In this document: piece after piece, positions 1 to 64,000 of the stretch
Layout of the letters: each line of letters opens with the position of its first letter
How positions within the stretch are numbered: the first letter of the stretch is position 1
Assembly: GCF_016629565.1 (NCBI RefSeq)
Contig: NZ_AP023057.1
Span: 1,054,001-1,118,000 of the forward strand
DNA: 64,000 nt
Direction: 5' to 3'
DNA from: Nitratiruptor sp. YY08-10
GTDB lineage: Bacteria; Campylobacterota; Campylobacteria; Campylobacterales; Nitratiruptoraceae
Made by a program: the position numbers and the translations under genes
Notes under the pieces: model-generated
Databases searched by the model: none
The model's input: the letters and a program-made list of their open reading frames with translations, nothing else
What the model was told of the DNA's origin: nothing

Positions 1-122
1 AAGAAAAAAGTATTGAGTCTAATCTTGTCGATGTTTTAATCTATAGATTAAGAAAAAAACTTGGGAAAAAAGATTTTATTCAAAATGTTAAAAGAGTCGG
101 ATATGTTATCAATGATATATGA
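1..122 (+). CDS. OmpR-family response regulator, C-terminal fragment (cut by window edge)
   Basis: Reading from base 3, the frame stays open to a TGA at 120-122 and encodes the end of a winged-helix DNA-binding domain. It shows the typical recognition-helix pattern (V-D-V-L-I-Y-R-L-R-K-K-L) followed by the wing (V-K-R-V-G-Y-V-I). The receiver domain lies outside the window. It overlaps the start of the histidine kinase that follows, so the two form a standard two-component pair. The assignment rests on about 38 residues, but the motif is very characteristic of the family. Confidence 0.75.
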   Translation, partial: EKSIESNLVDVLIYRLRKKLGKKDFIQNVKRVGYVINDI

Positions 123-927
123 AACTACTATAACTTTCATAATAGCAATATTTTTTTTTATTTTAGTTGGAATCACAATAAGATATTTCATTGTATTAAG
201 AGCACTAAATAGATATAAATATGCTATTGAAAATAGAAACTATTTATCTTATCAAAGCTTTCCAAGTGAATTAAAAACCCTAATATTTATGTGCAATAAA
301 AAGTTATTTGATTTGCAACTCCAAAATGATATATTAAAACAGTTTAATCTCTATTTGGCTCATGAAATAAAAAGACCATTAACTCGTATAGTAATGAGCA
401 TAGAACATATAAGCAATCTTGAATTAGACCATTTACATAATGATTTGCTTCAAACTATTAAAATCATTGATAGACTCCTTTATCTTTCAAATAGCTATAA
501 TTTAAATACAATAAATCGTATTTGTATTAATGAAGTTATTCAAGATATTATCCACTCTTTACAATCAGATATTGAAATTACATTTTTGCAAAATGGCTTG
601 ATACATATTCATGGAGATAAAGATTTGATAAAAATAGCACTTCAAAATATGATAGAAAATGCCATAAAATATTCAACAAAGAAAAATAAGATCTTAATTG
701 TTTTACATTCAAATAAAAAAAACTTCTTAATAATTAGAGATTGGGGAGTTGGAATTCAAAAATCTAATTGCAAAAAAATATTTCATTTTTCTTATCAAGA
801 GAGTAGTTTCAACCAAGGATATGGTATAGGATTAGCCCTCGCAAAATGGATATTTGATTATCATGGCTTGGCTATAAAAATTTATAGCAAAAAAGGTTAT
901 GGGACAAGAGTTAAGATCATATTTTAA
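103..927 (+). CDS. Sensor histidine kinase
   Basis: Membrane sensor kinase paired with the response regulator whose tail precedes it. One strong hydrophobic segment lies close to the N-terminus. The H-box reads LAHEIKRPLTR (phospho-acceptor His), the N-box ALQNMIENAIKYS, and the G-boxes include RDWGVGI and GYGIGLALAKW, so the DHp and HATPase_c domains are complete. There is almost no periplasmic sensing domain: only one transmembrane stretch is evident before the cytoplasmic part. ATG 103 is preferred because it overlaps the regulator stop and has an AAAAGAG stretch upstream; a TTG at 61 and ATGs at 85 and 112 are alternatives. The signal is unknown. The proximity to metal-efflux genes is suggestive only, since the next gene is convergent. 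The gene is visibly AT-richer than its neighbours. Confidence 0.85.
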   Translation: MLSMIYETTITFIIAIFFFILVGITIRYFIVLRALNRYKYAIENRNYLSYQSFPSELKTLIFMCNKKLFDLQLQNDILKQFNLYLAHEIKRPLTRIVMSIEHISNLELDHLHNDLLQTIKIIDRLLYLSNSYNLNTINRICINEVIQDIIHSLQSDIEITFLQNGLIHIHGDKDLIKIALQNMIENAIKYSTKKNKILIVLHSNKKNFLIIRDWGVGIQKSNCKKIFHFSYQESSFNQGYGIGLALAKWIFDYHGLAIKIYSKKGYGTRVKIIF

Positions 928-930
928 ATC

Positions 931-952
931 GAAGTAGGCATACGCCTACTTC
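931..952. terminator. Bidirectional stem-loop between convergent genes
   Basis: A perfect 9-bp inverted repeat (GAAGTAGGC / GCCTACTTC) with a 4-base loop lies just after the kinase stop codon and contains the stop codon of the convergent RND gene. On the minus strand it is followed by a short T-containing stretch. It probably terminates transcription of both genes. Confidence 0.6.
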
Positions 953-3900
953 TTGTACAAAAGATAGTATAAACTTGGTAAAATTAGAAGTGTTACAAGG
1001 GTTGAAGTAACAATACCACCTACAACAACCACAGCGAGCGGATACTCGATCTCACTTCCAACACCCGTTGCATACAGAAGAGGTAAAATACCAAAAAGCG
1101 TTGTCATTGCCGTCATTAGTACTGGTCTGAGTCTAAGAAGCGTTGCATCTTTAACTAAAGTTTGCATCTTCACATCAGGAAAACGTTTTTGTAGCTCTTC
1201 TATGAAACTCACAAGCACGATACCATTGAGTACCGCAATTGCGATGATGACGATAAAGCCGATAATTGCAGCAATGGAGAGGTAGATATCGGCAATTAAT
1301 ACCGCAACGATGGAGCCAATAATACCAAGAGGAACGCCAAGCAAGATGATCGTCGCTTTCTTGAAGCTGTTGAAAGCTGTGTAGAGTAAAAGGAGTATCA
1401 ACAGCAGTACTGCAGGAATGATAACAGCTAGTTTTTTTGTTGCCTCTTGCATGTTTTTAAAATCACCTGCCCACTGAATATAGTATCCTGCCGGAAAATG
1501 CAGGTTTTTATGAATCTTTTCATTGGCCTCTTTCACAAAAGAGGCGATATCGCGCCCTTCCACATCAAAGGATATGAGCATATAGCGAGAAAGATTTTCT
1601 CGTTTTATAAAGGATGGTCCTTGAATAATCTGGATATCTGCTACTTCTTTGAGACGAGCCACTTTGCCGTCTGGGGCTCTAAGCAAAATATTTTGTAAAC
1701 TTTCAATATCACGCTCCCCTTTTGGCTTGATAATGATAGGGAACCTCTTAATCCCTTCAAATTTATCGGTTATCGCATCTTCACCCAGCAAATAGCGCAC
1801 CACATCCATAATATCTTCAGCAGTCAATGAGTATCTGGCCATCGCTAAGTAGTTTGGTTTGATCACGATTTGAGCTTGTCCAAGCTGTGATTCAATCTCA
1901 ATAGATCTAAGTCCATCGATATGCGAAAGAATATCTTTGATTTTTGATGCAAGATATGCAAGAATTTTTTGATCTTCTCCAAAGATTTTTACCGCAAGTT
2001 CTGCTTTGACCCCCTCTAGCAGCTCTTCTATACGCATAGCAATAGGTTGAGTTGGAACAAATTGTACAAAATCGTACCGTTTTTCAAGCTCTTCGCTCAT
2101 TTTTGCCTCTAACGCTTTGATATCAAACTCTTTTTTCTTAAGTCCTACCAAAATTTCCATATAATTTGGACCGGCAGTTTCGCCTTTTTCGCTTCTACCT
2201 ATCATTGCCAAAACAAAATCCACATACTCAGGATACTCTTTTTTTATGAAGTTTTCTATATCTTTACTAAGACTCACCGTTTGAGACAGAGCCGTCCCGG
2301 GGATGGCGATGACACGATACATGATAGACTCTTCATTGAGTTTTGGCATAAATTCGCGCCCTTGTTGCGTAAGTAGATATGCCAATACCGCAAAGAGTAT
2401 GAATGCAACTGCCACGACACTCTTTGAATATTTCAAAGCACCTACAAGCAGTGGCGTATAAAGCTTTTTGATCCAAACCACAAGTGGCGATTCGCTAAAC
2501 TTTACCGGTTTTAAAAGATAGTAGTTCAAAACGGGAACTAACACAAGAGCTACAACAATGGAAGCAAGCATCACAAATACGATATTAATAGCCATAGGTG
2601 CATAGAGCTTTCCTGTAAGCCCTCCAAGACTCAAAAGCGGAATAAAGGTTGCAGCTATGATGAAAATGGCAAAAATAACAGGTTTTGTCACCTGCGCTGC
2701 AGCCTCTGCTATGAGCTTCAGTTTGGATTCATTTGGATGCTCTTGAATAAGTCTAAAAGAGTTTTCTACGACAACTATCGTTCCATCGACAATCATACCG
2801 ATTGCAATGGCAAGTCCACTAAGACTCATAAGATTTGCGCTCATACCAAAATAGTCCATCATCAAAAAAGCGATAAGCAAGGAGATAGGAAGCGATAATA
2901 CAACAATAAAAGCGCTTCTGACTTCAAACAAGAACAAAAACAAAATAACACTCACAAGTACCGCACCCATAATTAAAGAAGAGGTCATTGTGTGGACTGC
3001 TTTTTTGGTAATTTCACTTCTATCATAAATTGTCTGGACTCTTACATTTTTGGGAAGTGCGGCGTTGATCTCTTTGACTTTCTCTTTGAGTCTGTCCACT
3101 ACTTTGGCTGCATTAGTACCGGTTCTTTGCAGTACCATTCCAAACATCGTCTCTTTTCCATTGAGAGTCACCGCACCAAAACGCATTCTTTTGCCCTCTT
3201 TGACAACTGCCACATTTTCAATTTTGATAGCCTTGATACCCGAAGATTTGATGACACTCTTGCGTATTTGATCAAGATTTTCATAAAAGCCGCTACCTCG
3301 AATGATATACTGCTCTTTGTTGAATTCTAAATATTGTCCCCCTGCACTTTTGTTTGTTCTTTGCAGTGCATCAATCACATCTTCATATGTCACTTTCAAA
3401 GCTTGCAGTTTTTTAGGATCAATCACAACTTCAATCTGCTTTTCAAATCCGCCCCAACCGATAACCTCTTCTACTCCATCAACTGTTTTGAACATTGGAC
3501 GTACCAAAAAGTCTTGCAACTCTCTAAGCTTCGTTAATGAAACACCATCGCCTTTTAGCTGGTACCAAAACACCTGGCCCAGTCCAGTGGTGTTTGGTCC
3601 CATAACAGGCTTTCCAAACCCTTTTGGTATATCGACGGTTGCCAGTCTTTCGCTCACAAGCTGACGTAAAAAGTAGATATCGTATTTGTCTTCAAAAAAG
3701 ATGCTTACGTAACTGAGACCAAAAATGGAATTGGACATAATAAGTTTTACTCCGGGAAGTCCAGCCATAGCCGATTCGATAGGATAGGTGATGAGTCTTT
3801 CGATGATTTCTGGGCTGTTGCCCGGGCTTTCAGTATAGATAATCACCTGTTTGGGGGTAATATCAGGAAATGCATCTACCGGAATTTCTTTGTACGCCCT

Positions 3901-3978
3901 ATATCCCAATACCCCTACAAGGATAAAAAGAGCCAATACTAAAAAGCGATATTTGATAAAGGTTTCAAAAAATTTCAT
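946..3978 (-). CDS. Heavy-metal efflux RND transporter, CzcA/CusA family
   Basis: Inner-membrane proton-driven pump subunit of a tripartite metal exporter, 1010 residues, the usual HME-RND size. The N-terminus (first TM, then PVDAFPDITPKQV) is typical of the family. Twelve transmembrane segments in two sets flank two large periplasmic loops. The TM4 signature reads AIGMIVDGTIVVVEN, with the proton-relay Asp and Glu in place. It differs from the AIGAMVDAxIVMIEN form seen in CusA-type Cu/Ag pumps and in the second pump at 11249, so the substrate may be another ion (Zn, Co, Cd, Ni). It is the last gene of a leftward run with the adaptor and TolC genes upstream, separated from the adaptor by 9 bases. 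The start is preceded by a good AAGGAGAG ribosome site. The substrate is not provable from sequence. Confidence 0.92.
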   Translation of the reverse strand: MKFFETFIKYRFLVLALFILVGVLGYRAYKEIPVDAFPDITPKQVIIYTESPGNSPEIIERLITYPIESAMAGLPGVKLIMSNSIFGLSYVSIFFEDKYDIYFLRQLVSERLATVDIPKGFGKPVMGPNTTGLGQVFWYQLKGDGVSLTKLRELQDFLVRPMFKTVDGVEEVIGWGGFEKQIEVVIDPKKLQALKVTYEDVIDALQRTNKSAGGQYLEFNKEQYIIRGSGFYENLDQIRKSVIKSSGIKAIKIENVAVVKEGKRMRFGAVTLNGKETMFGMVLQRTGTNAAKVVDRLKEKVKEINAALPKNVRVQTIYDRSEITKKAVHTMTSSLIMGAVLVSVILFLFLFEVRSAFIVVLSLPISLLIAFLMMDYFGMSANLMSLSGLAIAIGMIVDGTIVVVENSFRLIQEHPNESKLKLIAEAAAQVTKPVIFAIFIIAATFIPLLSLGGLTGKLYAPMAINIVFVMLASIVVALVLVPVLNYYLLKPVKFSESPLVVWIKKLYTPLLVGALKYSKSVVAVAFILFAVLAYLLTQQGREFMPKLNEESIMYRVIAIPGTALSQTVSLSKDIENFIKKEYPEYVDFVLAMIGRSEKGETAGPNYMEILVGLKKKEFDIKALEAKMSEELEKRYDFVQFVPTQPIAMRIEELLEGVKAELAVKIFGEDQKILAYLASKIKDILSHIDGLRSIEIESQLGQAQIVIKPNYLAMARYSLTAEDIMDVVRYLLGEDAITDKFEGIKRFPIIIKPKGERDIESLQNILLRAPDGKVARLKEVADIQIIQGPSFIKRENLSRYMLISFDVEGRDIASFVKEANEKIHKNLHFPAGYYIQWAGDFKNMQEATKKLAVIIPAVLLLILLLLYTAFNSFKKATIILLGVPLGIIGSIVAVLIADIYLSIAAIIGFIVIIAIAVLNGIVLVSFIEELQKRFPDVKMQTLVKDATLLRLRPVLMTAMTTLFGILPLLYATGVGSEIEYPLAVVVVGGIVTSTLVTLLILPSLYYLLYKK

Positions 3979-3987
3979 ACTCTCTCC

Positions 3988-4998
3988 TTAATCCTCATCG
4001 CCGATGCTTTCTTTCAAAAGCCGTGATTTGTAAAGATAAATATCTTTATCGATATACTCTTGATTTGGCTTTAATCCCTCAATTACTGCATACTCCCCTA
4101 CAAAATCGATAAGTTTCACAACATGTGGCTCAGGCTCTTTGGATGGAAGAAATACAACCCACTCGCCATTTAACATTGTAAGCGCACTCTTTTTAACTGC
4201 AAGCACTTTTTTATATGGAGCTGACTCTATCTGAATATCGCCAAATGCTCCGATGAGAAGCTCTTTATTGGTTTGTGGAAGTTCAAACAGAAGTTTTGCT
4301 TGTGCCGTCTCTTCATCCACTCTTGGTAATATTTTTATAAAACTCGCTTTGAAACTGTAGGGTCCGAGATGAAAAATCGCCCTAACGTCTTTTAGACGCA
4401 GTGCATCCTCAACGCTTAAGAATGCTACAAGATAGTAGCGGGATTGACTCAAAATCTCTACCAATGGAGTAGTGCTTTTGACATTGGTATGCACCGGAAC
4501 CAAAATCTTTTGCACTGTTCCATCGGCATGAGAAGTAATCGTATAGTACTCCACCGGTTTTGTAACCTTTGTGATACCAAGAATTTTGAGTTGAAGCCCC
4601 AGTGAAGTAAGATCATTTTCTTTATCTTTGAGAGTAGTTTTGAGTTTCGCTAGATCGTTATAGCTCATGATCCCTTTTTGATACAGAGCCTTTGCATTCT
4701 CGTATCGTTTTTTCAAAACTGCTACTTCATTTTGAAGAGTCAAATAGCGTGATGTCATTTCGCTCAAGATGAAAGACTTTATACGTGCTATTTTTTGCCC
4801 TTTTTTGACACTGTCGCCCTCTTTGACAAAATATTCTTCGATATGCCCAGGAATTTGGGTGACGATATTTTGTGTAAGATTTTTAAGCGTCACAACCTGG
4901 GCACTAGTGTTATAGAGTTTGCCAAGATTGATATACTGCACTTTTGCATTGGCAAAGAGTGAGACTGCTGTAATGAGAAATAGTATAAGTCTAGCCAT
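3988..4998 (-). CDS. RND efflux periplasmic adaptor (HlyD/CusB-like)
   Basis: Membrane-fusion subunit bridging the RND pump and the TolC-like channel. A signal peptide (MARLILFLITAVSLFANA) is followed by a lipoyl-like half (G-H-I-E-E-Y-F-V-K-E-G-D-S-V-K-K-G-Q), a predicted alpha-helical hairpin around residues 75-130, the second lipoyl half, a beta-barrel region and a C-terminal membrane-proximal domain. At 336 residues it is a little shorter than E. coli CusB and lacks an obvious Met-rich metal-binding N-terminal extension. It overlaps the end of the upstream TolC-family gene by 8 bases, so the two are translationally coupled. Confidence 0.88.
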   Translation of the reverse strand: MARLILFLITAVSLFANAKVQYINLGKLYNTSAQVVTLKNLTQNIVTQIPGHIEEYFVKEGDSVKKGQKIARIKSFILSEMTSRYLTLQNEVAVLKKRYENAKALYQKGIMSYNDLAKLKTTLKDKENDLTSLGLQLKILGITKVTKPVEYYTITSHADGTVQKILVPVHTNVKSTTPLVEILSQSRYYLVAFLSVEDALRLKDVRAIFHLGPYSFKASFIKILPRVDEETAQAKLLFELPQTNKELLIGAFGDIQIESAPYKKVLAVKKSALTMLNGEWVVFLPSKEPEPHVVKLIDFVGEYAVIEGLKPNQEYIDKDIYLYKSRLLKESIGDED

Positions 4999-6139
4999 TG
5001 TATCGTCCTTTTATGTAATTTATCTGGATTTGATTGATATTGAGCATGAAGAGTTTTTTCACGATCTCTTTTTCGATAGAAATATACGCTTTTTGAGCAT
5101 CCAAAATATCAAGGAGTGTACTTTGATCAATTTTGTAACTTTCAATATAAAGATCTAAAAGCTCTTTTTGCTTCTTTTTTGTTTTTTGAAGCAAATCCAA
5201 ACTCTTTTGAATCATTCGGGCCTGCTTTTGAAGCCCCTGCAACTCGACTTCAAAGCGTTTTTTTAGAAGCTCTAAATCTAAAGCAGCATTGTTTGCTTTC
5301 ATTTTTGCGATTACAACCTCTTGTTTGGGTTTATTGATTGGAAGAGGAATGGATATGCCAGCGCGAAGGATCCCGGAGTTCGGTTCTTTTTCATAATTGA
5401 CCGTGAAATTTATTTTTTTTATGGAATGACTCTGCTCTTTTGCTAAATATAAAAAGCGCTTCTTATTTTTTTCATACCATGCAAATTCTGCTGGATTGAT
5501 CTGACCTGAAAAATCGAAACGCTCATACAAAAACCAATTTGGCTCAATATTGCCAGAAAATCCGGCATACCTTTGTAATTGCATTTTAGCTTTGACTACA
5601 TTGTTTTGTGTATCAATAAGTTTTTTTTGGAGTGTCAACAATTTTGTTTGAAGTTTGAGCACATCTATTTTTTTGCCATATCCTTTGGCATATTTCTCTT
5701 CTGCTATAGAAAGTAGTCGTTTATAGATAGCTATCTGAGAATGAATAGGCTTAAGTAATTTGTTTTGATATACATAGCTCGTATAGAGAAGCTCCAAATT
5801 TTTTATAAATCTTGCTTTTAAAACCGCTTCATACGCTTTTTGCACTTCTACTTCACTCACTGCTCTTTTTTTAAGATCTCTCAGATAGTCTGGCAGCCTG
5901 TAGGGTATCTGCAATGTTGTCTCAAATCCACTACCATCTTCATACCTGCTTCCTAAAAGTTCCAATTGTGGGTTGAGGGAACGCAAAAGTCTTACTTGGT
6001 TCTCTCTTGCAATCGCAATTTTTCCTTTTTGTTGTAGAAGCTTTGGAAAATGTTCCAAAGCTTCTTGTTTGAAAGCCTGAAAATCGGCTCCAAAAACAAA
6101 GCAGACAGCAACACTTGTGAGCAAAAACGCTCGTTTCAT
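4991..6139 (-). CDS. TolC-family outer-membrane efflux channel
   Basis: Outer-membrane factor of the leftward tripartite pump, 382 residues. A signal peptide (MKRAFLLTSVAVCFVFGA) is followed by long amphipathic helices rich in K, Q, L and E with the internal duplication typical of OEP/TolC proteins. A motif GxGxxIDVLKLQTKLLTLQ in the first helical hairpin and the matching YKIDQSTLLDILDAQ in the second are characteristic of the family. It starts four bases inside the upstream small gene (ATGA-type overlap) and overlaps the adaptor gene downstream. Confidence 0.88.
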   Translation of the reverse strand: MKRAFLLTSVAVCFVFGADFQAFKQEALEHFPKLLQQKGKIAIARENQVRLLRSLNPQLELLGSRYEDGSGFETTLQIPYRLPDYLRDLKKRAVSEVEVQKAYEAVLKARFIKNLELLYTSYVYQNKLLKPIHSQIAIYKRLLSIAEEKYAKGYGKKIDVLKLQTKLLTLQKKLIDTQNNVVKAKMQLQRYAGFSGNIEPNWFLYERFDFSGQINPAEFAWYEKNKKRFLYLAKEQSHSIKKINFTVNYEKEPNSGILRAGISIPLPINKPKQEVVIAKMKANNAALDLELLKKRFEVELQGLQKQARMIQKSLDLLQKTKKKQKELLDLYIESYKIDQSTLLDILDAQKAYISIEKEIVKKLFMLNINQIQINYIKGRYNG

Positions 6140-6432
6140 CGTTTCTCCTTTTTAAGCACTCTTCCACTTTGTGCATCGATCCAGAGATAGTAATGTTTTG
6201 TCCAAATTTCAAAATAGATCGTAGTGTTTTGATGTTTTAGACGTTTGTATTCTATTTTTTCACCAGTTATCTGTTTTGTTGTTTTTTCCGGATCGATTTT
6301 TACATATTGTTTCAATAGCTTTTGTTGTTGTATCCGGATGGATGGCTTTTGGTTATATTTATGGATCTCATAGTGCTCTACTTTTGCGAAAGAAACTATC
6401 GCCAATAGAAAACTCATAAGTATTGTTTTCAT
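6136..6432 (-). CDS. Small secreted protein, PepSY-like
   Basis: 98 residues with an N-terminal signal peptide (MKTILMSFLLAIVSFA) followed by a short soluble domain ending Y-Y-L-W-I-D-A-Q-S-G-R-V-L. That ending resembles the end of a PepSY repeat, where a beta-strand carries D-A-x-T/S-G. It is coupled by a 4-base overlap to the TolC-family gene of the metal pump, so a periplasmic accessory role in the same export process is plausible. The PepSY assignment is pattern-based and the function is unknown. Confidence 0.6.
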   Translation of the reverse strand: MKTILMSFLLAIVSFAKVEHYEIHKYNQKPSIRIQQQKLLKQYVKIDPEKTTKQITGEKIEYKRLKHQNTTIYFEIWTKHYYLWIDAQSGRVLKKEKR

Positions 6433-6486
6433 AAGAAACCCCTTATTGAATCTGTTTTTTTAAATAATGAAAATAAAATATTTAGA

Positions 6487-6786
6487 TTATAAGGAGTTTT
6501 TGGGAGGTTTTAACAAAGAGAAAAAGTGTTGTTGAAAATGATAAGACAGAGGTAGATCTATCTTAGAATTTTGTTTTGGAAAATCTATTGTAATCTTTGT
6601 TGAAAGAAATAGAGGCATATGAAAAACAAAATGATTATCGCAAATATCTCCTTTTTGAGTTGGGTGATCCATCTCATAAACGTACTCTTGAACATAGTGA
6701 TTATCATTGCAATCAAAAAAGAATGCATGAGCACTGTTAAAAATTAAAGATAAGAGTAAAAGGAAAAGAATTGATCTTTTTAGCAT
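6487..6786 (-). CDS. Small exported protein of unknown function
   Basis: About 99 residues with a strong signal peptide ending in N-S-A-H-A and a mature part rich in His, Asp, Phe and Cys (two cysteines, several histidines), ending F-S-L-L-K-P-P-K-N-S-L. The Pro-Pro tail and small size recall short periplasmic or membrane proteins found beside copper and other metal exporters, but I do not recognise a named family. ATG 6786 lies inside the last codons of arsR, so it is co-translated with the repressor; an in-frame GTG at 6795 is an alternative start. The metal-binding-type composition and position suggest a role in metal handling, which is inference. Confidence 0.65.
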   Translation of the reverse strand: MLKRSILFLLLLSLIFNSAHAFFFDCNDNHYVQEYVYEMDHPTQKGDICDNHFVFHMPLFLSTKITIDFPKQNSKIDLPLSYHFQQHFFSLLKPPKNSL

Positions 6787-7085
6787 CTTATACACTTTTT
6801 GATATTTGGTATTTCAACTTTTCGTAATTCTTCCAAAAAAGGCTGGATAAGATAATTATCAGCTATAGAAAAAATACTCCATTTTCCTGACTTTCTACTT
6901 TTTACAATTCCTGCATCTTTGAGTTGTTTGAGATATTTGGAAGTAAGCGGTTGCGAAAAGCCAAGTGTATCACTTACTTCACATACACACACCTCTTTAT
7001 AGCGATCGATAAATGCAACAACTTTTAGTCTATTTATATCGCTTAAACCTTTTGCTACTATTGCTAACTTTTCTAAACGATCCAT
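6780..7085 (-). CDS. ArsR/SmtB-family metal-responsive repressor
   Basis: Winged-helix repressor of 101 residues. The alpha-3 helix carries E-V-C-V-C-E-V, the ELCVC-like pair of cysteines that binds As, Sb, Cd or related soft metals in ArsR/CadC proteins. It is followed by the DNA-recognition helix S-Q-P-L-T-S-K-Y-L-K-Q-L and the wing R-K-S-G-K-W. A further Cys pair sits at the C-terminus (K-K-C-I-R-C), which could be a second metal site. It is the first gene of the leftward pump operon and is divergent from the cytochrome c/permease pair. Metal binding to the repressor would be expected to derepress both directions. Confidence 0.88.
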   Translation of the reverse strand: MDRLEKLAIVAKGLSDINRLKVVAFIDRYKEVCVCEVSDTLGFSQPLTSKYLKQLKDAGIVKSRKSGKWSIFSIADNYLIQPFLEELRKVEIPNIKKCIRC

Positions 7086-7121
7086 TTAACCTTCTTTAAA
7101 GCTTATTTATATCACACTTTC

Positions 7122-7151
7122 ATTATATAACGTTTTTGTTATTCAAGTCAA
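7122..7151 (-). promoter_or_regulatory. arsR promoter with embedded inverted repeat (candidate ArsR operator)
   Basis: On the minus strand TTGACT (7146-7151) and TATAAT (7122-7127) are 18 bases apart, a good sigma-70 promoter aimed at arsR. Within the spacer lies the dyad ATAAC-N6-GTTAT (7127-7142), a short palindrome of the sort ArsR dimers occupy. The -35 box touches the ribosome site of the divergent cytochrome c gene, so one bound repressor could silence both directions. The operator role is inference. Confidence 0.5.
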
Positions 7152-7160
7152 GGAGGAAGT

Positions 7161-7553
7161 ATGAAAAAGATTGTAGCTATATCGATAGTTTTAGTTGGAA
7201 TGCTTTATGCATCAAATGGCAAAGAGGTTTATCAACAATATTGTGCCAGTTGTCATAACATTTCTATGGAATCAGTCAATATGGCAACGATGAAAGCACC
7301 ACCCTTTTTGGAAGTTGCCAATAGAGTGAAAATGCACTATCCACAAAAAAAAGATTTTCTTCGATTTGTTATCGATTACATCCAAAATCCATCGCGTGAG
7401 AAAGGTTTATGCATGCCAATGGCGTTTAAAAGATTTGGCACAATGCCGCCAATCGGAAAAAATATGAGCGATGAAGAGAAAAAAGCGGTCGCTGAATATC
7501 TCTACAATCTCAGTAAAAACAGAGGAATGTGCCCTACAAATGGAGGCAAATAA
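7161..7553 (+). CDS. Periplasmic c-type cytochrome
   Basis: 130 residues with a signal peptide (MKKIVAISIVLVGMLYA) and a single haem-binding motif Y-C-A-S-C-H at about residues 29-34. A later Met-rich segment (FGTMPPIGKNM) can supply the axial Met ligand, so this is a class I monohaem cytochrome c. Two further cysteines lie downstream (G-L-C-M-P-M and G-M-C-P-T). Its stop overlaps the start of the permease gene (TAATG), and it is divergent from arsR. Cytochromes of this kind occur beside SO_0444-type permeases in other Proteobacteria, to my knowledge without an established role. Confidence 0.85.
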   Translation: MKKIVAISIVLVGMLYASNGKEVYQQYCASCHNISMESVNMATMKAPPFLEVANRVKMHYPQKKDFLRFVIDYIQNPSREKGLCMPMAFKRFGTMPPIGKNMSDEEKKAVAEYLYNLSKNRGMCPTNGGK

Positions 7554-8635
7554 TGGCATTTGTACAAGCACTCTGGGAACTCACCAACGCCATGGCTATC
7601 TATATACTTTTTGGTCTTGTGATGGCAGGTATATTACATGAATTAATCCCTGAAGAGTTCATCAAAAAACATCTTGGTAAAGATAATATCGCTTCAGTCA
7701 TAAAAGCGACACTGTTTGGTATTCCCATTCCGGTCTGTTCTTGCGGCGTCATACCTTTGGCACAGGCATTGCAAAAAAGTGGCGCAAGCAAAGGAAGTAT
7801 ACTAAGTTTTTTAATCTCTACTCCAATTACCGGAATTGATTCAATCTTAGCTACCTTTGGTATGTTTGGATGGGTTTTTACCATCTATCGCATCGTTACA
7901 TCATTCCTGATAGCCATAGCTGCTGGTATTTTTGTCAATCTTTTTGATACCCAAAACACTACACAAAATGCTCCAAAATTCAGTATGCAAACGCCAAATC
8001 AAAAGAAACCTACAACCTTTGCAATAAAGCAAGAGGAAAGTTGTGGCTGCAGTGACTGTGGATGCAGTGAATCAACAAAGAAAAGTTTCTCACTCAAACG
8101 AGCTTTGGAGTATGGATTTGTAACCTTGCTTGGAGATATCGCAAAACCTCTCTTTTGGGGTCTTATTATTGGAGCGGCTATCAGTGTAGCGATACCAGGA
8201 AATTTAGCAAACATCCTAGCACAATATGCTTGGCTTTCTTATCTTTTAGCAGTAGTTATCGCAGTGCCTATGTATGTGTGTGCCACTGCCTCCCTGCCAA
8301 TAGCAGCAGCTTTAATGTTAAATGGTGTAAGTGCTGGAGCTGCATTTGTTTTTTTGAGCGCAGGTCCAGCTACAAATACCGTTACCATAGGTGTAGTCAA
8401 AAAGATGCTTGGAACAAAATCCGTCATCGTCTACCTTGCGACTATTGCGGTAGGTTCCATTCTTTTTGGGATAGGACTCGATTTCATTTTTAGTGGGGTG
8501 GATGTAAGAACCATAGTCCATATCCAAAAAGAAGCTTCCATTTTTGCAATCGCATCCTCCGTTATCTTATGGGGTTTTATTCTCTATTTTTTGGCAAAAG
8601 AGAAACTTGTTAAAAAGCGCTGCTGCACCACATAA
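7553..8635 (+). CDS. SO_0444/DUF318-type permease, probable Cu/Zn exporter
   Basis: Polytopic inner-membrane protein of 360 residues in two homologous halves. The first half contains G-I-P-I-P-V-C-S-C-G-V-I-P with an invariant CSCG, the second the matching P-M-Y-V-C-A-T-A-S-L-P. These paired motifs define the DUF318/ArsP-like permease superfamily. The linker between the halves holds a cysteine cluster (E-S-C-G-C-S-D-C-G-C-S) that looks like a cytosolic metal-binding loop. ATG 7553 is chosen because it has a perfect GGAGG site and overlaps the cytochrome stop; a GTG at 7529 lacks this support. The position beside arsR fits soft-metal or metalloid export. Closely related families move arsenicals or copper/zinc, so the substrate remains open. 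Confidence 0.85.
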   Translation: MAFVQALWELTNAMAIYILFGLVMAGILHELIPEEFIKKHLGKDNIASVIKATLFGIPIPVCSCGVIPLAQALQKSGASKGSILSFLISTPITGIDSILATFGMFGWVFTIYRIVTSFLIAIAAGIFVNLFDTQNTTQNAPKFSMQTPNQKKPTTFAIKQEESCGCSDCGCSESTKKSFSLKRALEYGFVTLLGDIAKPLFWGLIIGAAISVAIPGNLANILAQYAWLSYLLAVVIAVPMYVCATASLPIAAALMLNGVSAGAAFVFLSAGPATNTVTIGVVKKMLGTKSVIVYLATIAVGSILFGIGLDFIFSGVDVRTIVHIQKEASIFAIASSVILWGFILYFLAKEKLVKKRCCTT

Positions 8636-8648
8636 TGGTTAAAGAACA

Positions 8649-8683
8649 AGGTTGGAATATGAGTCTTACTCATATTCCAACCT
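8649..8683. terminator. Long perfect stem-loop after the permease gene
   Basis: A 16-bp perfect inverted repeat with a 3-base loop starts 13 bases after the permease stop. Only a weak T-rich stretch follows, so it may act as a terminator or as a barrier between this operon and the copper operon promoter that begins 8 bases further on. Confidence 0.6.
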
Positions 8684-8690
8684 CTACATT

Positions 8691-8724
8691 TTCCACATTT
8701 ATTCCACATTTCATTCGTTACCAT
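8691..8724 (+). promoter_or_regulatory. Response-regulator-type promoter of the CusABC-like operon
   Basis: Two identical heptamers TTCCACA start 11 bases apart (8691 and 8702), one helical turn, as for OmpR/PhoB-type dimers. A -10-like TACCAT (8719-8724) starts 17 bases after the second heptamer start. No good -35 is present, as expected for an activator-dependent promoter. The same arrangement recurs at 14341-14374. Confidence 0.55.
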
Positions 8725-8757
8725 TCTCTATGAAAAAAATACTATAAAGGATGAATC

Positions 8758-9117
8758 ATGAAAAAACTTGCAATTTTAGCACTCGGTGCAATGCTTCTTT
8801 TTGCAGCCGGCTTTCAAAAGCATGTCAAATACAGAGGCTTCAAGATCGATATAATCTCTACCAAACCTTTGAGTGTAGGAGCAAATTCCTTTTTGCTTCA
8901 TATAAACAAAAAAAATATTAAAGATGTAAGAGTCAAGTTTTTCATGCCAGCAATGCCTGGTATGCCATATATGGAAAGCTGGGCAAATATTATAAAAAAT
9001 GACAATGGCTATCAAGCTAATGTCAAATTACCTATGGGAGGAACATGGCAAGTCCATATTTTTATCACGACAAATAGCGGTAAAAAGTATCGCATAAAAA
9101 CTTCGGTAAATATCTAA
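8758..9117 (+). CDS. Small exported YtkA-like domain protein
   Basis: 119 residues: signal peptide (ending L-L-F-A-A-G), then one beta-sandwich domain with the Met-rich strand F-F-M-P-A-M-P-G-M-P-Y-M followed later by L-P-M-G-G-T-W-Q-V-H. This is the pattern of YtkA/FixH-like periplasmic domains, where M-P-x-M motifs can bind copper. It is the first gene of the rightward CusABC-like operon, with an AAGGA site upstream and one base between its stop and the next ATG. A periplasmic Cu(I) chaperone feeding the pump is a reasonable inference. Confidence 0.75.
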   Translation: MKKLAILALGAMLLFAAGFQKHVKYRGFKIDIISTKPLSVGANSFLLHINKKNIKDVRVKFFMPAMPGMPYMESWANIIKNDNGYQANVKLPMGGTWQVHIFITTNSGKKYRIKTSVNI

Positions 9118-9118
9118 A

Positions 9119-10291
9119 ATGAAAAGACATTTCATAATAGCAGCGATTTTTGGTTCGCTGCTGCAAGCTCAAAACATCGAAACAATTGTCAAAATCGCTT
9201 TACAAAAAAACAACTCTTTACATGCCATTCAAAAACTATTGAAAAAAATGGATATTGAGTATAAGAAAGCAAAAAATTGGAAAAATCCGACTTTAAAGAT
9301 ATCTATAAATGATCTTCGTTTAGATAGGCCATTTTCACGAGATCTCGAGCCTATGCAAACGCAACAGATTAGCATCACACAAAAAATTCCAACATTTGGG
9401 AAAAAAGAGTTCGATGCAAAACTGGTCAAACAAAAAAAGCAAGTCATTTTTAAAGATCTTGAGGTTGCAAAAAATAGGCTTGCATTTGAGATTTTTAAAA
9501 ATGCACTTTTTTATCAAAAAGCAGTCCAAAAGCAAAAAATAGTAAATAACTATATTCATCTTGTTAAACAAAGTATTGATCTATACAGCAAAATGCTGAT
9601 TGTGGATAGCAGCTATCATTTGGCTTTGATGCAGAGCAAAATATTTTTATCTGATCTAAAAACCACGCAAGAAGAGCTTATTTTTTCACAAACAAAAGCC
9701 ATGCACACACTCTCGTATCTTACTTCACAAAAAATTACTCGTATCGATCCAATTCAAGATATCAAAATAGATAAAAAAACTTTTCCACATATTGAAAAAC
9801 TCCAAGAAAAAAAGCGCTATAAACAGCTTTTAGCAAAAAGATATCTTTTAGATGAAAAAAGTGATATAAACCTCAATGTAGGCTACTTTCAAAGAGCAAA
9901 CTTTGATGATTATATCTCCATCGGTATTTCCATCTCTTTGCCGCTATATGGAACGGAAAAACTGCGATCTCAAGAAGCAAAAATTGAGGCGATGTCAATT
10001 GAGTCGAAAAAACAAGATGTGCAAATCTATGTGCAAGAGGAAATTGCCGCACTATATGAACAACTAAAAACCCTTCAAACACAAATTGCACTTTTGCAAC
10101 AGAGATCTTTAAAAGAGGTTGACCACTCTTTAGATCTCGTTCGTTCTCGCATAAGCTCTGGAGATATGCTTTACAAATATCTTGATACGCTCAAAAGCAA
10201 ATTTGCGATTGAACTAAAACTTATCGATTTTAAAATCCAAAAACTTCTAACAAAAGCAAAGATCAATTATTTAAATGGAGCTTATAAATGA
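9119..10291 (+). CDS. TolC-family outer-membrane channel of the copper-type pump
   Basis: 390 residues, with a signal peptide (MKRHFIIAAIFGSLLQA) and the two long helical hairpins of TolC/CusC-type proteins. Strand-like segments (W-K-N-P-T-L-K-I-S-I and I-S-I-G-I-S-I-S-L-P) precede each hairpin. No lipobox Cys is seen, unlike E. coli CusC. It overlaps the downstream adaptor gene by 4 bases (ATGA) and belongs to the operon with the CusA-type RND gene. Confidence 0.87.
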   Translation: MKRHFIIAAIFGSLLQAQNIETIVKIALQKNNSLHAIQKLLKKMDIEYKKAKNWKNPTLKISINDLRLDRPFSRDLEPMQTQQISITQKIPTFGKKEFDAKLVKQKKQVIFKDLEVAKNRLAFEIFKNALFYQKAVQKQKIVNNYIHLVKQSIDLYSKMLIVDSSYHLALMQSKIFLSDLKTTQEELIFSQTKAMHTLSYLTSQKITRIDPIQDIKIDKKTFPHIEKLQEKKRYKQLLAKRYLLDEKSDINLNVGYFQRANFDDYISIGISISLPLYGTEKLRSQEAKIEAMSIESKKQDVQIYVQEEIAALYEQLKTLQTQIALLQQRSLKEVDHSLDLVRSRISSGDMLYKYLDTLKSKFAIELKLIDFKIQKLLTKAKINYLNGAYK

Positions 10292-11256
10292 GACTATTAC
10301 TTATGTTTCTTGTGCCTTTTTTGTTGTGTGCAGAAAGGCTGAGCATAGAGCAGCTTTTCAATGTTAAAACGACAACAGTTGAAAAAAAAGATCTTTTTGT
10401 GCAAAAAACCTATCCTGCCATAGTGAAACTCGATGAGAGCAAAATCGTCGATATCGCTCCACGATTTTCTGGATATATAGAAAAGCTGTATGCAAAAGAA
10501 CCATTGCAACATATCAAAAGAGGCGATATTTTAGCACTTGTCTATAGCCCTGAAGTCTATAACGCAAAAGAGGAGTACAAAAACTCTTTGAAATTTGGTC
10601 TTGACAAGAGAATGACAACAGCTTCTTATCTAAAACTAAAACTTCTAAATATTCCAAAAGATGAACTCAAAAATCCTACAAAAACTTTAACTATTACAAA
10701 AATATTAGCGCCTATTGATGGATTTTTGCTCAAAAAAGATGTTTACCTGGGAAGTTTCTTTCAAAAAGGAAAAACAATTTTTCGTCTCGCATCAAATACT
10801 TATTATTGGATAGAGGCTCAAATTCCAAATAAAGATATCAATTTTTATAAACAATCTGACTCGATAATTGCCCAAATACGAAATGAAAAGTTACAAGTAA
10901 AAAAACATAAACTACTTCCTCTCATAAATTCAAACAGTGCTCTTGCAATAGTGCGTCTTTTTGTTGAGGCAAAAGGTATTCTTGCAGGAGAATATGCCAA
11001 AGTTACCATAAGAGAGCATAAAAAATCGATTCTCGTTATACCAAAAACGGCCGTTATTCGCAAAAATGGCAAATGGTACGCCTTTAGAGTTGGCGAATAT
11101 GAAGGGGAATATGAACCGGTTGTCGTTCAAATAAAGCCACTTGATAACAGATACTATCAACTTATCTCTGGGCTTAAAGAAGGTGAGACGATTGCCGATA
11201 GCGCAATGTTCTTGCTTGATAGCGATGCCCAGATAAATGGACTCTACAATGATTGA
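10288..11256 (+). CDS. RND periplasmic adaptor, CusB-like
   Basis: 322 residues: signal peptide (MRLLLMFLVPFLLCA), then a CusB-type domain beginning V-D-I-A-P-R-F-S-G-Y-I-E-K-L-Y. The helical hairpin is very short, reduced to about 50 residues around Y-S-P-E-V-Y-N-A-K-E-E-Y, as in CusB proteins where Y-S-P-E-L is a hallmark. The second lipoyl half and the beta-barrel follow. It has no Met-rich N-terminal metal-capture extension. It overlaps both neighbours, so the three pump genes are coupled. Confidence 0.87.
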   Translation: MRLLLMFLVPFLLCAERLSIEQLFNVKTTTVEKKDLFVQKTYPAIVKLDESKIVDIAPRFSGYIEKLYAKEPLQHIKRGDILALVYSPEVYNAKEEYKNSLKFGLDKRMTTASYLKLKLLNIPKDELKNPTKTLTITKILAPIDGFLLKKDVYLGSFFQKGKTIFRLASNTYYWIEAQIPNKDINFYKQSDSIIAQIRNEKLQVKKHKLLPLINSNSALAIVRLFVEAKGILAGEYAKVTIREHKKSILVIPKTAVIRKNGKWYAFRVGEYEGEYEPVVVQIKPLDNRYYQLISGLKEGETIADSAMFLLDSDAQINGLYND

Positions 11257-14200
11257 AAAAATTATAGAATTGAGCGCAAAAAATAGATTCTTGATTCTTT
11301 TATTTGCCCTCATTTTTGCAGGAGCATCCTATTGGGCCATAAAGAAAACACCTCTTGATGCTATACCTGATCTAACCCCACCTCAAGTCATCATACAGGT
11401 CAAATTTCCTGGACAAAGCCCAAAAATCATAGAAGATCAAGTTACCTATCCCCTTACAAGCTCTTTTTTGGCAATATCTGATATCGATACGGTTCGAGGC
11501 TTCTCAACTTACGAAAATGCGCTGATTTACATCATCTTTAAAGATGGAACCAATCTTTATGATGCAAGAACGAGAGTGTTAGAGGAACTGAGCAAAGTTG
11601 CACCTACCCTTCCCAAAAATGCAGAGGTAAGCCTTGGGCCAGATGCAAGTGGTGTTGGATGGGTGTATGAGTATGCACTGGTTAGCAATACAAAAGATTT
11701 GGCCCAGCTTCGCACATACCAAGATTATACTCTCAAATATGCACTCTTAGGTATTGATGGTGTAAGTGAAGTTGCCGGCGTTGGCGGATTTATTCCAAAT
11801 TATCAAGTGACAATCGATAATCACAAACTCATAGAATATGGAATTTCAGTCAAAGATATAGTTAAAACGCTAGAACTTAACAACAACGATGTTGGCGGCG
11901 GTATAACGATACAAAACGGGTATGAATGGATGATTCAAGCACGTGGCTACATCAAATCCTTGCAAGAAATTGAAGAGCTATCCATTAAAACGAAACGAAA
12001 GATTCCACTGAAAATCAAAGATATAGCAAGAGTCGAATGGACTGCCATGCCAAGACGAGGTCTAGCAGATCTGAACGGTCAAGGAGAAGTGGTTGGAGGA
12101 ATCGTTATTGCAAAATATGGTGCAAATGTCTATGCAACCATCAAAAAAGTAAAAGAAAAACTTTCACAACTCCAAACCAAAGATATCAAAATTATCCCTA
12201 CATACGATCGAAGCAAACTCATAGAAGATGCTGTAAGCACACTTAAAGATACACTCATTGAAGAGAGTATCATCGTTCTTGTCGTAATCGGTTTTTTTCT
12301 TTTTCATTTTAGAAGCACATTGATCGTATTGATCGTTTTGCCATTGACTATCGGTCTAACGTTTTTGCTTATGAAAATTTTTGGCATTGGCTCCAATATC
12401 ATGAGCCTTGGGGGTATCGCTATCGCTATTGGGGCTATGGTGGATGCGAGTATTGTCATGATAGAGAATGCCCACAAAAAACTGGATAGCATTAAAGATA
12501 AAAACTCCTTGACGCCAAGCAAGAGAGTTTCGCTCATCATTGAATCGTGTCAACAAGTCGGTCGTCCAATCTTTTTCGCCTTAGCCCTTGTCGTCGTTTC
12601 CTTTCTACCGATTTTTGCTATGCAAGGACAAGAGGGAAAGCTTTTTACGCCACTTGCCTTTACAAAAACCTTTGCTATGAGTGTAGGAGCAATCTTGGCT
12701 ATTACGATAGTGCCGGCTCTTATGATCTGGTTTATTAAAGATGTCCCAGATGAAAAGAGAAATCCAATCAATAGATTTTTTATCTGGCTCTATCATCCAT
12801 TTATCGTTATTGGATTGAAACTTCGCTACATTCTTATCCCCCTTTCAGTAGCTTTGCTTCTTTTTTCCTATCCGCTTTACAAAAAGCTCAAATGGGAGTT
12901 TATGCCACCACTCAATGAGGGCGTTTTGATGTATATGCCGGTTACTCCCTATGGCATTAGCATCGATCAAGCAAAGATGCTTACACAAATGACAGACAAA
13001 GTGATAGCCAGTTTTGATGAAGTAGAGACTGTCTTTGGAAAAGCGGGACGTGCCGATACTGCAACCGATCCGGCTCCAATTTCCATGATAGAGACAATCA
13101 TAACGCTAAAGAATGAAAAAATTGATATGAAAAAGCTGTTGCAAGAACTCGATGAGGCAGTGCAAGTTCCGGGACTAGTCAACTCTTGGACATACCCTAT
13201 TCGGGGCCGCATCGACATGCTTTTAAGTGGTATCAGAACACCCCTTGGCATCAAACTCTATGGAGATGATATAAAAAAGCTGCAAATATTAGCCAAAAAA
13301 ATTGAAACGAAACTTGCCGCTTTAGAACAAACAGAGTCTGTTTTTGCCGATAGAAGCGATACGGGATACTACATCGATATCGATACAGATCCCAAAAAAC
13401 TTGCTTTATACGGATTAAAACGATCGGATGTATTGGATTTTGTAAGCTTCGCAATAGGTGGAAAAAAAATTACAACAAAACTAAAAAACATTGAACGATA
13501 CCCTATTTCGATCCAGCTTGAAGAGGAGCAAAGAAACAGTCTTGAATCGATCAAAGAGCTTCGTATTAAAACAAAATATGGCTATATTCCTCTAAAAGAG
13601 ATAGCCAATGTCCATTATGAACAAAGTGCTTCTGTACTTAAAAGTGAAAAAGCAAAACCGGTCACCTACATCTATATCACTCCAATGCAAGGAGTGAGTG
13701 CATCAGAGTATAAAAAAGTTGCACAAAACGCCTTGCAAAGTTTGACTCTTCCAAAAGGATACTTCTATGAGTGGGCCGGTAGCAGTGAATATCTACAAAG
13801 TGCCATGAATACGTTCAAATGGATCGTTCCATCGGTGCTTCTCATTATTTTGATACTCATCTATTTTGCTCTTGGTGAAATTGTACCAACGCTATTTGTC
13901 TTCTTATCTTTACCTTTTGCTTTTTTGGGAGGACTTCTTTATATCGATTACTTGGGTTTTAATATGAGTGTTGCAGTGGTTGTCGGATTTTTGGCACTGC
14001 TTGGAATTGCGGCTGAGACTGCGATCGTTATGATCATCTATCTCAAAGAGAGCGTGGAAAAATATGAGAAACTGGATAAAAAACTACTCGTTGAAGCGAT
14101 ATATGAAGGCGCTGTTCAAAGAGTTCGTCCTAAACTGATGACCGTTTTTGCAATTTTAGCTGGTCTGCTTCCCATTATGTACACAAACAAAACAGGCAGT

Positions 14201-14323
14201 GAAGTGATGCAACGAATTGCTGCACCAATGATCGGTGGAGTTGCTACATCTGCCGTTTTGAGTCTAATCATTATCCCGCTTTTATATATGATCTACATCC
14301 AAATTTCAAAAAAAATTCGCTAA
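11249..14323 (+). CDS. cusA: CusA-type Cu(I)/Ag(I) RND efflux pump
   Basis: 1024-residue inner-membrane RND pump. The TM4 signature G-G-I-A-I-A-I-G-A-M-V-D-A-S-I-V-M-I-E-N-A-H matches the HME4 (CusA, monovalent Cu/Ag) consensus. The periplasmic segment R-G-R-I-D-M-L-L-S-G-I-R-T-P-L-G-I-K also matches CusA, where the Met is one of the copper ligands. ATG 11249 (M-I-E-K-I-I-E) is favoured over ATG 11237 because it aligns with the usual start of the family; either start overlaps the adaptor gene. Together with 9119 and 10288 it forms a complete CusCBA-like export system from the periplasm/cytoplasm to the outside. Confidence 0.92.
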   Translation: MIEKIIELSAKNRFLILLFALIFAGASYWAIKKTPLDAIPDLTPPQVIIQVKFPGQSPKIIEDQVTYPLTSSFLAISDIDTVRGFSTYENALIYIIFKDGTNLYDARTRVLEELSKVAPTLPKNAEVSLGPDASGVGWVYEYALVSNTKDLAQLRTYQDYTLKYALLGIDGVSEVAGVGGFIPNYQVTIDNHKLIEYGISVKDIVKTLELNNNDVGGGITIQNGYEWMIQARGYIKSLQEIEELSIKTKRKIPLKIKDIARVEWTAMPRRGLADLNGQGEVVGGIVIAKYGANVYATIKKVKEKLSQLQTKDIKIIPTYDRSKLIEDAVSTLKDTLIEESIIVLVVIGFFLFHFRSTLIVLIVLPLTIGLTFLLMKIFGIGSNIMSLGGIAIAIGAMVDASIVMIENAHKKLDSIKDKNSLTPSKRVSLIIESCQQVGRPIFFALALVVVSFLPIFAMQGQEGKLFTPLAFTKTFAMSVGAILAITIVPALMIWFIKDVPDEKRNPINRFFIWLYHPFIVIGLKLRYILIPLSVALLLFSYPLYKKLKWEFMPPLNEGVLMYMPVTPYGISIDQAKMLTQMTDKVIASFDEVETVFGKAGRADTATDPAPISMIETIITLKNEKIDMKKLLQELDEAVQVPGLVNSWTYPIRGRIDMLLSGIRTPLGIKLYGDDIKKLQILAKKIETKLAALEQTESVFADRSDTGYYIDIDTDPKKLALYGLKRSDVLDFVSFAIGGKKITTKLKNIERYPISIQLEEEQRNSLESIKELRIKTKYGYIPLKEIANVHYEQSASVLKSEKAKPVTYIYITPMQGVSASEYKKVAQNALQSLTLPKGYFYEWAGSSEYLQSAMNTFKWIVPSVLLIILILIYFALGEIVPTLFVFLSLPFAFLGGLLYIDYLGFNMSVAVVVGFLALLGIAAETAIVMIIYLKESVEKYEKLDKKLLVEAIYEGAVQRVRPKLMTVFAILAGLLPIMYTNKTGSEVMQRIAAPMIGGVATSAVLSLIIIPLLYMIYIQISKKIR

Positions 14324-14340
14324 GGGAATCTCCCCTTACT

Positions 14341-14374
14341 TTACACACTTTTTCCACACCCTTTTGCTTACAAT
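14341..14374 (+). promoter_or_regulatory. Response-regulator-type promoter of the SHOCT/CopB/TCS operon
   Basis: Heptamers TTACACA (14341) and TTCCACA (14352) start 11 bases apart, and a -10-like TACAAT (14369-14374) starts 17 bases after the second heptamer start. This is exactly the geometry seen at 8691-8724. It sits in the 69-base gap between the cusA-type gene and the SHOCT gene, so the downstream operon has its own activator-dependent promoter, probably autoregulated by the regulator encoded at 16520. Confidence 0.55.
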
Positions 14375-14392
14375 AAGAAAAAAGGAGTCATT

Positions 14393-14587
14393 ATGCATTG
14401 GATACAAGGTCATTTCATGGGATTTGGATGGATTTGTATTGTGATACTCTTTGCTATCGTTTTTTATTTTGCCAAGAGAAACTCTGACAAGAAAGATGCA
14501 AAATCGATTCTTGATGAGCGGTTTGCAAAAGGAGAAATCAGCAAAGAGGAGTATGAAGAGGTACTGAAAACTTTAAAGGATCACTGA
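14393..14587 (+). CDS. Small membrane protein with SHOCT domain
   Basis: 64 residues: one transmembrane helix (about residues 10-28), a charged linker, then I-L-D-E-R-F-A-K-G-E-I-S-K-E-E-Y-E-E-V-L-K-T-L, a clear SHOCT motif (short C-terminal oligomerisation domain). Such proteins are often found beside copper ATPases and cytochrome genes, with no defined biochemical role. It has a strong AAGGAG site, and its stop overlaps the start of the ATPase gene by one base (TGATG). Confidence 0.8.
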   Translation: MHWIQGHFMGFGWICIVILFAIVFYFAKRNSDKKDAKSILDERFAKGEISKEEYEEVLKTLKDH

Positions 14588-16545
14588 TGCATCACAGTAA
14601 TCATACCCATCATCTCGAAGATTTTAAAAAGCGCTTTATCGTATCGCTTATTCTCACCATTCCGGTACTTCTTCTCTCTCCGATGATTTGGGACTGGTTT
14701 GGTTTTAGATTGGATATTGCGTTTAGAAAAGAGATTATTTTTATCCTTAGCTCTATCATCTATTTTTATGGAGGCAAACCGTTTCTTTTGGGATCACTTC
14801 ATGAAATAAAACAAAAAAATCCCGGAATGATGACTCTTATAGCGATGGCTATAAGCGTAGCATATATCTACTCTACATACGCTCTTTTTCTTGAAAACGC
14901 AAAAGAGTTTTTCTGGGAGTTAGCGACACTGATCGATATCATGCTCATTGGACACTATATCGAATCAAAGAGCGTTGCAGGTGCTTCACAGGCACTGCAA
15001 AGTCTTGTGCAGTTGATTCCCAAAAAGGCACATGTAATACAGGACAACAAAATGAAAGATATCAGTATTGGGCAGCTAAAACCAGGAGATATCATTCTTG
15101 TAAAACCGGGCGAAAAGATTCCTATAGACGGAACTGTTCTTGAAGGAGAGGCACTCGTGGATGAATCCTTTTTAAGCGGAGAATCCAAGCCTGTCTCAAA
15201 ACGAAAAAATAGTCATGTTTATATGGGTAGTACAAATCTTGATAGCAGTCTCAAAATCATTGTCCAAAAACCGGGTGGTAAGAGCTACTTATACCAAGTT
15301 ATCAATCTAGTAAAAGAGGCGCAAATGAGTCGATCCAAGCTGCAAGATACTGCAAACAAAGCAGCAAAATGGCTCTTTTTTATTGCTCTTTTTGCAGGAG
15401 GATCGACTTTTATATATTGGATGCCGATACTTAGTGCAAATGAAGCACTGTTAATAAGTGTCACCGTTCTTATTATTGCCTGTCCCCATGCTCTTGGGCT
15501 GGCAGTGCCTCTTGTAGTAGCGATATCAACAACAAAAGCTGCTCATTATGGTATCTTGATACGCAACCGGGAAGCTTTTGAAAATTTAAGAAATATAGAT
15601 GCGATATGTTTCGATAAAACCGGTACATTAACAGAGGGAAAATTAAAAGTCAAAAATATCGTTGCAGACGATCCAAAAAAACTTCTTGCTTTTTCTGCTT
15701 CTTTGGAAAAACTTTCTGAGCATTCCATCGCAAAAGCCATTGTAGAAGAGGCAAAAAAAGCCAAACTGCCACTTTTATCGGTAGATAAATTTAAAATAAT
15801 TCCTGGAAAAGGAGCACTGGGTCTCATTAAAGGAGAAAAAGTTGTCATCGGAAACGATACAGCTTTGACTGAGCAAGGATTTGAGCTTCCTGAACAAAAC
15901 AGCGATGAAGTCGGAACTAAAGTGTGGGTTGGCGTAGGAAAAAAAATCCTTGGATACATTCTTTTAATGGATACGATTCGTACAGAAACAAAAAAAGCGA
16001 TTGCACTTTTACATTCCATGCATATAGAAACGGTAATGCTTACGGGCGATAATGAGATAACAGCAAAAGCGGTTGCAGATGAACTCCAAATGAAACGATA
16101 TTTTGCTCATCTTCTACCGGATCAAAAAGTAGCTATAATAGAAGAGTTAAAAAAGAGTGGAAAAAAGGTTGCCATGGTCGGCGATGGGATCAATGATGCT
16201 CCTTCTTTACTGAGTGCAAACGTGGGAATTGCCATAGGTGCTGGAACCGATATCGCCGCTCAAAGTGCAGATATTATTCTAACAAATAACTCTATATTTG
16301 ACATTGCAAAGGCTATTGCACTCTCATATGCGACATATTCCAAAATCATTCAAAATCTATGGTGGGCAAGCGGCTACAATATCATAGCAATCCCTTTGGC
16401 AGCCGGAGTAGCAAGAGGCGTAGGTGTTGCTATAACACCTGAGATAGGAGCATTGATGATGTCTTTGAGTACTGTCATAGTTGCAATCAACGCACAATTT
16501 TTAAAAAGGTTTCGATTCGATGAAAATACTGCTTTTGGAAGATGA
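14587..16545 (+). CDS. copB: CPH-type P1B ATPase, CopB-like copper exporter
   Basis: 652 residues. It has no ferredoxin-like metal-binding domain; instead the N-terminus is histidine-rich (M-H-H-S-N-H-T-H-H). The transmembrane metal motif is C-P-H (I-A-C-P-H-A-L-G-L), the P1B-3 (CopB) signature associated with Cu(II)/Cu(I)/Ag. The phosphorylation motif D-K-T-G-T-L-T and hinge G-D-G-I-N-D-A-P are intact. Two positions are unusual: the actuator loop reads L-S-G-E-S rather than T-G-E-S, and the nucleotide-domain motif reads S-E-H-S-I rather than S-E-H-P-L/I. It is flanked by the SHOCT gene and a two-component system in one operon. Copper export from the cytoplasm is likely, though Ag or other ions cannot be excluded. 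Confidence 0.9.
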   Translation: MHHSNHTHHLEDFKKRFIVSLILTIPVLLLSPMIWDWFGFRLDIAFRKEIIFILSSIIYFYGGKPFLLGSLHEIKQKNPGMMTLIAMAISVAYIYSTYALFLENAKEFFWELATLIDIMLIGHYIESKSVAGASQALQSLVQLIPKKAHVIQDNKMKDISIGQLKPGDIILVKPGEKIPIDGTVLEGEALVDESFLSGESKPVSKRKNSHVYMGSTNLDSSLKIIVQKPGGKSYLYQVINLVKEAQMSRSKLQDTANKAAKWLFFIALFAGGSTFIYWMPILSANEALLISVTVLIIACPHALGLAVPLVVAISTTKAAHYGILIRNREAFENLRNIDAICFDKTGTLTEGKLKVKNIVADDPKKLLAFSASLEKLSEHSIAKAIVEEAKKAKLPLLSVDKFKIIPGKGALGLIKGEKVVIGNDTALTEQGFELPEQNSDEVGTKVWVGVGKKILGYILLMDTIRTETKKAIALLHSMHIETVMLTGDNEITAKAVADELQMKRYFAHLLPDQKVAIIEELKKSGKKVAMVGDGINDAPSLLSANVGIAIGAGTDIAAQSADIILTNNSIFDIAKAIALSYATYSKIIQNLWWASGYNIIAIPLAAGVARGVGVAITPEIGALMMSLSTVIVAINAQFLKRFRFDENTAFGR

Positions 16546-17158
16546 TACTCTGCTTAGAGAATTAATGGTCGAACATTTGAATGAAAAACATGAGACAGTC
16601 ACTTTTGACAATGGTGAGGATGCTTTGGAGTATCTGTATGAAAACAGAGTAGACCTCGCACTTCTTGATATTAATGTCCCTGGACTTAAAGGCGATGAAC
16701 TGCTCAAAATTTTACGCAAAGAGCGTAATACAACTCCAGTCATTTTCATCACCTCAAACGACAGCTCATCCGATGTCAAAAAAGGTTTTGATCTAGGGTG
16801 CGATGATTACATCAAAAAGCCTTTTGAATTTGAAGAACTTGATGCTAGAATCGAGCATGTAAAACGTATTTATGGATTGGAAGAAAAGATAAAGATCGGC
16901 TATTTTCTTTTTGATCCTACAAGGCATATACTTCTCAAAGAGAATGAAACGATTCATCTTACACCAAAAGCAAGTGAAATCCTACACTACCTCTATACCC
17001 ATAAAGTAGTCACGAAAGAGGATCTTATCGCAAATATATGGAGCTATGATGAAGTTCCAAGTGAAGCAACTATTCGAAGCTACATCAAAACGTTGCGAAA
17101 AATTTTTCCAAATATAAAAACGATTCGAGGAAGTGGCTATGAGTTTGAGCCGCTCTGA
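16520..17158 (+). CDS. OmpR-family response regulator of the copper operon
   Basis: 212 residues. The receiver has an acidic pocket E-D-D near the N-terminus, the phospho-acceptor in L-A-L-L-D-I-N-V-P-G and the conserved K in Y-I-K-K-P-F. The C-terminal winged helix ends A-T-I-R-S-Y-I-K-T-L-R-K and R-G-S-G-Y-E-F. It overlaps the ATPase gene by 26 bases and the kinase gene by 20, so the three are co-translated. It is the obvious candidate to bind the tandem heptamers at 8691 and 14341, which would place both the RND pump and the ATPase under one metal signal. Confidence 0.9.
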   Translation: MKILLLEDDTLLRELMVEHLNEKHETVTFDNGEDALEYLYENRVDLALLDINVPGLKGDELLKILRKERNTTPVIFITSNDSSSDVKKGFDLGCDDYIKKPFEFEELDARIEHVKRIYGLEEKIKIGYFLFDPTRHILLKENETIHLTPKASEILHYLYTHKVVTKEDLIANIWSYDEVPSEATIRSYIKTLRKIFPNIKTIRGSGYEFEPL

Positions 17159-18287
17159 ACAAAAAGCACTTTTTCGATTTTTTCTCACCTATATCATTGC
17201 GGTAGGCATAGTGATCACCTCTTTTGCCTATTTGCAATACAATATAAAAAAAGAGTCCTTAAAAGATAAAATTGTCGCAAAATTGCAAAAAGAAGCTTTT
17301 GACATAGCTTCCAGTGCTATCGATGCACAGATGCAAGGAAAGAGATTTGCAACTCCCAAAGGAGTAGATTTTTTACTGTTAGATAAAAACAAAAAGTTCA
17401 TAAAAGGAACTTTCAAAGAAAAAATACCGCTTGATCACCCTTTGTATCATAGCAATGATTGTATCTATTATATCGATAAAAGTGCAAAAGGACATCTTGG
17501 CATAGAGTATATTGTCGTCAAAGAGTGTGGTATACATGCAAAATATCAAAAAATACTGAAAAATATTATATTATTAAGTCTTCTTTATTTTCTTTTTCTT
17601 CTTGGTATCGGATGGTATCTTGGCAGACTCTTTCTTCAGCCTATGCGAGAAAGCCTTGAGACCCTTGATAGATTCATCAAAGACAGCACGCATGAACTCA
17701 ATACTCCCGTTACAACACTTCTTTTAGCTACCCAAAAACTTAAAAAAACAAATAATCCAAAATATCTTGATATTATCATAATGAGCGCAAGACTCTTAAG
17801 CAGTATCCATCAAGATCTTACTTATGCAACACTTGCAAAAAGAAGAGACAATCATATACAACCGATCGATATAGTACCCATCATTAATGATATTCTTCGA
17901 TTTTTTGACGTTTTGATCGATCAAAAAGGTTTGACTGTCTCAAAAGAGCTACACGCTTGTACCATTCAAGCTGATCCTGATGAGATAAAACTACTCGTAA
18001 AAAACCTTATAGACAATGCCATTAAGTATGCATTTAAAAATTCCACAATCAAAATAGTTCTTCATAAGTGCCGCTTGAGTATCATCAATAGGTCAAAACC
18101 GATACCAAATGAGAAACTCAAAACAATTTTTGAGCGTTATCAGAGAGCCGAAAGCGACCAAGGAGGATATGGAATAGGTCTGCACATAGTACAGCGTATC
18201 TGCAAAAAATATAAATTTTTAATCGGTGTTGAATCGAACGAGAAAAAAACAACATTTACTGTAACATTCAATCAATCCAAAAAATGA
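17139..18287 (+). CDS. Sensor histidine kinase of the copper operon
   Basis: About 382 residues: TM1 near residues 12-32, a periplasmic sensor of about 110 residues, TM2 near 143-163, H-box D-S-T-H-E-L-N-T-P-V, N-box L-I-D-N-A-I-K-Y-A, and G2-box G-Y-G-I-G-L-H. The periplasmic part has two Cys residues (N-D-C-I-Y-Y and V-K-E-C-G-I-H) and several His, possible metal ligands. ATG 17139 is chosen for its GAGG ribosome site; GTG 17133 is two codons upstream. Its 3' end overlaps the convergent phosphofructokinase gene by 16 bases. Confidence 0.88.
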   Translation: MSLSRSEQKALFRFFLTYIIAVGIVITSFAYLQYNIKKESLKDKIVAKLQKEAFDIASSAIDAQMQGKRFATPKGVDFLLLDKNKKFIKGTFKEKIPLDHPLYHSNDCIYYIDKSAKGHLGIEYIVVKECGIHAKYQKILKNIILLSLLYFLFLLGIGWYLGRLFLQPMRESLETLDRFIKDSTHELNTPVTTLLLATQKLKKTNNPKYLDIIIMSARLLSSIHQDLTYATLAKRRDNHIQPIDIVPIINDILRFFDVLIDQKGLTVSKELHACTIQADPDEIKLLVKNLIDNAIKYAFKNSTIKIVLHKCRLSIINRSKPIPNEKLKTIFERYQRAESDQGGYGIGLHIVQRICKKYKFLIGVESNEKKTTFTVTFNQSKK

Positions 18288-19225
18288 AGCAAAGACAAAA
18301 TTTCTGGATCAATTTCATATGGTTTGAGGGCATCTTCCAAGCTCTCAATCTTAAAATCTCCATCTCTATAAACTACTACTTTTCCCTCTTTACCAGCATC
18401 TAACGTTTCCAAAGCCCTCAAAGCAAAACCGGACCCAAGGAGTCTATCTTTTACTGTCGGATTGCCTCCTCTTTGGATATGCCCTAATACCGTTACTCTT
18501 GTCTCCATCCCTATATCATCTTCTAACCATTGTGCGATCTCAGCTGTTCTTTTCGTACCTTCAGCAACAATTGCCAAAATATAGCGCCTTCCTCCTTGCA
18601 ACTCTTTTTTTAAAATCTTTGTTGCAAGTGGTTTGTCAAACTCCACTTCCGGTATAACACACACTTCAGCACCACTCGTTATTGCACTTACAGCTGCCAA
18701 ATATCCACACTCTCTTCCCATTGTCTCAACAACGAAAGCTCGTGAAAAAGTGGAGGCAGTATCGCGAATTTTGTCTATTGCATCTCGAATAACATTTAAA
18801 GCAGTATCAACGCCTAAACACAGATCAGTCCCATGAATATCGTTATCTATTGTTGTTGGGATACCAACAAAATTGATGGCAAACTCTTTTTTAAATAGAT
18901 CGAGTGCCCTAAAACTTCCATCTCCGCCCATAACAACAATCGCATCAATTCCTTCTTCTTTTAAATTTTCATAGGCTTTTTTTCTGTACTTTTTTTCATA
19001 CCATCTCTTTGAGCGAGAAGAGCCGATAATTGCGCCACCTCTATGGATAATACCTGCAACATCTTTATAGCTGGCTTTTCTTATTTTTCCATCGATCAGC
19101 CCTTCAAGACCATCAAAAATAAAATATGGCTCATGTCCCATTTCATATCCTGCTTCTACAAATCTTTTGATCGCAGGATTCATTCCTGGTGCATCACCGC
19201 CACTTCCCATAATCGCTATTTTCAT
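18272..19225 (-). CDS. pfkA: 6-phosphofructokinase
   Basis: Phosphorylates fructose 6-phosphate, 317 residues, the length of short bacterial PfkA. Motifs: the N-terminal G-S-G-G-D-A-P-G-M-N phosphate loop, G-G-D-G-S (Gly at the position that distinguishes ATP from pyrophosphate users), T-I-D-N-D with the catalytic Asp, M-G-R-E-C-G-Y-L for sugar binding, and H-I-Q-R-G-G. The residue before T-I-D-N-D is Thr (P-T-T-I-D-N-D), whereas ATP enzymes usually have Gly and pyrophosphate enzymes Lys, so the phosphate donor is probably ATP but not certain. The gene stands alone. Many Campylobacterota lack this enzyme, so its presence is notable. Confidence 0.9.
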   Translation of the reverse strand: MKIAIMGSGGDAPGMNPAIKRFVEAGYEMGHEPYFIFDGLEGLIDGKIRKASYKDVAGIIHRGGAIIGSSRSKRWYEKKYRKKAYENLKEEGIDAIVVMGGDGSFRALDLFKKEFAINFVGIPTTIDNDIHGTDLCLGVDTALNVIRDAIDKIRDTASTFSRAFVVETMGRECGYLAAVSAITSGAEVCVIPEVEFDKPLATKILKKELQGGRRYILAIVAEGTKRTAEIAQWLEDDIGMETRVTVLGHIQRGGNPTVKDRLLGSGFALRALETLDAGKEGKVVVYRDGDFKIESLEDALKPYEIDPEILSLLHFLD

Positions 19226-19264
19226 TTAAAAGCCTTTTTTATATAATTAACAAAAAGTAGATAA

Positions 19265-21082
19265 ATGCATTACTATTTATTGTACGACAAAAACATTGAA
19301 CCTCAAATTATAAAGCAGTATTCACTTCTTATATATAAACATTTTCATACGCATCCGATAAAAAAAGAATTTTATGAAAGAATAGTGGATTTTCCTCCAT
19401 CATCAACTATTTTTTTGCTTACTGGAGATAAAGAGCTCAAATCCTGGCTCCATTTTGCAAAAGCAAAAGATTTCACTATCTATATTATTCCAAACCCTTC
19501 CAATCCCTTAGCACAGAAATGTTTCCATCTTCCTTCATCTTTTGATGAACTTTTATCCATGCAAACTATGACTTTTCATCATTTAACCTATTGCAATCAA
19601 GAGATTCTTTTCACTTCTGCGATCATTGGGGATAAACGTTGGATTACCAATCAAAGTCTTTTTCTCTCACTTATCAAAAATTTTTATAATATTCATCTCT
19701 TTAAAACTTTTTTAGAAATTAAAAACCAAAAAATTCTCACCGCATCGTTATTGATAGAAGCCGGGAATGAAATCTACATTAAAGAAAAACGACAAACATT
19801 TTTTTCAGATATTCCGCCGGGATGTTTCAAAATAGCTGCACTTATTTTTGCGCCAATAAGCATAATTGAAGCTCTCAAATTACGTTATTTTCTCTTTAAA
19901 AGAGATAAAAGATTTTTACCAAACGGCATCGGAATACTAAAATCAGATAACTTTACTATATCCACGGACCAAGAGCTTACTCTTATTCGTGACAACACAT
20001 CACCTGTAATATCCAAAAAAATAACAATAAAGAGTATTCCTGTCAATCTTACAATTATTACCGGATATCCATCCTGCCCAAAAGATGAAAGCGACAATAT
20101 TCGAATCGACCGTCTTCCCAAAGATGAAGAACTTATTACTTTGTATACCAAAAGAACTTTGCCATTTTTACCCATAGCTCCAGAAGAGGCCTTTGCAGAT
20201 CTTTTTAAAAAAATCAAAGATAATGCCAAAATAAGCATAGAATATACAGTTTTACTTCTTATTAGTGTTTTGATGGCAACTTTCGGTCTTTTTCAAAACT
20301 CATCTCCTACAATTATCGGTGCGATGATTTTAGCTCCTCTTATGGCTCCTGTCATATCTCTTGCTATGGGGATCATCCGTTTTGAAGAGAATCTTGTAAA
20401 AAATAGTATGAAAACTATACTTATTTCTACATTTCTCGCCCTTTTGCTAGCTCTCGGATTTACCAATCTATTCCCGATAGAGCATATGACACAGCAGATG
20501 TCTATTCGAACAAACCCTACTCTTCTTGATCTTGGCGTAGCAATCCTTGCAGGTCTTGCAGCCGCTTATGGGTATGCAAATTCTAAAGTTGGAGAGAGTT
20601 TGGCTGGTGTGGCTATTGCGGTGGCACTTGTACCGCCTCTTTGTGTTGCAGGCATTGGTCTTGGATGGGAAAATTTGGATATCTTTTACAAAGCATTTTT
20701 GCTTTATCTTGCAAATATCATAGGAATTGTCTTTGCAGCAGGGATAATGTTTTATCTTCTTGGCTATGCATCCAAAAGATACGCCTCTGCTGCACTTATT
20801 ATTAAATTATTACTCCTTGCATCAATCTTTTTCCCTCTCTATGTTGCCACACAGACAGTCCTTAAAGAAGAGCAAATTTATGAGCAGATCAAATACTTAC
20901 AATTTAAAAATGTAACACTGCAACTTGATACCATTCAATATCATAAAAAGGGAGCAACACTCTTTATATCGGTTCTAAGCAAGAAAGAATTAAATGCAAA
21001 AGAAAAAGAAGAGATAATGCAACAAATCAAGAAAAGGTTTGGAGAAGAAATACTCATAATATCATTTAAACAAATATTATAA
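19265..21082 (+). CDS. DUF389 (TIGR00341-like) membrane protein with long N-terminal domain
   Basis: 605 residues. The C-terminal half holds the DUF389 core: several membrane helices with I-G-A-M-I-L-A-P-L-M-A-P-V, G-L-A-A-A-Y-G-Y-A and G-V-A-I-A-V-A-L-V-P-P-L, all family hallmarks. The N-terminal roughly 320 residues are soluble. They include T-I-Y-I-I-P-N-P-S-N-P and later N-F-T-I-S-T-D-Q-E-L with P-V-N-L-T-I-I-T-G, a pattern that recalls a degenerate diacylglycerol-kinase-like fold without its G-G-D-G-T loop. The function is unknown. The start ATG follows a weak ribosome site. The gene is not obviously in an operon. Confidence 0.8.
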   Translation: MHYYLLYDKNIEPQIIKQYSLLIYKHFHTHPIKKEFYERIVDFPPSSTIFLLTGDKELKSWLHFAKAKDFTIYIIPNPSNPLAQKCFHLPSSFDELLSMQTMTFHHLTYCNQEILFTSAIIGDKRWITNQSLFLSLIKNFYNIHLFKTFLEIKNQKILTASLLIEAGNEIYIKEKRQTFFSDIPPGCFKIAALIFAPISIIEALKLRYFLFKRDKRFLPNGIGILKSDNFTISTDQELTLIRDNTSPVISKKITIKSIPVNLTIITGYPSCPKDESDNIRIDRLPKDEELITLYTKRTLPFLPIAPEEAFADLFKKIKDNAKISIEYTVLLLISVLMATFGLFQNSSPTIIGAMILAPLMAPVISLAMGIIRFEENLVKNSMKTILISTFLALLLALGFTNLFPIEHMTQQMSIRTNPTLLDLGVAILAGLAAAYGYANSKVGESLAGVAIAVALVPPLCVAGIGLGWENLDIFYKAFLLYLANIIGIVFAAGIMFYLLGYASKRYASAALIIKLLLLASIFFPLYVATQTVLKEEQIYEQIKYLQFKNVTLQLDTIQYHKKGATLFISVLSKKELNAKEKEEIMQQIKKRFGEEILIISFKQIL

Positions 21083-21159
21083 AATTACAAAGTAAAATAT
21101 TTTCATATGAAATACATGAAATATAAAAAATTATCATAGATTATTTTAAGGAAAGACAC

Positions 21160-22993
21160 TTGGATAAAAATCAACGGGAATCACAAGTTAAATTTTTGGA
21201 TGATATTCCATTTACAAAAGATGAATTAAAACTGCATGAAAATATAGCTAAAACGATAAAGGAAATTTTAAATTTAACTAAAGATAAAAATAAAAAAACT
21301 ATAGGACTTTTTGGGTCATGGGGTTCTGGTAAATCGACAATTATAGAAATTTTAAAAAATGATATTGGAGAAAATAAAGTTTTTATATTTGATTCATGGT
21401 TCCATAAAGGAGATTTCCTAAAAAGAGCTTTTCTATTAGAGTTGGCAAGAAAATTAAAAGTCGAGAAAAAAGAATATAAAGAGAAAAATGAGGATTCTAA
21501 ATTAACTATCTCAAAAGCATTAACAAGAAAGGTTATCGAAAAATTTGTAGAGCCAAAGATAGAAATTGACTTTATCACAAAAACTTTTTCATTAGTAATA
21601 ACTATTATCTATATTATTTTTATCTATTGATAATATTTTAGAATTTCTAATAGACTATGTTCCTCTATCACTAATAAATTTATTAAGTAGTTTTCTTTTA
21701 GAAAATAAGATAATACTGTGGATCTTAGTATTTATAATGTTTGGTTTTTCTTACTATGTTTTAACTCCTTTTATTAATTTTTATTTTTTAAAAAAAGCAG
21801 ATATTACTGAATCCCATACAACAAAAGAAGATTTAGAGTTTACAAATTATGATTATGAAAATTATCTAAAATATATATTGGAAAAAGCACAGATAGAAGA
21901 AAAAAAGCCATTTATTATAGTTTTTGACAATTTAGATAGAGTAGACAATGACACAGTTTTAAATACCTTATCTTTAATTCAATTGACAAATGAAATTTTA
22001 GAAAAAAGCAAGTTCAAAAAAATATATTTTATAATTCCTATTGATATGGAACGACTTGAAAAAACTGTAAAAACTATAATAACTGGTAACAATGATGATG
22101 AAGAAAAAAAATTTGCAAAAGATTTCTTAGTGAAAATTTTCCCTTATAAAGTAAATGTTCCAGATATTAAGCATTCAAATTGGAGAAAATTCTTTGTTAA
22201 TAAGATTAAAGAAGCTTTTGGCTCTATTATAAAAGAAGAAGATGTATTCTTTATAAGAAGAGTTTTTGAAAAAAGTATAAGTAAATCTCAAGAAAAAAAT
22301 TTAACACCAAGAGAAATAAAAAACTTTATAAACAGCTTAGTTGAGAACTATTTATATTGGGAAAACTCTTAAAATCAGCCAGATATAAAACTTCAAGCAC
22401 TTTATGTATCTTTGAATAATTATTTTGATGATTTCAAAGATTGGGTTGAATGTATAGAAAACGGAAATAAAAATACTTGTAGTAAATCAAACAAAATTTA
22501 CCAAATAATTGATATTGCAAAAGAAGAATTTGCTGAAAATGAAATTAAAGAAGCTCTTTTAAAGCAGTGTTATAAAGTAGAAGAAATTTATCTTTTGTTC
22601 GTTGATTCTGTAATTCAGGCTATAGAGAATGAAGAAATAGAAAAATTAAAAGGTATAGTTGGTTTGTTTGACGATAAAAACAAAGTTGACCAATTGTTAG
22701 ACGAAATATGGGAGCAAAAAGATAGATTCCAGAAAGATATAAATAGGTTAATAAAGTTTTATAAGGCATTAAAAGAAATTAATAAATATAATCTATTTAG
22801 ACAAAAAATTATAAGCAGTTTAAGAAAAAATATAGAAGATATAGAATCTCTTTCTAAATTAGAAGTATACAATATAAAAGATTCAATAGAGATTTTAGAT
22901 AGCAGTAATGAACTTAAAAATCTATTTATTGAAAAATCTGCAGAGATAATAACAACTATTCCAGAGGATGAAAATAATGAAGAACAGAGATAA
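21160..22993 (+). pseudogene. KAP-family P-loop NTPase, interrupted by a frame shift and an in-frame stop
   Basis: TTG start 21160 has an AAGGA site. The first frame carries Walker A G-S-W-G-S-G-K-S-T (residues 52-60), then F-D-S-W-F-H-K-G, and stops at 21628-21630. The +2 frame is open from 21602 and continues through two hydrophobic membrane segments into Walker B (F-I-I-V-F-D-N-L-D-R-V-D, about 21908-21943) and the rest of the KAP domain. Membrane helices inserted inside the P-loop domain are the defining feature of the family. An in-frame TAA at 22370-22372 breaks the same frame again, and coding then resumes to 22993. One extra base around the T5 run near 21616-21620 plus one nonsense change would explain both, so the intact protein would be about 610 residues. 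KAP proteins include the F-plasmid phage-exclusion protein PifA. The gene could be decayed, phase-variable or mis-sequenced. Confidence 0.75.
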
Positions 22994-24647
22994 AATCAAT
23001 TTTCTAAAAAGTTTATCTTCTGTACTCTTAAAAAGAGCAGATATAAAAAAAGAAGTCTTAGATAAAGTAAATGAAAAATTACAAGATAAAAATATAGAAG
23101 AAATTGAAAAGATTGTTTTTGATTTATTTGAAGGTTTGGAAAGTAATGAGAATCTTTTAAAAGAAGTAATCAATTTAGAAAACATAAAAATAAATGATAT
23201 TGTAAAAAAATTTAATGAAAAATTACCTCAAAACCCATCTGCAAATCTAAATATAACTGATGATATAAACCAAAAACACTACAATTTAATTAAATTTTTA
23301 GCAAAGGAAGGAATTTTAGATAAGGAAGTCTCAGAGACTTATATTGATAAAATGTTAAATACAGTTGTAAATTTTCAAAATGACAGTAATTTTTGGAACT
23401 ATTATAACAATCCGGGAAATCAAAAATATCAATATCGTCTTTACAATGCTTTCTTTACTGAAGATAATTTAGTTAGTTTATTTTTTATACATTTTTTAAA
23501 TTTATATGAAAATCAAGAAGAACGCTATATAAATCAAATTCAAAATAGTCTTAAAATTTCTATAGCTCTTTATATTTCAATTTCACAAAGAGTTTCTCAA
23601 GTAAAGAAACTTTTAATTCCTTTTTCTATAATTTCTATATTTGCTGATCTATATAATCAAAGTATACAAATTAATAGAATTGGACGAATCAATATTGTTC
23701 AGATGTTTCAAATAATATTTCAAAATGAAAGCCTAAATATATATATAATAGAAAATCTAAAAGAATTAAAGGAACTAAATCTTATTTATGATCTTTTAAT
23801 AGACTTAGAAGAAAAGCAAGTAGATAAGAGTTTTACAATTAAGATATTAAAAAACATTATAGAACAAAGCTTATATGATAATAAATTATTAATAAATTTT
23901 AATACTTTATTTTCAAATAATGTTAAAGAAGATTATGAAGAAGTAATAAATAAAAAACTCGAGGAAAACAAACATTGGTATAAAGAACTTATATTAAATA
24001 ACATTTTAAGCGATAACGAAATTTTACATAATAAAGCTATTGAATTCCTCTTATTTGTAAATAATTGGTATGAAGACAAAGAGCTAAGAGAAATCTTAAA
24101 AGGATTTTTAAAAAAGAATATAGATAAAATTTTTAATAGTGATGAAGTTTATAATTTATTAAAAATATTTGTGGAAAAAGGTGAAGAACTTAAGATTAAC
24201 TATACAATTTTAGGAAGAGTTTTAATTGATAAGTTTATAAACTTAGAAAACGAAGATGAAAAAATTGATTATATTTTCAAAAATATAGAAAGAATATACA
24301 AAGAAAAAGATTTGAAAGATTATTTTATACCTAATTTGCTTGATAAAACCATCTTAAATTTAAGAAATATAAGTGAAAGTCAAATAAATATATTAAACAA
24401 TAGCAAATTTATATTACAAAATATCGAAGAATCTAAAATCAAAGAACTATTCCGAAAAGTAATTGATGAGCGTACTAATAAAAATGTCTTTTCTCTACTA
24501 AATTTAATCTTGTGCAATAATAAATTAGACAAAGAGATCAAGAAAGAATTTAAAGAGAAATTAGAAGAAATTAGAGAAAAAATAGAAACAGATGAAATGA
24601 AAAAAATTATAAATGAAATTATAAATAATTGCATTACAAATAATTAA
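22977..24647 (+). CDS. Helical protein of unknown function coupled to the KAP NTPase
   Basis: 556 residues, intact. ATG 22977 lies inside the end of the KAP gene (17-base overlap) with a strong AGAGGA site at 22963-22968, so translation is coupled; an upstream in-frame ATG at 22968 overlaps that site and is less likely. The protein is almost entirely Leu/Ile/Glu/Lys/Asn-rich predicted helix, without signal peptide, cysteine clusters or any nucleotide-binding or nuclease motif I can recognise. The regular spacing of leucines hints at an alpha-solenoid scaffold. The base composition is as AT-rich as the KAP gene and clearly unlike the flanking core genes, so the two were probably acquired together. 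The function is unknown. Confidence 0.75.
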   Translation: MKNRDKINFLKSLSSVLLKRADIKKEVLDKVNEKLQDKNIEEIEKIVFDLFEGLESNENLLKEVINLENIKINDIVKKFNEKLPQNPSANLNITDDINQKHYNLIKFLAKEGILDKEVSETYIDKMLNTVVNFQNDSNFWNYYNNPGNQKYQYRLYNAFFTEDNLVSLFFIHFLNLYENQEERYINQIQNSLKISIALYISISQRVSQVKKLLIPFSIISIFADLYNQSIQINRIGRINIVQMFQIIFQNESLNIYIIENLKELKELNLIYDLLIDLEEKQVDKSFTIKILKNIIEQSLYDNKLLINFNTLFSNNVKEDYEEVINKKLEENKHWYKELILNNILSDNEILHNKAIEFLLFVNNWYEDKELREILKGFLKKNIDKIFNSDEVYNLLKIFVEKGEELKINYTILGRVLIDKFINLENEDEKIDYIFKNIERIYKEKDLKDYFIPNLLDKTILNLRNISESQINILNNSKFILQNIEESKIKELFRKVIDERTNKNVFSLLNLILCNNKLDKEIKKEFKEKLEEIREKIETDEMKKIINEIINNCITNN

Positions 24648-24744
24648 AATTACTTATACACTTTTAACATAAATAATTGCTAGTCGTCTCCAACTTTTTA
24701 AACAAAAATAAATAATTATTACTAATTACGTTTAAAAACTCGTT

Positions 24745-24782
24745 ACTTGGAAGATCGTGTCAAAGGCCAAAATCTTCCAAGT
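24745..24782. repeat. Inverted repeat in the gap after the KAP island
   Basis: An 11-bp perfect inverted repeat (ACTTGGAAGAT / ATCTTCCAAGT) with a 16-base spacer lies in the 246-base non-coding gap between the island and purL. No T-run follows directly, so it is not a textbook terminator. It could be a terminator for either side, a protein site or a remnant of the island end. I see nothing else supported in this gap. Confidence 0.5.
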
Positions 24783-24893
24783 TGTAGTAAATAAATCTTA
24801 TTTAGTGCTCTTAGATTGAAATATCCCGAATAAATTGCAATATCTAGTGCAGATTTCAGTATAGTCACTCATATCTATTTATCTAAAAGATTT

Positions 24894-27101
24894 CTATAGA
24901 TCCCTTTCTATCTCTTTCTTGAAAGTATTAAAATAAATATCCTTAAGTTTCTCCATATCCATATCGATATCACAAAGCTGGAATCTATTGCCACCGATAG
25001 TTCCAAGTGGTATCGCATGGATACCAATCTCATTTGCCAACTCTTCAAGTGCATGCATATTTTTTGGATCAATCTCAACAAGTGCCCTACTAAATGTTTC
25101 ACTGAAAATTTCTCTGCTGTCTTCAAAGCAAAAATTGCCCAAAAATCCTTTGTCTCCAATTGCAGCCATTTTAGCTAATGCTATTGCAATACCCCCTACC
25201 CCTACATCTTTGGCAGCTTTAAGGAGTCCTCGATTATTTGCCTCTATGACAAAATTCCAAAGTTTAAGCTCTTTTTCATAATCGATTTTTGGAAGCTCAC
25301 CTGCAACTTTCCCAAATAGCTCTTTAAGATAGAGACTTCCTCCAAACTCTTTTTCGGTATCTCCTATGATATAGACGATATCATTTTCTGCTTGAAAATA
25401 GGATGGCAAAACCTTGTTTGCATCCTCATTGAGTCCTACCATAGCAATTGTTGGTGTAGGATAGACACTTACACCGTTTGTTTCGTTGTACAATGATACG
25501 TTTCCACTGACAACTGGGGTATTCAGTGCGCGGCATGCCTCTTTGATTCCTTCTGTTCCTTGGGCAAACTGCCACATCACTTCAGGATTTTCTGGATTTC
25601 CGTAGTTGAGGCAGTCCGTAATAGCCAAAGGTCTAGCCCCACTCATCGCCACATTGCGCCCAGCCGCCATCACCGCAGCCGCAGCCCCGCCTTTTGGATC
25701 GATATAGCAGTATCTTGGATTGCATTTGCTGCTCATAGCTATGGCTTTGCCATTCTCTTTGACACGGATCACGCTTGCATCGAGGGTTCCTGGATGCTTT
25801 ACGGTATTGGTCTGAACCATAGAGTCATACTGTTCATACACCCAAGCTTTGTTGACTACTTCAAGGCTTCCCAAAAGCTTTTCAAACGCTTCTTGATCGT
25901 TTACATGCGGTACAGTATCGATACTTGTCTCTTTTATATACTCAAGATATTCTGGCCTTTTTGTAGGACGATCAAGTTCAGGTGCTTCTTCGCTCACAGG
26001 TGCTACCGGCACTTCTGCAACCTTCTCACCGTGCCAATAAAGTTCCATTACTCCGGTATCGGTCACTTCACCGATAATTTCAGCATCAAGATCCCATTTT
26101 CTAAAAATTTCCAGGACTTTCTCTTCTGTACCTTTTTTTGCGCATATCAGCATTCGCTCTTGCGATTCAGAGAGCATCAACTCATATGGTGTCATCCCCT
26201 CTTCTCGCATTGGAACTTTATCAAGATACATCTTCATTCCGCTTCCAGCACGACCTGCCATCTCAAAGCTACTTGAAGTAAGTCCAGCTGCACCCATATC
26301 CTGGATACCGACAACATAGTCTGTTTTAAAAAGCTCCAAGCAAGCTTCCAAAAGGAGTTTTTCCGTAAACGGGTCACCCACTTGCACAGTAGGTCTTAAC
26401 TTTTTGGTCTCTTCTGTGAAGCTATCACTACTCATTACAGCCCCGCCAAGACCGTCTCGTCCGGTTTTGCTTCCAACATAAATAACCGGATTGCCTACTC
26501 CTTCAGCTCTTCCGTAAAAAATTTCATCTTTTTTACAAATTCCAAGACTAAATGCATTGACTAAAATGTTGCCGTTGTAGCACTCATCAAAACTCACTTC
26601 ACCACCGATTGTCGGAACTCCCACACAATTGCCGTATCCGCCAATTCCGGCAACCACCCCTCGAACCAAATAGCGCTGATGTGCTCCAACTTCATCATCT
26701 CTTTTTACATCCCCAAATCGAAGGGCATTGAGATTTGCTACCGGACGCGCACCCATAGTAAAAACATCTCGTAAAATTCCACCAACTCCTGTTGCTGCTC
26801 CTTGATATGGCTCGATAAAACTTGGATGGTTGTGGCTTTCCATTTTAAAAACGGCTGCCATTCCCTCACCTATATCGATAACACCCGCATTTTCTCCGGG
26901 ACCTTGAATCACCCATGGAGCTTCAGTAGGAAAGCCTTTGAGATATTTTTTAGAGGATTTATATGAACAGTGCTCACTCCACATAGCACTGAAAATTCCA
27001 ATTTCAACTAAATTTGGCTCACGCCCTAAAATTTTTTTTATATGTTCATAGTCCTCTGTGGTCAATTTATGTGCCTTGAGAATCTCCTCAATATTTTCCA
27101 T
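24894..27101 (-). CDS. purL: Phosphoribosylformylglycinamidine synthase subunit PurL
   Basis: ATP-dependent synthetase subunit of purine step 4 (FGAR to FGAM). At 735 residues it is the small PurL type, which needs separate PurQ and PurS; both are encoded at 44012-44925. Motifs: [20 protein letters not shown] and G-V-G-G-I-L-R-D in the first half, and [10 protein letters not shown]. The start has a good AAGGG site upstream. It is the last gene before the AT-rich island. Confidence 0.95.
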
Positions 27102-27161
27102 CTATTTCCCTTGATCAATTTTCTTTTGATTTTATCCAAATTTATTTTTGAATTAGGTAAA

Positions 27162-27986
27162 TTAAAAAGAGTACCCGATCCCTCCATACAAATAGCTGCT
27201 TCTAAAATTCATATCTTCAAATTGTAAAGGTTCTGAAAACGTCAAGAGTTTGACAGTTATATCATCAACATCCCATTTTTGATAGCGATAACCAATAACA
27301 CCATAAAGACGAGGTTTTATTGTCAATAATTTCGTTTCGTAATCTTTATGAAGTAGATCTAGCCGTATTCCTACATCTAAACTGTAAGACTGGCCATTTA
27401 CATCAATAGATGAACGCAAAACACTACTTTTGAAACGAAAAGTTTGAAAACAATAATTTGCTGTGCCAAAGAAACTCAAATAACTATTAAAAGACTTTGA
27501 AAACGTTATATGTGGCCCTATTTTATAAGTTGTGATATCTATTTTGAAATTTTTGAGATCGAAACTGCCATTACTTTTTTGTTTTGAATTACTGTAAGGA
27601 ATAGAAATACCTAGATCAATCCCTACTCCCACATAGTCATGTTCAGTTTTATGATAAAGATCCTTCCCAATACCGACGGTGGCATCAAAACCTTCAATAT
27701 CATGAGAAATGGAAGGCATATTGATAGTTGGAAAAGGGGGTTGGATCGATTGCTCAGGTGTTGTGAAACGATCTAGCTTCATCCAGCTGAGATTATATCT
27801 ATAATAGTAGCTGGTTTGAAAAATATTCTTGTGCTGTTCCACAAGTGAATAGGTTTTGATATTTGTTGAGGCAGAAGCTTGTTTGTTATATAGTTTATAC
27901 TTGATTTTGAAATTACCATGGCCGTACTCTATACTGCCTGCATAGAGAGCAGATAATGTTACAATCGGTAAAAGCAATTTTTTCAT
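27162..27986 (-). CDS. Outer-membrane beta-barrel protein
   Basis: 274 residues: signal peptide (MKKLLLPIVTLSALYAG), then alternating hydrophobic and polar strands, and a C-terminal Y-G-G-I-G-Y-S-F ending in aromatic Phe, the usual recognition signal for outer-membrane assembly. No named family is recognised. It is monocistronic or loosely linked to the genes around it. Confidence 0.7.
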   Translation of the reverse strand: MKKLLLPIVTLSALYAGSIEYGHGNFKIKYKLYNKQASASTNIKTYSLVEQHKNIFQTSYYYRYNLSWMKLDRFTTPEQSIQPPFPTINMPSISHDIEGFDATVGIGKDLYHKTEHDYVGVGIDLGISIPYSNSKQKSNGSFDLKNFKIDITTYKIGPHITFSKSFNSYLSFFGTANYCFQTFRFKSSVLRSSIDVNGQSYSLDVGIRLDLLHKDYETKLLTIKPRLYGVIGYRYQKWDVDDITVKLLTFSEPLQFEDMNFRSSYLYGGIGYSF

Positions 27987-28027
27987 ACTGTTCCTTTGAA
28001 AAAAATTTTTGCAATTGTAGCACTAAT

Positions 28028-28426
28028 TTATCGTCTGTTCCACCTTTTTCGCATCTGTTCCATACGCTTCATATACTCTTCCAAAAGAGCTTTTCTATCA
28101 TAACCGAGTTTCTTTTTAACCTCATCCTCATCCAATCCATACTCCTGACAAGCTTTATGGACAAGCTGTTCATTGCTTAAGAGCAATTCCAGTGTGTAAT
28201 TGTGTTTATTGATAAATTTAAAAAGTCGTTTGATTGTTCTGTCATCTAAGCCTCGTTGTGCAAGAACATGGTGAAAATGTTTATAATGGGAGTGCATTGT
28301 TTTATTTTTGTAGATAAGGACAAGCAGAAGAACAAAAAAGACAAAACAGACAAAAACAATGAGAGAAATATAGAGCGTTTGATCAACTCCCGAAGAAGGG
28401 AGTTTTATAAAGCCAACTGGATGCAT
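28028..28426 (-). CDS. Membrane-anchored protein of unknown function
   Basis: 132 residues with one transmembrane helix (about 18-42) and a charged cytoplasmic C-terminal part. That part contains two short helical motifs: G-L-D-D-R-T-I-K-R-L-F-K-F-I and Y-G-L-D-E-D-E-V-K-K-K-L-G. It lies 12 bases after htpX in the same direction, so the two are probably co-transcribed. I do not recognise the family. Confidence 0.65.
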   Translation of the reverse strand: MHPVGFIKLPSSGVDQTLYISLIVFVCFVFFVLLLVLIYKNKTMHSHYKHFHHVLAQRGLDDRTIKRLFKFINKHNYTLELLLSNEQLVHKACQEYGLDEDEVKKKLGYDRKALLEEYMKRMEQMRKRWNRR

Positions 28427-28438
28427 TGTAATCCTTAA

Positions 28439-29317
28439 TTAAAGGCTATAACCCATTTCCCGAGCTACCTCTTTGATATGAGCAAGTCGTTTTTCGATCG
28501 GTGGATGCGAAGCAAAAAGATCCAAAAACCCTACAATTCCAAAGGCTTTCATATCGCTAGGAAGTGCAACCTGCTCTTTTGGAATCTGTCCTAGTTTTGC
28601 CAAAGCATAGTAGATACCTCTTGGACCATCGAGTTTTACTGCTCCTTCATCTGCTTTATACTCTCTATATCGGCTAAACCACATTGCTAACATTGATGCA
28701 AATATGGTCAAAGCTATCTCTAAAGCAAAACTGATTGCCATATAGGCCATTGGGGAAGGATTGCCCTCCTCATCTTTTGGAGCAAGGATATTCGCTAGAA
28801 GTCTTGAAAAGAAAAACACAAAGGTATTGAGTACACCTTGCAATAAAGTCATCGTAATCATATCTCCATGTTTAACGTGACTGATTTCATGAGCCAATAC
28901 CCCTTCTACTTCTTCTGGACTCATCATCTCAAGCAAAGAGGTCGAAACGGCAACAAGTGCATTGTTTCTATCCCATCCAGTGGCAAAAGCGTTAGGAGGA
29001 CCATTGAAAATTCCAACTTCTGGTCTGCCTATACCGGCTTCATCTGCAAGCTTGTAAACAGTCTTTACAAGCCACTCTTCAGTTGAATTGCTTGGATGCT
29101 CTATTACTTGCACTCCCATATGCATTTTTGCCATCCATTTAGACAAAAAGAGAGAAATAAGCGCACCACTGAACCCTACAATGAAAGAGAGTATCAAAAG
29201 TCCAGAAACTGTATTGTGATCAAGTCTAATCCCAAAAAAAAGCTCGAGTAGAAAAATGGTAAGATAGATCGAAGCCATAACGGCTAGGTTCATTAACAAA
29301 AAAAGGATAATACCCAT
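28439..29317 (-). CDS. htpX: Membrane zinc protease HtpX
   Basis: M48-family metalloprotease for inner-membrane protein quality control. It has two N-terminal transmembrane helices, the zinc motif H-E-I-S-H in V-L-A-H-E-I-S-H-V-K-H-G-D, two further membrane helices, and the third zinc ligand Glu in Y-K-A-D-E-G-A. ATG 29317 (M-G-I-I-L-F-L-L) is chosen because it follows an AAGGAG site and gives the standard HtpX N-terminus; a longer frame to 29347 adds ten non-conserved residues. Confidence 0.92.
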   Translation of the reverse strand: MGIILFLLMNLAVMASIYLTIFLLELFFGIRLDHNTVSGLLILSFIVGFSGALISLFLSKWMAKMHMGVQVIEHPSNSTEEWLVKTVYKLADEAGIGRPEVGIFNGPPNAFATGWDRNNALVAVSTSLLEMMSPEEVEGVLAHEISHVKHGDMITMTLLQGVLNTFVFFFSRLLANILAPKDEEGNPSPMAYMAISFALEIALTIFASMLAMWFSRYREYKADEGAVKLDGPRGIYYALAKLGQIPKEQVALPSDMKAFGIVGFLDLFASHPPIEKRLAHIKEVAREMGYSL

Positions 29318-29459
29318 CAACACTCCTTCTTCATTTTTTTTCCTCAATTGTAAAAAAATAGCTTTTCAAAACTATAAAAAAACCCATATAATCAGAAATT
29401 TCAATTTCTTATATCAAAGTATGCTAAATATACCATATTTTTAATTGGAGTCAAGTGCA

Positions 29460-30275
29460 CTAAAGAAGAACCGCATCACTCAAACAAAATGCTATGCCTT
29501 TTTCATAATAGGCCGCTTCATTGATAAATACAGGATACCCTTCTTGTCCTTTATAAAAAATTTCTTGTTCATCAAAGGTCAGAAAAATTGGGTCTCCGGG
29601 ATGGATCAGCTGATAGTCTTTGCCTACAAGCTCCGGATGAATCATGCCATGTAAATCCCCATCTTTTCTTGGAAAATCAAAGGTATCATAGATACGAAAA
29701 GCTTGAACTTTTTCATGGAATATTTCCTCTTTCTGCAAAATGTCCACTACCCTTTTTATAACTTTCAATGTTTGAAAATAGAGATTCGCATCCAAAACTC
29801 CCTGACACACAGGCCCTACCTCGATCGTAATGGAAGATGGAACGACAGAGTTGATAAAAGCACCTTCATCGTTACTGAGCCATTGCAATATTCGGACATT
29901 CTCATATTCACTTGCCAAGATTTTAGCCACATTTTCACTCAAGCTGTCCTGGTTGCTAAGTACGATAGTAATACCCATATTGGCTGTTGTGGTATGCAGA
30001 TCTATCAAAAAATCACAATCTTGTAATTTTTGAGTAATCACTTTTGCCCGTTCATACTCATATATTGGCTCATCGCTTTGCAAAGCTTCCTTGCTAAAAG
30101 ATCGATTGAGGTCTTTGTCAATGTAACGTCTACACTCTTTTATAGCTTTTGGATTGGCTAGGAGAAAATCGAGTTGAAGATTTTTAACTTGAAAGTCATC
30201 ATGCATTAGTTTTTTAACAATATAAACCCCTGTAAGCTCATTGCCATGGACACCACCACTGATCGTCACTTTCAT
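29460..30275 (-). CDS. Aspartoacylase/succinylglutamate desuccinylase-family deacylase
   Basis: Zinc-dependent carboxypeptidase-like hydrolase that removes acyl groups from N-acyl amino acids, 271 residues. Zinc ligands are visible in G-G-V-H-G-N-E-L-T-G (His and Glu) and D-L-H-T-T-T-A-N-M-G (third His), with the catalytic Glu in T-I-E-V-G-P-V. D-L-N-R-S-F is the substrate-carboxylate motif. This combination resembles aspartoacylase more than AstE. It follows metE after a hairpin, and a stand-alone role is likely. The physiological substrate is unknown. Confidence 0.85.
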   Translation of the reverse strand: MKVTISGGVHGNELTGVYIVKKLMHDDFQVKNLQLDFLLANPKAIKECRRYIDKDLNRSFSKEALQSDEPIYEYERAKVITQKLQDCDFLIDLHTTTANMGITIVLSNQDSLSENVAKILASEYENVRILQWLSNDEGAFINSVVPSSITIEVGPVCQGVLDANLYFQTLKVIKRVVDILQKEEIFHEKVQAFRIYDTFDFPRKDGDLHGMIHPELVGKDYQLIHPGDPIFLTFDEQEIFYKGQEGYPVFINEAAYYEKGIAFCLSDAVLL

Positions 30276-30283
30276 ATCGCTCC

Positions 30284-30312
30284 TTTCAAAAGGGCTTGAG
30301 GCCCTTTTGAAA
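30284..30312 (-). terminator. Stem-loop between metE and the aspartoacylase-like gene
   Basis: A 12-bp perfect stem (TTTCAAAAGGGC / GCCCTTTTGAAA) with a 5-base loop begins right after the metE stop, and its distal arm runs into the AAAGGAG ribosome site of the next gene. It may terminate metE, or, if read through, its folding would affect access to that ribosome site. Confidence 0.55.
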
Positions 30313-32571
30313 TTATAGCTTAACGATACGTTTTCGCACCTCTTTCGTTGCTTCTACCATATTTGTCAAAGCCGGAATCACCTCTTCCCATTTTCTGGTT
30401 TTAAGCCCGCAGTCCGGATTGATCCAAAGTTTGCTGGCTGGGAAAACCTGCATTCTTTGTTCAATCTCTTTAATAAGTTCCTCTTTACTCGGAATTCTCG
30501 GAGAGTGAATATCGTAAACGCCCGCACCAACCTCTTTTTGGTAGTTGTAGTTTTTAAAAGCCTCCAAGAGTCTATTTCCGTTTCGTGCTGTCTCGATGGA
30601 AATCACATCTGCATCCATCGCATCAATTGTCGGCATGATATCGTTAAAGTCGCTGTAACACATATGGGTGTGGATTTGTGTTTCGGGTTTAGCCACGGCG
30701 GTTGCGATTTTAAAACTCTCAACAGCAACTCTTTCATACTCGTTTTTGTTTTCATCGCGTAAAGGATACCCCTCTTTGAAAGCCGCTTCATCTACTTGGA
30801 TAATCTTAATACCAGCTTCTTGCAAATCTTTCACTTCATCGGCAATCGCCAACGCCATCTGCTTATAGACCGACTCCCTTTTAAGATCATCTCGTACAAA
30901 ACTCCAGTTGAGCATCGTCACAGGACCGGTTAACATCCCTTTCATCGGTTTGTCCGTGAGACTTTGTGCATAGGTAATCCACTCTACTGTCATCGGTTTT
31001 GGTCTGCTAACATCCCCGAAAATGATAGGAGGTTTGACGCATCTGCTTCCATAGCTTTGCACCCATCCATTTTGGCTGAATGTCACCCCTTCAAGAAATT
31101 CTCCGAAATACTCCACCATATCGTTTCTCTCAAACTCGCCATGCACCAAAACATCAAGACCGATATCTTCTTGCACTTTGACGCAATAGCGAATCTGCTC
31201 TTTGATCTTCTCTTTGTACTCCTCTTCACTCATCACACCATCTTTGTAAGCTTTTCTGATGGCTCTAACCTCTTTCGTTTGTGGAAAACTTCCGATTGTC
31301 GTAGTCGGCAAGATCGGATATTTCAAGATTTCATGCTGAAGCTGGAGTCTCTTTGTTGCAGGCAGTGATCGCTCACAATCCTCTTTTGTCAAATTTGCGA
31401 GTCTACTTTGAACATCCTTGTTGTGAATCTGAGTAGAGCTTTTTCTTGTTGCATTTGCTTTTTTATTGGCTTCCAAAAGCGCTTCATCATCTCCAAGCTC
31501 TTTGCCTCTATAAAGCTTATCAATGATTCTAAGTTCATTGAGTTTCTCTTTTGCAAAAGCAAGCCATGTTTTTATATTACTGTCCAATTTTTCTTCATAT
31601 TCCAAAGTATATGGAACATGTAATAGTGAACAACTAGTAGAAACAATCAATTGATCTTTCTCAATTGGCAGCGAATCCAAAAACTCTACTTTTTTCTCTA
31701 TATCACTCACCCAGATGTTTCTGCCATCAACTACACCGGCAATGAGTTTTTTTCCACTTTTTGCGATTTTTTCAACAGATTCGATATTTTTAGGACCATG
31801 TACAAAATCGAGACCAATTCCATCAATGGAGGTATCAACGAGTATTTGGACAGCTTCATTTGCATGCTCAAAATAGGTCACGACAAAAAGTTCGAGGTTA
31901 TCTGCCTTTAAGGTTTCATACGATTTTTGTAATGCATTGAGCATTTTTTCATCAGGATCTCTTACCAATGCCGGTTCATCGAGTTGAACGTTTTTAGCAC
32001 CAATCTTTTCAAATCGATTTAACGCCTCTTGATAGATTGGCAGGAGCCTATCCAAAAGATCAAGTGAATTGGAACCATCACTGGTTCTAGAAAGTGCCAA
32101 GAATGTCACCGGTCCTATCAGGTTAACCTTTGTCTCTATTCCCAAATTTTTAGCCTCTTGATATTCGCTTATGACTTTGTCTAGATTCAAAGAAAAATTT
32201 TGATCTTTATGGAGAATCGGCACAAAATAGTGGTAGTTTGTATTGAACCATTTCGTCATTGCAAGTGCTTTATGATTTTTGTCACCTCGAGCCATCGCAA
32301 AATAGCGATCCAACCCATTTAAATCTTTGTACTCTTCAGGTTCTGCCCCAACCATAACGATCGTATCAATCATCTGATCATAAAAACTAAAATCGTTTGA
32401 GCTGATAAATTCAATTCCCGCCTCTTTCTGATAACTCCAGTGCCGTTTTCTAAGCATTTTGGCAACATTTTGCAACTCATCCAATGAAATCTCTTTATTC
32501 CAATACTTTTCCAAAGCAAACTTTAGCTCTCTTTTTTCGCCAATTCTTGGAAATCCTGTTACATATGTCAT
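30313..32571 (-). CDS. metE: Cobalamin-independent methionine synthase
   Basis: Transfers methyl from 5-methyltetrahydropteroyltriglutamate to homocysteine. At 752 residues it is full length, with both halves of the duplicated barrel. Zinc ligands are seen in H-T-H-M-C-Y-S (His, Cys) and N-P-D-C-G-L-K-T-R (Cys). T-T-I-G-S-F-P-Q-T begins the catalytic half. A single gene with its own upstream ribosome site (AAGGAG). No cobalamin or SAM riboswitch is evident in the short upstream gap. Confidence 0.95.
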   Translation of the reverse strand: MTYVTGFPRIGEKRELKFALEKYWNKEISLDELQNVAKMLRKRHWSYQKEAGIEFISSNDFSFYDQMIDTIVMVGAEPEEYKDLNGLDRYFAMARGDKNHKALAMTKWFNTNYHYFVPILHKDQNFSLNLDKVISEYQEAKNLGIETKVNLIGPVTFLALSRTSDGSNSLDLLDRLLPIYQEALNRFEKIGAKNVQLDEPALVRDPDEKMLNALQKSYETLKADNLELFVVTYFEHANEAVQILVDTSIDGIGLDFVHGPKNIESVEKIAKSGKKLIAGVVDGRNIWVSDIEKKVEFLDSLPIEKDQLIVSTSCSLLHVPYTLEYEEKLDSNIKTWLAFAKEKLNELRIIDKLYRGKELGDDEALLEANKKANATRKSSTQIHNKDVQSRLANLTKEDCERSLPATKRLQLQHEILKYPILPTTTIGSFPQTKEVRAIRKAYKDGVMSEEEYKEKIKEQIRYCVKVQEDIGLDVLVHGEFERNDMVEYFGEFLEGVTFSQNGWVQSYGSRCVKPPIIFGDVSRPKPMTVEWITYAQSLTDKPMKGMLTGPVTMLNWSFVRDDLKRESVYKQMALAIADEVKDLQEAGIKIIQVDEAAFKEGYPLRDENKNEYERVAVESFKIATAVAKPETQIHTHMCYSDFNDIMPTIDAMDADVISIETARNGNRLLEAFKNYNYQKEVGAGVYDIHSPRIPSKEELIKEIEQRMQVFPASKLWINPDCGLKTRKWEEVIPALTNMVEATKEVRKRIVKL

Positions 32572-32620
32572 ATCTTCTCCTTCTTTTCTTATAGTTTGTA
32601 GTGATTTTAAGTTGGTAGAA

Positions 32621-32950
32621 CTAAAAAGAAGGAGGAGCGATACCAGTTTTGGTGTAGCGACATTTGCAAAGCGGAGGTTTTTTTATACGAGAGAGTCGTA
32701 AAACTTTATGGGCCAGACATGCAAAGAAGAGATTACAATAGCAAGGTTTCGAACCCTCTTCTGTAGATTCGTTTTCTATAAGTTGTTCATCCACTATCTC
32801 ATCTGGAGGAGAATCACATTTTTGATCAAATAGACGCACGAGAAAAAAATATTTGCAACGAATAGCCTCTTTTTGCAGCGTTACGGCATTCACAGTGGCT
32901 GTAATGGCAGTAAGCCGAAAATAGTTCTTTCCAAAACCTTTAGCGACCAA
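32621..32950 (-). CDS. Possible small Cys-rich protein downstream of ruvX
   Basis: A frame of 109 codons fills the 368-base gap between ruvX and metE. A TTG start at 32950 lies inside the ruvX stop region, with a GAGGTGG-like site before it, so coupling to ruvX is plausible. The C-terminal half contains C-Y-C-N-L-F-F-A-C and P-P-L-C-K-C-R-Y, a cysteine spacing that could bind metal. No family is recognised and no membrane segment is evident. It is supported by the open frame and position only. Confidence 0.4.
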   Translation of the reverse strand: MVAKGFGKNYFRLTAITATVNAVTLQKEAIRCKYFFLVRLFDQKCDSPPDEIVDEQLIENESTEEGSKPCYCNLFFACLAHKVLRLSRIKKPPLCKCRYTKTGIAPPSF

Positions 32951-33332
32951 GCAGCCACCTCTCAAGGATTTTTTGTGCGGCAATGGAATCAATCTTGCCG
33001 TCTTTTTTGTGCTTTATGACACCTTTTGTTGCCTCTTTTGCTTCATGCGAAGTGAACCCTTCATCGATATACTCGATATTGCCGTTAAAATCCAATAAAG
33101 AGACAAAATGACGTATTCGTCTTTGCATCTCCTCTTTTGAGCTGCCATCGGGTATGCCGACAATCAGCGTATCGACGTTCCACTCTCGTAAAAAAGTGCT
33201 CACATCACGGGCTGCCTGGTTTCTGTTTTTACGTAAAATTGGATTTTGGGGCAATACGATTTTGCCATCGAGACAGATAGCGGTACCTATTCGCTTTAAA
33301 CCCACATCGATCGCTGCAACTCTATTTGCCAA
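32940..33332 (-). CDS. ruvX: Putative Holliday junction resolvase/pre-16S rRNA nuclease RuvX (YqgF)
   Basis: RNase H-fold nuclease of the YqgF family, 130 residues. Motifs: A-A-I-D-V-G-L-K-R-I-G-T-A (first Asp), V-G-I-P-D-G-S-S, Y-I-D-E-G-F-T-S (Glu) and K-I-D-S-I-A-A-Q-K-I-L (last Asp). TTG 33332 is chosen because a GGGGAG ribosome site precedes it and because it gives the usual short N-terminus. It overlaps the end of mnmE by 11 bases. Confidence 0.88.
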   Translation of the reverse strand: MANRVAAIDVGLKRIGTAICLDGKIVLPQNPILRKNRNQAARDVSTFLREWNVDTLIVGIPDGSSKEEMQRRIRHFVSLLDFNGNIEYIDEGFTSHEAKEATKGVIKHKKDGKIDSIAAQKILERWLLGR

Positions 33333-34668
33333 GACAAAACTCCCCAAACATCTTATCGAGTAGTTCACTGCTTTGCATCGGTCTGGTAATGGAGCCTATC
33401 GCCTCGATCGCTTTATTGATATGAAAAGCGAATATCTCAAGTTCTCCCATTTGCAAAGGCGTTTGTGCCTGGATAATATTGTCTAACGCAGCAGTTACAG
33501 CTTCTATCTGTCTGTTGGTTACAAGCATAATCTCTTGGGTATTTGCGAAACTATCAAGCAGAGTCTGAAGTTTTTGAGTCAATGGTGTGATATCTTTTTT
33601 GACACTCATATAAAGAGCATCAAAATCTGCTAAATCTATCGCTTTGCCCTGGTCTACTTTGTTTGCTACAACAATGAACTCTTTTTGGCCTTGATATTTT
33701 TGAATCAATTCTATGATCTTTCGATCCTCCGCATCCAATGGCTTCGAAGCATCAAACATCGCTATAACGATATCACTCTCTTCGATTGCTTGAATACTTC
33801 GCTCAATTCCTATTTTTTCTATCGCATCGTGCGCTTCTCTGATACCGGCAGTATCAACAAACCTCACAAGATGCGTTCCAATCCGCACACTCTCTTCGAT
33901 AGTATCTCTTGTGGTTCCTGCTATATCACTGACTATTGCTCTTTCATAGTCGAGCAATGCATTCAAAAGGGAACTTTTTCCGGTATTCGGTTTCCCGATT
34001 ATTGCTATCTTAAATCCTTCGATCAGTCCGGCTCTGCGCTTACTTGATGCAACGATTTTTTGGAGCTCTTTTTGGATATCGTTCAGCTGCTGTTCTATCT
34101 GCTTTTGTAGATCATGGGGAAGATCCTCTTCTGCATAGTCGATATTGACCTCTACATAGGCTAAGATTCGAATCAGTTTTTCTCGCAGATTTTCTATATA
34201 GTTTTTAAGCTCCCCTTTTATCTGTTTTGCCAAAATTTTGGCGGCATCTTCGCTTTTAGCCTCAATCATTTTCGCAATTGCTTCAGCTTCACTTAAATCT
34301 ATCTTACCATTTAAAAAAGCCCGTTTGCTAAATTCTCCCGGATTTGCGAGTCTGGCACCAGATTTGAGTACCTCTTGCAAAATCATATTCGCAACCACAA
34401 TCCCGCCATGACATTGAAATTCGATGACGTCTTCTCCCGTAAAGCTTTTTGGAGCTTGAAAATAGATCAAAATGGCTTGATCAATCGGTTCATCATGTTC
34501 ATCATAAAGTGTTACGAGATGGGCTCTTCTTGTTTGGATACTCTTTCTTTTGGAGAGTTTTTGAGCAATACTCAGAGCTTCTGGACCACTGAGGCGTACA
34601 ATAGCGATAGAGCCAACGCCGTGAGCAGTAGCGATGGCTGCAATGGTTGAACTATTTACGATATTCAT
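33322..34668 (-). CDS. mnmE: tRNA modification GTPase MnmE
   Basis: 448 residues. The N-terminal folate-binding TrmE domain includes G-V-G-S-I-A-I-V-R-L-S-G and F-Q-C-H-G-G. The helical domain is split by the G domain, with G1 G-K-P-N-T-G-K-S-S, G3 D-T-A-G-I-R and G4 N-K-V-D. The C-terminus ends F-C-L-G-K, containing the catalytic Cys of the CxGK motif. Works with MnmG on wobble U34 of tRNA. ATG 34668 overlaps the jag gene end; a longer frame to 34716 would add 16 unconserved residues. Confidence 0.93.
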   Translation of the reverse strand: MNIVNSSTIAAIATAHGVGSIAIVRLSGPEALSIAQKLSKRKSIQTRRAHLVTLYDEHDEPIDQAILIYFQAPKSFTGEDVIEFQCHGGIVVANMILQEVLKSGARLANPGEFSKRAFLNGKIDLSEAEAIAKMIEAKSEDAAKILAKQIKGELKNYIENLREKLIRILAYVEVNIDYAEEDLPHDLQKQIEQQLNDIQKELQKIVASSKRRAGLIEGFKIAIIGKPNTGKSSLLNALLDYERAIVSDIAGTTRDTIEESVRIGTHLVRFVDTAGIREAHDAIEKIGIERSIQAIEESDIVIAMFDASKPLDAEDRKIIELIQKYQGQKEFIVVANKVDQGKAIDLADFDALYMSVKKDITPLTQKLQTLLDSFANTQEIMLVTNRQIEAVTAALDNIIQAQTPLQMGELEIFAFHINKAIEAIGSITRPMQSSELLDKMFGEFCLGK

Positions 34669-35389
34669 TGACGATAACGTATTTTTGTCCGTATCTGTTT
34701 TCTCGCATGGCAACATATTTGTCAGGGAAGGCTTCTCGAAGCTGTTTGAGTGCTATCTGCACAAGAACACCATCGAGCGGTTTTGTCTGTCCTTTGCCCT
34801 CTTCTTTGATACGTTCAATGATAGGTGCAAGGTAGTTTGCAATCATCTCTTCTTGCGTTTTGAGAAACTCAGCAATTTCAAGGCGAAGCTGAAGACCGTA
34901 TTTTGGATTGATCCAGTTAAAAAGCATATAGGAAAGGGCTTTGTAGCGATATCCCTCTTTCCCGATAAGCAGTGCCGCATCATTTCCGTTAAACTCTACC
35001 AAAAGTGTCTCTTTATCATAGGGTTTTACTTCAATTGTGTCAATTTCAAAGCAGGCATTTTGAAAGAGTCTGTTGATATCTTTTTGTACTTCTTTCGCGA
35101 TTTCATTGATATTTTTTTCTTCTTTGTAAAAATTGTCAAAAATCTCTTTCTCTTCTGTATCAGTCTCTATTTGTGGCAACGGTTTTTCTACTGCTGCCGG
35201 AATTTCGGGCTCTTTTGATTTTTCACAGACCAAAACAATGGCATTTTTCTTGCCGATACCCAAAATCCCTTTGGACGGATGCTGCAAAATCTTCACATCA
35301 AGTTCTGTAATAGACTTTCCAAAAGCTTCTGAAGCTTTTTTATATGCTTCTTCCAGTGTCGGTGCTTCAAATTTCATCTGTTCGCTCAT
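34652..35389 (-). CDS. jag: Jag/KhpB-type RNA-binding protein
   Basis: 245 residues. The N-terminal Jag domain has F-E-A-P-T-L-E-E-A-Y and G-I-L-G-I-G-K-K; an acidic linker, a KH-like domain (L-L-I-G-K-E-G-Y-R-Y-K-A-L-S-Y) and a C-terminal R3H-like segment follow. It is located between yidC and mnmE, the conserved place for this gene, with a 4-base overlap to yidC. Known relatives bind RNA and affect cell elongation; the target here is unknown. Confidence 0.88.
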   Translation of the reverse strand: MSEQMKFEAPTLEEAYKKASEAFGKSITELDVKILQHPSKGILGIGKKNAIVLVCEKSKEPEIPAAVEKPLPQIETDTEEKEIFDNFYKEEKNINEIAKEVQKDINRLFQNACFEIDTIEVKPYDKETLLVEFNGNDAALLIGKEGYRYKALSYMLFNWINPKYGLQLRLEIAEFLKTQEEMIANYLAPIIERIKEEGKGQTKPLDGVLVQIALKQLREAFPDKYVAMRENRYGQKYVIVNEYRK

Positions 35390-36972
35390 GCTTTTTCCTT
35401 TTGCGCCACTTTTCTGGCTTCAAAAATCTTATTGACAATAAGCTGCTGAATGATTGAGAGGATATTGTTGACAAACCAGTACAGAGTCAAACCGGCTGGG
35501 AATGTCAAGAAAAAGAACGTAAAGACAATCGGCAACCATTCAAAAATTTTCTTCTGCATAGGATCTGTAATAGTGGTTGGGGTGATTTTTTGATGGATAT
35601 ACATCGTAGCACCCATCAAAACAGGCAAGATAAAGTATGGGTCTTTGCTACTAAGATCCGTTATCCACAAGATCCAAGGTGCACCTTTGAGTTCAATCGC
35701 ATTGAGTAAAACCCGATAGATTGCAAAAAAGACTGGGATTTGCAAAAGCATAGGAAGACAACCACCCATAGGATTGGCACCATGTTTTTTATAAAGCTGC
35801 ATCATGTGGGCATTGAGTTTTTGCGGATCGCCTTTATATTTTTGCTGAAGCTCTTTGATTTTCGGTGCAAGGTCTTTAAGCTTTTGCATAGAGAGCATTC
35901 CCTTGAGCGTCAGCGGGAAAAGAATGATTCGTATGATGATAGTCAATACAACAATAGCCCAGCCCCAGTTGCCTATAAAATGGTAGAGTGCCAAAAGCGC
36001 TTTAAACATCGGTTTGGCAATGAATGTAAAGAACCCATACTCTATAACATCAGTGAGTTCAGGATTGATCGCTTTAAGGGTTTCATACTCTTTTGGACCG
36101 AAATAGCCGCCAACATGAAAATTTGGAGAGCCCTGGACAAAAAGAATCGGATTTTCTTCACTGTCTTTTGACACTACCACATCAAGACCATTTTTCAGAT
36201 CGTAAAAGAGTGTAGCATAGTATCTATCGAAAGCCGCAGCAATTTTTGCCTTTTTAAAAACTTCCGTTCCTTTTGCATCGCCATCTTCGATGATCGTGAT
36301 TGTCCCATCAGCCTCTTTGATCAACGCTCCATGAAGCGTGTATCCGTCAATACGAACATTGGGTCGGTATCCAGGTGATATATAGTATGGACTATTTTTT
36401 GTAAGGGTGATCGTCGCTTCGTAATGTCCATCGGGATAGACGGTAATCTTTTTCGTAATTTCCGTTATCCCTAAATCTTGTTTGAGTGTAATCGTAGTGG
36501 GTTCTGATAAAGAGATCTCTTTTGGACCATTGTAACGATACGGTATCTTAAAAGCTTTTTCATTCAAAGAACTGTCGCTAAATCGAAGCTCCAAAGGTTT
36601 GGGAAGTTTGTTTTGATCAAAAAGTTTTATTTGGGAACCGGACTCATTTTTATACTTTTTCTCCTCCAAAATCACTTGTGAAACTCTTCCCAGATTATCG
36701 ATAAGCAGATCGAATTTCGCAAATCTGATTTTGACCAGCTGTTGAGTTTGCTCACTACTTTCTTCCTTGCTTACCGGTGCTTTCATATTTTGTCCGCTCA
36801 CAGGTGCAGCTGATGCAGTTTTGGCTGGAGCTTCGGTTTTGGTTGATGTGTTGCTCTCAAGAGGCTGTTTTGGCTTTTGCGGCATAAAGAAGAAATCGTA
36901 TGCAAAAAATACAACTAAAGAGATTATTGTTGCAAGTAATACGCGTTGGTTTGTACTCATCTTTTCTAACAT
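35386..36972 (-). CDS. yidC: Membrane protein insertase YidC
   Basis: 528 residues, the long Gram-negative form. It has an N-terminal transmembrane anchor (R-V-L-L-A-T-I-I-S-L-V-V-F-F-A-Y), a low-complexity Thr/Ala/Ser linker, a large periplasmic beta-domain, then five C-terminal helices starting G-N-W-G-W-A-I-V-V-L-T-I-I-I-R with the essential Arg. M-G-G-C-L-P-M-L-L-Q-I-P is characteristic. It inserts inner-membrane proteins with or without Sec. The start overlaps the yidD stop. Confidence 0.95.
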   Translation of the reverse strand: MLEKMSTNQRVLLATIISLVVFFAYDFFFMPQKPKQPLESNTSTKTEAPAKTASAAPVSGQNMKAPVSKEESSEQTQQLVKIRFAKFDLLIDNLGRVSQVILEEKKYKNESGSQIKLFDQNKLPKPLELRFSDSSLNEKAFKIPYRYNGPKEISLSEPTTITLKQDLGITEITKKITVYPDGHYEATITLTKNSPYYISPGYRPNVRIDGYTLHGALIKEADGTITIIEDGDAKGTEVFKKAKIAAAFDRYYATLFYDLKNGLDVVVSKDSEENPILFVQGSPNFHVGGYFGPKEYETLKAINPELTDVIEYGFFTFIAKPMFKALLALYHFIGNWGWAIVVLTIIIRIILFPLTLKGMLSMQKLKDLAPKIKELQQKYKGDPQKLNAHMMQLYKKHGANPMGGCLPMLLQIPVFFAIYRVLLNAIELKGAPWILWITDLSSKDPYFILPVLMGATMYIHQKITPTTITDPMQKKIFEWLPIVFTFFFLTFPAGLTLYWFVNNILSIIQQLIVNKIFEARKVAQKEKA

Positions 36973-37292
36973 TGGCTACCTTTAAAATTTTTTATAAGAA
37001 AATATTCCGATTCACTTTTTGGAATGAACCAGTATTGTACTCTGATCTTTTTGTATGAGACATTACAAAATTTTTTTCGAACAGTAGGATACTCTATTCC
37101 TCCCGGGAAGAGTTGGTTGCATCGAAGAATGCGAAATGTTGTATGAAAAAGAGCACGAAACAGATTGTCTTGCTCTAACTTCCAAACGGCATATTCCGAA
37201 CAAGTCGGATAGTATCTGCAGCTACCATAAGAGAGAAGCGTAAAAATCTTTTGATAGATTTTCAGCAAGATAAGAAGACTCTTTTTTACCAT
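36966..37292 (-). CDS. yidD: Membrane protein insertion efficiency factor YidD
   Basis: 108 residues from ATG 37292, which overlaps the rnpA stop. The diagnostic segment S-C-R-Y-Y-P-T-C-S-E-Y-A and later L-R-C-N-Q-L-F-P-G-G are present. It extends about 25 residues beyond the usual YidD end, with a basic aromatic tail. It lies between rnpA and yidC, as in most bacteria. Confidence 0.9.
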   Translation of the reverse strand: MVKKSLLILLKIYQKIFTLLSYGSCRYYPTCSEYAVWKLEQDNLFRALFHTTFRILRCNQLFPGGIEYPTVRKKFCNVSYKKIRVQYWFIPKSESEYFLIKNFKGSQC

Positions 37293-37570
37293 TTTCGTCT
37301 CTTTATACGCTCCAGGGTTTTTTCCATCTCCTGGCAAACTCTTTTGTATTCTGTTTCCAATAATTTCGGTTTAGCGACAAAGACATATCGTCCTGTCGGA
37401 AAATGATCAAAAAATTGTATGAAAAGAGCTTTGAGAATTCGTTTCGCTCTGTTTCTTTGAACCGCCTTGCCAACTTTCTTACTGGCAACAAATCCTATCC
37501 GCATATCTTTATCTGGTATGTAAAATAGGACAAAATATGGGGAATGGAAAGCGATTCCCCTTTTATACAC
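37286..37570 (-). CDS. rnpA: Ribonuclease P protein component RnpA (N-terminus uncertain)
   Basis: The frame contains the RNR signature V-Q-R-N-R-A-K-R-I-L-K-A and the fold of RnpA. The only canonical start, GTG 37570, would remove the conserved first helix. The same frame upstream still encodes T-L-K-T-K-R-E-F-D-Y-V-Y-K-R-G, which matches the RnpA N-terminus. That frame has no ATG, GTG or TTG back to the stop at 37631-37633. Translation may therefore begin at a non-standard codon such as ATT 37624, ATA 37615 or ATC 37606, overlapping or touching the end of rpmH. The RNA partner is encoded at 62091-62431. Confidence 0.85.
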   Translation of the reverse strand: MYKRGIAFHSPYFVLFYIPDKDMRIGFVASKKVGKAVQRNRAKRILKALFIQFFDHFPTGRYVFVAKPKLLETEYKRVCQEMEKTLERIKRRKW

Positions 37571-37611
37571 ATAATCAAACTCTCTTTTTGTTTTGAGAGT
37601 CTGGATTCCTT

Positions 37612-37746
37612 TTATACTGCCAATCTTTTTCTACCTTTTCTTCTTCTTGCGTTGATTACTTTTCGCCCATTTTTCGTTTTCATCCGCGCTCTAAATCCGT
37701 GGGTTCTTTTTCGTCTCGTATTGTGCGGTTGGTATGTTCGTTTCAT
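37612..37746 (-). CDS. rpmH: 50S ribosomal protein L34
   Basis: 44 residues, begins [19 protein letters not shown] and ends R-R-K-R-L-A-V. It is highly basic, the exact L34 pattern and length, with an AAGGA ribosome site 6 bases before ATG 37746. It leads the rpmH-rnpA-yidD-yidC-jag-mnmE gene run. Confidence 0.97.
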
Positions 37747-37855
37747 ACACGTCCTTTTCCATAAAATTTTGAGCCTAAGTTTACTAAAACTGAACTTAAT
37801 TCGAGATTAGTTCCGAAAATAGAACAATGATGAAATAATAGCAGGAATATGAACA

Positions 37856-37864
37856 TGATATAAT
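37856..37864 (+). promoter_or_regulatory. Extended -10 promoter of the diguanylate cyclase gene
   Basis: TGATATAAT forms a perfect extended -10 element 21 bases before the ATG at 37886, followed by an AAGGA site. It lies in the divergent gap shared with rpmH. No matching -35 is obvious. Confidence 0.5.
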
Positions 37865-37885
37865 GGTTAAAGATAAGGATTAATT

Positions 37886-39181
37886 ATGAGAAAGCATCTC
37901 CTCACAACCTTTCATAAACGGATTGTACTCACTTTTTTGATTATATACCTCTTTTTTATAATAGCTGCAAATTATCAATACTACTCCATAGTACAGCAAG
38001 AACTCAATTTAAAATATTCCCATTTGGAATCTCTTCCTTTTTTAGACACTATCTGGCATGCACTTCGCAACATCCCTATAGAGGTTCATTTACAAGATAA
38101 TACCGTACGATACAGACCTTCTTTCTCCTATTATCGTTTTATTATCACGCCAAATATCTTATTGGTTTCTCTGTTTTTCATAATATACCTGATGATTTAT
38201 AGACTCATTGATCGATTTTTAAAACGGGTCAATGTTTTAGGAGCTTTTTTACAAGATTTTTTGCAAACAAACTCTTTGAATGAAGAATATCTTAAAAAAC
38301 TTGATGGAGATAAAGATGATATTCAAATAATGTCATCCCACCTTCTTCACCTTATGCAAGAGAATATGCATAAAAGAAAAATAGAACAATCACTGTTTGA
38401 TCTCTTTTCCTACCTAAAAAAAGATATTGTCCTCATAACAGATCTTCATTTTACTATTTTGGAAAGTTCAGCATATTGGAAAAAAATAGAACAAAAAAAC
38501 AGAAACAACTTTTTAGACTATATCCATACAGATAATCGACCTAAGCTTCTATCAAAGAAAAGAAAAATTGCTTTTCAGGATCATTTGGGTGTAAAAAATA
38601 GGTTGTTTGATATTCAAATCATTGTTTTGGATGATATGACCAGTATTTTAATCAAAGAGATAACCGAATATGAAAAACAAAAAGCGTTTCTCAAAGAACA
38701 GGCACAGCTTGATGAACTGACAAAAACATATAACAGAGCCGCCTGTTTTTCCTTTTTAGATCGGACATTAAATGAATGTTTGGAAAATCGGAAAAAATTT
38801 GCCATATTTTTCGTTGATCTCAATGATTTTAAACCGATCAACGATACCTATGGGCATCAATTTGGAGATTACTGTCTGCAGATTATCTCAAAGCGATTAC
38901 AAAACATCATTCGCCAAGATGACTTCGTTTGCCGATATGGAGGAGATGAATTTATTTTGTGCATTAAAAATGTAGAAAAAAAGAATCTTTATACAATCAC
39001 AAAAAAAATCGACACTCTCCTATCAAAACCGATCCATTATAGAAATAGAGAGTTTTCAGTGAGTGCAGCAATAGGTGTATCACTGTTTCCAGATGACGGG
39101 GAAAATATCGAAAAACTGATTGAAATTACAGATAAGAGGATGTATGAAAACAAAAAGAGTTTGAAAGGCCAAAGAGATTAG
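37886..39181 (+). CDS. Membrane diguanylate cyclase (GGDEF)
   Basis: 431 residues. Two transmembrane helices (about 12-32 and 88-108) enclose a short periplasmic sensor. A PAS-like linker region follows, then a GGDEF domain with the intact active motif R-Y-G-G-D-E-F and an RxxD inhibitory site five residues before it (R-Q-D-D). The protein should make cyclic di-GMP from GTP and be product-inhibited. No EAL domain. The 3' end overlaps convergent clpB by 4 bases. Confidence 0.92.
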
Positions 39182-41766
39182 ACTCTTTGACCATTCACAT
39201 AGACGACAACTTGATCGCCTTCGGCATCAAACTTGACGTTATCGCCCTCTTTGACTTTATCTTCCAAGATAAGCTCAGCCAATGTATCTTCAACGATTTC
39301 ATATAGTGCTCGTTTAAGTGGTCTAGCTCCATAAACAGGATCAAAACCAGCTTTTGCCACAAGTTTTTTCGCACTCTCGGTAAGCTCGATTTTGATATCT
39401 CGCTCTTTAAGTTTCTCTTGAATACGAGCAAACATGATATCCACAATTTTGACAATTTCTTGCTCACCAAGAGGATTGAATATCACGATATCATCAAGTC
39501 GGTTCAAGAATTCAGGTTTAAAATAGCGTTTCAATTCATCTTTGACCGCTTTTTCTCTATCTTCAGGATCTTTAAATTCCATAATTTTATCACTAGCAAT
39601 GTTGCTTGTCATGATGATGATAGTGTTTCTAAAATCGACTGTTACACCTTTATTGTCAGTAAGTCGTCCATCATCAAGCACTTGTAAAAGAATGTTAAAT
39701 ACATCTGGATGCGCTTTTTCGATCTCGTCAAAAAGCACGACGCTGTATGGTTTTCTTCGAACCGCTTCAGTAAGTTGACCACCCTCTTCATATCCAACAT
39801 ATCCAGGAGGCGCACCAACAAGTCGGCTCACCGCATGTTTTTCCATATATTCACTCATATCAATTCGTATAAGCGATTTTTCTGTATCGAACAGGAATCT
39901 CGCCAGTGTTTTAGCTGTCTCGGTCTTACCAACTCCGGTAGGTCCCAAGAACATAAAACTGCCAATCGGTCTGTTGGTATCAGACAGCCCCGCTTTGTTT
40001 CGCTTGATCGCTCTTGCCACCGCTTTGATGGCTGCATCTTGTCCAACCACATATTTTTTAAGTTCATCTTCAACATGCAAGATTTTCTCTTTTTCGCTTT
40101 GAAGCATTTTTGTAACCGGAATACCAGTCCATTTGCTCACGATCTTGGCGATCATCTCTTCATCAACGGCATTTTTCAAAAGCGTTCCAGCTTCTTGCAT
40201 TCGATTCCACTGCTCATTAAGCTCAGCTAGCTTTTGCTCCATTTGTGGAATCTGACCATATTCGATTTCAGCTGCTTTGTTATAGTCACCTTCTCGTTTT
40301 GCTTTTTCGGCTTCTGCTTTGAGTCGCTCGATTTTCTCTTTAATTTCGGCAATCTCTTTGAAAATCTTTTTCTCTGTTTCAAATTGTGATTCAAGCGCTC
40401 GTTTTTTCTCTTCCAAATCAGCCAATTCTTTTTCTATTTCTGCAAGACGCTCTTCATTTTTCTTGCTTTTTTCCATCAAAAGCGCTTCTTTTTCAACAAG
40501 AAGTTGTTGAATTTCTCGTTTTACTTTGCTTAGTTCAAAAGGTTCAGATTCGATTTGCATTTTTAGTTCTGCCGCTGCTTCATCGATCAAGTCGATTGCC
40601 TTATCCGGTAAATATCTGTCTGTAATATATCTGCTTGAAAGTTTCACAGCAGCTACTAAAGCACTATCTAAGATCTGTACATTGTGATGCGCTTCGAGTC
40701 GCTCTCTCAGTCCTCTTAAAATCTGCAACGCTTCATTGATACTCGGTTCTTCAACTTTGACCGGTTGAAACCTTCTTTGCAGCGCTGCATCTTTTTCAAA
40801 ATATTTTCTATACTCTTTGAGTGTTGTCGCACCAATTGTATGGAGTTCACCTCGTGCCAGGGCTGGCTTTAGGATGTTTGCAGCATCCATACTTCCTTCA
40901 CTAGCACCCGCTCCAACTATTGTATGAATCTCATCAATAAATAGGATAATATTCCCTGCATTTTTCACTTCATCAATCACAGCTTTGAGTCGATCTTCAA
41001 ATTCACCTCGATATTTTGCACCAGCTACAAGGGAAGTCATATCAAGAGCTATAACTCGTTTGTTTTGCAAACTCAAAGGAACTTCATGGTTGATAATTCT
41101 TTGAGCTAGTCCCTCTACAATAGCAGTTTTACCAACACCAGGCTCACCTAGCAAGATTGGGTTGTTTTTTGTTTTTCGAATCAAAATCTGCATTACTCTA
41201 TGGATCTCTTCATCCCGCCCAATAACTGGATCAAGTTCACCTTCAGCAGCTTTTTTCGTCAAATCAATTCCATACTTTTCTAAAGCCTCAAGAGTTTCAT
41301 CTGCTGTTTGGGATTCGATTTTTTTACCACCACGAATGGATTCAAGTGTCTTTTTAAGCTCAAAAAGATCTACATACTTTCCAAGGACTTCTTTAAATAC
41401 CGGATCATCCGTATTGGCTTCTATCCAGGTATCAACGGCTAGGTACTGATCGCCATTTCGAACCATCAAACCTTCGGCTTTTTGAAGGCTTTCAGCAAGG
41501 TTCCTAGAAATTTTTATGCTCTCTTTTGTGATAGAAGAGACTTTAGGCAGTCTATCAGCTACACTTTTTACTTCAAGCTCCATCGGAGTTTTATCCACTC
41601 CCATTTTGTTGAGCGCTTGATTAAGAATTGAACCTGAATCTGTCAGAAGTGCCCATAGTACATGAACGACATCAACTTCAGGGTTTTTGTTGTGCAAAGC
41701 AAGACTGACAGCACTATCTAAAGTCTCCGTCATTTTATGTGTCAATTTTTCGAAAATATTGCTCAT
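39178..41766 (-). CDS. clpB: ClpB disaggregase
   Basis: 862 residues. It has a Clp N-domain, AAA-1 with Walker A G-E-P-G-V-G-K-T, a long coiled-coil middle domain (about 400-540) rich in K, E and L, AAA-2 with G-P-T-G-V-G-K-T-E, and a D2-small domain. It solubilises aggregated protein with DnaK. ATG 41766 (M-S-N-I-F-E-K-L) follows an AAGGAG site; an in-frame ATG five codons upstream is less likely. It has its own near-ideal promoter at 41798-41826. Confidence 0.95.
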
Positions 41767-41797
41767 ATTTTCTCCTTTCAAAATTTATTCTCATTTA

Positions 41798-41826
41798 ATT
41801 ATATAATCTTAGTCAATTATTGTCAA
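41798..41826 (-). promoter_or_regulatory. Perfect-consensus sigma-70 promoter of clpB
   Basis: On the minus strand, TTGACA (41821-41826), a 17-base spacer and TATAAT (41798-41803) match the consensus exactly. TTGAC half-sites recur on both strands across 41812-41846, giving a partly symmetric block around the -35. A promoter this strong for a stress gene implies repression under normal conditions. No HAIR (HspR) or CIRCE (HrcA) palindrome is present, so the repressor is unknown. Confidence 0.7.
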
Positions 41827-41997
41827 ATAAATTGATTATTGTTGACATATATTGTTTAAAACCGCTTTTATACACTCCAATCATAGCAAACTTTTTCTAT
41901 CAATAGTGATACTAAAGTTGCATTTGTTATTTAGCCAACTTTTAGTAATGATTCCTTATAATATTGCACCATTATATCAGCCTATACAAGGGAATAG

Positions 41998-43299
41998 ATG
42001 AAAAAAAGCAAATCATTTTACGCAGGTCTCTGTGTGGCTCTTTTGCTAAGTACAAGCTCCATGCTTGCAAAAAGCAGTTACGATGACAACTTGACAGCAA
42101 AACTGCAAGCTGTTGCCAAATTCACAAAAGTCGTCAATACTGTAGAACGATACTATGTCGATCCGCTCAATATCGAAGAGATCATCAACAAAGCGATTGC
42201 CGGTCTTTTGAGCAATCTCGACGCTCATTCAGCATATCTGGACAAAAAACATTATAAAGAACTCCAGATCCAAACACGGGGAGAATTTGGTGGACTTGGC
42301 ATTACAGTTGGCATGAGAGACGGAGCACTTACCGTTATAGCTCCACTTGAGGGAACTCCCGCAGATAAAGCCGGACTCAAAGCCGGTGACATCATTTTAA
42401 AAATCAACGATAAATCCACGTTGGATATGACACTCGATGAAGCTGTCAATCTCATGCGGGGCAAACCTGGAACAAAAATCAAACTCACGATCTTTCGAAA
42501 AGGAGCTGCGAAGCCTTTTGTCGTTGAAATCACCCGAGCTATTATCAAAGTGCAATCAGTTTATGCAAAGCACATCATAAAGCCCGAATATCTCTATCTT
42601 CGAATCACAAATTTTGATAAAAAAGTGGTACATGATGTCAAAAAACATCTCAAAGCTAATCCACAAACTAAAGGGATAGTGATTGATCTACGAAACAATC
42701 CGGGTGGTCTCCTTGATCAAGCGGTAGGACTGTCCGATCTTTTTATAGACAAAGGAGTGATCGTATCACAAAAGGGACGTATTCAATCCGAAAACAGAGT
42801 CTATAAAGCACACTCTGCGGGAACAATAAAAAATATACCCATTGTCGTTCTTGTCAATGGTGGAAGTGCCAGTGCCAGCGAAATCGTCAGCGGTGCGTTA
42901 CAGGATCACCACAGGGCTGTAATCGTCGGTGAAAAAACATTTGGAAAAGGAAGCGTGCAGGTTATCTTGCCAATCGATAAAGATGAGGCGATCAAACTTA
43001 CCATAGCAAGATACTACCTCCCGAGTGGAAGAACCATTCAGGCAAAAGGCATCACACCAGATGTGACCGTATATCCTGGAAAAGTGGAGAAAAAAGAAGA
43101 CGAGTTTATGATCAAAGAGGCTGAACTCAAAGCACATCTCAAGAGTGAACTAGAAAAGATAGAAGGGAAAAAACCAAAAAAAGAGACAAAAAAAGAGCAA
43201 AAAAATCTCATTGATGAAAAAGCATTGTACGATGACGCACAGCTAAAAGAGGGATATGATATTTTAAAAGCACTGATTATCGCTAAGGAGCATAGATGA
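41998..43299 (+). CDS. C-terminal processing peptidase (S41, CtpA-like)
   Basis: 433 residues: signal peptide/anchor (first 24), a PDZ domain (about 85-165, G-G-L-G-I-T-V with G-L-K-A-G-D-I-I-L), then the S41 core with the nucleophile Ser in G-G-S-A-S-A-S-E-I and the general-base Lys in [10 protein letters not shown]. The C-terminal tail is Lys/Glu-rich. A periplasmic protease trimming C-termini of envelope proteins. It heads the operon and overlaps purC by 4 bases. Confidence 0.92.
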
Positions 43300-44015
43300 A
43301 AAAAACCCAACTCTTATACGAAGGCAAAGCAAAAAAGATCTGGAAAACAGATGATGAAAATCTTTTGATTGCCGAATTTAAAGACTCATTGACTGCATTT
43401 GATGCACAAAAAAAATCGGAAGAAGCCGGCAAAGGTGCACTCAATTGCAAAATTAGCGCCAATCTTTTTAAATTGTTAGAAGAGCAAGGCATCAAAACCC
43501 ATTTCGTTGAATGCATAAGTGAAAATGAAATGGTCATTAAAAAAGCAGAAATGATTATGATTGAAGTGGTTGTTCGTAACATTGCTACCGGATCGTTGAC
43601 AAAAAGACTCGGGATTGCTGATGGTACAAAACTACCTTTTGCTTTAGTAGAATTTTATTACAAAAATGATGCTTTACATGATCCATTGATCAATGATGAG
43701 CATGCGCTCATTTTGGAACTTGTGGAGCACGAAAGTGAACTGGAAGAGTTAAAACGGCTCGGTCGAGAGATCAATGTGGTTCTCAAAAGTTTTTTTGATA
43801 AAGCAAATCTCAATCTTGTCGATTTTAAAGTAGAGTTTGGAAAAGATAGCGAAGGCAATATTATTCTCGCAGATGAGATCAGTCCGGACAGTTGTCGATT
43901 CTGGGACAAAACAAGCGGTGAAAAACTGGACAAGGATCTTTTCAGACACGATCTTGGCAATGTGAAAGTCGCATATGAAGAGGTACTAAATAGAATAACA
44001 AAGGTGATGCAATGA
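43296..44015 (+). CDS. purC: SAICAR synthetase PurC
   Basis: 239 residues. Begins [12 protein letters not shown]. Motifs include [17 protein letters not shown] and [13 protein letters not shown]. Condenses CAIR with aspartate in purine synthesis. ATGA overlaps on both sides with ctpA and purS indicate tight coupling. Confidence 0.95.
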
Positions 44016-44257
44016 AAGCAGTAGTTAATATCTATCTTAAAGAAGGTGTTCTTGATCCTCAAGGAAAAGCTGTTCATCATGCGCTGCAACAGCTCGGTTT
44101 TCAAAATGTGGAGGATGTTCGTGTGGGAAAACAGATCGTATTACAGCTCTCAGGTGCAATGAGTGAAGAGGAGGCAAAGAAAGAGGTTGAGCAGATGTGT
44201 GAAAAACTGCTCGCGAATACTGTTATAGAAGATTACAATATAGAGATTGTACGATGA
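44012..44257 (+). CDS. purS: Phosphoribosylformylglycinamidine synthase subunit PurS
   Basis: 81 residues. The pattern [17 protein letters not shown] is diagnostic for PurS. Bridges PurQ and the small PurL (encoded at 24894). Its presence confirms the three-subunit type of FGAM synthase. Overlaps purC and purQ by 4 bases each. Confidence 0.94.
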
Positions 44258-44925
44258 AAGTTGCGATCATACGATTTCCGGGAACCAACTGCGAGTTTGA
44301 TACAGATTATGCATTCTCAAGAATCGGTGCACAGACTCACATCGTCTGGCATAAAAATGATGCACTGCCCAAAAACAGTGATCTTGTTGTTCTACCGGGT
44401 GGATTTAGTTATGGAGACTATCTAAGAAGTGGTGCGATTGCACGATTCAGCCCTATTATGAAAGCAGTAGTTGAATTCGTAAAAAGAGGTGGTTATGTTC
44501 TTGGAATTTGCAACGGATTTCAAATCCTTTTGGAGTCTCATCTTTTGCCTGGAGCGATGAAGCGAAATGAAAATCTGCATTTCATATCCAAATTTCAACA
44601 TATTAAAGTTATCGAAAACAACAATGCATTTTTAAAAAAGCTCAAAAAAGGCGATATACTCAACATTCCAATCGCGCATGCTGAAGGAAACTATTATGTT
44701 GAGCCTGAAAGACTGAAACGAATGTATGATAATCAACAGGTACTTTTGCAATATTGCGATAAAGATGGTAATTATGACAATCCAAATGGCAGTATTGACG
44801 CAATTGCTGGTATCTGTAACGAAACGAAAAACGTTTTTGGACTTATGCCCCATCCGGAACGCGCTTGCGAAAAAATTCTCGGAAGTGATGATGGAATAAA
44901 AATGATAGAAGGATTTCTCCATTAA
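44254..44925 (+). CDS. purQ: Phosphoribosylformylglycinamidine synthase subunit PurQ
   Basis: 223-residue glutaminase subunit supplying ammonia to PurL. Class I amidotransferase triad: Cys in L-G-I-C-N-G-F-Q, His and Glu in M-P-H-P-E-R-A. The N-terminus [12 protein letters not shown] is standard. Coupled to purS by a 4-base overlap. Confidence 0.95.
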   Translation: MKVAIIRFPGTNCEFDTDYAFSRIGAQTHIVWHKNDALPKNSDLVVLPGGFSYGDYLRSGAIARFSPIMKAVVEFVKRGGYVLGICNGFQILLESHLLPGAMKRNENLHFISKFQHIKVIENNNAFLKKLKKGDILNIPIAHAEGNYYVEPERLKRMYDNQQVLLQYCDKDGNYDNPNGSIDAIAGICNETKNVFGLMPHPERACEKILGSDDGIKMIEGFLH

Positions 44926-45955
44926 ACGACTCATTATTATTTTGGGTCTTCTTTTCTTTCATCTTCATGCCGCCACCTCATTGGCAAAATGGGATAAAAT
45001 TCCTGACTCCCTGTTTATCGGGGAGATCTTTCCAGTCACGATCAAGTTTTTTATTCCGGGATTGACAGCAGAAGATCAAATTCCGATAACATTTGAAAAC
45101 GGACTCAATCTCCAAGTTCGTTATGCCGGTGAACCTTTACAGATAGTTGATGGATATGCTGTTAAAAAAATCTTTTTCAAAGTCACCGGCATGCCTGCAA
45201 AACTGCCTGATATCCTTTTCTCATTTGAGGAGATTCAACAAAGACTTACAGGTTTACCTCTCCAAGTCAAACAGCTCAATGCACCGGAAAATTTTTGCCA
45301 AGTGTTAGCCAAAAGACTCGAGATAAAGGAGTTTGATTCTGTTCAGTATGACAGTACATCTAATCTCGTTTTGATGCGCATCGTCGGATTGTACGCAAAT
45401 CTTGAAGATTTTAAGCTTCCTTTTGCAAAACTTCAAAAAATCAAAGAGACTAATGAGTCCTTTCCTGTTACAGATATTCTTTATTATGCTATATTGCCTT
45501 CACATTTTTCCCAGCTCAGATTTAGCTACTTTGACCCCGACACAAGAGAGTTTAAACTGGTAAGTATTCCTATCATTGTGAAAGATGAGATTGTCAGCAC
45601 CCAATCAGATATTAATCCCACTGAAGACAAAAGCCGCTACACGAAAATCGGCATCTTTGCATTTTTAGGCATACTTTTTTTACTCTATGGAATATGGAAA
45701 AGAGGTTATTTGTGGATTTTTATAGCTGTTATAATGCTGGGATATGCGGGATATTTGTTGATCCCAGCAAAAAAAGTATGTGTAAAAAAGGGAAGCAAAA
45801 TCTATATACTACCTACTAAACAGAGTACCATTTTTAAAATCAATCGCAAACAAAACAGTTTTTTTAAACTCAATGAAGCAAACGGTTATATTAAGATAAT
45901 GCTACCAGATAAAAAGATAGGATGGGTAAGAAAAGATGATATTTGCAAAAATTAG
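44921..45955 (+). CDS. Exported membrane protein with SH3-like C-terminus; probable ATT start
   Basis: The only canonical start, TTG 44942, has no ribosome site and would leave a signal peptide without basic residues. The frame extends upstream to ATT 44921, giving x-K-R-L-I-I-I-L-G-L-L-F-F-H-L-H-A, a typical signal peptide, and ATT is preceded by GAAGGA at a proper distance. The protein (about 345 residues) has a periplasmic beta-rich domain, two transmembrane helices near 240-285, and a C-terminal SH3-like segment ending G-W-V-R-K-D-D-I-C-K-N. It overlaps the purQ stop and the plsC start, so it is co-translated with both. It vaguely resembles BatD-like proteins, but the function is unknown. 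Confidence 0.72.
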   Translation: MKRLIIILGLLFFHLHAATSLAKWDKIPDSLFIGEIFPVTIKFFIPGLTAEDQIPITFENGLNLQVRYAGEPLQIVDGYAVKKIFFKVTGMPAKLPDILFSFEEIQQRLTGLPLQVKQLNAPENFCQVLAKRLEIKEFDSVQYDSTSNLVLMRIVGLYANLEDFKLPFAKLQKIKETNESFPVTDILYYAILPSHFSQLRFSYFDPDTREFKLVSIPIIVKDEIVSTQSDINPTEDKSRYTKIGIFAFLGILFLLYGIWKRGYLWIFIAVIMLGYAGYLLIPAKKVCVKKGSKIYILPTKQSTIFKINRKQNSFFKLNEANGYIKIMLPDKKIGWVRKDDICKN

Positions 45956-46628
45956 AGGTTTATATGCTGCTTTCGTAATTGTAATACTGGTCACTCTCAA
46001 TATATTTACATTTTTAATTTTCCCAAAAAAACAGTACAAATCTATAAAACGATTCTATACAAAAGCGATCCTTTTTCTTCTTGGTATTCATGTCATTACC
46101 GAAGGAAAACCAGATCCCGAAGCAAAAATGATTATCATGAATCATTCGAGCCTTATCGATATTCCAGTCATTGAATCTGTCTATCCGTGGGATATGGTAT
46201 GGATCGCCAAAAAAGAACTTTTTGATACACCCTTTTTTGGTTTACTTCTTAAACTTCCGGATAATATTCGCCTGGATCGTGAAGATAGAAAATCTCTGAT
46301 ACATCTTCTGAAAGAATCGAAAGAGAAAACCCAAAAAAAGACAATTGCGATTTTTCCGGAAGGAACCCGTGCCAGGGGTGACAAACTGCTTCCGTTCAAA
46401 CCGGGAGCAAAAATTATAGCAGAAAAGCTGAAACTAAAAGTTCAACCTATTGTTATCGTTTGTGCAAGAAAACGTTTTGACAGTAAAACACTTGAACTCA
46501 ATCCAGGCACCATCAAAGTGATCTATATGCCAAGCTTCTATCCAAATCCAAATGATGAGTGGTTCAAAGAGCTTCGAGTCAAAATGCAAGAAACAGTAGA
46601 TAAAGAAAAATCTCGACTTTGCCCATAA
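45936..46628 (+). CDS. plsC: 1-acyl-glycerol-3-phosphate acyltransferase
   Basis: 230 residues with N-terminal hydrophobic anchor. Acyltransferase motifs in order: N-H-S-S-L-I-D-I-P (HX4D), I-R-L-D-R-E-D, F-P-E-G-T-R-A-R-G and the P-I-V-I-V region. Makes phosphatidic acid from lysophosphatidate. Overlaps the preceding gene by 20 bases; last gene of the rightward operon. Confidence 0.9.
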   Translation: MIFAKIRGLYAAFVIVILVTLNIFTFLIFPKKQYKSIKRFYTKAILFLLGIHVITEGKPDPEAKMIIMNHSSLIDIPVIESVYPWDMVWIAKKELFDTPFFGLLLKLPDNIRLDREDRKSLIHLLKESKEKTQKKTIAIFPEGTRARGDKLLPFKPGAKIIAEKLKLKVQPIVIVCARKRFDSKTLELNPGTIKVIYMPSFYPNPNDEWFKELRVKMQETVDKEKSRLCP

Positions 46629-46636
46629 ATAGCTCA

Positions 46637-47218
46637 TTAATTTTGATCTCCGATCTCTATAATCCTATCACTGCACCATTTTGCCAAATCGAGATCATGC
46701 GTAATCAATAAAATACCCACTCGATCGAGAAATTGCAAAAGCGTTTTCATGACTTTAAGTTGCGTAACATTATCCAAAGCACTTGTCGGTTCGTCGGCAA
46801 GTAACAGTTTCGGTTTCATCTGCACTGCTCTGAGGATGGAACATCGCTGTAACTGCCCGCCTGATACTTCATGAGGATATTTATATAAAATCTCTTGTTC
46901 AATATCCATGCTTTTTGCCAACTCTTCCAGACCTTCCAGTGAAGCTACATCTTTAATTTGTTCGATAATGGTATAAGTAGGATGGAAAGAACTGTAGGGG
47001 TCTTGGAATATTGTCGACAGTTTCTGAGCCTGAATACTCCCACTCCATGGTTTTAAAAAACCGCTAATCAGTTCAAAAAGTGTACTCTTTCCAATCCCGC
47101 TTGGCCCCACTATTGCAACTACTTCACCTTTATGAACTGTGATTGAAAAATTGGTAAAAAGTGGCTTACTTTTGGTATAACCAAAAGTAAGATTCACAAT
47201 TTCTAAAACTTTTTCCAT
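46637..47218 (-). CDS. Orphan ABC transporter ATPase
   Basis: 193 residues from ATG 47218. Complete nucleotide-binding domain: Walker A G-P-S-G-I-G-K-S-T, Q-loop F-Q-D-P-Y-S-S-F-H-P, signature V-S-G-G-Q-L-Q-R and Walker B L-L-L-A-D-E-P. The Q-loop text resembles oligopeptide/nickel (Dpp/Opp/Nik) ATPases, but no permease or binding protein is adjacent, so the partner and substrate are unknown. The ribosome site is weak. The frame runs upstream to a TTG at 47242, inside the phnA-like gene. Confidence 0.85.
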   Translation of the reverse strand: MEKVLEIVNLTFGYTKSKPLFTNFSITVHKGEVVAIVGPSGIGKSTLFELISGFLKPWSGSIQAQKLSTIFQDPYSSFHPTYTIIEQIKDVASLEGLEELAKSMDIEQEILYKYPHEVSGGQLQRCSILRAVQMKPKLLLADEPTSALDNVTQLKVMKTLLQFLDRVGILLITHDLDLAKWCSDRIIEIGDQN

Positions 47219-47225
47219 GAGCCAT

Positions 47226-47552
47226 TCAGGCTTTTTTGACAAATTCGCTTTTTAACTTCATTGCACCAAAACCAGGAATTTTACAATCGATGTTGTGATC
47301 ACCCTCGCAAAGTCTGATATTTTTTACCTTCGTACCGGCTTTGACAGAACCACTGGCTCCTTTTACCTTCAAATCTTTCATCACTACAATCGTATCACCA
47401 TCTTGCAAAATATTGCCATGCGCGTCTTTGACAATGAGTCCCTCCTCTTTGTATTCTTTGTCAAATTCGAATCCACACTCAGGACAAATAAAGAGTTCTC
47501 CATCTTCATAGACATATGCACTCTGACATTTTGGACAGTTTGGTATATTCAT
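47226..47552 (-). CDS. Zinc-ribbon PhnA/YjdM-family protein
   Basis: 108 residues. The N-terminal zinc ribbon has C-P-K-C...C-P-E-C, and the PhnA domain has [16 protein letters not shown] and [12 protein letters not shown]. The family name is historic: it is not the phosphonoacetate hydrolase. Role unclear. Confidence 0.88.
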
Positions 47553-47641
47553 ACAATCTCCTTCAATTTAGTTTTTCTATTTTACTAAGATTCTTGAGAA
47601 GAAAATAGTAATTTTTTATTGTTGCACACTTTTATACCTCT

Positions 47642-48226
47642 TTACATCTTCTCTCCGTAACGCAATATCTCATGCATTATCCCATCAAAAGGGAGAACTT
47701 TCATAACACCCCCTCTCAAATAGGCTTCCTTAGGCATGCCATACACTGTAGAACTCTTTTCATCTTGGGCAATCGTCACCGCTCCCGCCTTTTTCAGTTC
47801 AACCATTCCCGAAGCTCCATCATTTCCGATGCCAGTCAGCAGTACAGCCAATATATTTTCGGGATCAAAAACATTTTTTGCACTCAAAAACATCTCATCC
47901 ACACTGGGGATGAAAACCTCATTTTCTCTTTTGTCTTGCAACCGTATCACAATAGCATCCTTGTTCTTTTCAAAACACATATGCTGGCCGCTCTTTGCTA
48001 TATACATCGTTCCTGATTGTAATTTCATACCTTCTACCGCTTCTAAAACCTGTATTGCGCTGTGTTCATTCAATCTTTTTGCAAAAGAAGCGGAAAAATG
48101 CAAAGGAAAATGTACAACAACGCAGACTGGAAACGGATATTTTTTAGGCAATATCTTGGCAATTTTCTCTATAAGCTCGGGACCTCCTGTAGAAGCGCCA
48201 ATGAGCACACACTTATGTGGTGTCAT
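47642..48226 (-). CDS. CheB-type methylesterase domain without receiver
   Basis: 194 residues: only the CheB catalytic domain, with Ser in G-A-S-T-G-G-P, His in V-V-V-H-F-P and Asp in G-I-G-N-D-G-A-S-G-M. It would demethylate chemoreceptor glutamates (or deamidate glutamines), but the phospho-regulated receiver domain is absent and no che genes are nearby. Stand-alone CheB domains are known in Campylobacterota. The start overlaps the proA stop by 4 bases. Confidence 0.88.
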   Translation of the reverse strand: MTPHKCVLIGASTGGPELIEKIAKILPKKYPFPVCVVVHFPLHFSASFAKRLNEHSAIQVLEAVEGMKLQSGTMYIAKSGQHMCFEKNKDAIVIRLQDKRENEVFIPSVDEMFLSAKNVFDPENILAVLLTGIGNDGASGMVELKKAGAVTIAQDEKSSTVYGMPKEAYLRGGVMKVLPFDGIMHEILRYGEKM

Positions 48227-49461
48227 TGACGTATTTGGCCTTCACCGTAAATTTTATATTTGTATGTCGTTAAATCATTGATACCCATAGGACCTCTTGC
48301 ATGAAGTTTGTTCGTTGAAATTCCGACTTCGGCTCCAAAACCAAATACACCACCATCAGTAAATCTTGTAGAAGCATTCACATAGACACATGCAGCATCT
48401 ATTTCATTTAAAAATTTTTCAGCTGTAGAATAGTTCTCCGTCACGATCGCTTCGCTGTGTCCACTGCCATATTTCCTGATATGCTCTATCGCTTCATCCA
48501 CCCCATCAACTACTTTTATTGAAAGGATATTTTCAAGATACTCTGTATGGTAATCATCCTCACTGGCCATTTCAATATCGGGCAGTACTTCTTTTGTTAA
48601 TGTACACCCCTTGAGTGTCGTCATATGAGGCTTAAATGCATCATAAAGCTTCAAAAGTATCTCATCTTTAATAGCATAATCTACCAAAAGAGTCTCCATA
48701 GCATTGCACACTCCTGGTCGTTGTACCTTGGCATTCACTGCGATAGCTATGGCTTTCTCAAAATCAGCATCTTTGTCAATGTATGTATGGCATAATCCTT
48801 TATCGTGTTTTACCACAGGTACAGTTGCATTTTCGCTTACATATCGAATAAGACCTTCTCCTCCCCTTGGGATAATAAGATCAACATATTTATCCATCTT
48901 GATCAATGTATCAACACCCTCTCTGCTGTAATCTGGAAGGAGTGAAACAAGCTCTTTTGGAAGATCGTTTGATTCAAGAACCTCTTGAATAATTTCTGCT
49001 ATTGCTTCATTGGAGTTCTGTGCCTCTTTCCCTCCTTTCAATATAGAAACATTACCGGACTTGAAACACAAAGCTGCAGCGTCACTGGTCACATTTGGCC
49101 TAGACTCGTAAATGATTCCTATTACTCCTATCGGAATGGAGACCTTCTCGATTCGAAGACCATTATCCAAAACCCATCCATCTAGGACTCTTCCTACAGG
49201 TTCTTTGAGCATCGCGATTTCCCGAACCGACTCTGCCATGGCTTGGACTCTCTTTTCATCCAAGAAAAGTCTGTCGATCAAGGCACTAGAGAGATTCATT
49301 TTTTCAGCAAGTGCCATATCTTTTTGATTTGCAGCCAATATTCTATTACTGTTTTTTTCAAGCTGGTCGGCAATTTGCATCAATACAGATTTCTTTTTTG
49401 CCCCATCAATTCGGAGGAGCTCAGCTGCAGATGCTTTTGCCTTTTTCAAAAAATTTTCCAT
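48223..49461 (-). CDS. proA: Gamma-glutamyl phosphate reductase
   Basis: 412 residues, full length. The active-site Cys lies in R-P-G-V-C-N-A-M-E-T-L, and the dinucleotide site includes Y-E-S-R-P-N-V-T. Second step of proline synthesis. AAGGAGG ribosome site before ATG. Overlaps the CheB-type gene by 4 bases and lies 9 bases after the HDOD gene. Confidence 0.95.
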   Translation of the reverse strand: MENFLKKAKASAAELLRIDGAKKKSVLMQIADQLEKNSNRILAANQKDMALAEKMNLSSALIDRLFLDEKRVQAMAESVREIAMLKEPVGRVLDGWVLDNGLRIEKVSIPIGVIGIIYESRPNVTSDAAALCFKSGNVSILKGGKEAQNSNEAIAEIIQEVLESNDLPKELVSLLPDYSREGVDTLIKMDKYVDLIIPRGGEGLIRYVSENATVPVVKHDKGLCHTYIDKDADFEKAIAIAVNAKVQRPGVCNAMETLLVDYAIKDEILLKLYDAFKPHMTTLKGCTLTKEVLPDIEMASEDDYHTEYLENILSIKVVDGVDEAIEHIRKYGSGHSEAIVTENYSTAEKFLNEIDAACVYVNASTRFTDGGVFGFGAEVGISTNKLHARGPMGINDLTTYKYKIYGEGQIRQ

Positions 49462-49470
49462 AATCCCTCC

Positions 49471-50208
49471 TTAAGCAAGCACCTTCTGTATTTTTGAATA
49501 TTCTAGCAAGGTTTGGGCATACTCTTTATCAACTGTTCCATCAATTTTTACAATATCTCTTGCTACAAAAAGCGCTCTTTCGTTTGTTTTTTGCCCTGTT
49601 TTGAACTGTTTCAACAATGTAATCATCTCAACACTGAAATTCCATTTTTCGAACATGACAACAGCAACCTCAATAGAATCATCACCGATTCGTTCTTTTT
49701 CTATAGTATCCAACACATTTAACCGTTCCGGGTCTGATATCGGTTCTATTTTATGTTCTAAGGCATAATTTGATAGCACAATTTTTGAAACATCGCACAA
49801 AAATGCGGTGGTCGCAACTAAAAATTTATCCTTTTTGACCGGAACAAGCTCTTTTGCAATATTGCTTTTCAATACAGACATTTTCATAAATTGATTTGCA
49901 TTGATACCATAGAAATCAAGATTAAACTGCAGCATATGTTCTACTGTCGATGCAAGGGCAAATTCGATGATTTGATCAAGACCAAATAGAACTACTGCTT
50001 GTCTAATATCGTGAATTTCTCTTGGAAATCCGTAATATGGGGAATTTGCCGTTTTTAAAATATCGACAACCAAATTAGGATCTTTGTTAATAACCTGTTC
50101 AATATCACTCGCGTTGTACATGTCCGAATAGTACAGATTCTGCAATTCAGTAACGACATTCGGGATAGGTGGAAGTTGTTCAATCTTTTGCAAAATCTCT
50201 TCAATCAT
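49471..50208 (-). CDS. HDOD-domain signalling protein
   Basis: 245 residues, essentially one HDOD domain: begins I-E-Q-L-P-P-I-P-N-V-V, with V-I-N-K-D-P-N-L-V-V-D-I-L-K-T-A-N-S-P-Y-Y-G. It lacks the metal-binding HD residues, as HDOD proteins do, so it is probably a signalling scaffold rather than an enzyme. Overlaps gpsA by 8 bases. Confidence 0.88.
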   Translation of the reverse strand: MIEEILQKIEQLPPIPNVVTELQNLYYSDMYNASDIEQVINKDPNLVVDILKTANSPYYGFPREIHDIRQAVVLFGLDQIIEFALASTVEHMLQFNLDFYGINANQFMKMSVLKSNIAKELVPVKKDKFLVATTAFLCDVSKIVLSNYALEHKIEPISDPERLNVLDTIEKERIGDDSIEVAVVMFEKWNFSVEMITLLKQFKTGQKTNERALFVARDIVKIDGTVDKEYAQTLLEYSKIQKVLA

Positions 50209-51100
50209 CGCTATTCCTTTCCAAAAGGTGAATAATGCTTAATTTGGGATCTTTTCCATGCAAAATTTCATATACTTCATGCGCTATGGGAACATAGATG
50301 GAGTGCTCTTTTGCTATCTCTATGATGGCCTCGACGGTATAAACGCCTTCGGCAACTTCACCAAGATCATGAAGTATCATATCAAGATCTTTTCTTGAAG
50401 CAAGACCCAAGCCGACTCTATAATTTCTCGAAAGGGTACTGCTGGCAGTCAAAAAGAGATCTCCTGCACCGCTCAATCCCAAAAAAGTTCTCATTTTTGC
50501 ACCAAAGCGGCTAGCGAAACGTTCCATTTCTACCAGACCCCTCGCCAATAAAGCGGCTCTTGCATTGTTGCCAAGTTGTAATCCGTCACATATACCGCTG
50601 GCTATTGCGATCACATTCTTGTATGCACCCGCAATTTCCGCACCGATAACATCATCGTCCACATATGCTTTCATAAAATCAGGAAAAGTCTGTGCATACG
50701 TTTTTGCCAAAGCCTCATTACATGAACTTACCACGACAGCCGTAGGAAGCCCCTTTTGCACCTCAGCCGCAAAAGAGGGACCAGAAAGAACTGCTATATG
50801 CTCTTGGGGAAGAAATTGCTGCAAAATCTCATTTAAAAATTTCTTTTGTCGAATATCAATTCCCTTGGAAGCCAATAAAACTTTATGATCTTTTTTCAAG
50901 GGATGTTTTTCCAACCATGGGCCGATAACTTGGGCAGGCAAAACAAGTATAAGGTATTCAAGATTTAAAATCTCTTCTAACGATACAAAATTTTTCAAAT
51001 TGTGGTGATGTCTGCTTGTGATATAGACATCATTCTTCTTTGAAAGAGCAAAATGCAGAGCGCTCCCCCATTTACCAGCTCCTATGATGCCTAATTTCAT
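50201..51100 (-). CDS. gpsA: NAD(P)-dependent glycerol-3-phosphate dehydrogenase
   Basis: 299 residues. N-terminal Rossmann motif G-I-I-G-A-G-K-W-G-S-A-L, then A-S-K-G-I-D, L-S-G-P-S-F-A-A-E-V and the catalytic Lys in G-A-Y-K-N-V. Makes sn-glycerol 3-phosphate for phospholipids, a precursor for PlsC-type steps. Overlaps the RCK gene by 4 bases. Confidence 0.95.
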   Translation of the reverse strand: MKLGIIGAGKWGSALHFALSKKNDVYITSRHHHNLKNFVSLEEILNLEYLILVLPAQVIGPWLEKHPLKKDHKVLLASKGIDIRQKKFLNEILQQFLPQEHIAVLSGPSFAAEVQKGLPTAVVVSSCNEALAKTYAQTFPDFMKAYVDDDVIGAEIAGAYKNVIAIASGICDGLQLGNNARAALLARGLVEMERFASRFGAKMRTFLGLSGAGDLFLTASSTLSRNYRVGLGLASRKDLDMILHDLGEVAEGVYTVEAIIEIAKEHSIYVPIAHEVYEILHGKDPKLSIIHLLERNSDD

Positions 51101-51810
51101 ACTTTGCTCTCCTCAAGTGTGTGTTCAAATCGCTCGATATTCTCCCGTTTACCAATGACTACCAGTATATCCTCCGCATCAATTTTGTGATTGATTCCTC
51201 TTGTGACGAATGTAAAATGATCACCAAGCTCTTTATCCACGATACCGATAACCAAAATATCATACTCTTTCGAAAAATTGATATCTTTGATATTGACTCC
51301 ATCCAAAAAAGAGCCTTTCGGTACGACAATCTCTTTAAATATGATATTGGGATCTTTCAGGAGGATATGATCGAAAGCCTCCGCAACAGCCGGTTTTTCA
51401 ACCAAAAAGAACATCCTGTTCGCTGCCGCTTCCATCGTATCGATCACCCTATCTGCACCTGCAAGATGGAGCTTTCGCTCACTCTCTTTCGATTCACAGA
51501 GTGCAAAAACTTGGATATTATGAAAAAGCGCTTTAAATGTAATCGTCAAATAGATATTTTTTTCTTCATCATCATAAGCACAAAAGATTTTTTCAAATCC
51601 ATAATCAAAAAGAAGATCAGTCAACTTTTCATCATCGTCAATATCAATAAGAAAAATGTTTTCTATATTATGAATGGAGGCTCTTTTCAATGCCTCTTTA
51701 CTCTCATCGACGACATAAACCTCATACCCTCCGGATAAAAGACTCTGCGTTATCTGTTCGCCATAACGACCATATCCAAACAGAAGAATCTTCTCTTGTT
51801 TTTCAGACAT
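51097..51810 (-). CDS. TrkA-N/TrkA-C (RCK) protein, stand-alone
   Basis: 237 residues: RCK N-domain (I-L-L-F-G-Y-G-R-Y-G-E-Q-I with GxGxxG-like loop, D-E-S-K-E-A-L) and C-terminal TrkA-C region (E-I-V-V-P-K-G-S-F-L-D-G). No membrane helices. It follows the K+ channel gene with an 8-base overlap, so it is likely a second regulatory subunit of that channel. Confidence 0.86.
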   Translation of the reverse strand: MSEKQEKILLFGYGRYGEQITQSLLSGGYEVYVVDESKEALKRASIHNIENIFLIDIDDDEKLTDLLFDYGFEKIFCAYDDEEKNIYLTITFKALFHNIQVFALCESKESERKLHLAGADRVIDTMEAAANRMFFLVEKPAVAEAFDHILLKDPNIIFKEIVVPKGSFLDGVNIKDINFSKEYDILVIGIVDKELGDHFTFVTRGINHKIDAEDILVVIGKRENIERFEHTLEESKV

Positions 51811-53383
51811 GTTTGAGACTACTTTCTATGATATAGGATTTGAAACTGCTGATACTTATACTATACCCCATAATAACTAAAACATCATTGGCACGTAAAA
51901 CAAAATCCTCTTGAGGATTGAAAATAAACTCAGATTGCAAATACTTTATCTTCTTTTCAGGATGGAAGCGAACAACACCCAATATTAATATTTTAAATCT
52001 ATTCACTTCAATATCACGGATTGGTTTGTTCTCCAGGAAAGACCCTTCCGTAACTTCAATCTGGTCACAAAGTGCATTTTTCCGCGCCGTCAAGATATCA
52101 TTGATAGCTTGAAGAGCTATTGGCTGTTCTAGTATCAACGAAGCAAAATAACCCGATGTCAAGTAGGGTGATATCACCTCGTCAACACCGGCAAGTTTGA
52201 GTTTTTTATAGGAGTTGTTATCGATTGTTCTTGAAAGCAAATAGACTTTTTTACTGAAACTTCTTACATTCAATGCGATATAGATATTGTGCATATCGCT
52301 GTTTGTCAGCAGCAAAACCGCTTTAACTTTATCAAAATCTATATTTTTGAAGGCACTTTTTTTTGTTGCATCCTCGGCTACTGCCAATTTTCCTTCCAAG
52401 AGTAACGACTCTACTATTTTTTTATCTTGATCAATAACGATAAAAGGCTGCTTTTCAGCTTCGAGCCGTTTGATAAAAAGCTGTGCCATGTTGGTATATC
52501 CACATATGATATAAAAATCTGTTAGTTTTCTTATTGTATGTCGTACTCTGTTATTGCGAACCTGTTCCAGCTGTTCACTGAAAGCAGAGACGATAATGGA
52601 TGTCGCAAAAGAGATCATTCCGACACCGATTAAAATAATGATCATCGTAATACTTCGCCCCTCATGCGTTACAGGGGTGATATCACCAAAACCGACCGTT
52701 GATATCGTCACAAGGGCCCAATAAAAAGCATCAAATAATGAGTTGATATTTGGATTGATGCGATCTTCGAATACATACAGACTGATACCCGAAACCAAAA
52801 TGACAAAAGCCATCAACATAAAAAGCGTATAGAGTTCAATTTTTTTCGTGGCGATGACTTGAAAAAAGTGGGTCAGATTGTGAGAATATCGTAGGAGTTT
52901 GAAAACACGGAACAGGATAAATACTCTTAAGATTCTCAGTTCTCTGTAACTTGGCAAGATAGCCAAAAGATCGATGATCGCCAGTGGAGAGAAGATATAT
53001 TCAAGTTTTGATTTTACAATCTGTTTGATCACCTTTTTCGTATCAAATTTTTTATCAAGAAAGAGGGATTCTTCGTACTCATCAAGAATAATTTTATGAA
53101 TATCGTTATACACCCAAAACCGTAGGATATACTCAACCAAAAAGACCCCTGTAACCACATACACATCATAGTAGTATAAAATCTTTGAAATAGGCGTCGT
53201 AACCTCTTCTATTAGAATGATGACACTGCTTATGATCAAAAAGATCATAAAAATGTCAAAATATTTTTTGTATTTGTAATCATCATTGTTTAGAAGATTC
53301 CAAAAAAAGAGCTTTATTTTTTTATATCGCGGAGAGTTATCCAGCAAGAATGCCAGATCGATAAGGAACTTGGAGAAACTCAA
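51803..53383 (-). CDS. Voltage-gated-like K+ channel with RCK domain
   Basis: 526 residues. Six membrane helices, including an S4-like helix with regular Arg/Lys ([16 protein letters not shown]), the selectivity filter T-V-G-F-G-D, then an RCK (TrkA-N) module with C-G-Y-T-N-M-A and a TrkA-C end. Potassium flux gated by voltage and/or nucleotide. Overlaps gatB by 4 bases and the separate RCK gene by 8. Confidence 0.9.
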
Positions 53384-54810
53384 GAGAGCTTCTTCCTCAA
53401 AAGTTCATTGACGAGCTTCGGATCGGCTTTTCCTTTGCTCGCTTTCATGACCTGCCCCACAAAGAAGCCAAAAAGTTTTTCCTTACCGGCTTTGTATTCG
53501 GCAACCTTGTCCTCGTTTTTAGCTAAGATTTCATCAATCATCGCTTCAATTGCACCAGCGTCACTAATCTGTTTTAATCCGAGTTTCTCGATGGCTTCGT
53601 CCACATCAGCGCTGTTTTCCATCAAGAAATCAAGCACATCTTTTGCAGCTTTTCCACTGATCGTTTTATCTTCGATACGTTGAACCAGTTTTGCTAACTT
53701 TTTCGCATCTACCGGTGATGCTGTAATATCCAATCCTGCTTTGTTTAAACGTGCTGCGAGTTCTACGGTGAGCCATGTTACTGCATTTTTCGCTTCAATC
53801 CCCTCTTCCAGCATCGATTCAAAAAATTGAGCCGTCTCCAAAGATGAAGCAATAAGCGCAGCATCGTACGGTTTTATTCCATACTCTTTGATAAACCGCT
53901 CCTCTTTCTCATCAGGAAGCTCCGGAATATCTTTTGTCTCTTCAAAAAAGCTATCCGGAATAACAAGTGGCAAAAGATCTGGATCAGGAAAGTACCGATA
54001 ATCTGCACTCTCTTCTTTTCCTCGCATACTTCGTGTTACGCCTTTTTGCGAATCAAATAGTCTAGTTTCTTGTACCACTTCTTGATCATATACACCATCT
54101 TCCCACGCTTCAATGTGTCGTTCAACTTCATACTCGATAGCTCTTTGGATAAATCGAAAGGAGTTTAAGTTTTTTATCTCTACACGGGTATAAAGCTTCT
54201 CATCCCCCTTTGGCCTTATAGAGACATTTGCATCGCATCTGAATGATCCTTCTTGCATGTTTGCATCACTGATATCAAGATAGCGAACGATGGCGTGGAG
54301 CTTTTTCAGATACTGTACCGCCTCTTCACTGCTTCGGATATCTGGTTCACTTACGATTTCCAAAAGAGGAGTACCAGCGCGATTGAGATCTACCTTACTA
54401 TGATCCCCTTCATGAATGTTTTTCCCGGCATCCTCTTCGAGATGCGCTCTTGTGATACCTATTTTTCGCTTTGTTCCATCCTCTTTGTCGATAAAAAGGT
54501 ATCCATTTTCAACAATCGGTATTTCAAATTGGCTGATTTGATACCCTTTTGGAAGATCCGGATAAAAATAGTTTTTTCGATTGAAAACAGATTTTTTGTT
54601 GATCGTTGCGTTGATTGCCCATCCAAACATCATTGCCTTTTTTACAGCCTCTTCATTGATTACAGGCAGTGCGCCGGGCAGTGCCAGACAGGTTGGACAT
54701 GTGTTTTTATTCTGTTCATCTGCAAAACTTGTCGGACAAGAGCAAAACATTTTTGTTTTTGTATTGAGTTGAACGTGTACTTCAAGGCCTATAACTACCT
54801 CAAATTCCAT
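53380..54810 (-). CDS. gatB: Asp/Glu-tRNA amidotransferase subunit B
   Basis: 476 residues, full length. Begins [12 protein letters not shown]; zinc-type cysteines in F-C-S-C-P and C-P-T-C; ends with the YqeY-like tail domain. Converts Glu-tRNA(Gln) and Asp-tRNA(Asn) with GatA and GatC, which are not in this window. Heads the gatB-channel-RCK-gpsA-HDOD-proA-cheB run. Confidence 0.95.
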
Positions 54811-54864
54811 AAAAATCCTTTGATTTTTTCTTTAAATTGTACTGAAAAGTTCATAAAATGGGCA

Positions 54865-55242
54865 TTAATCAAAGATAACACCATCGACGTAATACCAGAT
54901 GCCATCCTCTTTTACAAACCTACTTCTTTCATGCAATATAAAATCATTTATGTATGCTTTGAACTCTACAAAGGCTTCTTGGTCATTTTGCACAAAATCG
55001 ATTATTTCGAGTTTATTGAAACTGTATTCGCAAAATTTTTTGATCTCTTCACTATTTGTCTGTTTTGATGGATACTCTGTTTTTACAATGTATATATAAT
55101 TTTTTGTCGCATATGCACTGTATCGGCTTTTCATAAGCTCTATCGCCGATTCTGCACATTTGCCTTTATGCAATCGCATACAGCACTTTTTATATTTTTT
55201 CTTGCTGCCACAAGGACAAGGTTTATTTGCAAAACTTTTCAT
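54865..55242 (-). CDS. SEC-C motif YchJ-family protein
   Basis: 125 residues. N-terminal SEC-C zinc motif P-C-P-C-G-S-K-K-K-Y-K-K-C-C, then an NTF2-like YchJ domain (M-K-S-R-Y-S-A-Y-A, F-V-K-E-D-G-I-W-Y-Y-V-D-G). Function unknown; the motif suggests contact with ribosome or Sec partners. Overlaps the ThiE-like gene by 4 bases. Confidence 0.87.
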   Translation of the reverse strand: MKSFANKPCPCGSKKKYKKCCMRLHKGKCAESAIELMKSRYSAYATKNYIYIVKTEYPSKQTNSEEIKKFCEYSFNKLEIIDFVQNDQEAFVEFKAYINDFILHERSRFVKEDGIWYYVDGVIFD

Positions 55243-55802
55243 GAAAAATACCTGATTGAAGCAAACCCAACTGCTTTTGCTCTCAACACTTTTCGTATCT
55301 GTTTATAGCCTACAATTCCACCAAGGGCAATAACTCTTTTTGGAAATTTTTTGCATACGTTCCTAAGGGCTCGGAGCCCTTTTGGTTTGCCTTTGCCTGG
55401 TGTAGAAAAAATTGGACTGAATGTGACAAAATCAGCTCCAAGGTGGAGAGCTTTTTCAATCTCTTCTTGGGAATGGGTACTGACAAAAGTCATAAGACCG
55501 GCTCTTTTGGCACGCACAATCTTTTCAAATTCATTTGATGGAATGTGAATACCAAAAAACCGATATCTTCTTGCAAGTTTTAGATCAGAATGTATAACAG
55601 GGATAGCACCACCTTTTTTTGCTATCTGTAAAAGTGCAAGTGCTTTTCTTTTTTGAAAACTTTTTTTGTCCCGATAGAGGATATACTTCACAGAATGCTT
55701 TCGCAACACTTTAAGTAAATAGACTTTGAAGGCGACGGGGCTGCTTCCATATTGTGATGGATCTGTTATGAAATAGGAAAATCCATTAAGATGCTTTTTC
55801 AT
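55239..55802 (-). CDS. Thiamine-phosphate synthase-like (ThiE/TenI) protein
   Basis: 187 residues, shorter than typical ThiE (about 210). Barrel motifs: S-T-H-S-Q-E-E-I-E-K-A, F-V-T-F-S-P-I-F-S-T-P-G-K and the phosphate-binding A-L-G-G-I. No other thi genes nearby. Could be ThiE proper or a TenI-like paralogue. Overlaps the small membrane gene upstream by 17 bases. Confidence 0.8.
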   Translation of the reverse strand: MKKHLNGFSYFITDPSQYGSSPVAFKVYLLKVLRKHSVKYILYRDKKSFQKRKALALLQIAKKGGAIPVIHSDLKLARRYRFFGIHIPSNEFEKIVRAKRAGLMTFVSTHSQEEIEKALHLGADFVTFSPIFSTPGKGKPKGLRALRNVCKKFPKRVIALGGIVGYKQIRKVLRAKAVGFASIRYFS

Positions 55803-56028
55803 TCTTTTGGTATTCCAATTTTTGGAGAATATCTAAGGCAATAAGAACCAACTCCAACATAACGATCCAAAAAAGCCAAAAACAAAAAACAAGTAAAGAG
55901 CCGATTAAGGCTGTTGGAAGATCTACGGAATACAAAGCGGTAAAAACAATGAGCAAAGAGAGAAACATGAGCGCCCAAAAGACGCCCATCAGAAAATGTA
56001 CAGCGGCTCGAAGGAGCTTTCTACTCAT
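55786..56028 (-). CDS. Small two-helix membrane protein
   Basis: 80 residues with two long hydrophobic helices (about 9-31 and 36-65) and basic ends. It starts at ATG 56028, 3 bases after the atpB stop, and overlaps the ThiE-like gene. No family recognised; no link to ATP synthase can be shown. Confidence 0.65.
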   Translation of the reverse strand: MSRKLLRAAVHFLMGVFWALMFLSLLIVFTALYSVDLPTALIGSLLVFCFWLFWIVMLELVLIALDILQKLEYQKNEKAS

Positions 56029-56031
56029 CAA

Positions 56032-56712
56032 TTATAAAGACTCTTCGTGAAGAAGGACTGCTCCTGCCAAATAGACATATGTCAAAATCATAAAAATGAA
56101 TGTTTGTAAAAATGCTGAAAATGTCATCAATGCAAATCCCGGCAACGGCACAATCCAAGGAGCAAGCATCAAGAGTACCCATACAAAAAGGTCATCCCCT
56201 TTGATGTTCCCAAAAAGTCGGAACGACAAAGAGATGATTCTTGAGATATGAGAAACGATTTCGATAGGAAACATAAGTGGTGCCAAAAGTTTTACCGGAC
56301 CTGCAAAATGTGCAAAATAGTGGATAACACCATTTTTTCGTATACCTTCGAAATTGTAAAAAATAAAAACGATTAGAGCGAGGGCAAGCGTAAAGTTGAT
56401 GTTGCCTGAAGGTGGTTCAAATCCAGGAATGATCTCCATCAAGTTTGCAAAAAAGATAAAAAGACCCAATGTAGCTACAAGAGGCAGATACTTTTTCGCA
56501 TAACTCTCACCGATTACATCCCGGCCCATTGCCACAACACCTTCCAAATAGGCTTCCATAACATTTTGACAGCCTGCCGGAACGACCTGCAATCTTTTTG
56601 TAGCAAGCTTTGCTACAACCAATGTTAAAAGTGCCGCAAGCAGCATATGAGAAACAAACAAAAAGGTGTGGTTTTCCGAAATCACACCCAAGAACGTAAA
56701 GATCCCTTCCAT
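56032..56712 (-). CDS. atpB: ATP synthase F0 subunit a
   Basis: 226 residues, five or six membrane helices. The essential Arg lies in [10 protein letters not shown], and G-x-E-x-P-S-G-N-I-N precedes the middle helices. Forms the proton path against the c ring. It stands apart from the other atp genes, as is usual in Campylobacterota. Confidence 0.94.
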
Positions 56713-56756
56713 TCTTTCTCCTGTTTAAAGTTTTGCTAATTCTACCCAAATCTACC

Positions 56757-57494
56757 TTAAGAAACGACTAAATGCTCCTGTCCGAGTCGATACAAGACAA
56801 AGTCATATTTCAATGGATCTTTAGGATCAAACTTTTTTAACGATTGTGTCAAGAGATAGGCAGCATAAAGATCCTGTGTTTTTCTGTGGAGTAAGCCAAG
56901 TTTTTGTCCGACACGAAACGTATGCGTATCCAAAGGTATAATGAGATCACCTGTATCAACCTCTTTCCATAATCCCATATCCAGTCTATCTTTTCGAACC
57001 ATCCAGCGTAGAAACATGTGCCATCGCTTATACGCGCCTACACCTTTCATACGATTTGGTGGCGGAATTGATCCCACTAAAAATCGGTATCCTTTGGAGC
57101 GATAGGGATTGGCTTCATAAATTTTTTGGATGAGTGCAGCAATTCCATCCATGACACTCTTTCTTTTTTTATATGCATCCATAAAAATTTTTTCCAAAGA
57201 ATCAATGGATCGAAGTGCAAGAAACAGATTTGCCACATCCTGCGAAGTTTGAAAACGATAATATGGGAAACGTATTTGTTCAAAATGAGACTCTTGCAAT
57301 ATTGAAAAATCGAGTTTATCCAAAAAAGAGACAATCTGTTTTGCATTCCCATAGGAAAAAAGAGCGCATATGAGAGCTATTTTTTCATCTTTATACCGTG
57401 AAGCAATTAGGAGTGGATCTGGCTTTTCATATGAGAGTTCACCGGTTACATCTCTTTTTTGATACTCTTGTTCTAAAATTCTTTTAAGATTCAA
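56757..57494 (-). CDS. TIGR02757/DUF2400-family protein
   Basis: 245 residues. Helix-hairpin-like region with L-I-I-P-L-D-T-H-T-F-R-V-G-Q-K-L-G-L, which matches the DUF2400 core and recalls HhH-GPD DNA glycosylases. Function not established. Overlaps lptB by 4 bases. Confidence 0.85.
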   Translation of the reverse strand: MNLKRILEQEYQKRDVTGELSYEKPDPLLIASRYKDEKIALICALFSYGNAKQIVSFLDKLDFSILQESHFEQIRFPYYRFQTSQDVANLFLALRSIDSLEKIFMDAYKKRKSVMDGIAALIQKIYEANPYRSKGYRFLVGSIPPPNRMKGVGAYKRWHMFLRWMVRKDRLDMGLWKEVDTGDLIIPLDTHTFRVGQKLGLLHRKTQDLYAAYLLTQSLKKFDPKDPLKYDFVLYRLGQEHLVVS

Positions 57495-58213
57495 AATTTG
57501 AAATTTTCTCCCAAATAGAACTTTCGTACCATAGGATCTTCGGCTACTTCTTCTGAACTACCACTAGCCAAAATTTCGCCATCTTTGAGTACATATGCCC
57601 TATCACATACTGAAAGAGTTTCTCGAACGTTATGGTCGGTTATCAGAATACCAATACCGGCTTTTTTCAGTTCCCCGATCACTTTTTGAATATCTGCTAC
57701 GGCTATAGGATCTACTCCTGCAAATGGCTCATCGAGTAGTAAAAATTTTGGCTTCATCACAAGTGATCTTGCTATTTCGCATCTTCTGCGTTCACCTCCA
57801 CTCAGAGCGATCCCTTTTCTGTGACGTATCGGCTCAATTCCAAAAAGCTCCAGCAGGTCTTCTACTACTTTATCACGCTCCTGAACCGAGCCATATGCAG
57901 ATTCTGCGGCTATATAGAGATTCTCTTCGACAGTCAAATCTTTAAAAACACTCGATTCTTGTGGAAGATATCCGATCCCTTTTTTTGCCTTTTCATGCAA
58001 AGGGAGCTTGGTTATCTCTTCATCATCCAGTATAACTGAACCTTTCGTGGGATGAATCAGTCCACATATCATATAAAAAGTTGTAGTTTTACCAGCTCCG
58101 TTGGGACCTAAAAGTCCTACTACTTCAGAGCTTTGCACTTCAAGGGTTACCCCCCTGACTATCGGTTTTTTCTTAATCTCTTTATAGAGACCTTTTGCAA
58201 CTAATCGATGCAT
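57491..58213 (-). CDS. lptB: LPS export ABC transporter ATPase LptB
   Basis: 240 residues. Walker A G-P-N-G-A-G-K-T-T-T-F-Y, signature L-S-G-G-E-R-R-R-C-E-I-A, Walker B L-L-L-D-E-P-F-A-G-V-D-P, and the C-terminal K-F-Y-L-G-E-N-F typical of LptB. Powers LPS transport with LptFG. Overlaps tsaE by 13 bases. Confidence 0.94.
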   Translation of the reverse strand: MHRLVAKGLYKEIKKKPIVRGVTLEVQSSEVVGLLGPNGAGKTTTFYMICGLIHPTKGSVILDDEEITKLPLHEKAKKGIGYLPQESSVFKDLTVEENLYIAAESAYGSVQERDKVVEDLLELFGIEPIRHRKGIALSGGERRRCEIARSLVMKPKFLLLDEPFAGVDPIAVADIQKVIGELKKAGIGILITDHNVRETLSVCDRAYVLKDGEILASGSSEEVAEDPMVRKFYLGENFKF

Positions 58214-58599
58214 CGATACTCTCTTTTCTCGTTTTTTGGAACAATCTCAATCTCTAAATATTCATATCCCAGTTCTTTTAAAAAATTTTTGAGATTCTCA
58301 TCGGGCCACTCTATGAAATGGTATCCCGGTTTTTCAAGCTCTTCAAAAAGTCCCAATTCCATAAACTTTGCAAATCCTGCATTATACAGATCATAATGAT
58401 AAATCTTGTCTCCATATACTTGCTGTATGGAAAAGGTGGGAGATGTTACACCCTCTTGTCCGAGACTTTTTGCAAATGCTTTGACGAGAGTCGTTTTTCC
58501 TGCACCAAGATCGCCTTCAAGCAAAATTATATTTTTTTTGCTGTTTTGAATACATGAAACAACAGGTTCCAAATGATGTTGATCGAGTTCAAACTTCAT
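58201..58599 (-). CDS. tsaE: tRNA threonylcarbamoyladenosine ATPase TsaE
   Basis: 132 residues. Walker A L-E-G-D-L-G-A-G-K-T-T-L-V-K, then S-P-T-F-S-I, Y-H-Y-D-L-Y and H-F-I-E-W-P-D motifs. Partner of TsaB/TsaD in t6A synthesis. Overlaps trpD and lptB. Confidence 0.93.
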   Translation of the reverse strand: MKFELDQHHLEPVVSCIQNSKKNIILLEGDLGAGKTTLVKAFAKSLGQEGVTSPTFSIQQVYGDKIYHYDLYNAGFAKFMELGLFEELEKPGYHFIEWPDENLKNFLKELGYEYLEIEIVPKNEKREYRCID

Positions 58600-59560
58600 G
58601 GAGCAACTCTTTCGAAACCTGTATGATCTGATTGAGCTTTTCTTGCGCTTTGCCAGACTTTATCGCTTCCATTGCCATTTCTACCCCTTCCCTTATCGAT
58701 GAAGCTTTTCCATCGACATAGAGTGCCGCTCCAGCATTCAGAAGCACCATATCTCTTTTGGGCCCTGACTCTTCTCCACTCAATATTGCTCTCGTAATTT
58801 CGGCATTTTCAATTGCGTCGCCACCAAGAATCGATTCAAAAGAAGCCCTTTGGAGGCCATAATCCTCAGGAGCGATTTCATAGTATGTAATATGACCGTT
58901 ATTTAGCTCTGCAACGTACGTTTTTCCGCTGATACTGATCTCATCCATACCCTCTTCGCTTGATACGACAAGTGCCTTTTTGGCTCCAAGCTCCTTTAAG
59001 GCTTCAGCCAGTTTTGGTACGAACTCTTTATCAAAAACACCCAACAGATACTTTTTCGCTCCAGCTGGATTGGTAAGAGGTCCTAAAATGTTAAAAATAG
59101 TTCGATGAGGAATGCTTTTTCGAATCGGCATAATATGTTTCATTACAGGATGATGATTTTTGGCAAAAATAAAACAAAAACCGCATTTTTGTAATATTTC
59201 CACCTGTTTTTCCGGAGTTAAATCAAGTTCAATTCCAAGCGCTTCAAGCATATCTGCACTGCCACTTTTACTGGTGATGCTTCTATTGCCATGTTTGGCA
59301 ACATAACTGCCAAGTGACGGCAACAGCAAAGCCACAGTGCTTGAAACATTGAAACTGCCACTTTTATCGCCACCTGTCCCAACTACATCGATAAGTTTTT
59401 CCTGTAAATTTTTAGAAATAGGAAGTTTGATAGAGTGCTCTCGCATAATTTTAGCAGCCTCTGCAATATCTTCGGCCCTCTCACCTTTTTTATAGAGTTC
59501 AATTAAAAATGCTCTTGCTTCTTGTTCACTGAGTTCATTGTTAAACAGTTTTTCAAACAT
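58589..59560 (-). CDS. trpD: Anthranilate phosphoribosyltransferase
   Basis: 323 residues. G-T-G-G-D binding loop in V-D-V-V-G-T-G-G-D-K-S, K-H-G-N-R-S, and G-P-L-T-N-P. Second step of tryptophan synthesis. It is separated from other trp genes and embedded between tsaE and an S4 protein. Confidence 0.94.
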   Translation of the reverse strand: MFEKLFNNELSEQEARAFLIELYKKGERAEDIAEAAKIMREHSIKLPISKNLQEKLIDVVGTGGDKSGSFNVSSTVALLLPSLGSYVAKHGNRSITSKSGSADMLEALGIELDLTPEKQVEILQKCGFCFIFAKNHHPVMKHIMPIRKSIPHRTIFNILGPLTNPAGAKKYLLGVFDKEFVPKLAEALKELGAKKALVVSSEEGMDEISISGKTYVAELNNGHITYYEIAPEDYGLQRASFESILGGDAIENAEITRAILSGEESGPKRDMVLLNAGAALYVDGKASSIREGVEMAMEAIKSGKAQEKLNQIIQVSKELLHEV

Positions 59561-59805
59561 TAAAGCTCCTCTACATATTCATGCATTCTTGCTTTTGGAA
59601 CATTTTTTGTGGTAGGAATCGCTAAAACTTTGTAGCTTTTATCTCCTTTGAGATACTTAATGGTAATGATATCACCTATTTTGACATCTTTGCTCGCTTT
59701 TGCCACCAGGCCATTGAGTAAAACAACCTCATTTTTGATCATATCCTGTGCAACGCTTCTTCTTTTTACTATATTGACCGCATTCATAAACTTATCGATT
59801 CGCAC
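59560..59805 (-). CDS. S4-domain RNA-binding protein (Hsp15/YlmH-like)
   Basis: 81 residues: the S4 fold M-R-I-D-K-F-M-N-A-V-N-I-V-K-R-R-S-V-A, then V-L-L-N-G-L-V-A-K-A-S-K-D-V-K-I-G-D. Probably binds ribosomal RNA, perhaps in stalled-subunit rescue like Hsp15; inferred. The stop shares a base with the trpD start. Confidence 0.88.
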   Translation of the reverse strand: MRIDKFMNAVNIVKRRSVAQDMIKNEVVLLNGLVAKASKDVKIGDIITIKYLKGDKSYKVLAIPTTKNVPKARMHEYVEEL

Positions 59806-60248
59806 CCTTCAAACTCCAATAATGCTTTTTTGATTTCAATGCCACCATTATAGCCACCAATTCCTTGTTTTGAAATAACTCTATGACAAGGTACTACGAT
59901 AGCATAAGGGTTGTGTTTCATAATCTGACCTACAGCTTGGGCAGCTTTTGCATTTCCACTTTGTCTTGCCACTTCTTGATATGTCAAACAAGAACCAAAT
60001 GGAATATCTTGTACGACTTCTCTCACTCTTTGTGAGAAATCGCTTTTTGCTTTTACCAGTGGCACATGAAAGGGGACTATTTTTTTCGAAAAATAGTTCC
60101 TAAGCCACTCTTTCGTGTCCCAAATAAGTTCATTTATCTTTTCTTCATTTTGCTCCTGCACAAAATGAATCTGCATAAGATTTTGATCATTCGCGACAAT
60201 TTCAATGATACCTATTGGCGAAACATAATAACCGCTATACAATTCCAT
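59784..60248 (-). CDS. ogt: Methylated-DNA--protein-cysteine methyltransferase
   Basis: 154 residues from ATG 60248 (M-E-L-Y-S-G-Y-Y). Active-site I-V-V-P-C-H-R-V-I, and the recognition-helix region T-Y-Q-E-V-A-R-Q-S-G-N. Repairs O6-alkylguanine. An upstream ATG at 60269 would add seven residues. Overlaps the UbiD-family gene end and the S4 gene start. Confidence 0.92.
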   Translation of the reverse strand: MELYSGYYVSPIGIIEIVANDQNLMQIHFVQEQNEEKINELIWDTKEWLRNYFSKKIVPFHVPLVKAKSDFSQRVREVVQDIPFGSCLTYQEVARQSGNAKAAQAVGQIMKHNPYAIVVPCHRVISKQGIGGYNGGIEIKKALLEFEGCESISL

Positions 60249-62034
60249 ATTTTTTAATGAATTCTTCATCTATATCTAATATCCCTCTTTCTCTTAAACT
60301 CTTAATAACCTCTTTGTCACACACAACATCAGGGGGCCATTCTCTATCAAACGTATCGATCTTGGGATCTTTATTTGTCCCATCAACGATGATAAACGGT
60401 TCCAAAACCACATCTCTTTGTGCGTCGATATTATTCACAACTCGCCACACTAGCATATAAGGGTTATCAAGATCGTCACAATCATTTACAACAATCAATA
60501 CTTTACAATGCTGTTGCAAAGCACCAAGTTTTTCAAAAAGAGTTTGAAGACTTTTTTCTTTTTTATACACCGCAATGGCAAGAGGATTTTTGGTATTTGT
60601 CATATACTGTTTTACATCCAAGAAGTTGCCATCAATGCTTTGCAATTTCTCAAGAAGTTCTTTATCGCTTAAAAGCTCTTCCACTCCCTCTTTTACCTCT
60701 TCACCAGTTGCATCAATCCCAAGTTTTCCACCCTCAAACTGTCTTGGGCTGGAGTGATCAAGATGATCCACTACCCCTTCACTGATTAAAATATTTTTTG
60801 GTGCAAGATGATTGCAGATATAGCAGGTAACTGCTTCATAGTCTGTCAAATCTGGAGCATCTTTGTCCATAAAAATTGCGTGTTTTACAAAACTCATCTG
60901 CCCCACTCCCCAAAAAGCGTGCATAAACTGCTTCGCATGGGCTGGATAACGTACATCCATTTTTGCTAAGATGAGATTGTGAAATACCCCATTTTCTGGC
61001 ATATGATAATCCATTAAGTCGCTAGCAGTGGTTTTGAGAAGCGGTAAAAAAATCCGCTCTGTTCCCCATCCCATATATTTATCTTCCAAAGGCGGTTTTC
61101 CAACGACGGTTGCAGTAAAGACTGGATTTTTCTTGGCTGTAATTTTTGTTACTTCCATAACAGGAAATGGTTCAGGCAATGTATAGTAACCTGTATGGTC
61201 TCCAAAAGGGCCTTCAATCTCAAAATTATTTGGATCTACATATCCTTCAATCACGAAATCTACATCTTTTGGAATCCATATATCATTTGTTAAAGATTTT
61301 ACAAGCTCGGGATTTTGATTGCGAATGAAACCATAAAGTAATAGTTCAAAAACCTTTGGAGGCATAGGAGCTTGTCCACACCATATATAAAGAGGATCTC
61401 CACCAATTGCGACGGTAACCGGCATCTTTTTCCTAGCTTTTTTATATTCATGAAAAAAGTGTGCCCCATCTTTGTGGATCTGCCAGTGCATTCCAAGGCG
61501 CATATCATCATAGACTTGCAAGCGGTACATCCCAACGTTTTGCACATTTGAGTGCAAATCTTTGGTATAAACTTGGCCAGTAGTTATAAATTTTCCACCA
61601 TCTTCAGGCCATGTTTTTAAAATCGGTAGTTCATGGAGTGAATCGATTTCAATCTCTTGGCACTCCCCCTTTTGATCAAGCCTTTTTGGAAAAACATTTT
61701 TCATTCTAAAAAGAGTTGAGAGAAGATCCAGTTTTTCTTTCCATGTTGAGGGAGGTTTAAGGTGTAAAAGCTCTTCTATCTCTTTGGCAATTTCATCAGG
61801 GTGCTTTCCAAGAATTTTTGTAGTAAGCTCAAAATTAGCAAAAATATTCATCAATACCGGAAAATCATATTTTTTGTCCAGTTTTCGATCTACAGGATTT
61901 GTAAAAAGAATCGGTCTTGAATCTTCTTTTTTCACCTCTATATAGGCGATATGAGGAATTTCGAGATTGACATCGAGTTCTTCATCAATGATTTTCAGAT
62001 CGCCTTTTCGTTTGAGAAATTCGATAACATCCAT
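60235..62034 (-). CDS. UbiD-family decarboxylase, probable futalosine menaquinone pathway
   Basis: 599 residues from ATG 62034 (M-D-V-I-E-F-L-K-R), the long UbiD form used for menaquinone via futalosine in Campylobacterota. Prenyl-FMN-binding motifs include Y-R-L-Q-V-Y-D and G-P-F-G-D-H-T-G-Y-Y. The in-frame extension to 62064 has a poor start context. The assignment to 1,4-dihydroxy-6-naphthoate decarboxylation is by family and lineage, not proven. Confidence 0.88.
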   Translation of the reverse strand: MDVIEFLKRKGDLKIIDEELDVNLEIPHIAYIEVKKEDSRPILFTNPVDRKLDKKYDFPVLMNIFANFELTTKILGKHPDEIAKEIEELLHLKPPSTWKEKLDLLSTLFRMKNVFPKRLDQKGECQEIEIDSLHELPILKTWPEDGGKFITTGQVYTKDLHSNVQNVGMYRLQVYDDMRLGMHWQIHKDGAHFFHEYKKARKKMPVTVAIGGDPLYIWCGQAPMPPKVFELLLYGFIRNQNPELVKSLTNDIWIPKDVDFVIEGYVDPNNFEIEGPFGDHTGYYTLPEPFPVMEVTKITAKKNPVFTATVVGKPPLEDKYMGWGTERIFLPLLKTTASDLMDYHMPENGVFHNLILAKMDVRYPAHAKQFMHAFWGVGQMSFVKHAIFMDKDAPDLTDYEAVTCYICNHLAPKNILISEGVVDHLDHSSPRQFEGGKLGIDATGEEVKEGVEELLSDKELLEKLQSIDGNFLDVKQYMTNTKNPLAIAVYKKEKSLQTLFEKLGALQQHCKVLIVVNDCDDLDNPYMLVWRVVNNIDAQRDVVLEPFIIVDGTNKDPKIDTFDREWPPDVVCDKEVIKSLRERGILDIDEEFIKKYGIV

Positions 62035-62090
62035 ACAAAAGCCTTTTTGATTGTATTGTAACAAAGCAGAAATGTGAAGAAAATAAGAGG

Positions 62091-62431
62091 TGGCGCAACT
62101 GTAAGCCGAGTTCTGTCGTGGATAGCTATTTATCTACGCTTAGTGTCACCACTAAGCTCTAGCGTCGCACTCAAAATGTGAGGCTTTAACCAGGTGCGAC
62201 TTGCTGCGGGTTGGGTTTACACTGCCTTCTGTGTTACCACAGAAGCGGTGAGCTCTTACCTCACCCTTTCACCCTTGCCTGAGCCTTTAAGGCCATCGGC
62301 GGTTTGCTCTCTGTTGCACTTTCCCTCAGCTTATCCCAAACGGGCTTCGCTGGCCACCGGTTAGGTGGAACCCTGCCTCACTGCAGCTCGGACTTTCCTC
62401 TTGGTTTCCCAAGCAGCTATCCATTGCGCCA
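62091..62431 (-). ncRNA. rnpB: RNase P RNA, bacterial class A
   Basis: Read on the minus strand, the 5' and 3' ends pair as TGGCGCAA / TTGCGCCA (P1). The CR-I element GAGGAAAGTCCG is present (complement at 62389-62400), with the universal 3' part A-C-A-G-A-A-C-T-C-G-G-C-T-T-A near 62103-62118. Length about 341 nt, normal for the class. Ends are set by the P1 helix and may be off by a few bases. The protein partner is encoded at 37286-37570. Confidence 0.93.
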
Positions 62432-62521
62432 AATGAATTATAGCTTAATTTTATCTTAATGTAAAGATGTTATGATATTAAAAATAAATGTTAGCTGATA
62501 TATAAACAAAAAGGAATGAGC

Positions 62522-62965
62522 ATGAATAAATTCTTTATAGCATTGATGACATTTGTTATACTGGCTATACAGGTATTTTTGACATTTAAGATCAATATCG
62601 GCTGGATACTTATTCTATCACTGGTTGCAATGGGGTTTTTCATCATTACAAATTACAAATCCTTGGCTCTTTCCACTGTTTTTGCCGTCTTTTTATATGG
62701 AGGCGTAATTGCTATGCTAGACCATGAACAGTATGTTTCTCAAGAAATAAAACTTTCACAAAATGTCGTTATTGATCAAAAAAGTGGTACTAGATTTATC
62801 ATTTCAATGAATGACTGGAAAAAATACAAAAACAGACTCAAAAAAGAACAAAAAGAGCTTCTTTGTCAAAGTTATACATTGTTGCATAAAGTATTACCGG
62901 ATACATTTTGCTATTTGAGAGTGGGTAAAAAGGATCTGATCAAAGTCGAAAAACTAAGAAGTTAA
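62522..62965 (+). CDS. Small membrane protein of unknown function
   Basis: 147 residues with three hydrophobic segments in the first 75 residues, then a soluble C-terminal part with two cysteines (L-L-C-Q-S and T-F-C-Y-L-R). ATG 62522 is chosen because the AAGGA site is six bases away; the ATG at 62516 touches that site. It is the only rightward gene here, between rnpB and a shared terminator. No family recognised. Confidence 0.65.
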   Translation: MNKFFIALMTFVILAIQVFLTFKINIGWILILSLVAMGFFIITNYKSLALSTVFAVFLYGGVIAMLDHEQYVSQEIKLSQNVVIDQKSGTRFIISMNDWKKYKNRLKKEQKELLCQSYTLLHKVLPDTFCYLRVGKKDLIKVEKLRS

Positions 62966-62968
62966 AAT

Positions 62969-62990
62969 TCGTTAGCCAAGTGGCTAACGA
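62969..62990. terminator. Bidirectional terminator hairpin
   Basis: A 10-bp perfect stem (TCGTTAGCCA / TGGCTAACGA) with a 2-base loop lies between two convergent genes. On the minus strand it follows the oorC stop directly and leads into an AATTTT stretch. Confidence 0.75.
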
Positions 62991-63605
62991 TTATGCGGAA
63001 CATACGTCCTTTGCTTTTAAAGCTTCTGCTTCTGCTACCGTTTTGATTCTACCTTTTTCTTTTGCTTCTTTCGCATATTTTACACCAAGATTGTATGCCG
63101 TTTTATTGAGTTCAACAAATTTCGGTGGAACTTTGGAGATCATTGTCTCATATACAAGCTCTTCAGGAAGAACTTTTGTCATCTCGATAGTTACACCAAG
63201 AGCAACGACGGACTGAGTAACAACGTTTCCAACTTCCTCTTTTGCAATAGATATGATAGGAATGGCATACATTTCCCACCTGTCAAGGTCTTCTTGTGTT
63301 GGTGTTACGAGATTTGGCTCGAATACAATAATACCACCATCTTTTACACCGCTTTTGAACTGATTGTAACTAACCTGTGCAGTTGAGAGCATATACTCTA
63401 TCTCACCTTCATTTGCATAAGGATATAAAATCTCTTCATCATCCAAGATGATATCCACTTTTGTAGGGCCGCCTCGTACTTGTGAGGTATATGTTGCAGC
63501 TTTTACACCATATCCGCCTGCTTTAATCTTTGCAGCAGCCAAAATTTCGCCTGCAAGCAAAACACCCTGACCGCCAACTCCTGTAAATCGTAATTGATGT
63601 CTCAT
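62991..63605 (-). CDS. oorC: 2-oxoglutarate:ferredoxin oxidoreductase, gamma subunit
   Basis: 204 residues from ATG 63605 (AAGGAAG site). Gamma-domain motifs: R-F-T-G-V-G-G-Q-G-V and T-Y-T-S-Q-V-R-G-G-P-T-K-V. Part of the CoA-forming 2-oxoglutarate oxidoreductase that serves the oxidative or reductive TCA cycle in this group. Downstream of oorB, as in the OorDABC order. Confidence 0.92.
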   Translation of the reverse strand: MRHQLRFTGVGGQGVLLAGEILAAAKIKAGGYGVKAATYTSQVRGGPTKVDIILDDEEILYPYANEGEIEYMLSTAQVSYNQFKSGVKDGGIIVFEPNLVTPTQEDLDRWEMYAIPIISIAKEEVGNVVTQSVVALGVTIEMTKVLPEELVYETMISKVPPKFVELNKTAYNLGVKYAKEAKEKGRIKTVAEAEALKAKDVCSA

Positions 63606-63672
63606 AGTCAACTTCCTTTGAGTTTGTTTTTGTTATTTCTTTGAATAACTACTATGAGTGTAGCAATTCAAA

Positions 63673-63685
63673 GGGGCGAAGCCCC
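63673..63685 (-). other. Short GC stem-loop after oorB
   Basis: GGGGC-GAA-GCCCC (5-bp stem, 3-base loop) begins just past the oorB stop and is followed on the minus strand by a T-containing run. It may be a weak terminator or an RNA-processing/stability element that tunes oorC relative to oorB. Confidence 0.4.
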
Positions 63686-63688
63686 AGA

Positions 63689-64000
63689 TTAGAATGGTTT
63701 AACCTGAACAGGAATATCCACTTTTTTCTTATTCTGTGCCGCTTCGATAACTAAGTCATACGCATCACAGTATTCCATCTGATCTGTTACGTGATGTAAG
63801 ATTCCTGTTGGAAAGTAGTTGATTTTTTCCTCTTCAGGGAGCTTGTCATATTTTGCTTTTGACATTGTGATGCTATCAATCCATTCTTGATTTTGGATTG
63901 CCTCACCCATTTTGTTTTTTCGTCCCAAGTTTACGTGACAGTTACTAAATACATCAAAGAAGCTGAATCCTCTGTGTTGGAAACCTTTAATGAACATCTT
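63689..64000 (-). CDS. oorB: 2-oxoglutarate:ferredoxin oxidoreductase, beta subunit (C-terminal part)
   Basis: The 3' part of the gene; the start lies beyond the window. About 103 residues are visible: G-F-S-F-F-D-V-F-S-N-C-H-V-N-L-G-R is the conserved beta-subunit segment near the cofactor domain, and the fragment ends V-Q-V-K-P-F. The TPP site is outside the window. Confidence 0.87.
   Translation of the reverse strand, partial: KMFIKGFQHRGFSFFDVFSNCHVNLGRKNKMGEAIQNQEWIDSITMSKAKYDKLPEEEKINYFPTGILHHVTDQMEYCDAYDLVIEAAQNKKKVDIPVQVKPF

Follow-up and report, generated by a model that had tools for sequence, protein, structure and literature searches.

KAP systems in phage defence and the Nitratiruptor locus

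Membrane KAP NTPases take part in bacterial defence, and many members of the family (PF07693) carry membrane helices inserted between the Walker motifs. Two KAP proteins serve as precedents for phage exclusion, namely PifA of plasmid F, which excludes phage T7, and Tmn, which as far as is known acts as a single gene; the mechanisms of both are not settled. Tmn combines the KAP NTPase with two transmembrane domains, and a role of this architecture in defence against phages has been shown for it (PMC11846954).

The locus described here lies in a stretch of 64,000 nucleotides (the window; G000:C1:1054001-1118000) of the 1.82-Mb genome of Nitratiruptor sp. YY08-10, where a KAP gene is directly followed by a gene for a second, helical protein (gene 2). 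On balance, the two genes are probably what is left, after decay, of a rare two-gene system that moves horizontally and joins a membrane KAP NTPase to a HEAT/ARM-like solenoid partner, of which an unbroken copy is found in another genome, G038. Tmn is the nearest known system in architecture, as both types consist of a KAP NTPase with two transmembrane segments, judged here from the hydropathy of the G038 relative and compared at the level of architecture. Unlike Tmn, the window/G038 type has a coupled helical partner that is kept in both genomes, and the window copy is broken. Within PF07693, the type resembles other members in scoring above the curated cut-off and in having helices between the Walker motifs, but it differs from them by TESHTTKEDLEFT, a motif that follows the second membrane segment, by a helical extension of 200 residues and by its occurrence in 2 of ~490 genomes.

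The sequence-only reading of this DNA had pointed to PifA, and the link holds as far as the KAP domain, since the proteins have in common Walker A, a Walker B with DxLDR and the TPREI motif. It does not hold beyond it: similarity in BLASTP is confined to blocks around Walker A (26% over 85 residues) and Walker B (22% over 150 residues), PifA has no membrane segments that could be found and only 146 residues from Walker A to Walker B against ~223 here, its C-terminus is unrelated, and the protein encoded next to it in the operon, PifC, acts as a repressor. Identity with PifA was thus rejected, the fit being limited to the shared KAP domain and falling short of full-length similarity. QatABCD resembles the pair in that a KAP-type ATPase is followed by a coupled gene. 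In PADLOC, the G038 KAP protein scores 62 bits to PifA (E 1e-17) and 28.6 bits to QatA, whereas for a genuine QatA from this order the scores are 372 bits to QatA and 79 bits to PifA, so that the 62 bits reflect just the shared domain. The NCBIfam score for QatA, obtained on the 156-aa fragment 1 of the window gene only, is 43.6 bits against a cut-off of 600. Gene 2 is not QatB and does not align to QatB-like partners, and QatC and QatD are absent from the insertion and its DUF389/purL flanks; membership in QatABCD was therefore rejected on the score of the KAP protein as well as on its neighbours. Among the order's other KAP genes, those tested for helical partners are of the QatA/QatB or PDC-S49 types or adjoin other genes, such as those for a type III restriction enzyme, for a methyltransferase and for Fic, and none of the tested downstream neighbours aligns to gene 2. 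That the pair should be a divergent member of a known KAP defence system (PifA, QatABCD, PDC-S20 or PDC-S49) is consequently very improbable, even though the PADLOC scores to PifA and QatA speak for it. Elsewhere, G025 (L113, G025:C1:746000-754000; 1353-3794, minus strand) has a 688-aa KAP gene and, 67 nt downstream, an 813-aa protein without a Pfam or PADLOC match.

An insertion with a broken KAP gene

As delimited by composition and by the empty sites of three congeners, the whole insertion covers 21083..24893 (~3.81 kb, 22.2% GC). It is flanked by two convergent genes encoding a DUF389 membrane protein (19265-21082, plus strand) and PurL (purL, 24894-27101, minus strand). Because the gap between DUF389 and purL is just 34-40 bp in congeners G035, G030 and G013, in which the locus comparison found an identical gene order, ~3.8 kb have been inserted in the window genome alone, and the gene pair is absent from every other searched genome of the genus or family. 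The remaining window has 37.7% GC, and window stretches of the same length as the insertion range no lower than 34.5% (mean 37.9%, sd 1.4%). The sequence-only reading had described the pair as more AT-rich than both flanks and as horizontally acquired; the composition agrees with the former, and the empty sites, which show that the pair is not a conserved feature of the purL/DUF389 locus in relatives, agree with the latter, as does a separate insertion in G038. Neither an integrase or transposase nor a duplicated target site turned up, and no known RNA family was found. The 3' non-coding part of the insertion holds an 11-bp inverted repeat (ACTTGGAAGAT...ATCTTCCAAGT, 24745..24782), and convincing copies of this part are absent from the rest of the genus. 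A short GCCGGC hairpin of the congeners, likely a terminator shared by DUF389 and purL, is missing from the window at 21083-21159 and 24648-24893, and the insertion's own inverted repeat differs from it. Two observations concern other genes: a histidine-kinase-like gene at 61-927 (plus strand) of the window, adjoining an RND-type efflux operon, has ~25% GC, far under the window mean, and in congener G035 (L043) two overlapping frames at 10348-10803 and 10800-12305 (minus strand) make up what is one 653-aa frame in G013.

The KAP gene lies on the plus strand, behind a likely ribosome-binding site, AAGGA (21148..21152); in the relative, the TTG start is likewise preceded by an SD-like run. It is present as three pseudogene fragments. 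Fragment 1 (21160..21630) comprises the TTG start, with the TTG-DKNQ beginning kept in the relative, the N-terminus, Walker A (GSWGSGKST, 21313..21339) and the first hydrophobic segment, and reaches a stop after 156 aa. Fragment 2 (21602..22372) carries the second hydrophobic segment, Walker B (FIIVFDNLD, 21911..21937) and the remaining NTPase domain, ending at a premature TAA (22370-22372), and fragment 3 (22373..22993), a helical C-terminal extension, aligns to residues ~425-637 of the relative. The hydrophobic, putatively membrane-spanning segments between Walker A and Walker B (21565..21781, plus strand) were located by hydropathy at residues 136-208 of the window protein and, as two strong segments, at 150-186 and 190-219 of the G038 protein; among the order's examined KAP frames, only these two showed strong hydrophobic segments at this place under a fixed hydropathy threshold. 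PF07693 scores of 40.7 bits for fragment 1, 54 bits for fragment 2 and 75.6 bits for the intact relative, against a curated cut-off of 20 bits, bear out the family assignment that had been made from the Walker motifs and the hydrophobic helices. Matches of the KAP profile to PDB sequences (E 0.006-0.03, TMEM106B) were dismissed as chance.

What the sequence-only reading missed is the break, as it had taken the KAP gene to be one continuous gene. The open frame is in fact interrupted by a +1 frameshift and by an in-frame TAA. The second frame opens after a stop at 21599-21601 and the first runs into a stop at 21628-21630; as the two overlap only in 21602-21627 (plus strand), the shift must be there, within an interval that includes a run of five T (T5) at 21617-21621. 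The TAA belongs to a short stretch that has three additional codons. These breaks are lesions, because one 637-aa frame spans both places in the intact G038 relative. The conservation of residues between the two proteins carries on either side of both. With its KAP gene disrupted, the module, as the sequence-only reading presents it, almost certainly does not work in the window genome.

Gene 2 (22977..24647, plus strand) encodes 556 aa without an internal stop. Its ribosome-binding site, AGAGG (22963..22967, plus strand), lies inside the KAP 3' end, 9 nt upstream of the ATG at 22977, in a layout that is alike in the relative, and gene 2 and the KAP frame overlap by 17 nt in the window and by 11 nt in G038. 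The coupled frame with a ribosome site of its own was thus rightly described from the letters alone. Searches of the protein against Pfam, PADLOC, NCBIfam, PHROGs and PDB sequences gave no match. A single-sequence AlphaFold model is helical throughout with a mean pLDDT of 52.3, which is weak overall, and the last 181 residues modelled alone reach 82.8. As Foldseek matched the model only to alpha-solenoids and helical bundles (HEAT/ARM, MIF4G-like; TM up to ~0.5), a helical-repeat fold of the HEAT/ARM kind is likely but not proven; the confident C-terminal part had no Foldseek match with E below 0.001. BFVD also gave fold matches to viral proteins, which were put down to generic helical repeats and a poor model, and weak hits of the gene 2 profile in three genomes, spanning 50-60 residues at E 0.002-0.005, were regarded as noise. 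Finally, as a sign of continued selection on gene 2, the two lesions in the KAP gene against none in gene 2 do not reach significance, given two frames of comparable length and two sequences.

A complete pair in another family

Relatives were sought in 397 genomes sampled across the phylum and in 399 sampled across the order, two sets that overlap and amount to ~490 distinct genomes. A relative of gene 2 occurs in one of them only, G038, which belongs to another family, and there a KAP gene lies directly upstream. The second component is thus kept beside its KAP gene and is without a family match, in line with the uncharacterised partner that had been proposed; the thought that homologues of gene 2 might mostly lack a KAP neighbour is not borne out by the sole homologue found. 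The G038 pair is complete and unbroken, with a KAP protein of 637 aa that is 49% identical and a gene 2 product that is 33% identical to those of the window. Common to both genomes are the TTG start (TTG-DKNQ), the AGAGG inside the KAP 3' end and a gene 2 ATG that precedes the KAP stop. In G038, the pair lies in an island of ~7 kb with 20.5% GC, between two convergent genes, an ATP-synthase-c-like one and a recN-linked one, and congener G028 has ~370 bp at this position. The two insertions are therefore independent and at different loci, both of them very AT-rich, and no ends common to them were found. Since the G038 pair is a separate AT-rich insertion that has kept the TTG start, the membrane helices and the overlapping junction, both the pairing and its horizontal transfer are supported (n = 2).

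When genome and viral contigs were scanned by pattern for gene 2 or the KAP alignment, no relative could be confirmed, although such scans depend on short peptide patterns and can miss relatives. With tblastn against plasmids and phages, gene 2 had no match and the KAP protein had one weak Walker A match and no close relative. No known defence gene adjoins the pair within the window. Two further genes of G038 may be mentioned for themselves. The island (L005, G038:C1:942000-960000) encodes at 12728-13564 (minus strand) a strongly hydrophobic protein of 278 aa without a Pfam or PADLOC match, which is absent from the window copy, and elsewhere the genome has another KAP gene, distinct from the first, of 635 aa and 18% GC (L085, G038:C1:1109000-1119000, 3380-5287, minus strand).

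Alternative readings and a possible role in defence

The frameshift and the stop could be sequencing or assembly errors, in which case the window would hold an active two-gene system. The frameshift lies near the T5 run, single-base indels in homopolymers being a common error, and the reading frame is otherwise well conserved. We nevertheless consider this quite improbable, given that two separate lesions of different kinds occur within 1.8 kb, that a TAA among three extra codons is unlike a homopolymer error, and that the genes flanking the insertion (~14.6 to 31.4 kb) can be aligned to three congeners in single frames and without a break, so that the lesions are probably real and generally poor sequence is disfavoured. 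The residue-level conservation across both breaks would also suit programmed frameshifting or read-through, by which a full-length or a regulated split KAP protein would be made; yet in the relative the frame is continuous, a run of five T is short for slippage and two different recoding events would be required, which leaves this reading scarcely credible. An unlikely but more serious alternative is that the pair forms a non-defensive selfish or exclusion module, for example an addiction-like one with the KAP protein as effector under the control of the helical protein, kept for its own maintenance. Patchy insertions, overlapping genes and the loss of the NTPase while its partner stays open are what such a module might show, but neither protein matches a toxin or antitoxin family beyond weak P-loop scores, and two hits in one member with the other intact are not significant alone. 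The preferred reading, a decayed copy of a mobile two-gene system, has points against it as well, as close relatives are absent from phage and plasmid records and from viral contigs, known defence genes do not adjoin the pair in the window, the recurrence amounts to two genomes, signs of an insertion mechanism such as an integrase, a transposase or a duplicated target site were not found and the full-length model of gene 2 is poor.

From the precedent of the KAP family and the patchy, inserted distribution, we infer that the role of the decayed system may have been anti-phage; the fit to PifA, confined to the KAP domain, the core genes that flank the pair in the window and a recurrence in two genomes limit how far this goes. 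The intact cassette, as seen in G038, encodes a KAP P-loop NTPase with two putative membrane helices inserted between the Walker motifs and a translationally coupled, probable helical-repeat protein. The NTPase, placed in the inner membrane, might act as a nucleotide-controlled switch, and the HEAT/ARM-like partner might bind the NTPase, an infection signal or both. Upon a trigger, the oligomeric or nucleotide state of the NTPase would change, membrane function would be damaged or growth stopped, and phage production would abort. In this reading, the cassette was inserted between DUF389 and purL and lost its function, afterwards or before, through the +1 frameshift in the membrane segment and the nonsense codon past the NTPase domain, leaving gene 2 alone intact. 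As a tentative proposal, in which our confidence stays short of even, the pair could represent an undescribed two-component anti-phage system, intact in one genome and inactivated in the window, in which a co-translated HEAT/ARM-like partner, the member of a new protein family, licenses a membrane-inserted KAP NTPase or serves as its sensor.

The window copy is probably dead, and the intact pair of the G038 type is the one worth testing. The clean insertion, together with the empty sites in close relatives, provides a simple case of presence and absence. Finally, a version of KAP with a dedicated, faster-diverging helical partner would let sensing be separated from effector action.
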